Below, piece after piece: positions 1 to 35,180 of a stretch of DNA of 35,180 nucleotides. The first letter of the stretch is position 1; every line of letters begins with the position of its first letter. This DNA is from Flavobacteriales bacterium (GTDB lineage: Bacteria; Bacteroidota; Bacteroidia; Flavobacteriales_D; Sanyastnellaceae). A model generated the notes under the pieces. That model searched no databases, was not told where the DNA came from, and worked only from the letters and a program-made list of their open reading frames with translations. The position numbers and the translations under genes are program-made. Location of the stretch: contig JAKVAX010000030.1 of the NCBI GenBank assembly GCA_022447625.1, positions 1 through 35,180 of the forward strand. Reading direction: 5' to 3'.

Positions 1-77
1 CATCTGCTGTTGAGGCTGATCCGCTTATTGTTACGGAAATCTCTTGCCCATCAGATTCAACTGCGTCCAATCGTTCG
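1..77. repeat. Terminal direct repeat, left copy
   Basis: These 77 bases are identical to positions 35104-35180. A gene reads continuously across the join once the copies are merged, so this is most simply the k-mer overlap of a circular assembly or a circularly permuted phage, not a biological terminal repeat. The true unit would then be 35,103 bp. Confidence 0.93.
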
Positions 78-193
78 ACGATGTCTTCCACCAATGCTTT
101 AACAGCGTGGTTGATCATTTCATTTTTGTTAAGCAACTCGTCTCTTTTTCTGAGTACGGGTAGGTACTTGATTTCGTCAATCAATGTAATCAT
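1..193 (-). CDS. Small acidic hypothetical protein, N-terminal part (gene spans the circle junction)
   Basis: The gene starts with ATG at 193 on the minus strand and runs off the left edge. Joining position 1 to 35103 continues the same frame to a TGA at 35021-35023, giving a 91-residue protein. The N-terminal half (MITLIDEIKYLPVLRKRDEL) looks helical. The middle reads like a beta-strand segment (EISVTISGS), and the C-terminus is acidic and ends LINEALGRD. I do not recognise the family. It is divergent from the exported-protein gene at 347 and converges on the gene at 34183-34947. Confidence rests on the open frame surviving the junction. Confidence 0.7.
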   Translation of the reverse strand, partial: MITLIDEIKYLPVLRKRDELLNKNEMINHAVKALVEDIVERLDAVESDGQEISVTISGSASTAD

Positions 194-323
194 GAGTAAA
201 AAAATTATAGTTTCTGCAAGATACCAGCTCGGCTCACCTCTACCATGGCATCCCCGTTAAACGATTTGAACATGTTTTCCACCAGCCCTTCTTTAGGGGG
301 ATGCGTTGCTTTCTTTTGGGTGG

Positions 324-331
324 TAGATTTG
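324..331 (+). promoter_or_regulatory. Possible -7 box for the exported-protein gene
   Basis: TAGATTTG matches the Bacteroidetes -7 consensus TAnnTTTG and lies 15 nt before the ATG at 347. The only upstream TTG (306-308) is closer than the usual 19-21 nt spacing, so the assignment is weak. Confidence 0.35.
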
Positions 332-346
332 TTTAAAACAACTACG

Positions 347-832
347 ATGAAAAAGCTGATATTCTTGTTGGTAATTCTCATGCCGCTCACGTCACTAGCT
401 CAGAGGCCGAAGATTGACAAGGACAAGGTGGACCCGTTTGATGGTTCAAGAATGGTGATCACATCAAGAATCAGCCTTGGAACATACGTTGACAATAAGA
501 AGAAGATTGTCCAGGTTTATGCCATGCAGCGCATGACCGCAACTGACACCACACACGTGATAGTATGCACGGGAGGAAAAGCCATTGGGTGTTGCGGTAC
601 TGGAAAGGGGTATATACGGTTTCTCTACGAAGACGACTCAAATTTGAAGCTATCAGAGCTTGATAGTGACATCGATTGTAGTGATTGGTGTGGTGAAATG
701 TTCAAACTTGACAGCTGGGAGCAGCTTTCCGAATTAAAGCTGATTAGATATGCCCAATCGGACCGCTCTGTGGATTTAAATCCCAACAAGAGGTCTTTGG
801 ATATGCTCATAGAATTAATGAATGGACTATAA
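347..832 (+). CDS. Exported cysteine-containing hypothetical protein
   Basis: This is a 161-residue protein with a clear signal peptide: MKK followed by a hydrophobic run and a likely cleavage after SLAQ (about residue 19). The mature part carries a VCTGG / GCCGTGKG segment and a DCSDWC pair, so disulfides in the periplasm or outside the cell are plausible. The frame is open from 245, but the ATG at 347 is chosen because it begins exactly at the signal peptide and follows a -7-like box. It is followed by a strong terminator at 894, so it is probably monocistronic. No family was recognised; as a temperate-phage accessory gene it may be expressed in the lysogen. Confidence 0.72.
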   Translation: MKKLIFLLVILMPLTSLAQRPKIDKDKVDPFDGSRMVITSRISLGTYVDNKKKIVQVYAMQRMTATDTTHVIVCTGGKAIGCCGTGKGYIRFLYEDDSNLKLSELDSDIDCSDWCGEMFKLDSWEQLSELKLIRYAQSDRSVDLNPNKRSLDMLIELMNGL

Positions 833-893
833 ATTTTTCAGGGCAGATACGTAATGTATTTCAGATGATTAATGTTAGCTCTGAATTAGTCAG

Positions 894-917
894 GACCCCT
901 GTTATCAGGGGTCTTTT
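894..917 (+). terminator. Rho-independent terminator after the exported-protein gene
   Basis: GACCCCTG (894-901), loop TTAT, CAGGGGTC (906-913), then TTTT. It is a perfect 8-bp stem. Confidence 0.85.
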
Positions 918-970
918 CTACGGTCGTAATACGCACTTATTGATAGAATAGGTAGTTTTAGTTTAATAGT

Positions 971-1000
971 AAGAGGGTTACCAAAAGAGGTAGCCCTTTT
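971..1000 (+). terminator. Second rho-independent terminator
   Basis: GGGTTACC (975-982), loop AAAAGA, GGTAGCCC (989-996) with one G-U pair, flanked by an A-rich/T-rich extension. The T-run overlaps the -33 box of the next promoter, so it insulates the leader-RNA transcript from upstream reading. Confidence 0.75.
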
Positions 1001-1028
1001 GCATGTTCTAATTTTATTTCTATGTTTG
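998..1028 (+). promoter_or_regulatory. Consensus Bacteroidetes promoter for the leader RNA operon
   Basis: TTTG at 998-1001, a 19-nt spacer, and TATGTTTG at 1021-1028 exactly match TTTG-N19-TAnnTTTG. Transcription should begin near 1033, at the first strand of the leader RNA's closing helix. Confidence 0.75.
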
Positions 1029-1030
1029 CT

Positions 1031-1228
1031 GTGACACAAGTCTGCTACTGCAGCGAAAAGATTTTCCTAGAAAGACATTCATACCTATTGATGGACAGGT
1101 ATGGTCGAGACGCGGTGCAAGTCCGCGCTACAACTTCCACTTCGGTGGCGGCTTGTGTCACCACGGCCATACCGCTGTGAACTTGAGATAACGTAATCAA
1201 TTAATCTTCAATAAAATGACACAAGCCG
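1031..1228 (+). ncRNA. Structured 5' leader RNA with two mutually exclusive helices (candidate riboregulator)
   Basis: About 180 nt separate the predicted transcription start from the ATG at 1216. Helix P1 pairs 1031-1042 with 1150-1161 (GTGACACAAG with CTTGTGTCAC plus two more pairs). The same 3' strand, 1149-1160, is perfectly complementary over 12 nt to 1217-1228, which includes the last two bases of the start codon. Both pairings cannot exist together. Inside are hairpins GCGG-TGCAAGT-CCGC (1112-1126), CCAC-TTCG-GTGG (1137-1148) and CATACCT/AGGTATG (1080-1103). The last competes with GGTATGGTC (1098-1106) pairing to GGCCATACC (1165-1173), a potential pseudoknot. GGTGCAAGTCC resembles both a tRNA T-arm and a short motif of cobalamin riboswitches, but the rest does not fit either. 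Family unknown. Confidence 0.62.
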
Positions 1229-1821
1229 AAGATGTGACGATTGCGGATGAGATCCGTAACGTACACCATGGTCTGGTGGAAGACCCTTCTAAAATCCACA
1301 ACACTTCAAAGTTAGTTTTAGCCCTTGACAACATCGGGTTCCTTAACTTAGATACGATGAGACACCTCATCCAACAGGGTTTCGCGAAGACAATGGGAGC
1401 GGAGGATTCTCGCTTCAATGAACTGTCTTCAGAGGAACGTGTAGATATGTTTGATCAGTCAATTGACCTCATCAAACTAAGCCTACACATGGAAGAACCC
1501 CTACCACCTAATGAATGGGATAAGATCAAAGAGAAGGCAAGAGAGAGTGCAGAACGTATTGCTCACAACCGCCCAATCCTTGAGATACTAGACCGGATGT
1601 ACGATTGTGACCCTTCTCATTTAGCTGAGAACTGGTTGATCATGGGACGGAACTACTTTGGTTCAGATGCTTATGCTGAGAACAGTCCTGGTGATCGATC
1701 GGAACAGTTCGAAGTATTCATAGCCATTTGGGAGTTGATGATCTTCATGCCCTCAGAAGAGTGGATTCACCTCTCAATGGAGACATTGTCGCCGGAGGAC
1801 ATCTCCGAAGACGACTTGTAG
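1216..1821 (+). CDS. Hypothetical acidic protein controlled by the structured leader
   Basis: This is a 201-residue, strongly acidic, mostly helical protein ending SPEDISEDDL. No domain was recognised; no signal peptide or membrane span is visible. It begins MTQAEDVTIADEIRNVHHGL. Its first codons form the downstream strand of the switchable helix, so translation is likely controlled by RNA folding. A terminator follows at 1830, after which the zinc-ribbon gene begins without an obvious new promoter. Located in the accessory region near the integrase, it is probably a non-essential lysogeny or host-interaction gene; function unknown. Confidence 0.72.
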   Translation: MTQAEDVTIADEIRNVHHGLVEDPSKIHNTSKLVLALDNIGFLNLDTMRHLIQQGFAKTMGAEDSRFNELSSEERVDMFDQSIDLIKLSLHMEEPLPPNEWDKIKEKARESAERIAHNRPILEILDRMYDCDPSHLAENWLIMGRNYFGSDAYAENSPGDRSEQFEVFIAIWELMIFMPSEEWIHLSMETLSPEDISEDDL

Positions 1822-1829
1822 GACTTGAG

Positions 1830-1857
1830 ACCACCCCTGGGAACGGGGGTGGTTTTC
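1830..1857 (+). terminator. Terminator between 1216-1821 and 1872-2396
   Basis: ACCACCCC (1830-1837), loop, GGGGTGGT (1846-1853), then TTTTC. It lies in the 50-nt gap, so the next gene is expressed by read-through or from an unseen promoter. Confidence 0.78.
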
Positions 1858-1871
1858 TTAACTTTAGTTCA

Positions 1872-2396
1872 ATGAAAGAAGAAACAAAGAAATATTTCAT
1901 TCCAATTAATCGAGACACTGTTAAACCCAACGAGAATGCTGGGCAAGACTCATCTAAAGAGCTTGTGGGTGTCAGGCACTGGTTTTACATCAGTGGTGAA
2001 GTTCCAACTACTTTAGAGCTAAGCACGGATTATCATATAGTTGATATGAATTGGGATAGCGACGGCAACGTTGAAGGGATTATAGAGGCATTCGATCAAT
2101 ACGTTAAAGTCAGAGAGGTACTTACATCAGCCGAGGTATTGGACAAACACGAATTAAGAGCTGAGTATATTGAATACGGACACAGACCTGTGCCGGATTT
2201 CTCTTTTGAGTATGAGGACGTAGAAGTTCAATGCGGGTACTGCAGCAGTAAATTCTCTCATACAATGCTAAAGGAACAAGAAGAATACGATAATGAGCAC
2301 GATCTATACCTTTATTCAACCGAGATTTGCCCCGTGTGTAATCGTGGGGGTTGCTGCGAGGTAGAATACGAAAGTGCTGGGTCTACCGATTTGTAG
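1872..2396 (+). CDS. Hypothetical zinc-ribbon protein
   Basis: The protein has 174 residues from the ATG at 1872; the longer open frame from 1728 would run back through the terminator hairpin and overlap the previous gene, so it is not used. The C-terminal third has a CGYC pair and a CPVC pair about 45 residues apart, a treble-clef or zinc-ribbon-like Cys4 arrangement, followed by GGCCEVE. The N-terminal part (HWFYISGEVPTTLELSTDYH) is not recognised. The stop codon abuts the stop of the convergent gene at 2397 with no gap. A nucleic-acid or protein binding role is possible but not shown. Confidence 0.7.
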   Translation: MKEETKKYFIPINRDTVKPNENAGQDSSKELVGVRHWFYISGEVPTTLELSTDYHIVDMNWDSDGNVEGIIEAFDQYVKVREVLTSAEVLDKHELRAEYIEYGHRPVPDFSFEYEDVEVQCGYCSSKFSHTMLKEQEEYDNEHDLYLYSTEICPVCNRGGCCEVEYESAGSTDL

Positions 2397-2909
2397 TTAG
2401 CTAGGGTCGACAGTCGACATGGTGTCACTAGAAGTGATTAGCAAGGAGTCCTCAACAATGGTGTTCTTAAGTATTTGTTGTCCATAGTACTGCATGGATG
2501 AGTCGATTGCGCGAAACCCTTCTTCTTGAATGTTCATCCACTCCCTATCAATTATGCTGTCCTGACGCTGCATATATATTGACACACCACCTATAATTAA
2601 TGAGAATAAAATCGCAGTTAAACTAAGGGTTCTCGAACTCTTTGAGCTTTTTTCCATGGACCCGGTAAGTCCTTGCAGCGTAGCAACAACGGCAGCTTGC
2701 TCCCTTCTGTTGATTTCGTGTATTACAGCTTGCCTTCTGGCGTTCCAAGCCCGGTTATCCACCAGATAAACAAAGTAGAGATTGAAGTCTTCTATAAAAG
2801 ACTTGATTTCGTCATCTGAGAGGTCTTCGGGAAATTTGGTCGTTATCTTTCCAAGCCACCTAGTTTCCATGTATTTTCTCGACTCTCCTGGCTTTGATTC
2901 CAGCTTCAT
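2397..2909 (-). CDS. Single-span membrane protein paired with the SDH-type protease
   Basis: The protein has 170 residues. The N-terminal ~85 residues are charged and helical. Residues around 95-113 (TLSLTAILFSLIIGGVSIYM) form one transmembrane segment, followed by a charged C-terminal tail. An AGAGAGG stretch lies about 6 nt before the ATG, one of the few Shine-Dalgarno-like sites here. It lies 12 nt downstream of the protease gene (2922-3860) in the same direction, so the two form an operon. It could anchor the protease or be its membrane partner; that is inference from context only. The 3' end is convergent and flush with the + strand gene ending at 2396. Confidence 0.7.
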   Translation of the reverse strand: MKLESKPGESRKYMETRWLGKITTKFPEDLSDDEIKSFIEDFNLYFVYLVDNRAWNARRQAVIHEINRREQAAVVATLQGLTGSMEKSSKSSRTLSLTAILFSLIIGGVSIYMQRQDSIIDREWMNIQEEGFRAIDSSMQYYGQQILKNTIVEDSLLITSSDTMSTVDPS

Positions 2910-2921
2910 AAGAACCTCTCT

Positions 2922-3860
2922 TTAATGACCAACTACGAACGCAACACCTAAGTGGTTTTCAACAATTTTATGAGCGCTCGTACCTCCGAAAGTTTCCATA
3001 AAAGCATGATGCACTGAAAGTACGATGTCTTGAAGCGTACCATCGTCTTCAAGAGGAGAGACATTCAATCCCGCTTCTTGGCAATCTCTTTTGGAGAAGT
3101 GTTTGTCATGGGACTTTGAGTGTTGATGGTTATTAAAGACTTCCATGATATTTCTGGTCATTGCATCCGCATCCGCATCCGACATATTGGAGAACATATT
3201 TCGTTTTAACGAATTTTCTGCAATGGCTTTGGACCATTTCACCGCTTGTTCACAAGTGACTAGAAGCGTCGGGTGGTATTGCTGGATAATTGGAATCCAC
3301 ATTTGTGCCACCTCAGGCGAAGCGGTGACCTCTTCCTTAGCTTTCTCAAATTCATCCAAAATTGCTTGAGCAGGAACACCGTTATATTGCGGGTCTATTG
3401 GCCCAAGGCTGCTGTGGGCGCCCATAATTATCTCTTTTGCACTCATGGAAATCATGGTGCCTCCAGACATAGCCAGCTGAGGTACGATTACTCGGATATC
3501 TGTACCAAACATTTCGTACAAATAATCAATAATTGATTCTGTAGCAGCGACATTTCCTCCAGGGGTGTGTAATATCAAATCAAGCCCAAGCGATCGATCC
3601 ATTCGATGAACCGCCGCCATAAATGAGTTTTTATCTTGGTCGTTAATAATTGCATTTGCGTCAGAAGCAGGCTGCTGAAGCCAGCCAGAATAATAGGCTA
3701 TGGTATTGCGACCAGTGTAATCACTTAGTACCCGAATGTACTTTCTTCGAACTTGGTCATAGGGATTTTCTGCTGGCGGCACGCCTGTGGCATTTTCTAT
3801 CTCTCTGTATTTAACCAGTTCTTGGTAGAGCTCGGTTCTTATTTCATTTAGTCCAGGCAT
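2922..3860 (-). CDS. SDH/SppA-like serine protease of the Clp-crotonase fold
   Basis: This 312-residue protein resembles the serine dehydrogenase proteinase family (SDH_sah, Pfam PF01972), relatives of SppA and ClpP. Visible motifs are LDLILHTPGGNVAATESI (residues ~93-110, the substrate/oxyanion loop) and VPQLAMSGGTMISMSAKEI (~126-144), with S132 as candidate nucleophile in MSGGT. Next comes the typical HSSLGPIDPQ (149-158). No signal peptide is seen, and the membrane association of family members could be supplied by the adjacent single-span protein. It is the first gene of a two-gene operon. Such proteases are found on mobile elements; a superinfection-exclusion or lysogen-fitness role is conjecture. 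The fold assignment is fairly secure, the substrate unknown. Confidence 0.82.
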   Translation of the reverse strand: MPGLNEIRTELYQELVKYREIENATGVPPAENPYDQVRRKYIRVLSDYTGRNTIAYYSGWLQQPASDANAIINDQDKNSFMAAVHRMDRSLGLDLILHTPGGNVAATESIIDYLYEMFGTDIRVIVPQLAMSGGTMISMSAKEIIMGAHSSLGPIDPQYNGVPAQAILDEFEKAKEEVTASPEVAQMWIPIIQQYHPTLLVTCEQAVKWSKAIAENSLKRNMFSNMSDADADAMTRNIMEVFNNHQHSKSHDKHFSKRDCQEAGLNVSPLEDDGTLQDIVLSVHHAFMETFGGTSAHKIVENHLGVAFVVGH

Positions 3861-3872
3861 AGAATTGAGATT

Positions 3873-3898
3873 AAAAAAAGGAGGTCATTAGACCTCCT
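3873..3898 (-). terminator. Minus-strand terminator at the end of gene 3888-4115
   Basis: On the minus strand AGGAGGTC, loop TAAT, GACCTCCT, then seven T. The hairpin contains the stop codon of the small gene and separates it from the protease operon. Confidence 0.85.
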
Positions 3899-4115
3899 TG
3901 AGTGTTGTTGATCCAGATATATAAACAGGATCATTAATTCTTTGGAATGAAAGGATTTTGAATGGCTTGTTGAGACTATCAGTACAAGGCTCTACACTGT
4001 CATCTCCAGTAATTAATTTGTAGCCATCATAGTATCCCTTCTTGACTTCTTCAGTCAAAATGGGTTTGCGAGACATAAGACTAGGTGTTACAGAATTAAT
4101 GCAAGTATACGCCAT
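3888..4115 (-). CDS. Small hypothetical protein
   Basis: The protein has 75 residues from the ATG at 4115, or 62 from an internal ATG at 4076 (MSRKPILTEEVKKGYYDGYK). No domain was recognised. The TAA stop lies inside a strong terminator, which supports a real, monocistronic transcript. The gene lies between the integrase and the protease operon and could be transcribed from the integrase side. The sequence holds two cysteines and a basic, tyrosine-rich centre. Coding status is moderate. Confidence 0.55.
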   Translation of the reverse strand: MAYTCINSVTPSLMSRKPILTEEVKKGYYDGYKLITGDDSVEPCTDSLNKPFKILSFQRINDPVYISGSTTLKEV

Positions 4116-4132
4116 ATCCTAACGTAAATTGT

Positions 4133-4166
4133 CACAGTAATGTTTTGGTTTAACAAACGTACTGTG
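4133..4166. repeat. Inverted repeat downstream of the integrase gene
   Basis: CACAGTA (4133-4139) and TACTGTG (4160-4166) with an inner GTTT/AAAC pair. It lies between the integrase stop and the small gene. It could be an operator, an Int/Xis-related site or a weak transcript hairpin. Confidence 0.5.
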
Positions 4167-4191
4167 CAATTAACTAGATATCAATCCCCCT

Positions 4192-5457
4192 TTAGGAGGA
4201 GTCTTTAAGTCTTTTCGCAATCATCTTAGCACTCATTTCTGAGTCCACATTTATGTACTTCATAAATTCCTCCTCGGTCCTGTGGCCGGTGATCTTCATA
4301 ATATTCACCAAAGGAATACCCCGGTGAAACATATTGGTTGCAAAAGAACGACGTCCGACATGAGAGGTTAGCACCTCCCAAATTTCATGAACCTCATCGA
4401 TTCGTTCTCCTCCTTTGGTGTAACTCTTCCTGAACTTCCTGTTGAGTCCTGCTAGTTTACCGAGCTCTTTCAGGTAGTCGTTAAAGCGCTGATTGGAAAT
4501 GACAGGAGGAAGACCCTCACCGCGTTTACGATATCGCCTCACAATCTTCTTAACTGGCTCCGTGATTGGAATGTATACCTCTGTTCCTGTCTTCTGTGTG
4601 GTAACCTTAAAGGTGTCTGAGTCCAGATCGATGTCTGAAAGTTTATCAAGGTCTGAAAAACGGACACCGGTCCAGCATTCAAGTAGGAATTGATCACGTA
4701 CTCTTTCCAGTTTCTGGTTGCCAGATAGGTCAAGATCTTCCAGTACTTTCATTTCGCTTTCAAAAAGGCTGAAGTTCTGAACCTTCTCCTGTGCTACAGA
4801 GAAATCTCTCAGCTGCCACTTATCGTTACTATTCACCCCCTCTGCAGATGCTTGTTTCAATACCTGCTTCAGCGCCTTGTAGTGCTTGTGAATGGTGTTT
4901 TGGGACAAACCTTGAGTATGGAGAAAGTTGATGAATCGATTGAGCCAGTTGGAGTCGAAGCTGTCCCATGTTGTCTTGGATCTTGAGTCTGCTTCGAATT
5001 GTTTGAGTCTGCTCACCACCTGGTTGAACTTATTGATGGTGTTCTGGTTTATCCGTTTCCCTGTGCTCTTGTTGATTTTGTGCTCCAGGTTCTCCACGAA
5101 CTCAGTAGTGTACTCCCAGAAAGTCTGCTTCCTAACGTACTTACCTAGGTATTTCTCTACCACGTCCTTTGCACGTATGTCTTCACCGTCTTCCTTCAGA
5201 ACTAAGTATGATCGAGAAAGCGCCCCAGCAATCATGCTGAGCTGCTGATTTATGTCACCATTGATTGGTTTTGAAACACTGGTTTTGAGTCTTTGCTCCT
5301 TTTGATTCCAGTCTTTTACATCAATTCTGATGCCTGTGGAGAAGCGTGAACGCTCCTTATTCAGGATCACAGCGCACCGGACAACGGCCGTTTTCTGCCC
5401 CGTTTTAACCAAAAAGAAGTTAGTGGTGATCATAGATTCGTGCCTCAGGTGGGGCAT
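4192..5457 (-). CDS. int: Phage tyrosine recombinase (integrase)
   Basis: This 421-residue site-specific recombinase integrates and excises the phage. It has an N-terminal arm-binding region, a SAM-like core-binding region (~110-205) and a C-terminal catalytic domain. Catalytic residues visible in order: R266 (WTGVRFSDL), H366 and R369 (TSHVGRRSF), H392 (ITGHRTEEEF) and nucleophile Y401 (MKYINV). The architecture is that of Bacteroidetes phage and conjugative-element integrases. The ATG at 5457 lies inside a tandem repeat; the ATG at 5433 (MITTNFFLVK) fits the family start better and is a good alternative. Ten-bp-phased repeats and a tRNA-like core lie directly upstream, as expected of attP. 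Confidence 0.95.
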   Translation of the reverse strand: MPHLRHESMITTNFFLVKTGQKTAVVRCAVILNKERSRFSTGIRIDVKDWNQKEQRLKTSVSKPINGDINQQLSMIAGALSRSYLVLKEDGEDIRAKDVVEKYLGKYVRKQTFWEYTTEFVENLEHKINKSTGKRINQNTINKFNQVVSRLKQFEADSRSKTTWDSFDSNWLNRFINFLHTQGLSQNTIHKHYKALKQVLKQASAEGVNSNDKWQLRDFSVAQEKVQNFSLFESEMKVLEDLDLSGNQKLERVRDQFLLECWTGVRFSDLDKLSDIDLDSDTFKVTTQKTGTEVYIPITEPVKKIVRRYRKRGEGLPPVISNQRFNDYLKELGKLAGLNRKFRKSYTKGGERIDEVHEIWEVLTSHVGRRSFATNMFHRGIPLVNIMKITGHRTEEEFMKYINVDSEMSAKMIAKRLKDSS

Positions 5458-5508
5458 AAGTGGGGCATAAAAGTGTCCTTTTATGTCCCCTTATGTCCTC
5501 TCTTGTCC
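5449..5508. repeat. Helically phased direct repeats upstream of int (candidate arm-type sites)
   Basis: GTGGGGCATAA is repeated in perfect tandem (5449-5459, 5460-5470). Next, TGTCC occurs at 5474, 5484, 5494 and 5504, an exact 10-bp period. GGGGCAT recurs at 5661 and 5681 on the far side of the tRNA-like core. Regular phasing on both sides of the core is what integrase arm-type or excisionase sites look like; an operator array for int is an alternative. Confidence 0.6.
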
Positions 5509-5562
5509 TGTAACAAACTTACGTAAAAAGCTTACTGTAAGCCTAATTAGGTAGTGTTTGCT

Positions 5563-5606
5563 GGTGTTTCTGAAACACCTTTCAGCGATCCCACAGGGAC
5601 TCGAAT
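5563..5606. other. attP: Candidate attP core
   Basis: Read on the minus strand, 5606-5585 begins ATTCGAGTCCCTGTGGGA, the layout of a tRNA 3' end: T-loop TTCGAGT, T-stem CCCTG, then acceptor strand TGGGATC. Many integrases use tRNA 3' ends, and the matching phage segment is the attP core. Five bases away is a perfect 17-bp dyad GGTGTTTC-T-GAAACACC (5563-5579). Phased repeats flank the region. No 5' tRNA half is present, so this is not a tRNA gene. Confidence 0.5.
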
Positions 5607-5688
5607 AATGTGTGTTAAATGACTGATTAACAGTATATAGGGATTTAGTATAGTTTTAGTGGGGCATTTCAAAAAGTGCCGGGGCATG

Positions 5689-5714
5689 AAAAAAGGCCCC
5701 GCCGTTGCGGAGCC
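5689..5714 (-). terminator. Terminator of the lipoprotein transcript
   Basis: On the minus strand GGCTCCGC, loop AACG, GCGGGGCC, then TTTTTT. The + strand side also ends in TTTC, so it may act weakly in both directions. Confidence 0.85.
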
Positions 5715-5766
5715 TTTCTGCCTTTGGTAAACCTTAACCAAAACTAAACTAACTGCTTACTTCCTC

Positions 5767-6507
5767 TCAACAGACACGTGGAAGGAAGTCTCTTAAATCG
5801 CTTACTGTGATCTTCATATCCTGGTTGTGATCAAATTCACTTGGGAAATGGAGGTACTGGAACGAGGTATAGTCTTCTGGCGGTGTTGTAGTGATTACCG
5901 TTACAGCGTCGAAAAGGTCAATTGGGCCTTCGCACTGTTCAATGTTCTCATCGTTATAGGATAACCATGCGGGCTCGGTTCGACTATATAAAGCATCTTT
6001 GACCGGATCGTAGATTGATAGCTTCAAATAGCCTCCTCCGTCACAGGGTAGATCGAACTCGCTCATGGAGGGGTTGAATCCTTCGGCTACAGTTTCGAAT
6101 GTATTTCCGTCAGAACTCCATTGCCATGTGTAATAGAAGAGATTCTGCACAGCTTCGGGTTCCAGGTCTAATCGTGCTCCATTCAATACGGAGACATTTC
6201 CAATTTGAGTCCCCCCAACTCCAATGTCTTGATGAAAGTTGTTGAAACATGGAATAATCTCTTGAGCTTCTGAGTAATCCTTACTGTAGAACTGGAGGAA
6301 TGTGCCCAGATCTGAGAATGTGTAGCAGTCCCCTTCTGCTTCTTTTGAGAGGTAGAAGTCAACGCTGTCTGCGGTGAATGATTTTTCCGCATTAACTACG
6401 GAGGTGACAATCGGATCTGAAGTATCAGTGCTTTTGACACAGGACGCGAATAGAAACGACGCTAAGCAGGCCATGAATAAGGCCAGAAATGGAATACGGG
6501 ATTTCAT
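5767..6507 (-). CDS. Secreted lipoprotein with C-terminal EF-hand/dockerin-like segment
   Basis: The protein has 246 residues. It begins with a basic tip, a hydrophobic run and a lipobox ending ...LFASC (C23), so it is expected to be lipidated. The mature part is acidic and contains several cysteines, with a phrase like YTWQWSSDGNTFETVAEGFNPS resembling immunoglobulin-like extracellular repeats of Bacteroidetes. The end, EFDHNQDMKITVSDLRDFLPRVC, has the D-x-N-x-D-x-x-I-x-x-x-D spacing of a calcium-binding loop. It overlaps the stop of the holin-like gene by ATGA, so translation is coupled. A surface role, or a lysis role such as a spanin substitute, is possible. Confidence 0.75.
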   Translation of the reverse strand: MKSRIPFLALFMACLASFLFASCVKSTDTSDPIVTSVVNAEKSFTADSVDFYLSKEAEGDCYTFSDLGTFLQFYSKDYSEAQEIIPCFNNFHQDIGVGGTQIGNVSVLNGARLDLEPEAVQNLFYYTWQWSSDGNTFETVAEGFNPSMSEFDLPCDGGGYLKLSIYDPVKDALYSRTEPAWLSYNDENIEQCEGPIDLFDAVTVITTTPPEDYTSFQYLHFPSEFDHNQDMKITVSDLRDFLPRVC

Positions 6508-7085
6508 TTTTGATTTGGATTTTTATTGTTTGACATAAAGCGGTTCTTGAATGCTGAACCAGCTGAACTACCGAAGTAGTAGGCGTATACCTGAATGAAC
6601 ACTGTAGCCAAGGCTCCAATGAGCATGTGGGCAAGTGATTGAGAACCTTCGTCTAGGTTCGCAACGACACCAGACAGGAAGAGGAATATGACACCTAAGA
6701 ACCCAAGTGGCGCAATGAACGCAAGGATGTTCTGTGTGAGGTTCTTTCGACCCGCGGTTACTTTAGCTGCCTCTAGCTCCCGAGCAGAGTCTCTGTCCTC
6801 CGCGTCTATACGAGCTCTTTCAGTCTGGAACTTCTCTAGCTCTGCTTCAAATTCGAGTTGCTTTAGGGTTAACTCATGTGTCAGCTGCTGCTTTAAAGTT
6901 TTGTCTTCCTCAGTCTTAGGTTCAAAACCATCAATCTTCAGGCCGACAGCGTCTAGAACACCAGAAACTTTGCCACCTAGCAATACCTCATCGGCAAGCT
7001 TAGCAACACCTGGCACAACCTTTCCTGCCTTAGATAGGAATTGTCCAAAGCCCGTTTCCTTAAATGGTTTTTTCTCCTTTTCCAT
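6504..7085 (-). CDS. Holin-like membrane protein
   Basis: The protein has 193 residues from the ATG at 7085 (MEKEKKPFKETGFG); an open frame continues upstream to 7208, but that part crosses the promoter. The N-terminal region is basic, the middle is a charged coiled coil (about 60-110, with AEDRDSAREL), followed by two hydrophobic spans and a YYFGSSAGSAFKNRF end. This matches the general plan of the phage holin family that ends in an FGSSxGS-type motif (GTA_holin_3TM-like). It is coupled to the lipoprotein. Its promoter (TTG-N19-TACATTCG) ends 4 nt before the ATG, so the mRNA may be almost leaderless. A second holin candidate sits beside the endolysin. Confidence 0.72.
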   Translation of the reverse strand: MEKEKKPFKETGFGQFLSKAGKVVPGVAKLADEVLLGGKVSGVLDAVGLKIDGFEPKTEEDKTLKQQLTHELTLKQLEFEAELEKFQTERARIDAEDRDSARELEAAKVTAGRKNLTQNILAFIAPLGFLGVIFLFLSGVVANLDEGSQSLAHMLIGALATVFIQVYAYYFGSSAGSAFKNRFMSNNKNPNQK

Positions 7086-7089
7086 GTTT

Positions 7090-7119
7090 CGAATGTACTG
7101 AATAACAATATAAAAGCAA
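7090..7119 (-). promoter_or_regulatory. Promoter of the holin-like/lipoprotein operon
   Basis: On the minus strand TTG (7119-7117), 19-nt spacer, TACATTCG (7097-7090), one mismatch from TAnnTTTG. The start codon is at 7085, implying a leaderless or nearly leaderless transcript. Confidence 0.55.
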
Positions 7120-7149
7120 TATTTAAGAGTAATTAAATAGTGCTGAATG

Positions 7150-7181
7150 TTGCAAATATGCAATATTGTACAATACATTTG
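7150..7181 (+). promoter_or_regulatory. Promoter and operator of the XRE-regulator operon
   Basis: TTG at 7150-7152, 21-nt spacer, TACATTTG at 7174-7181. The spacer holds two palindromes: TTGCA-AATA-TGCAA (7150-7163) and the perfect TATTGTACAATA (7164-7175). The first 14-mer is identical to one at 11876-11889. The start codon is at 7201. Confidence 0.68.
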
Positions 7182-7200
7182 TTTCAACAGAGAGACACCT

Positions 7201-7419
7201 ATGTGCAATCCACCATTCAGTTTTAAGGAGATGATTTTGAGGAGGAGAGAGGAATTGAACCTTACTCAAAAAGAGCTTGCGGATAAGGCCGGAGTCAATG
7301 TTTCTACGGTTCACAGAATCGAGAGCATTACTTCCGTGACTAGTTCAACGCTTGGCAACCTGCAAAAGGTGCTTACCGCATTAGGGCTGTGCTTGAAGAT
7401 GGAGGAGTGCGATGAGTAA
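7201..7419 (+). CDS. XRE-family helix-turn-helix regulator
   Basis: The protein has 72 residues from the ATG at 7201 (MCNPPFSFKEMILRRREELN); the frame is open further upstream, but that part overlaps the promoter. The HTH spans about residues 14-60 (LNLTQKELADKAGVNVSTVHRIES), a textbook HTH_3/XRE domain with no extra C-terminal domain. It is the first gene of a + strand operon running to 11571 and overlaps the next gene by 8 nt. Operator palindromes lie directly upstream, so autoregulation is likely. It could act as an antirepressor, a Cro-like partner of the 29125-29484 repressor, or a local regulator of the accessory operon. Confidence 0.85.
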   Translation: MCNPPFSFKEMILRRREELNLTQKELADKAGVNVSTVHRIESITSVTSSTLGNLQKVLTALGLCLKMEECDE

Positions 7420-7654
7420 GATCGAGGAAACTATTGCTTATCGATTGACAAGATGGGTTATAGCAATAGGTTCAAAGTTGCTTTTGAATTACCTCATCTG
7501 GTCATTCATCCTTTGGGATCTCACTGTATGGACCTGGAACCCATTCCAAAGAAGTGGGTTTGTGCTGAGCGTGGTACTCACGTTCACTGCAGGCGCGATG
7601 ACGAAATGGAAACGAAAAACGAAAAGTGATGAACAGAACTTCAATGAGACTTAA
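7412..7654 (+). CDS. Small two-span membrane protein
   Basis: The protein has 80 residues with two hydrophobic stretches, roughly 14-36 (WVIAIGSKLLLNYLIWSFIL) and 48-62 (GFVLSVVLTFTAGA), then a basic tail KWKRKTK. It overlaps the regulator gene by 8 nt and the next gene by 11-26 nt, typical of tightly coupled phage genes. The size fits small phage membrane proteins such as holins or superinfection-exclusion proteins, but no family motif is recognised. Encoded next to a patatin-like lipase, so a joint membrane-targeting role is conceivable. Confidence 0.62.
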   Translation: MSKIEETIAYRLTRWVIAIGSKLLLNYLIWSFILWDLTVWTWNPFQRSGFVLSVVLTFTAGAMTKWKRKTKSDEQNFNET

Positions 7655-7949
7655 CTCCGGCGGACCTTTTCTGCCAGTTCAAAAGTTGAGTAGATCAGAG
7701 CGCGAAAGCGTTCACTCGATCACCTCGAAAGTGGTTGATATCGTAAAGCAATCTCGACTTGATAATTGCTGGATAGCTGTTGTGGCCGCACCTCCATATA
7801 GAGACGGCATCTACGTGGCTAAAGCAAAAGACCGAATCCTAGGCTTCTTTAAGATGAGAAGTGGGGTTGTGGTGAAATCAAAAAACGATGGGTGGCATAT
7901 TTCAGAGGCTACGCACTACCATCGCCTACCAGACAATCAACTCTTATGA
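7629..7949 (+). CDS. Hypothetical protein
   Basis: The protein has about 106 residues, starting at the ATG at 7629 or at 7644 (MRLNSGGPFLP); a GTG at 7626 precedes both. The middle, QSRLDNCWIAVVAAPPYRDGIYVAKAKDRILGFFKMRSG, suggests a compact alpha/beta domain. No family was recognised. Its TGA stop overlaps the ATG of the patatin gene (ATGA), so translation is coupled. No signal peptide or membrane span. Confidence 0.6.
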   Translation: MNRTSMRLNSGGPFLPVQKLSRSERESVHSITSKVVDIVKQSRLDNCWIAVVAAPPYRDGIYVAKAKDRILGFFKMRSGVVVKSKNDGWHISEATHYHRLPDNQLL

Positions 7950-8857
7950 AAGCTCTATTCCTACCAGGAGGAGGCACAAAGATTGCCGGAATCCTAGGCG
8001 CAGCTGAATGCGTTGTTAAGCGCCACAATTTCAAGCCAGATGTAGTTGCTGGATTATCTGCAGGAGCGATTCTTACCCCAGTTGTAGCACTTGATCGCTT
8101 TGAGAAAGCAAAGGAGGTGATTTTCGACCTGAAGGTGAAGGACTTCTTTGAGTGTCCACCTGTGAAGGACAATGGGAAGATGACCGCTACTGCGGTTTAT
8201 AGAGGATTACGAGGTAAACACTCGTTAGGTGTGATGGGCTCAGCCTTTGAGAAGACCCTTGCGAAGGTGATTGATTGGGAGAATTGGTCACAAGATATCC
8301 GCGACTCAGGTGTACACTCCTTTTGTCAAACGGTCGATATGATTGACGGAAGTGCTCTCCTTCATCCACTAGGACTTTTGGATGATTTCGAAGCGATCAA
8401 AGTAATTCTGGCAAGCGCTGCAATACCTGTGTTCGCGGAAGGTTCTGAAATAGGCAACAAATTCTTCATGTCTAGTTCGCCTCATTTTGATGGGGGGCTA
8501 AGAAATCACACCCCTGCTACACGGGTTCTAGAAGAGCAGCACTATAAATACTCTGAGGTGGTCAGCATATACAGCAGACCTGTCAGATTCACTAACGCTA
8601 TGGACCACACATGGGAGCCAGGGAATATTCTAGACATGGCTGAGCGTTCCTTAGAGATTCTAATGATGGAAGTCTCCAAAAGAGATGCAGAGCGTGAACG
8701 TGCTATATGCGAGGAAAGAGGCACTCCACTCACTCAAATTTTCCTAGACCTACCTCAGAACGGATTCTATGACACAGACAATCTAGGTCGCTCTTATCAA
8801 GACGGGTTCAAACAAGCTGCGGAAGCTATGTCTAGAAGAAAGGAGGGCGCGGTATGA
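7946..8857 (+). CDS. Patatin-like phospholipase
   Basis: This 303-residue acyl hydrolase is predicted to cleave membrane phospholipids with a Ser-Asp dyad. The start at 7946 is chosen because MKALFLPGGG begins just before the oxyanion-hole motif. Visible: GGGTK at 8-12, nucleophile elbow G36-L-S38-A-G40, and the DGG motif with D182 after the typical ILASAAIPVFAEG strand. Length suits a minimal patatin domain. No signal peptide, so it acts in the cytoplasm or at the inner leaflet. Patatin enzymes occur as effectors of anti-phage systems and as secreted virulence factors; in a phage operon it could aid lysis, alter host membranes or exclude rival phages. The enzyme class is secure, the role unknown. 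Confidence 0.9.
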   Translation: MKALFLPGGGTKIAGILGAAECVVKRHNFKPDVVAGLSAGAILTPVVALDRFEKAKEVIFDLKVKDFFECPPVKDNGKMTATAVYRGLRGKHSLGVMGSAFEKTLAKVIDWENWSQDIRDSGVHSFCQTVDMIDGSALLHPLGLLDDFEAIKVILASAAIPVFAEGSEIGNKFFMSSSPHFDGGLRNHTPATRVLEEQHYKYSEVVSIYSRPVRFTNAMDHTWEPGNILDMAERSLEILMMEVSKRDAERERAICEERGTPLTQIFLDLPQNGFYDTDNLGRSYQDGFKQAAEAMSRRKEGAV

Positions 8858-9105
8858 GTTACTTCAGAATTGTAAAGGGAGAAGGTAAAGAAGTGCTGGT
8901 GATGCCTAACGTTGAAAAGGACGAACCAGGAGTGCTTCTTATATGGTTTCCGACGATCGACGAAGGGGTTAAGATCGCCATGGGATACAACTCATGGGAA
9001 GAAGCGGAGGAGGCTCTGAAGAGGCTCACGGACGAGGGTATAATCTCTTTTATCAAAAATATGGTTCCACCTGAAATACTCGAGTACTATGCCAATGCCA
9101 GTTGA
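8854..9105 (+). CDS. Small hypothetical protein of the patatin operon
   Basis: The protein has 83 residues, starts inside the patatin stop (4-nt ATGA overlap) and overlaps the next gene by 17 nt. It is acidic, with a predicted beta-rich N-terminus (YFRIVKGEGKEVLVMPNV) and a helical SWEEAEEALKRLTDEG segment. No signal peptide or membrane span. Family not recognised. Tight coupling to the lipase suggests a related task, such as an inhibitor or regulator, but nothing in the sequence proves it. Confidence 0.62.
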   Translation: MSYFRIVKGEGKEVLVMPNVEKDEPGVLLIWFPTIDEGVKIAMGYNSWEEAEEALKRLTDEGIISFIKNMVPPEILEYYANAS

Positions 9106-9814
9106 ACCACCTAAATACAGGTTGAGAGTGTTCTCTTGGTTTGTATTCGGACTGGGGGTGTTCATTTTCGTATTGAACCTCATCGCCTTGAGCGCACAAT
9201 CACAAACCTGTGATAACCCTATTGAATTAGGGACAGAAGGTCCTTACATGGATTGCTTTGAAGCTCCACTGGAGGTTAGTGACCCTTACTCGTCTTCATG
9301 CCCAAGCTGGTACTTCGGTGGAGGCTACTGGCTTCGATTCGAAGCTCTAGGAAACCTACCAGTGTCAATCCAGGTGACCTCATCAATCGACTACACCTTC
9401 TCACCAGAGGAACCTCATATATGGTGTCACATGACCGTTTATAGTTCATGTGAAAGTGATCCTGTCTGGGGTACTACTGCATGCGGACTTGATCTACCTG
9501 CGGTTTTGTCAACGACAGCACCTGGTAGGTCGTACTACGTGGACTTGGATCTACCGGCAGGGACCTACTGGATTATGATTGGGAACGTAGGAGTTAGCCC
9601 TAGCCCTTCAGAAGACATTGAGGGGTGCTTTCAGATATCCGTCTTTAACCAAGGCTTCCTTGACTTAGAAGAGGAGGACATCATTGTTGATGATCCGGTG
9701 ATGATGCAAGCAATGGGTAAAGCAAGGAAGATTTACACGCCGCAAGGGGTGTTCATCGAGACCCCTATTGGCACATTTGATTTAACAGGAAGGAGGGTGG
9801 TCCCTCCGAATTGA
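9089..9814 (+). CDS. Secreted cysteine-rich protein with T9SS-like C-terminal motif
   Basis: The protein has 241 residues; it starts at 9089 or at 9095. After a short basic stretch comes a hydrophobic segment (FSWFVFGLGVFIFVLNLIAL) and a likely cleavage near AQSQT. The mature part opens CDNPIELGTEGPYMDCFEAP, a style common in extracellular proteins of Bacteroidetes, with about eight cysteines and a beta-rich body (RSYYVDLDLPAGTYWIMIGN). The end, TFDLTGRRVVPPN, resembles the (Y/F)DLxGRxV core of type A type IX secretion C-terminal domains, but is cut short after that core. It may be a host-derived surface or secreted protein expressed by the lysogen. Confidence 0.7.
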   Translation: MPMPVEPPKYRLRVFSWFVFGLGVFIFVLNLIALSAQSQTCDNPIELGTEGPYMDCFEAPLEVSDPYSSSCPSWYFGGGYWLRFEALGNLPVSIQVTSSIDYTFSPEEPHIWCHMTVYSSCESDPVWGTTACGLDLPAVLSTTAPGRSYYVDLDLPAGTYWIMIGNVGVSPSPSEDIEGCFQISVFNQGFLDLEEEDIIVDDPVMMQAMGKARKIYTPQGVFIETPIGTFDLTGRRVVPPN

Positions 9815-9819
9815 TAAAT

Positions 9820-9964
9820 GCTGGTGTGGCGGAATGGTAGACGTATGAAACTAGGTTGCGTGCAGGATGTTCTAGGGCAGATGTTCCTGCGTTGCACTAG
9901 TGGATTTAAGAGAACAACCCGATGCCTAGATAGGGTTGTGCAGGTTCGAATCCTGCCACCAGCA
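9820..9964 (+). tRNA. tRNA-Leu-like RNA with an enlarged anticodon arm
   Basis: The ends are those of a class II tRNA. Acceptor GCTGGTG (9820-9826) pairs perfectly with CACCAGC (9957-9963), then A. TG and a Leu-type D-arm GCGGAATGGTAGACGT follow. The T-arm GCAGG-TTCGAAT-CCTGC (9940-9956) is perfect, and a long variable arm ACAACCC/GGGTTGT (9914-9939) is present. Instead of a 17-nt anticodon arm there is a long irregular hairpin of about 50 nt, ACTAG...GCAGGA / TCCTGC...CTAGT (about 9850-9901), with a 17-nt loop containing TTCTAGG. Total length is 145 nt; a normal tRNA-Leu is about 85-90. CCA is not encoded. It may be a non-decoding tRNA mimic, an intron-bearing tRNA, or a decaying tRNA. Confidence 0.6.
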
Positions 9965-10036
9965 CATAACCATTACGGGGATTGAGCAAGACCGCGAGAG
10001 AACAGGGGCTCTGACCGCAGGGAAAGACCTGCACCT

Positions 10037-10096
10037 GGCAGAACGGTTTTGGGTTCACCTCCATACCCAAGGGGAGTTCGATTCTCCCCGCTGCCT
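10037..10096 (+). ncRNA. Second tRNA-like element (T-arm and short acceptor-like stem)
   Basis: A canonical T-arm GGGAG-TTCGATT-CTCCC (10072-10088) is followed by CTGCC (10091-10095), which pairs with GGCAG (10037-10041). Between them is a stem TTGGGT/ACCCAA (10049-10070) with a 10-nt loop. No D-arm is visible, and the acceptor has only five good pairs. Upstream, GCAGG/CCTGC (10017-10032) makes another hairpin. It resembles a D-armless or truncated tRNA and lies 73 nt after the tRNA-Leu-like element and 15 nt before the DUF4494 gene. Confidence 0.42.
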
Positions 10097-10110
10097 CTAA
10101 AACACACACC

Positions 10111-10608
10111 ATGAATAAAATCTGGTTCATTTGTAAAGTCAAGTTCCTACGTAATACAGACGGGGCAGACTCTCAGGTTACCGAGCAGTTTTTGCTTGAT
10201 GCCTACAACTATACTGAAGCTGAGACAAGAATGTCGAAGATTATGGAGGCTTCAGGACAAACACCATTCGAGATTAAACAGATCACGAAAACCAACTATG
10301 CTGAAGTCATTCACTATGATGATGCAGACTACTGGTTCAAAGTGAAGGTGTCATTTGTTTCATTCGATGAGGCCACAGGAAAGGAGAAAGGAGTAAATCA
10401 ATTCTTTCTCATGTGCGCTGGAGATGTCGAAGACGCAACAAGAAAAACCCATGACTTCTTGAAATCAACGATCTCAGGCTATGTGATCCCTTCGGTGACC
10501 TACACAAAGATTGTGGATGTATTTCCACTGGCTATGATGTCAATTAACGACATGACTGAAGGCGGTATGGTGCACGGACCACAAAAGGAAGTCCCTCATG
10601 AATCCTGA
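10111..10608 (+). CDS. DUF4494 family protein
   Basis: The protein has 165 residues. Order of landmarks matches the DUF4494 family common in Bacteroidetes phages and prophages: an N-terminal IWFICKVKFLRN strand, QVTEQFLLDAYNYTEAETRM, an internal repeat-like YWFKVKVSFVSFDEATGKEKG, and TYTKIVDVFPL near the C-terminus. Function unknown; no catalytic motif is evident. It overlaps the next gene by 11 nt. Its upstream region carries the tRNA-like elements, so the mRNA leader is highly structured. Confidence 0.85.
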   Translation: MNKIWFICKVKFLRNTDGADSQVTEQFLLDAYNYTEAETRMSKIMEASGQTPFEIKQITKTNYAEVIHYDDADYWFKVKVSFVSFDEATGKEKGVNQFFLMCAGDVEDATRKTHDFLKSTISGYVIPSVTYTKIVDVFPLAMMSINDMTEGGMVHGPQKEVPHES

Positions 10609-10837
10609 ACCACAAGAAACACCCTTCAAGATTGCGAAGGCTCAACACATAGTTGACCACTATGGGGCTAAGATTGTTTTGCTGGTGCCTGGAGAAGGAG
10701 GAGAAAAGGAAACACAAGAAACCGTTTACCTTAACAAAGGGGAGGTTATTCCTCACCATTGGGACCAGCTGAGATTTCTAAGCGTCACCTCACTTACCCG
10801 TAAGGAAAGAAGAATGCTCAAGAATCGACTCAAGTAA
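10598..10837 (+). CDS. Small hypothetical protein
   Basis: The protein has 79 residues, overlaps the DUF4494 gene by 11 nt and shares one base with the start of the YopX-like gene (TAATG). It reads like a small mixed alpha/beta protein (AKIVLLVPGEG ... VYLNKGEVIPHHWDQ) with a basic C-terminal helix (RKERRMLKNRLK). No family was recognised. Gene packing supports that it is translated. Confidence 0.6.
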   Translation: MNPEPQETPFKIAKAQHIVDHYGAKIVLLVPGEGGEKETQETVYLNKGEVIPHHWDQLRFLSVTSLTRKERRMLKNRLK

Positions 10838-11220
10838 TGCACAAACGATACAGGGTAATACGACAGGATAAGAACGAGGTGATAGGCTATTTGTATCACT
10901 CAGGAAATGTCTGGGTGTTTGAATATCCTGACGGCAAAAAGAAGTTCAATATCATCCCCAGAATCATGGACGGGAATGAGTACGTGAAGCTTCGCTACGA
11001 AGCCTATTGCGGTATCGATGATTCAGAAGGAAGGAAGATGTATCAAAATGACGAGGTGCAGAACGGAAGCGCTAGAGAAAAGTACCGTATACATTTCTTA
11101 GCAGACGTTAACACTTTCGTTCTCTTCAGCCCTAGATATGGCAACAAGAGACTACAACCCTGGTACGAACAGTACCTACCCAACCTGAAAGTAGTGAGTA
11201 GGCTTGACCCAATACCTTAA
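10837..11220 (+). CDS. YopX-like phage protein
   Basis: The protein has 127 residues. The segment YCGIDDSEGRKMYQNDEV (about 58-75) matches the signature of the YopX family (TGLKDKNGKEIYEGDIV-like), widespread small phage proteins of uncertain function. The surrounding strands (NEVIGYLYHSGNVWVFEY) fit a small beta-barrel. It is the last gene before a 165-nt non-coding stretch. Confidence 0.68.
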   Translation: MHKRYRVIRQDKNEVIGYLYHSGNVWVFEYPDGKKKFNIIPRIMDGNEYVKLRYEAYCGIDDSEGRKMYQNDEVQNGSAREKYRIHFLADVNTFVLFSPRYGNKRLQPWYEQYLPNLKVVSRLDPIP

Positions 11221-11242
11221 TATTGCTATCTTATGCTTTCGG

Positions 11243-11333
11243 ACATTTGCCTCTGCTCTCATGGCTTCTCTACCATCTAACGGATAATGCACAGCTAATT
11301 CGAAGATCCCGACTCAGATAAGGGGTCAAATGT
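11243..11333 (+). ncRNA. Possible structured RNA in the 11221-11385 gap
   Basis: The gap has no plausible gene. ACATTTG (11243-11249) is complementary to CAAATGT (11327-11333), enclosing 77 nt. Next to the 3' strand is a hairpin GATCCC/GGGGTC (11305-11327). Inside is TAACGGATAATGC, like a tRNA D-arm. Just beyond lies CTGTAAC in a GGGGG/CCCTCC stem (11345-11365), like a Tyr anticodon loop. Together these suggest a rearranged tRNA-like or leader RNA, but no standard tRNA fold can be drawn. Confidence 0.28.
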
Positions 11334-11385
11334 TAAACTAAACCGGGGGACTGTAACCACCCTCCAGTTCTAACCATCAATACAG

Positions 11386-11571
11386 ATGCCGCTTGACAAT
11401 TGCGACGCTAAGGAACGCCTTGAGTTACTGCAAAAAATGGCATGCGCCTATTTTTCTTCCAAAGGCTTCTCAGAGCAAAGTGTGAGAGAACGGAACGAAG
11501 AGGTCACTGACTTCTTTATGATCCAAGGAAAGGTGTTAGATGAGCTTTATGAGGAAGAAGCTACATCTTAG
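11386..11571 (+). CDS. Small acidic hypothetical protein
   Basis: The protein has 61 residues, acidic and helical (ERLELLQKMACAYFSSKGFSEQSVRERNEEVTDFF). No family was recognised. It is the last gene of the + strand operon; a strong terminator begins 23 nt after the stop. A structured gap precedes it, so it may have its own regulation. Confidence 0.55.
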   Translation: MPLDNCDAKERLELLQKMACAYFSSKGFSEQSVRERNEEVTDFFMIQGKVLDELYEEEATS

Positions 11572-11593
11572 ACTCAATCATTCGACTATAAGA

Positions 11594-11617
11594 GGGCTCC
11601 AAATGGAGCCCTTTTTT
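11594..11617 (+). terminator. Terminator of the XRE-patatin operon
   Basis: GGGCTCC (11594-11600), loop AAAT, GGAGCCC (11605-11611), TTTTTT. Confidence 0.9.
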
Positions 11618-11623
11618 AAATAC

Positions 11624-11709
11624 AAAAAGCCCGGCAGTAACCAGGCTTTTCAATGAAAGACGAAAACGTGAAGAAGCAATTCTCACCGAAGCGAGGTACT
11701 TGATCTTAA
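11624..11709 (-). ncRNA. Predicted short repressor-controlled RNA, unit 2
   Basis: Inferred transcript of about 85 nt from the promoter at 11715-11744 to a terminator AAAAGCCTGG/CCGGGCTTTT (11650-11625) with following T-run. It contains a CTCGC-TTCG-GTGAG hairpin. No convincing reading frame is present. The existence of the RNA is inferred from promoter plus terminator only. Confidence 0.4.
11625..11650. terminator. Bidirectional terminator
   Basis: AAAAGCCCGG (11625-11634), loop CAGTAA, CCAGGCTTTT (11641-11650), with one C/A mismatch. A and T flanks allow use on both strands: as backup for the + operon and as the end of minus-strand RNA unit 2. Confidence 0.7.
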
Positions 11710-11714
11710 CATGA

Positions 11715-11744
11715 CGAATGTACAACAATTGCAATGGTATGCAA
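11715..11744 (-). promoter_or_regulatory. Promoter/operator of short RNA unit 2
   Basis: On the minus strand TTG (11744-11742), 19-nt spacer, TACATTCG (11722-11715). The palindrome TTGCA-N6-TGCAA (11729-11744) sits in the spacer, the same layout as the other operator-bearing promoters. Confidence 0.55.
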
Positions 11745-11757
11745 TGTGATTGTGTTG

Positions 11758-11862
11758 CAAAAAGAAGGGGCTCCACGATTGGAACCCCTATCAATTAAAC
11801 TCAATAAAATGCGGTTGATGCCTATTTGACGTACAGTTTTAAAGCATTTCAACCCTTTAGCC
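11758..11862 (-). ncRNA. Predicted short repressor-controlled RNA, unit 1
   Basis: Inferred transcript of about 105 nt from the promoter at 11868-11898 to a hairpin GGGGTTCC/GGAGCCCC (11788-11767) followed by TTCTTTTT. The only ATG is followed at once by a stop, so it is probably non-coding. Unit 2 follows directly downstream; the sequences of the two RNAs are not similar. Confidence 0.42.
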
Positions 11863-11867
11863 GAAAC

Positions 11868-11898
11868 CAAATATATTGCAAATATGCAATACAAGCAA
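11868..11898 (-). promoter_or_regulatory. Promoter/operator of short RNA unit 1
   Basis: On the minus strand TTG (11898-11896), 20-nt spacer, TATATTTG (11875-11868), a full match to the -7 consensus. The spacer carries TATTGCA-AATA-TGCAATA (11874-11891), whose 14-base core is identical to the operator at 7150-7163. Confidence 0.65.
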
Positions 11899-11920
11899 TT
11901 CCAAAACGATATTTTACAAT

Positions 11921-11954
11921 AAAAAAGAGTGTGGCCTACACCCGAGCCACACTC
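11921..11954 (-). terminator. Terminator of the late operon
   Basis: On the minus strand GAGTGTGGC (11954-11946), 10-nt loop, GCCACACTC (11935-11927), TTTTTT. It lies 40 nt after the endolysin stop. Confidence 0.9.
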
Positions 11955-11993
11955 CCAGACTAGACAACAGCTAGTGCCATCCATGTCAGTTTT

Positions 11994-12452
11994 CTATTGA
12001 GGTTTGTACAGTTCCAAATGGGGAAAATCATCAAATGATTGATCTACAGATATCTGTCCGTCCATATCCCAATCACCACCCCAACGTAGTCGGTGTTCGA
12101 TTTCTCCAGCGTTATACAGTAAATCAGCTGCACACATGAGATACCCAGCAATGAACGATAGAGTGGGCCTATGCCATGTGGTGCCCTTTTCTGAAGAGTG
12201 GAAGTCGGTAGCTTCAGCGGGAAGCCTGAGGTGTTTCGACTTCTTTCTATGTTCTGGCTTGCGAGGATCGAGTCTACTCTTTCCATCTAGGAAGTAAGCT
12301 AGTTGGGTCTCTCTGTCTCTGTGAGCCTCATGTATCCCGTAGTCTACTGGGATGGATTTTATTGCCAACTCGTGAATACGACGAAGGTCTGGGTGGCATT
12401 GCTCAAGACATGCCTTTGATTTACGCCCAAAAAAATACTTCTGCTCGATCAT
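11994..12452 (-). CDS. Endolysin, M15-type peptidase
   Basis: This 152-residue peptidoglycan hydrolase resembles M15 (VanY/L-Ala-D-Glu endopeptidase) phage lysins. Metal-ligand region SKHLRLPAEATDFH (about 72-85) gives the HxxxxxAxDxH-like pattern, followed by LRWGGDWDMDG and DFPHLEL, the downstream catalytic/zinc His region. No signal peptide, so it needs a holin. It is the last gene of the late operon and overlaps the holin-like gene by 4 nt (ATGA). Expected to act on the cell wall at lysis. Confidence 0.85.
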   Translation of the reverse strand: MIEQKYFFGRKSKACLEQCHPDLRRIHELAIKSIPVDYGIHEAHRDRETQLAYFLDGKSRLDPRKPEHRKKSKHLRLPAEATDFHSSEKGTTWHRPTLSFIAGYLMCAADLLYNAGEIEHRLRWGGDWDMDGQISVDQSFDDFPHLELYKPQ

Positions 12453-12694
12453 ACCTCATCGGTTTTATCTAGTTCCTCTTTGTCCTGCCGGGACTCGCGA
12501 AGGCGTTTCTGACGTGTGGCCAGCGCACGCTCGATGTTATACCATGCTAGGCATAGTATCCCAATTACACCCGCGATAGTTGGTAGCTTCTCACTGATCA
12601 AAGCGGTAACCCATCCCAATACAATGGTATTGTTGATTTGAGGCTCCAACTTCACCAGGAGTTGATTGATGACTTGTAGTTTTCCGTGTAGCAT
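12449..12694 (-). CDS. Holin-like small membrane protein
   Basis: The protein has 81 residues: hydrophobic stretches around 23-50 (IVLGWVTALI...TIAGVIGILCLAWY) and a highly charged C-terminal tail RQKRLRESRQDKEELDKTDE, the classic small-holin layout. It sits directly before the endolysin (4-nt overlap) and after the tail hub gene (TAATG overlap). With the 6504-7085 protein, the genome has two holin candidates; position favours this one for lysis with the endolysin. Confidence 0.7.
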   Translation of the reverse strand: MLHGKLQVINQLLVKLEPQINNTIVLGWVTALISEKLPTIAGVIGILCLAWYNIERALATRQKRLRESRQDKEELDKTDEV

Positions 12695-15021
12695 TAGACT
12701 ATTGTATCGTGTAGTTCCATCAGCTTGAAGGAGGCGCTGTTGCGCTTCACGTCAAGCGATAAGGACTGAATCATAAATTGCTGACCTTCGAAGGTGATCT
12801 GGTAGTGGGGGAAGATGGTCCCCTTTGCAGATGCGTTGAATGTGGCTCGAGCTGCTGAGTGCTGAGCCGCAATTGCGTCACCTAGGTTATTGATCAAGCC
12901 ACCTGTTGAAAGGTCTGAGCCTTCGCTACTTTTCGTCCAGCTATGTATTGGGTATCCTTTAGCGTCTAAGAATTGATTCTCCACGCAATGAGGAAGCCCT
13001 TTGAGTTCTTCAGTGGATCCGAACTCCACTTCGTTTTCAAGTCGTCTTCGCTTCCCTGAGTTATTGTCAACTACTGTGAGGTCGTCTTTCTTATCGTCGT
13101 CTCCGTCAATGAACTGAAGAGAGAGCTCTTTGATGTAGATGCCGTCTACCTCCAAAGCGTCGGCCGCAGTATCAACGTAGAGACCCCATACACGTACCAT
13201 GACATCCACCTCTTCCACATGGTTGTAAGTGCCATCTAGGTTTGCGATTCCAAAGTCTATTGGCTCAGTCAGTCGTTCTCCAGTTACGCTGTCCTGAGAG
13301 TTCACCCACTGAGCAATCGTTTCGATATCCGTTCCCGTTGAGTTGTGGATGGAGTGCCCTTGCCATTCTCCATTCTTCTTGAAGGAAAGTGGACCAACTA
13401 GTATTTCATAGTACACACGGTACACTGGAACCACATCCGATAGGTTCAGGATTTCCCACTGAATCTTGAAGAGTAGTCGTTTCCCCTGGATATCAGATTT
13501 CTTGACTTTGATGACCTTGCTTTTGATGTGAGGATCGGTTGTGGCTAGGTCATAGGTAGCTTGTACGTTCTTATCTCGGATGATTGGATAAGAGCCTTGG
13601 TTGAAGTTGATTCGCTCACCGGTATTGAGAGGGTTCTCGTAGTATGGGAACTCCTCAATAGTCGCGTTTCCTTGCCATTGCTGGAGAGTACCGTCATCCC
13701 ACGCCTCCTCTTTGGTTGGGTTGATCACAACCTCCGGATTCTTCTGGTAGTTGAACTTTGTCTCTACTCTTCCGGCTGGTTGTTTCCAGCGGTAACTTCC
13801 AGCATTGTCGATGTAGTCATGGTCGGCACCATTACCTATACCATCCAATGTCTTTGTGAGATCTTGGTTTGATAGAATCCAGTTCTCGGTAATACCTGGT
13901 ATGAGCCCTGTCGTGAGGTAGTAGAATGGCACGTTACCTGTGTACTTCTCAACTGACCTAAGGTAGAGGTCTGTTCCAACCTTCATAAGTTGAAGCTTCG
14001 CTGAGGCTAGAACCATTTCTAAGATCTCGTAGACGCTTTTTGCTTCACCCTTGGCATCAAAGAATCGATTGAGGTCTAACCTCATCTCGTTTGTGGACGG
14101 AGTTGTGGATGTTCCTGCAGGACGAATGCTATTGAACACATAGAGTTTAGGCTGTTGGATGAAGTACATTTCGTCTACTTCCATGAAGACCCTTCGAATG
14201 AAGTCAGTCAGGTTGATGCTCGTATGGTTGTAGTTCCGTCCTAAACGGTCGGTCATCTGCTTGTTCTTCAGGAAAGCGAGTTGATCAACGGCAATGATCT
14301 TGTATGTCTGTTGCCCTGGGGCCTTATAGGTTTGTGAAAGCCCTTCGCTTTGGATTACACCGTAGAAGAGGGGAGTAGCTGGTGAGCCTTTGGTTACCTC
14401 TAGAAAGTACGTCCCATCGTCTGCGTTGACTAGGTCCGCAAACTGGTTGTCGGTTTGAGCGCGTAGACTCAATGAAGCTCTAGCCCCTCGGATTGGTTTT
14501 AAGAAGTCCTTGTCTTCATCATCCCACTCGATCTTGAGTGGGCTACCTGTTCCGCATATTTCAATCTCAGCACCAGCGTACCCAATGTTTCGAATGTTGA
14601 CGAAGACTGGATTGCCGTCGATGTCATCGAACTGAAGTTTCCACTTGATAGGAGCTAGGCTACCGTCGCGAACTACGAACTGGTGACTCCACGTAGTTCC
14701 AGGGTAGTTTGAGTCGCTGAATACAAGTGTGTGAAGCCCTACCGTTAAGTTCTGAAGCCTTAGCTTACCAGTGCCGTCGTGCGACGATGCTGAGCCTCCA
14801 TCGATCGTATATGCGAGGTTGTTTAAGTCGCCGTTGTAGGTGAACTCGATCAAAGTGATGTTAATTCCAGTTAAGTTGTCACTGTACCCGTGTGGTGTAA
14901 GAACCTGAAGGAGCGGGTAGAAGTCCCCATCTTCATGGTCGAAGTGGTCCTTATAAGTGTCGTCGTCATAGATCGTCCTGACTATGCCGTGGTGGATGTG
15001 TGTCTCTACTATCGTTGGCAT
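12694..15021 (-). CDS. Tail hub/tip protein
   Basis: This 775-residue protein lies downstream of the tape measure, the usual site of distal tail and tail-hub proteins. The region IRGARASLSLRAQTDNQFADL to LFYGVIQSEGLSQTY and YKIIAVDQLAFLKN (about 180-260) follows the pattern of Bacteroidetes phage baseplate hub proteins. The N-terminal ~120 residues look like an Ig-like/beta-sandwich domain and the C-terminal part binds other tip components. No separate fibre gene follows, so this protein may also contact the host. It overlaps the tape measure by 1 nt. Confidence 0.75.
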   Translation of the reverse strand: MPTIVETHIHHGIVRTIYDDDTYKDHFDHEDGDFYPLLQVLTPHGYSDNLTGINITLIEFTYNGDLNNLAYTIDGGSASSHDGTGKLRLQNLTVGLHTLVFSDSNYPGTTWSHQFVVRDGSLAPIKWKLQFDDIDGNPVFVNIRNIGYAGAEIEICGTGSPLKIEWDDEDKDFLKPIRGARASLSLRAQTDNQFADLVNADDGTYFLEVTKGSPATPLFYGVIQSEGLSQTYKAPGQQTYKIIAVDQLAFLKNKQMTDRLGRNYNHTSINLTDFIRRVFMEVDEMYFIQQPKLYVFNSIRPAGTSTTPSTNEMRLDLNRFFDAKGEAKSVYEILEMVLASAKLQLMKVGTDLYLRSVEKYTGNVPFYYLTTGLIPGITENWILSNQDLTKTLDGIGNGADHDYIDNAGSYRWKQPAGRVETKFNYQKNPEVVINPTKEEAWDDGTLQQWQGNATIEEFPYYENPLNTGERINFNQGSYPIIRDKNVQATYDLATTDPHIKSKVIKVKKSDIQGKRLLFKIQWEILNLSDVVPVYRVYYEILVGPLSFKKNGEWQGHSIHNSTGTDIETIAQWVNSQDSVTGERLTEPIDFGIANLDGTYNHVEEVDVMVRVWGLYVDTAADALEVDGIYIKELSLQFIDGDDDKKDDLTVVDNNSGKRRRLENEVEFGSTEELKGLPHCVENQFLDAKGYPIHSWTKSSEGSDLSTGGLINNLGDAIAAQHSAARATFNASAKGTIFPHYQITFEGQQFMIQSLSLDVKRNSASFKLMELHDTIV

Positions 15022-17678
15022 CAGGTTGAGATTTGATCTATGTCTTGTTGGTTTTTAAATACTGTGCGAATCACGCTTCCATCGGTAAAGCTTTCGCCAT
15101 ATACCTCCACTCTTTGAGCACCACCCATCATTGAGGCGAACTTGCCCATCTTTTCGAATGGGATAATCATCTCCTTTCCAGAAGGGTTGTCACCAAGAAG
15201 CGCAAGTGTTGGCCCGGTAACCATACCACCTTCGGCGAAGGCCGTGACGAAGCCTTCAAGCATTGAGAGCCCGGCCACGATTAAACCTGGAGTCGCGAGA
15301 CCTCCAGAGGCCAGGTTTGCTCCGTTCGTTGGTGAGGTTGCGTTCGCGATTACGTTCGCCTTTGCAATCTGAATAACCTGGGAAATGATTTGTTTCGCGA
15401 TTCCTCGCATGGCTTCTGCGGCAGTCTTTTGACCTGTGACGATTTGAGCGATGGACGATCCAACTGCGGTTCCATATTGTTCAGCGATTGCGGCCGTTTT
15501 CATTAACTCTTCCTGAAAAGCTTGTTCGGCATCAATCTGAGCTTGCTTGTCTTCTAGGTGCTGCGCCAAGTCCGCATTGATTTGAGCCTCTTCTTCCGGG
15601 TCGTTGAACTCCTCATCTTCTATTGTTGCGAACTGTGGATCATACAAATTCGGATTGACTGAAGGAGAGGTGGTAAGAATCTCGTATGCAGAAGTCATTG
15701 ACCCATTGAGCCCTTCCCATGAGTCTCTCAATTGGTCTACCTTGTCCTTCTGATTGCCTAGATTAGTCTGTACCTCTTCTTCCTTCTTTGTTAAGTTGTC
15801 GAGCTGAACACGAACGCTGTCTGCGTGAGATGCTAGTTCTTGGTATTGGTCGCTTCCTTCTGACAGTTTTCGTTGCGCAAGTAAAGTTCCTTTCAACTCG
15901 TCTTTAAGTGAAGCAACTTTGTCTGCGGTCGATTGCACCGAGTCTCCAGACGTTTCGATATCCGTGATCTTTTGAGTGAACCCTGCAGCCGCCTTTTCAG
16001 CCGCCTCGAAGTCACTTACCATTCGAACCATTTGATTAGAAATACCGCCTGTGAAAGCCTCGGGGTCGTTGAGTCGAGATTGAACATCTTCAATGTTATG
16101 CCCCCACTCCTCAAATTGAGAGCGAATGCCCTCCATAATGCCAATTTGCTCCTCAAGAGAGTTCTGGAACACCTTTGCTTGAGCCGCCTTTAATATAGAC
16201 TCTTGATAAAGGTCTGTGGCGTTACGAAGTTCATTGACTTTTGCGGTTTCAATATCAAGATTGCCGAAGTACTGAGGGGCAATTGCCTGAAGCTTATCTA
16301 GTGCAGCCTTTCTTTTATCTAGGCTGAGATTGAGGTCTTGCGCGACCTCTGATAGTCTCTGAACCTCTGCACCTTCTTTAGCGGCTTCCACTTGGGCTTG
16401 TTTCGTGGCCTGGTTCAGTGTGTGTTGAGCTTTAGCTGCTGAGTCTAGAGACGAAGTATAAGTTGTGACGGCAAGGGTCACAGCAGCAAGGGCGGCAACA
16501 AATAATCCTGCGGGGTTCGCCTTCATCGTGAGATTAAGTGTTCGAACTGCCTTGGTAATTTTCGAGAAAGCAACTAAGGCCGGACCAGCCGCTGCGGCCA
16601 CTCCTCCTAGAACGAGCACGGTGTTTTGTGTTTGAGGTGATAACTCGCTAAATGAGGTTGCTAGGGCCCCAACCTGTTCAACGGTTGCAATGATTGCAGG
16701 TGCCAGCGCTTTCCCTAGCTTGAGCTGCATCCCCTCGATGGCAGACTCTGTTCGCTTAATTGATCCCTGAGCAGTATCATCCATGATCGCGGCCATCTCA
16801 GCCGCGCTACCCGAAGCTGCTTCAAATTGCTTAGTGAGTTCTTTTGTCGGCTCTACGCCATTAGCAAGGACAACCAATGCACTTTGGGCATTTCGCCCCA
16901 CTTTTGCTTGGGCGTCAGCGAGCGTAATACCTTGTGCGGCCATTTCTTCTATGGACCCGCTTACACCGCCTGCTTCACTTCCTAGTTCGTTGATTATTCT
17001 ACGAAGAGATGTCCCTGCTGCGGAACCTTTGATACCGGCATTAGCAAGTGTGCCCAGTTGAGCGGTTACCTCTTCGATAGGAACACCCGCAGCGTTCGCA
17101 ACCGGAGCAACAATTTTCATGGCTTCAGCGAAGGACTCCATGTCCAACGCGGTAGATGAAAACGAGGACGCCATGACGTCAGTTACTCTTGCCGTCTCGG
17201 TTGAATCCAGGCCAAAGGCGCTCAAAGTACTACCTGCAACTTCTGCTGCCCTAGCGAGATCACTCCCCGTCGCCTGTGCTAACTGAAGTGTTGCTTCTGT
17301 GACGTTGGTGATGTCTTTAGCTGAGAAGCCGAGTTTTGCAAACTCTACTTGAAGCTGAGCAACCTCAGAAGCAGTGAATCGTGTGCTGCTACCAAGAGAC
17401 ATTGCGTTTTCCTGTAGTGCTTGAAATTCTGCACCTGTGGCTCCTGAAACGGCTTGAACTTTCGCCATCTCTTCTTCAAAATCCTTGAAGACATTGAATG
17501 CAGTGGCGCCCAGCAAGGTTAGAGGTGCAGTCACACCAACCGTCAGTTGTTTTCCGAGTTTGTTAGCTCTCTTCTCCAGGTTGACCATATTTCGGTCCAT
17601 GGACTGAAGAGCCGACTCAAACTCAGACTTGTTCGCCGTAATGGCTAGGGCTAATGTCGCTAGTGTCTTACTTGCCAT
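15021..17678 (-). CDS. Tail tape measure protein
   Basis: This 885-residue protein sets tail length. The N-terminal TP901-type domain is evident: a coiled coil with EKRANKLGKQLTVGVTAPLTLLGATA, then FEEEMAKVQAVSGATGAEFQAL and GIKGSAAGTSLRRIINELGS. A hydrophobic central region (about 350-410) and heptad-rich coiled coils follow. The C-terminal part has a Gly/Ala-rich hydrophobic segment and the typical FAEGGMVTGPTLALLGDNPSGKEMIIP. At roughly 0.15 nm per residue this predicts a tail near 130 nm. Its start overlaps the end of the chaperone frameshift product by 11 nt. Confidence 0.93.
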   Translation of the reverse strand: MASKTLATLALAITANKSEFESALQSMDRNMVNLEKRANKLGKQLTVGVTAPLTLLGATAFNVFKDFEEEMAKVQAVSGATGAEFQALQENAMSLGSSTRFTASEVAQLQVEFAKLGFSAKDITNVTEATLQLAQATGSDLARAAEVAGSTLSAFGLDSTETARVTDVMASSFSSTALDMESFAEAMKIVAPVANAAGVPIEEVTAQLGTLANAGIKGSAAGTSLRRIINELGSEAGGVSGSIEEMAAQGITLADAQAKVGRNAQSALVVLANGVEPTKELTKQFEAASGSAAEMAAIMDDTAQGSIKRTESAIEGMQLKLGKALAPAIIATVEQVGALATSFSELSPQTQNTVLVLGGVAAAAGPALVAFSKITKAVRTLNLTMKANPAGLFVAALAAVTLAVTTYTSSLDSAAKAQHTLNQATKQAQVEAAKEGAEVQRLSEVAQDLNLSLDKRKAALDKLQAIAPQYFGNLDIETAKVNELRNATDLYQESILKAAQAKVFQNSLEEQIGIMEGIRSQFEEWGHNIEDVQSRLNDPEAFTGGISNQMVRMVSDFEAAEKAAAGFTQKITDIETSGDSVQSTADKVASLKDELKGTLLAQRKLSEGSDQYQELASHADSVRVQLDNLTKKEEEVQTNLGNQKDKVDQLRDSWEGLNGSMTSAYEILTTSPSVNPNLYDPQFATIEDEEFNDPEEEAQINADLAQHLEDKQAQIDAEQAFQEELMKTAAIAEQYGTAVGSSIAQIVTGQKTAAEAMRGIAKQIISQVIQIAKANVIANATSPTNGANLASGGLATPGLIVAGLSMLEGFVTAFAEGGMVTGPTLALLGDNPSGKEMIIPFEKMGKFASMMGGAQRVEVYGESFTDGSVIRTVFKNQQDIDQIST

Positions 17679-18018
17679 TCTGCTTGTTTCTTTTTGCTCG
17701 TCTAGCTAAGAACTCTTCTTTGCTGAATTGTAAAGCATGCTTTGGCCTCTTCGGTGCATAGTATTGAGGCATGAAGTCGACAGCTGTGTAAGCTCTGCCT
17801 CTCCTCTTGTTTGAGTTCACCAGAAAGGCTAAATGCTGTGAGCTTCTTATGTATTGATTCTGTTCTCTGTTGAACACCCTTTGCTTCAAGTGATATACTT
17901 GAGCAATAGTGTATTCCCAGTACTTGTCAGGGTCGACTCCGTTTTCAATAGCGGAGGCGTAGTGCTCCGCGAGTGTCAGCTTTCGGACTGACCCTGTACT
18001 TCCTCCGGAGCCTTCTTC
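17668..18018 (-). CDS. Tail assembly chaperone, T-part made by -1 frameshift (GT fusion)
   Basis: This frame has no good start codon; the only candidate is an internal TTG at 17889. It is open from the slippery heptamer onward and reads LTLAEHYASAIENGVDPDKYWEYTIAQVYHL in part, continuing to DFMPQYYAPKRPKHALQ. A -1 slip at 18018-18024 would join the first 109 residues of the upstream chaperone to 116 residues here, giving a 225-residue GT protein. This is the lambda G/GT arrangement: G coats the tape measure and the T part recruits tail subunits. Position between major tail protein and tape measure is canonical. Confidence 0.8.
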   Translation of the reverse strand, partial: EEGSGGSTGSVRKLTLAEHYASAIENGVDPDKYWEYTIAQVYHLKQRVFNREQNQYIRSSQHLAFLVNSNKRRGRAYTAVDFMPQYYAPKRPKHALQFSKEEFLARRAKRNKQNGK

Positions 18019-18344
18019 TTTCCCAACAGGTTAGCCTCCGCAATTGCTTTAGCTAAAAGGTCTCCTTGTTCTTTTGGAAGATCATCTAGCTGGGCTATTG
18101 TCACATCCAGCCGAACGCTTTTGGCTTTTTCGAAGTCTCCATTGAGAATGTGGGTTCTTCGAATTGCTCCTGCCACTAGCGCACCAGCTGAATCAAGAGG
18201 GTTACTCTTGATGTGCTCGTAGAACTCCCCTAATTCCATATTGAGGATTTGCAGTGTTTCTCGAACTGCGCTCATGCAGAACTTCAATTTCACTTCCTCT
18301 TCTCCGAGTGTAATCGTACACTCTCCTTTCATTGTGTTATCCAT
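17976..18344 (-). CDS. Tail assembly chaperone, G-like protein
   Basis: The protein has 122 residues, mostly helical after a short beta start (GECTITLGEEEVKLKFCMSAVRETLQIL). It lies between the major tail protein and the tape measure. The zero-frame product ends QGQSES. Near its C-terminus the codons TTG GGA AAG form the slippery heptamer GGGAAAG, used for a -1 shift to the longer fusion. Family by position and architecture rather than by strong motif. Confidence 0.8.
   Translation of the reverse strand: MDNTMKGECTITLGEEEVKLKFCMSAVRETLQILNMELGEFYEHIKSNPLDSAGALVAGAIRRTHILNGDFEKAKSVRLDVTIAQLDDLPKEQGDLLAKAIAEANLLGKKKAPEEVQGQSES
18018..18024 (-). promoter_or_regulatory. Slippery heptamer for -1 ribosomal frameshifting
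   Basis: G GGA AAG in the zero frame of the G-like chaperone. The heptamer is the same as in lambda G-T. Slipping back one base leads into the open frame that ends at 17668. Confidence 0.8.
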
Positions 18345-18363
18345 AATTGGGTGTATGAGATTA

Positions 18364-18391
18364 CCCAGCCGAGAGGGCTCCCTCGGCTGGG
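18364..18391 (-). other. Strong hairpin between major tail protein and chaperone genes
   Basis: CCCAGCCGAG and CTCGGCTGGG form a perfect 10-bp stem with an 8-nt loop. No T-run follows, so it is more likely an RNA-stability or attenuation element that lets the major tail protein be made in excess. Confidence 0.6.
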
Positions 18392-18399
18392 ATTCTTAA

Positions 18400-18810
18400 T
18401 TATGCTTCGGTTCCCTTAGTAAGGGTTCCTGTTCCTTTCAATGAGAAGTCGTAAGTCACGACATCGTTGTAGTTCGAAGTGAAGTTGAGATTCTCAACGT
18501 AGGCTGAACCTTCGAGGTAGGTGTCGCCAGTTACTCCAGTGGTCATTCGTACGGTCACGAGTGTTCCGTTCTGGAGGTTGTCAATCATTTCATCTCCACC
18601 GAGAGTGGCATCCATCGCATAAATGGCTGAGCCACTTGCGTTCCAAGACGTTTGTCCTGGTAGTACTTGTTCTGCACCATCGTTATCCTTACAAGTGGCA
18701 TCAATGAACGCTCGACTCAATGAGATCGATGCGTCACGTGAACACCCGACAAGGGTTCCTCCGATGTACAGTTCGAGGTCATTACCCTCGATTGCTCCTG
18801 TAGACGGCAT
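18400..18810 (-). CDS. Major tail tube protein
   Basis: The protein has 136 residues and is beta-rich. It begins GAIEGNDLELYIGGTLVGCSRDASISLSRAFIDATCKDNDG, a pattern typical of the TP901-1/phage major tail protein 2 family, and ends in a NDVVTYDFSLKGTGTL strand. Small for the family but complete. Followed by a strong hairpin before the chaperone genes. Expected to polymerise into the tail tube. Confidence 0.85.
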   Translation of the reverse strand: MPSTGAIEGNDLELYIGGTLVGCSRDASISLSRAFIDATCKDNDGAEQVLPGQTSWNASGSAIYAMDATLGGDEMIDNLQNGTLVTVRMTTGVTGDTYLEGSAYVENLNFTSNYNDVVTYDFSLKGTGTLTKGTEA

Positions 18811-18844
18811 ATTCTTCTGTTTTTAATTGGGTTATGTAATTCCC

Positions 18845-19117
18845 TTATTCAGGGTCTGTTCCTTGTTTGTCGTCTACCTCATCTTCTTCGCTGCCCTCAT
18901 TCTTGTGAATCAGCGTCATGGTGCTTTCCTCTTCTCGTCTTTTTTCGTCTCGTTCGTCAATGGCGTCCATAATAGCGTCCTCGATTGTCTGTTCTTCGGT
19001 TGAAACCGCATAACCACCCTCGATCAATTCGTCTGCTAGTTGGGTTGTAACTGTGATCACTTTTCCCTTTGTGAACTTGGTGCGTTCTGGGTGGTCTTTG
19101 AGCATTTCGATTTTCAT
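18845..19117 (-). CDS. Small acidic structural-region protein
   Basis: The protein has 90 residues. The first 40 (MKIEMLKDHPERTKFTKGKV ... LADELIEGGYAV) form a small module often seen in phage head/tail-region proteins. A similar phrase, QADQLIADGYALP, ends the protein at 22400-22888. The rest is very acidic and probably disordered. It shares one base with the gene before it (ATG over the stop). Role unknown; a decoration or assembly factor is possible. Confidence 0.6.
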   Translation of the reverse strand: MKIEMLKDHPERTKFTKGKVITVTTQLADELIEGGYAVSTEEQTIEDAIMDAIDERDEKRREEESTMTLIHKNEGSEEDEVDDKQGTDPE

Positions 19118-19386
19118 TACTTCTGTATTTGAGCGGTTGGGAATTGGGTGTTGATGAATTGGGCAATTAGGACCGCGTCTATTGACTCGTCGCCTTCAGC
19201 CAGTGTGTTGTCGAAAGTTCGGCTGTGCTTGTATGATCCTTCCTGGAAGATGACCTCTACTTGAAAGTGGCGAGTCTCTGCATCGTAATTGATGCGCTTC
19301 ACTTTGAAGGTTGGGTTAAGCAGAAGTAGGTCTTCTGTTACCTGTTGCTCACCTTGCATTTCCCATGTAATATCCCAGAGTGCCAT
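19117..19386 (-). CDS. Small tail-region protein
   Basis: The protein has 89 residues from the ATG at 19386 (MALWDITWEMQGEQQ). The frame is open to 19416, but the internal start leaves a 4-nt gap to the upstream gene and avoids overlap. It is beta-strand rich (LLLLNPTFKVKRINYDAETRHFQVEVIF). No family was recognised. Between the tail terminator and major tail protein it is most likely a minor tail component. Confidence 0.6.
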   Translation of the reverse strand: MALWDITWEMQGEQQVTEDLLLLNPTFKVKRINYDAETRHFQVEVIFQEGSYKHSRTFDNTLAEGDESIDAVLIAQFINTQFPTAQIQK

Positions 19387-19390
19387 AGTC

Positions 19391-20893
19391 TTATGATTGT
19401 GCGTGCCATGGAGCACACATGATGAAATTTCTAGTTGATGTTTTTGAGGTCACGGCCATGCGGAAGTTCCCTCCGGTGAACGTCGAATACGCAGAAGTGG
19501 AGCCCAGCTCGTAGGTGGTTGCTGTCCAGATGTTAGCCAGTGACAGATTACCGAAACCAGGTGGCTCGTCTTGGTATGAGCGTTCATGGTTCCATAGCTG
19601 TTGAATCATTGCTTTGGTAGGAATACGCCAGGATGTTATTCCGCCTAGAGAAGATGCCTCCGCGAAAGCAATGGCGTCCGCTAGTGTCATTGAAGACTGT
19701 CGAACAACCCACCACCTCCATCCGGTTAAACAATCCAAAACCATGCTGTCTGCAGGAACGACCAAACGAGCTGCCGCAGTTCCGTCGGTGTGTACGAAGC
19801 GTGCGTTGTTGTCAAAGACATTATTGGGAGTCACGAAGTCAAAGGGCTCAGCCTGTGATTTATCGATCATCATTATCTTTTCAGGGATAGCCGGAATGGT
19901 CACACCATCTCCGTTTTGATTGTACCATCCTTCGTCTCCTGTGTGGTAGCTTGTCTTCTGGAAGTCGTGGCAAGAGTTGTACAAAACACCTGACTGAGTC
20001 AGTGAAGGAGGGCAAGTATATGTGTCCTCGTTTTCAACTGGGTGCAGGGTTGCAATCGTGGCGCCTTCAGAATCAAGAACCTTTGTTGCTCGAAGGTTGA
20101 TGTCGTCTCCTGGAGCTACTGAATGGATGATTGCTGAGCCATCACTTTTTTTGATCAATCCGGCGCTTAGTGTATTGGTGGTTCCCGGAACCATGTCACC
20201 AACCGCTTCACTTCTGTGATTTAGTACTCGTGCGTCCGGTACATCTACTTCTTCTCCTGCGTCTGCTTCAGCAAGAAGATTGTCATTACTCAACACGACT
20301 CGAACTGACGGAATGTCAACCGTATCTGCTTGACCGTCGGTAGGGGGTGCGATTTGAGCGTGTTGGTTTCCGCTTGGGAGTAGCCTCAGGTTTATGTATG
20401 CTTGTTGGAAGGAGTCTCCTGGGTTGATCAAAGCGGCCGTTGATCCGTCTGGCGCGAGAATGGTCACGGGGTCACTAATACCAGGAGGGAAGTTTGGTCC
20501 GTTTCCTTCTGTGTGAACCTTAACCTCGTATAGCTGGGTCATTCCCCATATAGGAAGATCGTCCCTGAAGTCGTCTATTTCGTTAATGAACTCGATCGTC
20601 TGCACCTTCTTTCCGCTCACCTCTCCAGTGTAGCGAACCAAAGCTGATCTACATGCCTCTGTAATTGCGGTTACATCAACGGAAGTTTCACCTAGGATAG
20701 TGATCTCGATGTCATATACGTCTAGGACGGAGGATTTATCCTTCGTAGGCTCTGGGTCTAGTCCTCTCTGTGAGACGATGATTGCCGGGAAGTTCGTGTT
20801 CTCCTCGGGCTGTGTGCTTGGGTAGATACGAGTACCAACTAGATCAGTCACCGCAGTGCTGGCAAGTAGTATGTTGATTACAACCACCTTCAT
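19391..20893 (-). CDS. Tail terminator (DUF3168-like) fused to a lectin-like DUF1566 domain
   Basis: The protein has 500 residues. The N-terminal ~130 (STAVTDLVGTRIYPSTQPEE, AIIVSQRG, YDIEITILGETSVDVTAITEAC, LYEVKVHTEG) read as a DUF3168-type tail terminator/completion protein; gene order supports this. The family is normally 110-150 residues. Here a linker of short beta repeats and a C-terminal domain follow: GWRWWVVRQSSMTLADAIAFAE, SWRIPTKAMIQQLW, GNLSLANIWTATTYE, RNFIMCAPW, resembling DUF1566/Lcl C-type-lectin-like domains. That places a possible binding domain at the head-tail junction. No reverse transcriptase for lectin diversification was found. Confidence 0.72.
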   Translation of the reverse strand: MKVVVINILLASTAVTDLVGTRIYPSTQPEENTNFPAIIVSQRGLDPEPTKDKSSVLDVYDIEITILGETSVDVTAITEACRSALVRYTGEVSGKKVQTIEFINEIDDFRDDLPIWGMTQLYEVKVHTEGNGPNFPPGISDPVTILAPDGSTAALINPGDSFQQAYINLRLLPSGNQHAQIAPPTDGQADTVDIPSVRVVLSNDNLLAEADAGEEVDVPDARVLNHRSEAVGDMVPGTTNTLSAGLIKKSDGSAIIHSVAPGDDINLRATKVLDSEGATIATLHPVENEDTYTCPPSLTQSGVLYNSCHDFQKTSYHTGDEGWYNQNGDGVTIPAIPEKIMMIDKSQAEPFDFVTPNNVFDNNARFVHTDGTAAARLVVPADSMVLDCLTGWRWWVVRQSSMTLADAIAFAEASSLGGITSWRIPTKAMIQQLWNHERSYQDEPPGFGNLSLANIWTATTYELGSTSAYSTFTGGNFRMAVTSKTSTRNFIMCAPWHAQS

Positions 20894-21426
20894 CGTTTCG
20901 CCTTTTTGATGGTGCGCTTCATAACCCTGTTAAGGGCCGCGCCGATCTCAAATGAAAAGGCTTGGACCACCTCTTCTTTCTTCGATTCAATCGCCGGTTT
21001 TGCGAATGGACGTGCTTTTGTACCTGGGTGGTCGATCATTCGGACGCGAATAGTCTTCCCGCCCTTGCCTTTGAAGGTGAAGTAGCCCTTCTTCGAGGTT
21101 CTTTCACCAGCAGATGTTCCATGCTCGATTAAGTGGGCGTGGTAGCCTTTGAATCTGCCACCCACTCGCGGACCGGTGATGGTAGAGGTAGTCTCTCTTC
21201 CGCGGTCCTTTAATGTCTTTGTGCCAATAGACTTCTTTAGGTTCCCAGAACGGGATTTAGTGCTTGAGTCTAGGTTTCGAATCATCTGTTGCACAACAGG
21301 CTTTGCCGCCTTCTTTTGTGCTGAGATGAGTACAGATTTTTTTAGCGCAGGTGGAAGTTCCTGAAGCAGCTTTTGTATCTGCTCAGCACCTTCAAGTTTC
21401 ATATTGATTGCCTGTGCTCCTGGCAT
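20890..21426 (-). CDS. HK97 gp10-like tail component
   Basis: The protein has 178 residues and is basic. It begins GAEQIQKLLQELPPALKKSVLISAQKKAAKPVVQQM and continues to YHAHLIEHGTS, HPGTKARPFAKPAIESKKEEV, the typical pattern of HK97 gp10/putative tail-component proteins at the neck. An internal ATG at 21402 is an alternative start. It overlaps the tail terminator gene by 4 nt and follows a 32-residue gene by one base. Confidence 0.87.
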   Translation of the reverse strand: MPGAQAINMKLEGAEQIQKLLQELPPALKKSVLISAQKKAAKPVVQQMIRNLDSSTKSRSGNLKKSIGTKTLKDRGRETTSTITGPRVGGRFKGYHAHLIEHGTSAGERTSKKGYFTFKGKGGKTIRVRMIDHPGTKARPFAKPAIESKKEEVVQAFSFEIGAALNRVMKRTIKKAKR

Positions 21427-21427
21427 T

Positions 21428-21526
21428 TTATCTGTGTTTCGGCGCTGCTTGGATAGCGCGGTTTTTTGGTGGGCGTTTGTGGGCCCGTGGCTTCAGAGGT
21501 TTCTCTGGTTTCTTGTCTCGATTCAT
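21428..21526 (-). CDS. Tiny basic protein in the connector cluster
   Basis: A 32-residue frame starts with ATG at 21526 inside the stop of the head-closure gene (ATGA) and ends with TAA at 21428, one base before the next gene's ATG. It exactly fills the gap. The product is very basic and proline/lysine-rich (MNRDKKPEKPLKPRAHKRPP...). Perfect packing argues for translation; function unknown. Confidence 0.5.
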   Translation of the reverse strand: MNRDKKPEKPLKPRAHKRPPKNRAIQAAPKHR

Positions 21527-21837
21527 AACTTCAATTCCGTCTCAATCCTTAGTCGGTCTTTTCGACCTATCTCTTCCACGTAGATGACTTGGTGCTCTTT
21601 GTTGTTGTAGACCAAGACCATCTTCTCATCTACGTCAGTTCGGTATCTGATTTCAAATACCCGCTTTCGTGTTACTGTCTTCTTTTCGTTTTCCTGCGCC
21701 TCCATTCCTCGAAGAGGAACAAGCCTTGCCCAAACTGTCGCCACATCGTTGTAGGTCCTGTCTGGAAAATTCTCCGCGTTCGTTGTTGTGGTGAACGAAC
21801 GGAGGGTGACGCGTTTATCTAATTCTCCGATATTCAT
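21523..21837 (-). CDS. Head closure / head-tail joining protein
   Basis: The protein has 104 residues, beginning MNIGELDKRVTLRSFTTTTNAENF, followed by DVATVWARLVPLRGMEAQENE and a beta-rich C-terminus. This is the SPP1 gp16-like/phage head-tail joining family (PF05521-type). Location after the connector and before gp10 is standard. It overlaps the connector gene by 4 nt. Confidence 0.88.
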   Translation of the reverse strand: MNIGELDKRVTLRSFTTTTNAENFPDRTYNDVATVWARLVPLRGMEAQENEKKTVTRKRVFEIRYRTDVDEKMVLVYNNKEHQVIYVEEIGRKDRLRIETELKL

Positions 21838-22397
21838 CTGAATACAGAGACTTTGTAAGGGCTGAGTAGCATGTGGGTGCTGGTCTCAACCTTCGAAATG
21901 GTTCTGGCCGTTACCTCATTCTGACGAAGCTCATACATGGTTGCTACCATCATCAATACCGCCTGAACGATGGGTACTGGAAGTTCGGTTGATGCAAACC
22001 CGGCGTCGAAGTTGATTGTAACCGCTCCGAGCTGGTTCTTCAGATCTGGGCAGTTGGTGAAGTGGATAGCACCAGGATACTCGTCACTATTGACTGAATA
22101 ATCACTAGATGTGAGTGTCTGATTAGCACCATCTCCATCGACGTAAGTCACCGACGTCACAGAACCAAGAGGGGCAACCTCAAATCGATACTTGCCAGAA
22201 GGCCATGTGTCCAGCATAACGCGACAGGCAATCTCCGCCATGATGAACCCGTATTCATCTTCTAGATATCTGCAAGCAGCATCGAGCAGTGATGTGAGAA
22301 GCGCATCTTCGCTTCCCGCATCCTGCTTAATCTGATCGTAGACCTTAGATAAAGGAATCAGATCCGTGTAGGTGATATTTCCTAAACGCTTAACCAC
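21834..22397 (-). CDS. Head-tail connector (HK97 gp6-like)
   Basis: The protein has 187 residues. The N-terminal helical part (LLTSLLDAACRYLEDEYGFIM) is followed by a beta-rich centre (SVTSVTYVDGDGANQTL) and a C-terminal helix region (PIVQAVLMMVATMYELRQN). This is the gp6/Phage_connect_1-type adaptor that docks under the portal. The gap to the upstream gene is only 2 nt. Confidence 0.87.
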   Translation of the reverse strand: MVKRLGNITYTDLIPLSKVYDQIKQDAGSEDALLTSLLDAACRYLEDEYGFIMAEIACRVMLDTWPSGKYRFEVAPLGSVTSVTYVDGDGANQTLTSSDYSVNSDEYPGAIHFTNCPDLKNQLGAVTINFDAGFASTELPVPIVQAVLMMVATMYELRQNEVTARTISKVETSTHMLLSPYKVSVFR

Positions 22398-22399
22398 GA

Positions 22400-22888
22400 T
22401 TATTCCTCGGTCTCCTGTTCTTCTTTGTATGGAAGAGCATAGCCATCTGCAATCAGCTGGTCAGCTTGCGCAACAGGCAACTCAGGAGTAGCTCCTTTGA
22501 AGTAAGCCAGGCCGTGACTTCCCGCAAGACCGCGAAGAACTTTTACGCGCTTCTTTGGTCCGTCAATGTCATGTGGAGGGAAATCAGGTTCTTCCTCTAG
22601 CTCTGCGATGCGAGCGTTGCCAGCATTTAGAACAGTCGTTCGTTCCTCACCTTCTAGGATAGCCTCCACCTTTTCTACGGTATCGGCCTCCTTGATTTGC
22701 GCAATCAACTCTTGAGCTTTAGGCTTCTGGTTTGGTCCGGCTGCTGCGTTCAGTTCGTTCTGGATTGCTGCACGACGTTCTTCGGCGGCATCGAGAATTT
22801 CTTGTTCTTCAACCCCCTCAACCACAGCATCTACATCTTCGATTGTTTTTGAGTCCGCAATGGACTGTAGAATTTCATCCTTGTTCAT
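22400..22888 (-). CDS. Capsid-adjacent protein with two internal helical repeats
   Basis: The protein has 162 residues. Residues ~9-45 (SIADSKTIEDVDAVVEGVEE...) and ~61-98 (QIKEADTVEKVEAILEGEER...) are clear copies of a helical unit with the pattern T-x-E-x-V-x-A-x-x-E-G-x-E. The C-terminus has the YFKGATPELPVAQADQLIADGYALP module. It lies right after the capsid hairpin, so it may be a head decoration or assembly protein. Role not proven. Confidence 0.65.
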   Translation of the reverse strand: MNKDEILQSIADSKTIEDVDAVVEGVEEQEILDAAEERRAAIQNELNAAAGPNQKPKAQELIAQIKEADTVEKVEAILEGEERTTVLNAGNARIAELEEEPDFPPHDIDGPKKRVKVLRGLAGSHGLAYFKGATPELPVAQADQLIADGYALPYKEEQETEE

Positions 22889-22903
22889 GATGTATGGAAT
22901 GAA

Positions 22904-22927
22904 GGGACCAGCCCGTGGGCTAGTCCC
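22904..22927 (-). terminator. Hairpin after the capsid gene (attenuator or weak terminator)
   Basis: GGGAC-T-AGCCC, two-base loop, GGGCT-G-GTCCC on the minus strand, then TTCATT. The stem is strong but the T-run poor, so it probably only reduces downstream transcription relative to capsid. Confidence 0.6.
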
Positions 22928-22947
22928 TGATTATTCAATGGAGTGGA

Positions 22948-24294
22948 TTAGTTAGGAGTGATGTCAGTACACACCGCGAACGATTCCTCGTTACGGATGC
23001 CGACATCAGCAAGCGCGTTGATAACGAACTCGCGAATACCTTCCTTCGCTCGGTGGTTACCCACAGAAATGTCAATTACACCCCAGTTTCCAAGGATCAT
23101 CTGTGAGAAGTCTCCAAGGATAGCAGCGTGACAAACATTGACACTTGTACCTTTCGTTAGGTTAGAAGGAACCTGAGTCGAAGTAAGCATTGGCATACCG
23201 TATAGGTTGCGTCCGTCTTCAGAGAGGTACTTAGCTGTGTTCGCTGATTTCTCAGTGGTTGCAGCGTGTCCCTTAACACCCGGTGTAGTCAGCCACGTAG
23301 GCATGTTGATTGGGGCGTTGCTTTGCTCAACAGATGTCAAGAACTCAACGACCTTAGCCCATGTCAACGCACCTCCGTTGGTTCCGATTTCAACGGTGTT
23401 GATGTCTGTGGCATTCAAGATACCCTCAGGCACGTTGCCTGCTCCTGAGCCGTTGATACCAGCTTGATCCAGAAGAAGCGCAAACGCAAACTCCAAATCG
23501 CGCATAATCAAACGTTGAACATCCTCAGACGACTGAGCGATCAACTGGATACCAAGATCCACGAATGCTGCAGCACGCTTAGGAGACATTTGAACTACTC
23601 CAAACGTCGGATCAGTTTCCGCTGCTGACGCAGTTTCACCAGCCCAAGCAGCTTGTGCAATTCCGGTTTGTTTTGGAATATCCACATCCCCAACAAGGTT
23701 GTTTAGGACCTGGGCACCAGCCGCAACGATTTGAGGCGTTGGGCGTAGCGCTGGAATCATTGGCATCTGCTGAGTCGCCACGAGGTTACCTCCAGCAGTA
23801 GCAGTACCAACGACTAGGTCACGCTGCTCTCGCATACGATCTTCCTTCTGGCGGTCTTCCGATGAAAGAATACGGAAGAAATCAGACGGTAGTCCGAATC
23901 CTTTTAGTGATGAGTTACGCTCGCGAGCTTCTTTCACTGCTTCTTGGTGAACCTCAAGCTCGACACCTTCGAGGTTGCGATTCATGTGCAAGTGGTGAAG
24001 GAAACGGCTCCACTTGAATTGTGACATGTTGTCGATGTCCTCTCCTGAGCGCTTAGAATTGTCCGCAGGGTTACCACCTGACATGGCAGCTACGCGTTCT
24101 TGAGCACGCTCACGGATTTCAGCGTCTTGTAAGTCCTTTTTGAGACGTTCAATTTTACCGTCAAGGTCCTTCAGTTGCTGTCGTTGTTCGTCGGTGAATT
24201 TTCGTTCCTCTGACTGTTCAACGGCATCAAGAATAACCTTCTGTTTATCCGTCAGCTCGGTAATTTCCTGACGAATTTCTCTAGCAGTTTTCAT
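22948..24294 (-). CDS. Major capsid protein, HK97 fold
   Basis: The protein has 448 residues. The first ~110 form a charged coiled coil (EIRQEITELTDKQKVILDAVEQSEERKF...), the delta/scaffolding domain usually removed by the prohead protease. The capsid body follows: GGNLVATQQMPMIPALRPTPQIVAAGAQVL, DVDIPKQTGIAQAAWAGE, FGVVQMSPKRAAAFVDLGIQLI and LLDQAGINGSGAGNVPEGIL are typical HK97-family phrases. It overlaps the protease gene by 4 nt. A hairpin downstream could raise its relative output. Confidence 0.95.
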   Translation of the reverse strand: MKTAREIRQEITELTDKQKVILDAVEQSEERKFTDEQRQQLKDLDGKIERLKKDLQDAEIRERAQERVAAMSGGNPADNSKRSGEDIDNMSQFKWSRFLHHLHMNRNLEGVELEVHQEAVKEARERNSSLKGFGLPSDFFRILSSEDRQKEDRMREQRDLVVGTATAGGNLVATQQMPMIPALRPTPQIVAAGAQVLNNLVGDVDIPKQTGIAQAAWAGETASAAETDPTFGVVQMSPKRAAAFVDLGIQLIAQSSEDVQRLIMRDLEFAFALLLDQAGINGSGAGNVPEGILNATDINTVEIGTNGGALTWAKVVEFLTSVEQSNAPINMPTWLTTPGVKGHAATTEKSANTAKYLSEDGRNLYGMPMLTSTQVPSNLTKGTSVNVCHAAILGDFSQMILGNWGVIDISVGNHRAKEGIREFVINALADVGIRNEESFAVCTDITPN

Positions 24295-24953
24295 GCTGAT
24301 CGATGTTTATTGATGTTGGATTTATACCGAGCCATTTCAAGCTCGTACGAATTGTCATTATCGTCGTTTGTGGTTGGCTCTTCGGAGCGCAACCCTTCAA
24401 TTTCCACCTTCAGAGTTTTCTCTTTCTCTTGCGAGCGAACACCTGACTTAATGTCTGCCTGAATGGGCGCGAAGCTCACCTCGTATGGCATCCAGTTCGT
24501 TGCACGGTAAATCGGAATCTCGTCTTCACCTTGGTCTTCTCTGTTGAATCGTTTGATGTCGTATCCGACAGAAACCCCGGTAACAATGCCTTGGCGGATC
24601 TTCTGGTAAGTATTCTCAACGTCAGGAGTATCTGCGAAACGGATAACTCCAATCAGTTGTTTGTTCTTGATTTCGTACGATTCAACTCGTCCTAGAACCC
24701 CCTCACATCCACCGTATGTCCAGTGATTGTCATAAACAGGAACACCTGCTTCCATGCGAGAAACATCTACGTGTTCAGGGTCTAGAGAAAGCACCTCGTC
24801 GTACTCCTCATTCTGGCGCCAAGAGAATCTTCGAACAGGTTCTTCTGTGGCAATTACTACCTCGACCGTTCGCTCTTCCTCGTTGAAGCTGTCAGGATTC
24901 ATGGTGGCGCGAACAAAAGGCGCTTGAATTTCAATTGTGCGTTTATCAGCCAT
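24291..24953 (-). CDS. Prohead maturation protease (HK97 S78 family)
   Basis: The protein has 220 residues from the ATG at 24953 (MADKRTIEIQAPF), preferred over the ATG at 24986 because it is the usual family start and reduces overlap with the portal frame. Likely catalytic His is H77 (VPVYDNHWTYGG) and catalytic Ser S128 (GVSVGYD), followed by PYEVSFAPIQAD. The C-terminus is charged and probably removed. It processes the capsid delta domain; gene order portal-protease-capsid is standard. Confidence 0.9.
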   Translation of the reverse strand: MADKRTIEIQAPFVRATMNPDSFNEEERTVEVVIATEEPVRRFSWRQNEEYDEVLSLDPEHVDVSRMEAGVPVYDNHWTYGGCEGVLGRVESYEIKNKQLIGVIRFADTPDVENTYQKIRQGIVTGVSVGYDIKRFNREDQGEDEIPIYRATNWMPYEVSFAPIQADIKSGVRSQEKEKTLKVEIEGLRSEEPTTNDDNDNSYELEMARYKSNINKHRSA

Positions 24954-25722
24954 TGCCTTTAGATTGTTGGATTTGACCTGAGTCAATGATTTTATCTGCG
25001 TAGTCGTCGATTCGATCTAGTGGAAGAAGGTTAACCTGGACGAGGTTTCGATCTCCTCCTTCGGTTGGGTTGTATCCTTCTTCTTCTCTGGCCTCATTAA
25101 TTTTGAGGACGCCAGATGCAATGAGTTTTTGAGTGTATTCTGCGCGAGCCTTGATGTCCCCTCGTGTCAAATTCTTAAGGTTGAATGCCAGAGAGATAGT
25201 TCTGCGATTCGGAGCAGGGATAATCTTCTTCGTCAACTCGGCTTCAATGAGTTCACATATGGGTTGGATACAGTCAACCTTGAATTGTGTTGTCTGCGTT
25301 TCTGCGTTAGAGTATTTGACGTCGCTCTCTGCTTGAACCTTGAAAGGCGGAACGTTGAATATGGTGCAGATGTCTCCCTTTGTCATTTTCCGAGTCTCAA
25401 TGAATTGAGAGTCGTTTGCTGGAATGGTGATTCGCTGATAATTGACAGGTATTGGAGCTACGACAGTTCCGTGTGACTTGTTGATTCCACCATACTGTTC
25501 TTTGAAAGTATCAACCAGAGTGTTGTACTGTTTTCCTACAGTCTCCTTTGGTGATACAAGCGCGGCAGGATTGGCAGCTTCGCCGAAGAAACGGGCCCCA
25601 TATTGAGTTGCAGCCATATCTACCCCAAGGTTTTCCGCAAACAATCGGATAGGGCTCTTCCAAATGTGCATTCGCAAGAATGAACAGATCATCAAAATGA
25701 ACCATCCCAATTCCTTGGACAT
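24946..25722 (-). CDS. Portal protein, C-terminal part (frameshifted)
   Basis: This frame holds the C-terminal two thirds of an HK97-type portal: KSPIRLFAENLGVDMAATQYG, ARFFGEAANPAALVSPKETVG, MTKGDICTIFNVPPFKV, YSNAETQTTQFKVDCIQPIC, ARAEYTQKLIASGVLKINEARE. The ATG at 25722 lies in the overlap with the N-terminal frame and its first ~20 residues (MSKELGWFILMICSFLRM) do not look portal-like. Real homology starts near 25660. The two frames together make one ~420-residue portal. A one-base skip, most likely around 25640-25665, separates them; it could be an assembly error, a mutation, or programmed +1 shifting. Confidence 0.85.
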   Translation of the reverse strand: MSKELGWFILMICSFLRMHIWKSPIRLFAENLGVDMAATQYGARFFGEAANPAALVSPKETVGKQYNTLVDTFKEQYGGINKSHGTVVAPIPVNYQRITIPANDSQFIETRKMTKGDICTIFNVPPFKVQAESDVKYSNAETQTTQFKVDCIQPICELIEAELTKKIIPAPNRRTISLAFNLKNLTRGDIKARAEYTQKLIASGVLKINEAREEEGYNPTEGGDRNLVQVNLLPLDRIDDYADKIIDSGQIQQSKGNG

Positions 25723-26215
25723 GAAAGTGTGTGACCTCCCATGGTGCTTGAGAGTGAGTATACATCGGACTCACTTCTTCTGTACGAAGAAGCTTTATTT
25801 CTGCAACGTCTCCACGAGCATTCCTTGTCAAATGTGCATACGCTACCCCATGGAGGAGGTAGTAACTGATCATCGTCCGCCAAAAGACGAATCGATTTGC
25901 TGTAGCCAACGGGTTGCGGTCAACAAGGTCGAGAAGGGCGTGGTCGTAGATTTTTGTTCTGACACTCTCCTTTATCTCGAATGCCTCAATAGGGGTGGAT
26001 GCAATCGTTTTAGCGATTAGATCAACACACGCGTAGACTGTTGAAATTCGCAATGCGCTGGTTTCGTTTACACGAACCCCGCTTTGAGTTGGGAACCCCT
26101 GAAATAGATTGAGAAGAGACTCGGAATATCCGTTCTTTGCAGAATTTCTCTGCATAAATGCGTCACCGATCGCACGACCGACAGCGCTCTGAGATATGGT
26201 TTTGACGAGTCCCAT
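25511..26215 (-). CDS. Portal protein, N-terminal part (frameshifted)
   Basis: From the ATG at 26215 (MGLVKTISQSAVGRAIGDAF) the frame encodes a typical portal N-terminus: VNETSALRISTVYACVDLIAKTIASTPIEAFE, DHALLDLVDRNPLATANRFVFWRTMISYYLLHGVAYAHLTRN. After HFHVQGIGMVHFDDLFIL the sequence departs from portal character and ends within ~65 residues (...CRKTVQHSG). The rest of the portal is in another frame (24946-25722). The frame opens at a TTG at 26239, but the internal ATG fits the family and leaves the upstream operator palindrome untranslated. Confidence 0.85.
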   Translation of the reverse strand: MGLVKTISQSAVGRAIGDAFMQRNSAKNGYSESLLNLFQGFPTQSGVRVNETSALRISTVYACVDLIAKTIASTPIEAFEIKESVRTKIYDHALLDLVDRNPLATANRFVFWRTMISYYLLHGVAYAHLTRNARGDVAEIKLLRTEEVSPMYTHSQAPWEVTHFHVQGIGMVHFDDLFILANAHLEEPYPIVCGKPWGRYGCNSIWGPFLRRSCQSCRACITKGDCRKTVQHSG

Positions 26216-26223
26216 TGCGGCCA

Positions 26224-26243
26224 AATATTGCAAAAGCAATATT
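26224..26243. promoter_or_regulatory. Operator-like palindrome before the portal gene
   Basis: AATATTGC-AAAA-GCAATATT, a perfect 8+4+8 dyad 8 nt upstream of the portal ATG at 26215. It belongs to the TTGC...GCAA class found at the repressor switch, but no consensus promoter is seen here. Confidence 0.5.
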
Positions 26244-26266
26244 CAGCAACAATAGAAATGTTGCAT

Positions 26267-26446
26267 TTATCGTCGCCGTGCATTCAGGAAACGATCACGT
26301 GCTGAGCGGAAACTGTTGAAATTACTGTACTTCCGGCGTTTGTATTGCTCGACGTGTTGCTCTTCAGTTTTTTCATAAGCCTCTTGTTGGCTTTTGCTTT
26401 TCGTCAAGTTCGTGAAGTAGAGGTTGTAAAATGTGCTATTCTTCAT
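26267..26446 (-). CDS. Small conserved-type protein between terminase and portal
   Basis: A 59-residue frame from ATG 26446 to TAA 26267 fills the terminase-portal gap. It reads MKNSTFYNLYFTNLTKSKSQ, then a helical AYEKTEEQHVEQYKRRKYSNFNSF stretch and a very basic end. The AYE..E..H...Y.RRKY..F.SF pattern is familiar from small proteins next to terminase genes in Bacteroidetes phages. It starts 5 nt after the terminase stop. Function unknown; a packaging accessory or DNA-binding role is possible. Confidence 0.68.
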   Translation of the reverse strand: MKNSTFYNLYFTNLTKSKSQQEAYEKTEEQHVEQYKRRKYSNFNSFRSARDRFLNARRR

Positions 26447-26451
26447 ATCGC

Positions 26452-28182
26452 TTAGTGTGGAATGAATACAAATCCTTGGTTGGGATCTGGTTTATCTTCT
26501 GTTACATCTATGAGGTACTCGTGAATGCCCATGACCATCGCAACCACGCCGTCTATTTTTCCTTTGCTCGTTTTCTTGTTCGGCTTAACGCAACCAGTGC
26601 TGTCGTAGAATAACTCTACATTCCCCATCATCCAGCGCAGAACTGGGTCGCCGTTGTGTTTAAGTGTTCCTTGTCGAACACGCTTCTCAACTTCCGTGGT
26701 GGCTGGGTTTAACCTCCCCGTGGTTTGCGGAACTTTGTCCATTTCAATTCCGTCCCCTGTGAGCTCCGCACCGATTTGGAATGCTTGCCACTGGTCGTAT
26801 CCAATGCACTGGATATCCATCGACTCCATCAATGCACCTTCGTCGTATTGCACTTCTCCTTCGTCGATATGCCAACCGCTTAGAAGCTTTCGAATAATAG
26901 AATAGTCAGTTACATTTCCTTCGGTCAAGTGCAGGTAGCCTGCGTCTACGAAGGTTCGATAGATGTGCTTATCATCTTCCTCGAGCTTCTCTTCAAATAT
27001 TTCTTCAGGCAACCAGTACTGACCATAGACATACAAGTCGCCTTCGATTTCAGTAACCATGACAAGCGCGGTGATGTCGTGGTAGGCAGCAAGGTCCATT
27101 CCCATCCAAACCTGTTTGCCCTGGAAGAGCTCTAAACCAAAGTCCTCTTGGCATTCCATCCACTTAGAGTCTGGGATCCAAATCTTTCCGGTCTTCATCC
27201 AGATGTTCAGCCTCTTGGTCATGAACTCCACCATTTTTTGGCCTCCCATGTTCTTCGCTTCCTGACAAGCTTCCTTCAGCACGTCCGCTTCAAACGACAC
27301 GCCGAAGTTGGGATTGGCTTTTCTCCAGGTTGATGGTAGCTGCCAGTTATCGTCCTCGTCTATGGTGTAGATGATGGTAAACATTGAGTCGTCGTCCTTT
27401 TTCCCTTCAAGGATTTCTCTGCAGGTTCTGTGAAGCAAAAGGCATGGACCATCATTGAAACCAGCTGTAGTAATCGTGAAATGAAGAGGAGAGGGGCGAG
27501 CAGCCATGGCGGATTTCAACTCGTCGGAAATTTCAGAGTTCTGATGCTGGTGATACTCATCGATAACAACAAAGAAAGGGCGTTTACCGTCCATTGAGTT
27601 CTTCTCTGAAGACAGTGGTTTTGCGCTGCTATTGGTTCCTTCGAAAACGATTGCCGAACGTTGCAGCTGGATTATTGCTTTGAACTCCGGTTGAAACTTA
27701 ACCATGCGTTTCGCCTCTTCGAATACGATGTCAGCCTGGTCTCTCTTCGTCGCAGCGAAGTATATCTCGGCGTTCTGCTCACCGTCGGCTATGAGCATGT
27801 ATAGACTAACAGCTGAAGCGAGAAGTGACTTGCCGTTTTTTTTAGGGATCTCGATGTAGGTCTTAGTGAACCTTCGTCGACCATCTTTCTTCTTCCATGC
27901 AAAGAGATTGAATAGAATGAATTGCTGCCATGGTTCGAGGAGTACTGGTTTTCCAGCAAATACACTTGAAGTGTGACGAACGAAATTCTGAATAAAGTCG
28001 ATTGCAAATTCACCAGCTTCAATGTCCAGGGTCCAACCCTTTTCGTGTGCTCTATCCTTGTCGTCGAGATATCTTTGGCATGCGGAAATAACAAGTAGAC
28101 AGGCTGGTTGTACTCCCTTGATCACATCATCTGCGTATTGCTCAACTACGTCAAATGGGCGTACTTCATGAGGCTGCTGCAC
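26452..28182 (-). CDS. terL: Terminase large subunit
   Basis: This 576-residue packaging ATPase/nuclease has a Walker-A-like region IEIPKKNGKSLLAS (111-123), with K113-S119 as P-loop, and Walker B FFVVIDEYH (203-211) with catalytic Asp/Glu. The nuclease domain follows with VWMGMDLAAYHDITALVMV (metal-binding Asp) and the late GKIDGVVAMVMGIH segment. This is the Terminase_1/HK97-type family. It overlaps the small subunit by 17 nt. HK97-like neighbours suggest cohesive-end packaging, but cos was not located. Confidence 0.95.
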   Translation of the reverse strand: MQQPHEVRPFDVVEQYADDVIKGVQPACLLVISACQRYLDDKDRAHEKGWTLDIEAGEFAIDFIQNFVRHTSSVFAGKPVLLEPWQQFILFNLFAWKKKDGRRRFTKTYIEIPKKNGKSLLASAVSLYMLIADGEQNAEIYFAATKRDQADIVFEEAKRMVKFQPEFKAIIQLQRSAIVFEGTNSSAKPLSSEKNSMDGKRPFFVVIDEYHQHQNSEISDELKSAMAARPSPLHFTITTAGFNDGPCLLLHRTCREILEGKKDDDSMFTIIYTIDEDDNWQLPSTWRKANPNFGVSFEADVLKEACQEAKNMGGQKMVEFMTKRLNIWMKTGKIWIPDSKWMECQEDFGLELFQGKQVWMGMDLAAYHDITALVMVTEIEGDLYVYGQYWLPEEIFEEKLEEDDKHIYRTFVDAGYLHLTEGNVTDYSIIRKLLSGWHIDEGEVQYDEGALMESMDIQCIGYDQWQAFQIGAELTGDGIEMDKVPQTTGRLNPATTEVEKRVRQGTLKHNGDPVLRWMMGNVELFYDSTGCVKPNKKTSKGKIDGVVAMVMGIHEYLIDVTEDKPDPNQGFVFIPH

Positions 28183-28654
28183 CTTTATTTCTTCCGTTCA
28201 AGAATTTGAGGAGAGTGTTGTCTTTATCTCCATTAGATTTCAAGTAGGCATCGATCTTTTGTCTGTACAACGGAGAAAGACCAAGCTTTTGTTGAGACTT
28301 CTCAACGAGCGCTTGAAACTTGCCGAACGCGGTGACGTCTCCAGTGATGTTAGACCCACTTTTGTACTCTTCAACTATACTGTCCCTGTGGGTTAGTCTG
28401 TCTGCAACAGCCTTCATTCCGGTGAGCGCCCTGACATAAATAGCTACCTCAACGGCATCATTTATATCGAAAATTCCCAACTCTCTGAGGTGTTTAATTG
28501 TTGCTTTGTACAGTTTGGTTTCAGACTTGTCGAGGTCAAAAAATGGTTTAGGGTATGTACGCGGATTACCAGGGTTGACGGTGGGTAGACCAGATTTTCG
28601 GTCAGCACGATCAGTTCCAGCTAGAGACTTTGATTCTTCGCTCAGCTTGCGCAT
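28166..28654 (-). CDS. terS: Terminase small subunit (P27-like)
   Basis: The protein has 162 residues. The start MRKLSEESKSLAGTDRADRK and the segment AFGKFQALVEKSQQKLGLSPLYRQKI match the P27 family of small terminases that recognise the packaging site. It lies between the HNH endonuclease and the large subunit, the standard HNH-TerS-TerL cassette. The last 17 nt overlap terL. Confidence 0.85.
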   Translation of the reverse strand: MRKLSEESKSLAGTDRADRKSGLPTVNPGNPRTYPKPFFDLDKSETKLYKATIKHLRELGIFDINDAVEVAIYVRALTGMKAVADRLTHRDSIVEEYKSGSNITGDVTAFGKFQALVEKSQQKLGLSPLYRQKIDAYLKSNGDKDNTLLKFLNGRNKGAAAS

Positions 28655-28729
28655 ACCCCCCCCTCCCCAAACATTGACGGTGTGTGAATTTGCCTAGCGG
28701 TGCGGTTATTAACAGACCATAAAAATATT

Positions 28730-29047
28730 CTATGCACCCCCTTCCCCTTGATGCCTTTCACGTGCGCTCTTCTTGTTGTGATGAGAGTGACAGAGGCCTT
28801 GAAGATTGCTTCTATCCCAGAAGCTACCGCCTTGATTGTATGGTGTGATATGGTCAACAACGTCCGCCGGTTTGTACACGCCTTGCTTCTCACACTCGAC
28901 ACACAATGGATTCTCATTGAGTACTGATCGTCTAAGTTTCCTCCACTCTGGTGAATCATAGTTCTTCGTTCTTTTCTTTCTTCCTTGTTGCGCTCTGCGT
29001 TTCCCCTGCCACGGTGGTCGCTTACTATTTCTGTTGATACTAGGCAT
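28730..29047 (-). CDS. HNH endonuclease of the packaging cassette
   Basis: The protein has 105 residues with a basic N-terminus. It holds zinc-binding C49-x-x-C52, the ββα-metal motif VVDHITPYNQGGSFWDRSNLQGLC (D65/H66 to C86), then HSHHNKKS (H89/H90). This is the gp74/HNH type found beside terS-terL, required for packaging cleavage in several HK97-like phages. It is the first gene of the late operon; a terminator lies immediately upstream. Downstream, 75 nt without a gene separate it from terS and could contain part of cos. Confidence 0.92.
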   Translation of the reverse strand: MPSINRNSKRPPWQGKRRAQQGRKKRTKNYDSPEWRKLRRSVLNENPLCVECEKQGVYKPADVVDHITPYNQGGSFWDRSNLQGLCHSHHNKKSARERHQGEGGA

Positions 29048-29049
29048 AG

Positions 29050-29074
29050 AAAAAGGGGATGCGATTGCATCCCC
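29050..29074 (-). terminator. Terminator between repressor/late promoter and the HNH gene
   Basis: On the minus strand GGGGATGC, loop AATC, GCATCCCC, TTTTT. It ends the repressor transcript and stands between the 29105-29135 promoter and all late genes, a candidate antitermination control point. Confidence 0.88.
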
Positions 29075-29104
29075 TTAACCAATGAGAAGCAATCGTGCTC
29101 CTCA

Positions 29105-29135
29105 CAAATCTATTGCAAGTATTGCTAATTAGCAA
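29105..29135 (-). promoter_or_regulatory. Promoter/operator directly upstream of the late operon
   Basis: On the minus strand TTG (29135-29133), 20-nt spacer, TAGATTTG (29112-29105). The perfect palindrome TTGCTAATTAGCAA (29122-29135) covers the -33 box, and a TATTGCAAG half-site lies next to it. It overlaps the 3' end of the repressor gene. The start site falls about 25 nt before a strong terminator. Confidence 0.62.
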
Positions 29136-29484
29136 CAATTCTGCTCGATGTACCTAGAATGTGTACACCTTGCATTCGGATTGTGATCTCGTAGATAGGA
29201 AGTCCTTGACCTGCTGAAACGCCTACCACAGGCTGTTCTGGTTGAGAGAGCTCAGGCGTTCCTTTGAATCTGAACCCATAGTGCTGGAATATGGATTCGA
29301 GTATGCTGTCAGATACTCTTCGGTTGCCGTTCACCTGTTGATTGAGGTGCGCATAGTCCTTCCCAAGCTTCGTTGATATTGCTTTGAGACTGCGTTCTGT
29401 GTGGTCTGGGGAGGCTTTGATGTGCTTGATAACATTCCTAAGCCACTCGGTTTTACTGTCTTCAGTTTCTGTAGGTGTAGTCAT
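29125..29484 (-). CDS. Short lysogeny repressor (CI-like, without protease domain)
   Basis: The protein has 119 residues. The helical N-terminus has a helix-turn-helix-like ERSLKAISTKLGKDYAHLNQQVNGNRRVSDSILESI. The rest, VVGVSAGQGLPIYEITIRMQGV, resembles the linker/first strand of CI/LexA-type repressors of Bacteroidetes phages, but the S24 catalytic part is absent. Stop codon and terminator are intact, so the short form is probably genuine and may not be cleaved by RecA. It is divergent from the early operon, with operators between. Its promoter appears to be TTG-N18-TATTTTTTTG, close to the start codon. Confidence 0.75.
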   Translation of the reverse strand: MTTPTETEDSKTEWLRNVIKHIKASPDHTERSLKAISTKLGKDYAHLNQQVNGNRRVSDSILESIFQHYGFRFKGTPELSQPEQPVVGVSAGQGLPIYEITIRMQGVHILGTSSRIVAN

Positions 29485-29489
29485 AACTT

Positions 29490-29542
29490 CAAAAAAATAT
29501 TGCTAAAGTCTTGCACGCAATATTTAAATATTGCTATTATTG
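29490..29542. promoter_or_regulatory. Divergent genetic switch: operators and two facing promoters
   Basis: Palindromes TTGCACGCAA (29511-29520) and GCAATATTTAAATATTGC (29517-29534, perfect 18 bp) overlap. Rightward promoter: TTG 29511-29513, 21-nt spacer, TATTATTG 29535-29542. Leftward promoter: TTG 29520-29518, 18-nt spacer, TATTTTTTTG 29499-29490. Additional ATTGCT half-sites flank these. The operators lie in both spacers. Confidence 0.68.
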
Positions 29543-29599
29543 CTTTCGACAAGAGCGGAAGTAAATTTCTGCCCTAAATAAACAATAAATAGCAAACAA

Positions 29600-29836
29600 A
29601 TGCAAAATACCAGTAAGAAAGCTTTGCGACGGAGAGCGATGGACGCTCGAGAATCAATGATTGGACGCGACTATGTTCGACTGGTTCAGTTGATTCACCC
29701 AGACCTAGAAAGTGAAAAAGGCGCCATTAGAATCCGAAAGGTAGCCAACGGAAACCTCGCTGACGAACGTATCACTATTGCCCTCGAAACGATTGTAGAG
29801 CACGATAGACAATTCATTAAGAACCACGCATCATGA
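29600..29836 (+). CDS. First early gene, basic Cro-like candidate
   Basis: The protein has 78 residues, strongly basic at its start (SKKALRRRAMDARESMIGRDYVRLVQL). The segment GAIRIRKVANGNLADERITIALETIVEH resembles the helical layout of small DNA-binding regulators, but no certain HTH is seen. It is the first gene rightward of the switch, where Cro usually lies, and overlaps the next gene (ATGA). Likely a transcription regulator by position. Confidence 0.6.
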   Translation: MQNTSKKALRRRAMDARESMIGRDYVRLVQLIHPDLESEKGAIRIRKVANGNLADERITIALETIVEHDRQFIKNHAS

Positions 29837-30003
29837 ACGAATGGATGACGAAACAAGAAGCGGCAAGCCTACTAGGTCTTTCTCCTCGATCTATTTCGAG
29901 AAAGATGAAAGAGGGCGTGTTACCATACCGCAGACTGAGAAACGGACGGGCTGTTCGTATTCGAAAGGTTGATGTAGAACGACTCTTAAAGCCTACAAGA
30001 TGA
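29833..30003 (+). CDS. Excisionase-like helix-turn-helix protein
   Basis: A 56-residue gene with ATG at 29833 overlapping the previous stop (ATGA) and TGA at 30001 overlapping the next start (ATGA). Sequence MNEWMTKQEAASLLGLSPRS, ISRKMKEGVLPYRRL and AVRIRKVDVERLL is the HTH_17/excisionase (MerR-like) pattern: helix-turn-helix, wing, then the DVxxL end. It could be the Xis partner of the integrase or an early regulator. Confidence 0.82.
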   Translation: MNEWMTKQEAASLLGLSPRSISRKMKEGVLPYRRLRNGRAVRIRKVDVERLLKPTR

Positions 30004-30293
30004 GCGGACAATTGGGAATAAACTTTTTCGACACCACTGATTTAGGTGACGAATTGCCGAAAGCGATCGAGCAGGCCACTAAACAGGATGCTATGATTCT
30101 TGATGAGTTCAAGAAGCGACCAGAGCAATTGCTTAGTCCATGGGACGTGACAGACATTCTTGGAAATATTCCAATCACAAGCGTTCGAAGATCCTTTAAT
30201 ACGCTGACGAAAAGAGGGGAGCTATGCAAGACAGAAGTGCAAAAGAAAGGGCCTTATGGGCGTCCCAGCTATTGCTGGATGCTCAGGAGTTAG
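30000..30293 (+). CDS. Winged-helix early protein
   Basis: The protein has 97 residues. The C-terminal half (LSPWDVTDILGNIPITSVRRSFNTLTKRGELCKTEVQKKGPYGRPSYCW) is a clear winged HTH of the type used in phage regulatory or replication proteins: helix, recognition helix SVRRSFNTLTKRG, and a GPYGRPxYCW wing. The N-terminal acidic part is short. It is coupled to the excisionase-like gene by a 4-nt overlap. Confidence 0.72.
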   Translation: MSGQLGINFFDTTDLGDELPKAIEQATKQDAMILDEFKKRPEQLLSPWDVTDILGNIPITSVRRSFNTLTKRGELCKTEVQKKGPYGRPSYCWMLRS

Positions 30294-30622
30294 TTCGTAG
30301 TGAGGATTCTAGGGTGATAGACGAGTTAAGAGCGATTAGAATTATGAGCTTCTTGGCACAGAGTGAAACCACTACCACAAACGGTCAGTCACATATCCAT
30401 ACAGTAATCACCGCCGGACTGGTTGCGAGTCGAGAGTTGTTCAAGCGAACCGGGAACAATGTGTATGCACCATCCGGAGAGGATAATCTAGATACTGAGA
30501 TCTCAGTATCTGAGCACGAACTGATGGCATCCAAAGTCAGAAACCCTATCGAATCCATTTACCTGAGATACCTAAGGGAAACAAAAGAAAGAGTTCTTCA
30601 ACCTTTAAAGATGAATGAATGA
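30224..30622 (+). CDS. Hypothetical early protein
   Basis: The protein has 132 residues from the ATG at 30224, which overlaps the previous gene by 70 nt. A later non-ATG start or M41 (MSFLAQSE) may be the true start. It is helical and acidic, with QSHIHTVITAGLVASRELFKRTG in the centre. No family was recognised. It overlaps the initiator gene by 4 nt (ATGA). Confidence 0.58.
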   Translation: MQDRSAKERALWASQLLLDAQELVRSEDSRVIDELRAIRIMSFLAQSETTTTNGQSHIHTVITAGLVASRELFKRTGNNVYAPSGEDNLDTEISVSEHELMASKVRNPIESIYLRYLRETKERVLQPLKMNE

Positions 30623-31515
30623 AACACACATTCAACATAGATATCGCTCGCAAGTATGGCGTCAATTGCGCAATAGTACTTGATCACTTTGCTCATTGGA
30701 TTGCCTACAATAAAATCAGGGGTGTTAATCTGAAGGAAGAAAGGCATTGGACATACAACAGTATTAGCGACTTGCTTCAAGTCTTTGACTATCTCACTCG
30801 CGATCAGATACGGTACGCTATCAAGAAGCTTGTGGATTCGGAAGTGCTGGTGGAAGGAAACTTCAACAAGTACGCTTTTGATAGAACCAAATGGTATGCC
30901 ATGAAAGACGAACAAGTGCTATTTTCTCTTGGGGTAATCAGTGGCGCCAACTCGATTGACGGAAAACCCCAAATCTCTGAGGTAGCCAGCCCAGACGATT
31001 TGGGAACATTACCGCACACAGTTGGGAATAATCCCAAACCAATACCAACTAACTACCAACTAACTAATACAACTAACTACCAACTAAGGGAAAAAAACGC
31101 GCTTGCGCGCTCCGAAAAAAGTGGAGTGGTGTCAAGACTAATTCTGAAAGACTTTCAATCCATGAAAGAGTCATTGCAAGACGCGGTGACGGCAAACGAA
31201 GCTCTTGCTCAGCAATTGACATCGACGAAAAAGAAATGCACTCTGAAAGATGTCAATGACCTCATCGACGTTTTCATCTTGAATCTTATGGCGAAGGACG
31301 AGTCCGAAAAAAACCGAAAGGATTTGAGAACCCATTTCGCCAATTGGGCGCGCATTCAATGGGGAAAGGACGAATGGCCGCTGAAGAAATTAAACCAAAA
31401 CAAGCACTCGGAAACGGATAAGGAGCTGATAGACAAGGGGTATACCAACGTCGTTGATCTTGATGAGCACTCAGCAGCACTAAAAAAGAAGTTCTATGGA
31501 GACGAGGCTAGCTGA
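30619..31515 (+). CDS. Replication initiator with internal iterons
   Basis: The protein has 298 residues. The N-terminal ~100 residues (IARKYGVNCAIVLDHFAHWI, WTYNSISDLLQVFDYLTRDQIRYAIKKLVDSEVLVEG) are the winged-helix domain of DnaD/RepA-like phage initiators. A low-complexity linker encodes the repeat TNYQLTNTTNYQL. The C-terminal domain (RTHFANWARIQWGKDEWP) is the DnaB/helicase-loader recruiting part in comparable proteins. As in lambda O, the linker DNA contains direct repeats (31046-31087) likely to be the origin. It is followed by the helicase loader, overlapping 20 nt. Confidence 0.8.
   Translation: MKHTFNIDIARKYGVNCAIVLDHFAHWIAYNKIRGVNLKEERHWTYNSISDLLQVFDYLTRDQIRYAIKKLVDSEVLVEGNFNKYAFDRTKWYAMKDEQVLFSLGVISGANSIDGKPQISEVASPDDLGTLPHTVGNNPKPIPTNYQLTNTTNYQLREKNALARSEKSGVVSRLILKDFQSMKESLQDAVTANEALAQQLTSTKKKCTLKDVNDLIDVFILNLMAKDESEKNRKDLRTHFANWARIQWGKDEWPLKKLNQNKHSETDKELIDKGYTNVVDLDEHSAALKKKFYGDEAS
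31022..31087 (+). repeat. Iterons / candidate replication origin inside the initiator gene
   Basis: CAACTAACTA occurs at 31046, 31057 and 31070, and a partial CAACTAA at 31081, with 11-13-bp spacing. Just upstream is the dyad TTGGGA-ATAA-TCCCAA (31022-31037). Just downstream is an A-rich tract with GCGC repeats. A cluster of iterons in the middle of an initiator gene is the lambda O/ori plan. Confidence 0.6.
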
Positions 31516-32491
31516 GTTTAAGAAGATTGGGGCGGCCCTGATTAATGGGTTCACCGTTGATGAAGCGAATGAAATTGCTGTTCTGCAATTACTGGACTAC
31601 TTCTTCGCGGAGAATCCAGAGCTATCAAGAGGTAAAGGAGTTGCGCTAGTTGGCAACTATGGAGCCGGGAAGACTTCAATTTTCAGAATTATCCAGCAAA
31701 TGATGGAAGTGAGAGAGCGCTTCAGCATGGTCCGCGCCATGGATATCGCAAACGATTACGCTGTTCATGGCGAGTCTATCGTCTCTAAGTACAAGAACGA
31801 CCAAGTGTTGATGGTGGATGATGTTGGGGAAGAAGAAGATAAGCATCGATTTGGAAACAAGGTCAATTCAGTTGCCGAGGTGATGGGGGTGCGTTACGAA
31901 TGCCATCAGGACAGAGGTATTGTGACTCACATGAGTTCTAATCTAAACCTTGATGATTTCGAGAGTCGTTATTCCGGGCGGATTGCGAGTCGCATGCATG
32001 AAATGTTTCATGTCATCCGCTTCACAAGCACGGTTGACCGGCGTAAGAGTAGCGCCCCCGTAGAGAGGCGACCTAAGGCCAATTTTGTAAAGCGAACCAC
32101 AACGGATCTAGACAAAAAGAAGATTGCCGACGCTTTTCTAGAGGACGTGTGGTTCAAGCCCCTGGAGAAATACCAGAAGACAGGGGACATCAAAGTCTTT
32201 CAAGACTACTCTATGCACGAGGTCTTCCGTGAGCTATTCAAAAGAGGAGTGATTCGCCTCACGGAACAACAAACTCAATACTACATCGAGGAGGGTAGGA
32301 GTATCTATCTGCTTGAACCAGGTAATCGCCACGCATGCAGATTCCCTTCGCTAGCTCGAAAGGGGAGTTCTCACAACTTTTACCGCTCCGTTGCAGAAAG
32401 AAATTCATCCAGTGAAGGAAGAGCGAAATACAACGCTGGTCTTCTCTTCATGTGGGACTACATACACTCAATGAAAAACGCGAACCCATGA
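31496..32491 (+). CDS. DnaC-like helicase loader (AAA+ ATPase)
   Basis: The protein has 331 residues. Walker A GNYGAGKT (53-60), Walker B VLMVDDVG (104-111) and an Arg-containing segment FESRYSGRIASRMHEMF, with the sensor-1-like THMSSNLNLDDF, identify a DnaC/IstB-type AAA+ loader. It would load the host DnaB helicase at the iteron origin, working with the initiator just upstream. The C-terminal ~130 residues extend beyond the core and are not recognised. The last codons overlap the methyltransferase ATG by 4 nt. Confidence 0.87.
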   Translation: METRLAEFKKIGAALINGFTVDEANEIAVLQLLDYFFAENPELSRGKGVALVGNYGAGKTSIFRIIQQMMEVRERFSMVRAMDIANDYAVHGESIVSKYKNDQVLMVDDVGEEEDKHRFGNKVNSVAEVMGVRYECHQDRGIVTHMSSNLNLDDFESRYSGRIASRMHEMFHVIRFTSTVDRRKSSAPVERRPKANFVKRTTTDLDKKKIADAFLEDVWFKPLEKYQKTGDIKVFQDYSMHEVFRELFKRGVIRLTEQQTQYYIEEGRSIYLLEPGNRHACRFPSLARKGSSHNFYRSVAERNSSSEGRAKYNAGLLFMWDYIHSMKNANP

Positions 32492-33117
32492 GTATTCCGT
32501 TGGTGAACATGATTAAAGGCGATTGCATGGATTTTATGCGATCAAAACCAAATAGACATTATGATTTGGCAATTGTTGATCCTCCTTATGGAATAAATAT
32601 CAACGTGAATATGGGAAGGAGGAAGGGTGATAAACCAAGTGGTTACAAAAAGTTCGCCGGAGAGGACAAGTCTATTCCATCCGCTGAATACTTCCGTGAG
32701 CTAATGAGGATCTCGAAGAATCAGATCGTTTGGGGAGGAAACTACATGACGGAACACCTTTTCCCTTCCCCTTGTTGGCTTGTATGGGATAAAGGGTTCA
32801 GTGAAGAAATGTCGTTCGCACAAGTGGAAATGGCTTGGACATCCTTCAAATCTTCCGCGAAGAAGTTTGACCGTAATCCGAATCAGCCAGGCCGTATACA
32901 CCCCACCCAGAAACCAGTTCAACTCTACAAGTGGATCTTAATGAACTATGCCAATAAAGGCGATAAGATACTAGACACCCATGGGGGATCGGGATCAATT
33001 GCCTTGGCTTGTCATGAATTAGGGTTTGACCTTGATTGGATTGAGCTCGATAAGGAATACTACGAATCGGCAATGAAGCGATTCAAAGAATATACATCAC
33101 AAACCAGAATGTTTTAA
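32488..33117 (+). CDS. DNA adenine/cytosine-N4 methyltransferase
   Basis: The protein has 209 residues from the ATG at 32488, which overlaps the previous stop (ATGA) and begins MSIPLVNMIKGDCMDFMRS. The catalytic motif DPPY is at 31-34 (DLAIVDPPYGI). The SAM-binding FxGxG-like motif is near the C-terminus (ILDTHGGSGSIALACHELG), preceded by PTQKPVQLYKWILMNYA. This order is that of beta-class enzymes. It has no cognate restriction gene, so it is an orphan methylase, probably protecting phage DNA or marking regulatory sites. Confidence 0.92.
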   Translation: MSIPLVNMIKGDCMDFMRSKPNRHYDLAIVDPPYGININVNMGRRKGDKPSGYKKFAGEDKSIPSAEYFRELMRISKNQIVWGGNYMTEHLFPSPCWLVWDKGFSEEMSFAQVEMAWTSFKSSAKKFDRNPNQPGRIHPTQKPVQLYKWILMNYANKGDKILDTHGGSGSIALACHELGFDLDWIELDKEYYESAMKRFKEYTSQTRMF

Positions 33118-33122
33118 TCGAA

Positions 33123-33503
33123 ATGAAAGAGGAAACGAAAAATAAACCAGTGAAAGCACGGGCAGAGTTTTACGCGAAATGCTATGAAGAGTTAAAGATT
33201 ATCGCGAGAGACTATGGGTGGAATTTAGTTCTTCACGGTAGTATGAGTCGCGATTTGGACCTGATCATGTTCCCTTGGTCAAGCCCGATATGTAATGAGA
33301 AGAAAGTTCTGGATCGGTTCTGTGAATTTCTTGGAGGTAGTTTACAAGAGGAAGTAGGGTCAATGGGGTTCGGAAGGCTTGGATATGTCATAGATCTAGA
33401 AAGAGGAGGTAAGTGGAATAGCTTTAGAGATCAGCAGTTTTATCTGGATATCGCTGTTTTTCCTCTTCCGTCTGGGAGTATCAATTCTTCTGAATTAGTA
33501 TAG
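33123..33503 (+). CDS. Nucleotidyltransferase-like protein
   Basis: The protein has 126 residues. The central segment WNLVLHGSMSRDLDLIMFPW has the GS-x-x-R-D-x-D pattern of minimal nucleotidyltransferases (metal ligands would be the two Asp). The C-terminus contains FYLDIAVFPLP, a possible third acidic residue. Similar small proteins are common in phages. It follows the methyltransferase by 5 nt and precedes a terminator. Target molecule unknown. Confidence 0.72.
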   Translation: MKEETKNKPVKARAEFYAKCYEELKIIARDYGWNLVLHGSMSRDLDLIMFPWSSPICNEKKVLDRFCEFLGGSLQEEVGSMGFGRLGYVIDLERGGKWNSFRDQQFYLDIAVFPLPSGSINSSELV

Positions 33504-33557
33504 AATTAACGTCGCCACCAATTCACTATTTAAATTGTTTGCACTCTGGCGGCAATG

Positions 33558-33588
33558 AAAAGGGACTGATCCGAAGCAGTCCCTTTTT
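33558..33588 (+). terminator. Terminator of the early operon
   Basis: AAAAGGGACTG (33558-33568), 8-nt loop, CAGTCCCTTTT (33577-33587). A related copy lies at 34970-35000 with the same flanking CTGGCG. Confidence 0.9.
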
Positions 33589-33608
33589 CAATAAAAAGTA
33601 TCATCTAA

Positions 33609-33640
33609 ATTTGTCTATTAGACAAATAGTTGTATCTTTA
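33609..33640 (+). promoter_or_regulatory. Promoter with overlapping operator for the RadC gene
   Basis: TTTG (33610-33613), 19-nt spacer, TATCTTTA (33633-33640), close to TTTG-N19-TAnnTTTG. The dyad ATTTGTCTA-T-TAGACAAAT (33609-33627) covers the -33 box. This operator differs from the TTGC/GCAA class, so a second repressor or host regulator may act here. The leader to the ATG at 33691 is about 45 nt. Confidence 0.7.
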
Positions 33641-33690
33641 CAGTGTAATAAAAACAGGGGAGTCACCTGGATAAACACGACACACAAGTT

Positions 33691-34128
33691 ATGACTACTT
33701 TAGTCGAAATCGAAGTAAGCTACAAACCTAACAGAAAGTCTCAGACGTCTGTTACTTCTTCGTTTGATGCTTACAACGCATTCAGTTCTGTATGGAACGA
33801 GAATGAAATTTCTTACCGCGAATCATTCAAGGTTCTTTTCTTGAACCGAGCTAATGTGATTCTAGGATTCAGTACAATCAGTGAAGGTGGAACTACAGGA
33901 ACTGTAGTAGACGCGAAAATGGTATTTGGCATCGCTCTTAAATGTGCGGCGTCAGCTATCATCCTTGCTCACAACCATCCTAGTGGAGTGCTTAAACCTA
34001 GCACTGCTGATGACAGAATGACTTCGAAATTGGTAAGAGCAGGAGAGTTATTGGATATCCCAGTGCTCGATCATATTATCCTATCTGACCAAGGCTACTA
34101 CAGCTACGGAGACGAAGGAAAGATATAA
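33691..34128 (+). CDS. RadC-like JAB/JAMM domain protein
   Basis: The protein has 145 residues. JAMM metalloprotease-like motif: E44 (YRESFKVLFLNRANVILG), H94-N-H96-P-S-G and D107 (LAHNHPSGVLKPSTADD). This is the RadC/MPN domain without the N-terminal HhH domain of chromosomal RadC. Such short forms are common on Bacteroidetes phages and plasmids; their role is unclear. It has its own promoter/operator and terminator. Confidence 0.92.
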   Translation: MTTLVEIEVSYKPNRKSQTSVTSSFDAYNAFSSVWNENEISYRESFKVLFLNRANVILGFSTISEGGTTGTVVDAKMVFGIALKCAASAIILAHNHPSGVLKPSTADDRMTSKLVRAGELLDIPVLDHIILSDQGYYSYGDEGKI

Positions 34129-34132
34129 AACT

Positions 34133-34161
34133 AAGGGGCTAGGTGAGAGCCTAGCCCTTTT
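34133..34161 (+). terminator. Terminator after the RadC gene
   Basis: GGGCTAGG (34136-34143), loop TGAGAG, CCTAGCCC (34150-34157), TTTT. The downstream gene starts at 34183, so its expression may depend on read-through. Confidence 0.87.
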
Positions 34162-34182
34162 ATTAAATCAAGAAACACGACA

Positions 34183-34947
34183 ATGAAAGACTTTAGATTT
34201 TTACGCAACTGGAACTATGACGAAGAAACGATTCGAAGCATTCAGGATGATTTCAAGGAACTTGAAAGCGAGGGATTCAGTTATGATATTGTTAGCTGGG
34301 ATGTAGGGGATTTCCTTATAAATATGAAGCTACAATTACCACCAGGCCACAAACAAACAACCGAAGGTACGAGATTGCTCATTGCTCAAATGCTACGGCT
34401 TGATCCTAGAATGAACCTGAACTTAGATATAACCGACGGTGAGAATAAAGTATTCGTCGATTTTTCGGACCCGGTATTACCTGAGTTTCACATGATGAAG
34501 GACAATGAAGGACAAACTGTTGTTATCCGGTTGAAACCTCCGATGTTCATGGGGGTGGTAAGTAATCTCTATTCCGTACGCAATGGATTGTCTCACACAT
34601 TCAAACGAAAGGGTACAGCATACCGAGTACATGAGTTCTATCGATTCAATGAAACTGCAGACAACCGCGTGAAGGCCAACCTAAAACGAATGGCTTACTT
34701 TTTATCGCGGAATTTCGAGACAGATACTGGCAACAACGAGTATCGTCAGGAATCTGAAGCCGTAACCATTGACGATGTTTCACCGACGTGGTTATCGGAG
34801 AAAATCCTGAATAGTTCGATGACCCGTGATGAAATCGCGGAGAACACCGGAGCCACCGTTGCGGATCTATCCAACTTTTCTTCCGGCGCAAAACCGATGT
34901 CGAAAGTCAGAAGAGCTTGCTTTTTCTGGTTCTTCAAGTCGAACTAA
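34183..34947 (+). CDS. Hypothetical protein with possible C-terminal helix-turn-helix
   Basis: The protein has 254 residues. The N-terminal ~140 (FRFLRNWNYDEETIRSIQDD ... PPMFMGVVSNLYSVRN) are not recognised. Residues near 208-240 (NSSMTRDEIAENTGATVADLSNFSSGAKPMSKVRR) look like an XRE-type HTH. So it may be a regulator or a DNA-associated protein. It follows the RadC gene by 54 nt with a terminator between and is followed by a terminator that may also end the convergent junction gene's neighbourhood. Confidence 0.65.
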   Translation: MKDFRFLRNWNYDEETIRSIQDDFKELESEGFSYDIVSWDVGDFLINMKLQLPPGHKQTTEGTRLLIAQMLRLDPRMNLNLDITDGENKVFVDFSDPVLPEFHMMKDNEGQTVVIRLKPPMFMGVVSNLYSVRNGLSHTFKRKGTAYRVHEFYRFNETADNRVKANLKRMAYFLSRNFETDTGNNEYRQESEAVTIDDVSPTWLSEKILNSSMTRDEIAENTGATVADLSNFSSGAKPMSKVRRACFFWFFKSN

Positions 34948-34969
34948 ATTACCTGGCGAAATGGCATAG

Positions 34970-35000
34970 AAAAGGGACTGATACTAAGCAGCCCCCTTTT
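34970..35000. terminator. Terminator between convergent genes
   Basis: AAAAGGGACTG (34970-34980), 8-nt loop, CAGCCCCCTTTT. The stem has one mismatch or bulge. T and A tracts allow function on both strands. It is similar to the terminator at 33558-33588. Confidence 0.7.
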
Positions 35001-35020
35001 CATTTTCAGTTATAACGAGC

Positions 35021-35180
35021 TCAGTCTCTTCCGAGAGCTTCGTTAATCAACCTTTCGGTTTCTTCTGACTCAACCCCTGAAATACCAATCTGGAATTTCG
35101 TTTCATCTGCTGTTGAGGCTGATCCGCTTATTGTTACGGAAATCTCTTGCCCATCAGATTCAACTGCGTCCAATCGTTCG
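35021..35180 (-). CDS. Small acidic hypothetical protein, C-terminal part (gene spans the junction)
   Basis: Continuation of the gene that starts at 193: the frame enters at the right edge and ends with TGA at 35021-35023 (...FQIGISGVESEETERLINEALGRD). Bases 35104-35180 duplicate 1-77. The whole protein is 91 residues once the circle is closed. Confidence 0.7.
   Translation of the reverse strand, partial: ERLDAVESDGQEISVTISGSASTADETKFQIGISGVESEETERLINEALGRD
35104..35180. repeat. Terminal direct repeat, right copy
   Basis: Exact copy of positions 1-77. Confidence 0.93.

Follow-up and report, generated by a model that had tools for sequence, protein, structure and literature searches.

The window, the whole stretch of 35,180 nucleotides analysed here, is one contig of a 3.9-Mb genome. 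Positions 1-77 and 35104-35180 are identical, giving the contig a 77-bp terminal repeat, and in the sister species, G001, the same phage lies in the chromosome at 640703-676309 as a prophage of permuted order. Given these identical ends and the permuted prophage, the contig is most simply read as the circular genome of a temperate phage that is a prophage in the sister species. Comparison with PHROGs assigns phage genes for terminase, portal, major head, neck and tape-measure proteins and integrase. Each end of the G001 prophage has a 21-bp stretch that is also found at 5585-5605 of the window and is likely to be the attachment core. The window and the sister prophage do not align at 9799-10022, at 32479-33512, or at 1860-4188, where G001 has about 1 kb of other sequence. 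The last of these contains an ORF with CxxC pairs and an SDH-type ClpP-like protease (PF01972), among others, and is, judged from the alignment, a swap site adjoining the integrase. A patatin-like phospholipase is encoded in the phage at 7892-8857 (Pfam PF01734, E 3.7e-16).

Upstream of the 1860-4188 region, and separated from it by a terminator, lies ORF1 (1216-1821, + strand), which encodes an acidic protein of 201 aa with 42 D+E against 17 K+R. No family was found for it in PHROGs or Pfam, nor any metabolic family, and its structure model is all-helical, of low confidence (mean pLDDT 51) and too poor to read. The only homologue is in the sister, so that ORF1 is present in two of three genomes of the genus (its own included) and two of 114 of the family; further searches for relatives beyond G001 found none.

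A promoter of the Bacteroidota type lies 5' of ORF1 at 997-1028 on the + strand, with TTG at 999-1001, a 19-nt spacer and TATGTTTG at 1021-1028, the latter an exact match to TANNTTTG. The TTG element and its spacing we take to be those of Bacteroidota promoters. TANNTTTG alone occurs in the window at chance frequency (17 found against 21.5 expected), so the case for this promoter depends on spacing and position. In a flavobacterium the TAnnTTTG (-7) box sits at -12 to -5 and the median leader is 24 nt (PMC9723704). Such a box position predicts a +1 at about 1033, and from there to ORF1 the 5' leader is 183 nt long. Upstream of the promoter box, a hairpin of GGGTTACC/GGTAGCCC followed by TTTT (975-1000, + strand) is a probable terminator, and a second hairpin with a T-run lies upstream of the promoter at 894-917; both were seen by eye and are absent from the terminator scan. 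The scan placed an intrinsic terminator at 1827-1856 on the + strand, so the transcript is probably monocistronic, carrying ORF1 alone, and not the phage accessory operon that the initial annotation described. A 49-codon frame seen by eye from the GTG at 1031 was rejected, since the predicted +1 comes after this GTG and the one change in the sister alters its residue.

An exact TGACACAAG is present three times in the window, at 1032-1040 (+), 1152-1160 (-) and 1217-1225 (+), and eight other matches all have one mismatch. The strand at 1149-1161, identified by repeat search, folds and shuffles and referred to here as the switch strand, has two possible partners: the 5' end of the leader (1031-1042, + strand), which mimics the start region, and the start region itself (1216-1228, + strand), comprising the start codon and codons 2-4. 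In the first pairing, helix A, 1031-1040 and 1152-1161 form 10 Watson-Crick pairs and, beyond a bulged U1041, the constrained fold adds nine between 1042-1050 and 1143-1151, three of them G-U, for a total of 19. In the second, helix B, 1217-1228 and 1149-1160 form 12 pairs. Sharing the switch strand makes the two helices mutually exclusive. The pairing of 1149-1161 with either 1031-1042 or 1217-1228, as first annotated, is therefore present, is exclusive and is equalled in none of 5,000 shuffles, and the duplication of TGACACAAG at both targets is exact. Helix B has the 12 pairs originally given for both helices, while helix A has 10, a bulge and then nine. The promoter, which had been called near-perfect for Bacteroidetes, does appear to be a good one and would place the 5' copy at the end of the transcript. 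The target was said to lie at the very 5' end of the transcript, and the predicted +1 of about 1033 is indeed within the copy; for that reason helix A probably lacks its outermost two pairs in the RNA, leaving nucleotides 1-8 (1033-1040) to pair with 1152-1159.

Could such an arrangement arise by chance? Of the two overlapping helices, the smaller has 12 pairs when the 5' end is set at 1031. Across 5,000 dinucleotide shuffles the best smaller helix had 10 pairs, which was reached once, and none had 11; with the 5' end at 1033 the smaller helix of the leader itself has 10. Among 48 leaders with TANNTTTG, drawn from the window and 880 kb of G001, only this leader and its homologue exceed seven pairs, the best of the other 46 being seven. 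The ORF starts of the window and the same 880 kb were also compared, using a mechanical list of ATG ORFs of at least 80 aa that counts the prophage twice. At three of 1,121 starts an exact 9-mer recurred upstream and its reverse complement lay between the two copies: this leader, its counterpart in the sister prophage, and an array of palindromic repeats. The pairing geometry exceeds chance. The third of these starts (G001 259660) was dismissed as an artefact of the repeat array. This array of palindromic CACGCATGCGTG-centred units is in the host chromosome (L032 19330-19851; about 259330-259851 in G001) and has nine exact cores, with spacings mostly of 45-47 bases. An insertion that duplicated its target site was considered as a source of the TGACACAAG repeat and rejected, as it leaves the inverted middle copy unexplained.

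The three copies of TGACACAAG might instead act as DNA, being an operator bound by a repressor. One copy is at the predicted transcription start, and all three exact copies in 35 kb sit in the leader and start region, as would suit such a site. However, the TGACACAAG site is not palindromic, its third copy is coding, and the complementarity extends beyond the repeat with G-U pairs that are usable by RNA only. Taken together these make an operator quite improbable.

Between the two strands of helix A the leader contains an internal hairpin of CATACCT/AGGTATG (1080-1103), a CGCGG-TGCAAGT-CCGCG hairpin (1111-1127), evident in both folds and sequence, and a CCAC-TTCG-GTGG tetraloop hairpin (1137-1148), all on the + strand. 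The loop of the 1111-1127 hairpin presumably resembles a T-loop. The tetraloop hairpin is formed in the predicted closed state; in the open state it gives way to the extended part of helix A, 1042-1050 with 1143-1151. As a whole the leader folds more stably than shuffles (z -3.76), while the interior is near the shuffle level (z -0.79 for 1051-1142 and -1.67 for 1041-1151), so the stability of the leader comes from the long helices.

Which helix forms is predicted to depend upon how much of the transcript has been made. These predictions are for RNA alone, without ribosomes. At 25 C and with the 5' end at 1033, the probability of helix A (pA) is 1.00 in all 12 prefixes ending from 1156 to 1222. 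In the 10 prefixes from 1228 on, the probability of helix B (pB) is at least 0.92 in eight; the exceptions end at 1234 (pB 0.75, pA 0.25) and at 1250 (pB 0.04, pA 0.96). When the 5' end is taken as 1031 and the 3' end as 1235, helix A is favoured instead (pA 0.96). Since the balance shifts with the end of the transcript and with the assumed 5' end, its sign is within the error of the model. That the two states are close in energy is a firmer prediction than the sign of the balance between them. The predicted probability of an unpaired AUG is 0.91-0.95 in state A versus 0.33 in state B, in which codons 2-4 are closed. The barrier from A to B is predicted at 13.2-19.6 kcal/mol, an upper bound from a path heuristic, and a barrier of 13-20 kcal/mol would suit a kinetic timer or an ON state held by a factor.

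Sequence and prediction provide one of the traits that mark a translational riboswitch as a kind, exclusive helices of which one blocks the translation start; the other would be a conserved aptamer that binds a small ligand. The logic of a translational switch that was first assigned to this leader is borne out to this extent, in its exclusive helices, its buried start codon and the predicted difference in exposure of the AUG, but not in the form of a thermosensor. A start codon buried in a helix could in principle be released by heat; here, with the 5' end at 1033, the energy model gives the closed state B a probability of at least 0.86 across 10-55 C for each of the five lengths tested. This dominance argues against a thermosensor, which we consider the least probable of the explanations.

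A possible pseudoknot between 1098-1106 and 1165-1173 had been put forward, along with internal hairpins, as deciding which helix forms. The strands exist, at 1098-1107 and 1164-1173 (both + strand), with 10 pairs and a duplex energy of -15.6 kcal/mol; freeing them costs 14.4-18.5 kcal/mol, and the 3' strand has an alternative in a local hairpin, ACGG/CCGCTGT. Before any pseudoknot penalty, the energies for a transcript ending at 1240 are -57.9 with the pseudoknot against -59.4 nested for state A, and -60.3 against -63.2 for state B. For an end at 1300, state A has -81.9 with the pseudoknot and -80.7 nested, and state B has -83.0 and -85.9. The pseudoknot is therefore predicted to be about break-even or worse even at this stage, and to be compatible with both states. 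As the decider it fits either outcome; if formed, it would tilt the balance somewhat toward the open state A.

The leader (1029-1215) differs from that of the sister prophage by one change in 187 bases, at 1062, a base in a predicted hairpin loop. This is slower than ORF1, which has 12 changes in 123 synonymous sites (p = 9e-5), but against the neighbouring intergenic sequence at 833-1019, with four changes in 187, the difference is not significant (p 0.37). Windows of 187 bases with no more than one change form 19 clusters in the phage genome, the leader's own included, and six other intergenic stretches are as slow (1/165, 1/168, 1/96, 0/86, 0/59 and 0/55). In comparison with the sister prophage the phages are mosaic. 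In view of the equally slow windows and the test against the adjoining intergenic sequence, the conservation of the leader is suggestive only, and selection on it is plausible. Covariation is absent, the only relative found being the sister prophage with its one different base. The lack of covariation, the orphan gene and the mosaic conservation are what would be expected if the repeat were a chance occurrence or a relic with no regulatory role. Against this are the shuffle and genome controls and the placement of the copies exactly at the +1 and at the AUG, and we regard this explanation as unlikely.

Is the leader a member of a wider family? Its DNA was found in 114 genomes of the family only in its own genome and the sister. 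A covariance model, R1, was built from the two near-identical sequences and so would miss distant relatives. In 100 relatives, and again in 299 genomes of the order, it matched the leader, the sister and one other genome, G026; in 395 genomes of the class it matched the leader and the sister, and in 395 of the phylum, under a stricter E limit, the leader alone. These draws of genomes overlap. The G026 match was discarded as chance (20.2 bits, 73% GC, four of 10 closing pairs broken). Searches of phage DNA for the leader gave nothing or two chance pieces, and a search of plasmid DNA gave 49 records, with pieces of 31-33 bases among the 20 listed. Pattern searches found 7, 5, 5, 0 and 0 stretches in viral_contigs and none in genome_contigs. 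On the 17 viral loci R1 had one match, to a hairpin only, and none of the first seven contained a tRNA according to ARAGORN. R1 also had one match, at E 6.3, on ten relatives of the terminase. Relatives of the helicase loader are present in 40 of 299 genomes, counting the phage's own genome and the sister; apart from these two, the matches have 29-45% identity and are too distant to help, and no helicase-loader relatives were found in viral_contigs. Rfam gave no match at gathering score for 1031-1228, and for 900-1300 three chance-like matches at E 2-4, with no purine aptamer recognised. The initial statement that no riboswitch class matches the leader agrees with this lack of an Rfam family. 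Resemblances to HDV-like, group I, cobalamin and T-box RNAs were likewise dropped for want of an Rfam match.

A metabolite riboswitch of a new class would place an aptamer at 1043-1142, closed by the 5' helix, with the ligand stabilising that helix and freeing the start codon as a translational ON switch. In some riboswitches the closing helix and the expression platform share a strand, and the layout here is similar. The interior is nearly unchanged in the sister and includes the T-loop-like hairpin at 1111-1127. Against these points, the interior is no stabler than shuffles, ORF1 has no metabolic family, Rfam offers only the chance-like matches, and no second copy was found among the family, relatives, order, class and phylum genomes searched; such a riboswitch is an unlikely reading. 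Alternatively, ORF1 or another protein might bind one state of the leader, in autoregulation or as a regulator. A single-gene unit with its own leader would suit this, as would the start of ORF1 at 1216-1274, which has no changes versus the sister. Yet the protein is acidic, without family and with a model too poor to judge by, and binding of this kind is about as improbable as a ligand. Both are special cases of a bistable leader, so that the likelihoods given for these readings overlap.

Control by an antisense RNA, in the style of a type I toxin-antitoxin system, would need a transcript running leftward from about 1302. The minus strand has TANNTTTG at 1314-1307 and a terminator-like hairpin at 1103-1080. 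By eye, the TTG of the -33 element is absent at the usual spacing, TANNTTTG is at chance frequency, and ORF1 is an acidic protein of 201 aa and not a small hydrophobic toxin. Antisense control is accordingly very improbable.

The explanation that we prefer, while judging it only an even call, is that a bistable cis-acting leader controls the translation of this single prophage gene, as sequence and predicted folds suggest. The 5' end of the mRNA would act as a copy of the start-codon region through TGACACAAG. During transcription this copy would meet the switch strand first, forming the long helix and leaving the start codon open (ON). The start-codon region, once made, would compete for the switch strand, and predictions for longer mRNA mostly give the greater stability to the AUG-burying helix (OFF). 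With the ON helix first and the OFF helix later, newly made transcripts would be translatable for a limited time, or the leader would await a factor (ligand, protein or helicase) by which the first helix is held or released. The sequences, their repetition and the promoter and terminator motifs are observed, and the energies, folding order and barrier are predictions. In such a leader translation would follow the fold, and we infer that the switching has been selected. A real and non-random translational switch on an orphan gene is plausible from the sequence and the modelling.

Leaders of this overall kind are already known, and the new part would be the decoy of the start region at the 5' terminus. 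The MS2 maturation-protein leader has a transient structure that permits translation until the equilibrium fold shuts off the start region (PMC6733600). The present leader would do likewise, but belongs to a DNA phage of Bacteroidota and has as its early fold a long helix made by the 5' copy of the start region. The early fold of MS2 is a small hairpin. Its delayed RNA folding is attributed to van Meerten et al. (2001). In a timer the early open fold is less stable than the final one; here A is predicted to form first and B to be final in eight of 10 longer ends, with a sign that varies with the 5' end and length. The type I toxin mRNAs hok and H. pylori aapA3 have metastable folds in which access to the translation start is governed by pairings that replace one another as transcription proceeds (PMC6733600). 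This is similar to the order of pairing proposed here, though the metastable hairpins of aapA3 keep translation off, whereas the early fold here is predicted to be ON, and this locus offers neither a small toxin nor a convincing antisense RNA. The add adenine riboswitch of Vibrio vulnificus also has alternative folds of the leader at the translation start, its ON state releasing that start (PMC8342710). It differs in what is paired, here the start codon and codons 2-4 and not a Shine-Dalgarno sequence, and in its purine aptamer, none being recognised here. A literature search with partial full-text coverage for start-codon-sequestering riboswitch leaders in phages or prophages of Bacteroidetes turned up a single review, on an unrelated subject.

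Flavobacteria are without Shine-Dalgarno sequences (PMC9723704), so a leader that switches translation has to do so at the start codon region itself. We raise, as a rather doubtful proposal, a class of leader in which the mRNA begins with a selected copy of its start region, a decoy keeping fresh transcripts translatable until refolding or a factor intervenes and giving a self-timed prophage gene that has no Shine-Dalgarno sequence. The case is built on one sequence and a near-identical sister. A 5'-terminal decoy of the start codon would be a simple and testable route to switching and, if true, would reveal how an accessory gene is kept in check by a prophage.

Two other structured elements were seen in the phage. 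The first, at 9820-9964, is 145 nt long, resembles a tRNA (Rfam tRNA, 38 bits) and is missed by ARAGORN. Besides acceptor, D and T arms, its fold has a long variable arm and an anticodon-arm hairpin extended to about 50 nt; the sister prophage has different sequence at this position. Right after it, at 10037-10098, is a second tRNA-like fold with a 5-bp acceptor-like stem, an anticodon-like stem and a T arm (GGGGAGTTCGATTCTCCCC), in which the D arm is absent and for which Rfam has only a sub-threshold tmRNA match. Its counterpart in G001 (645089 on) keeps the T arm and stem and has a middle loop changed in both length and sequence.
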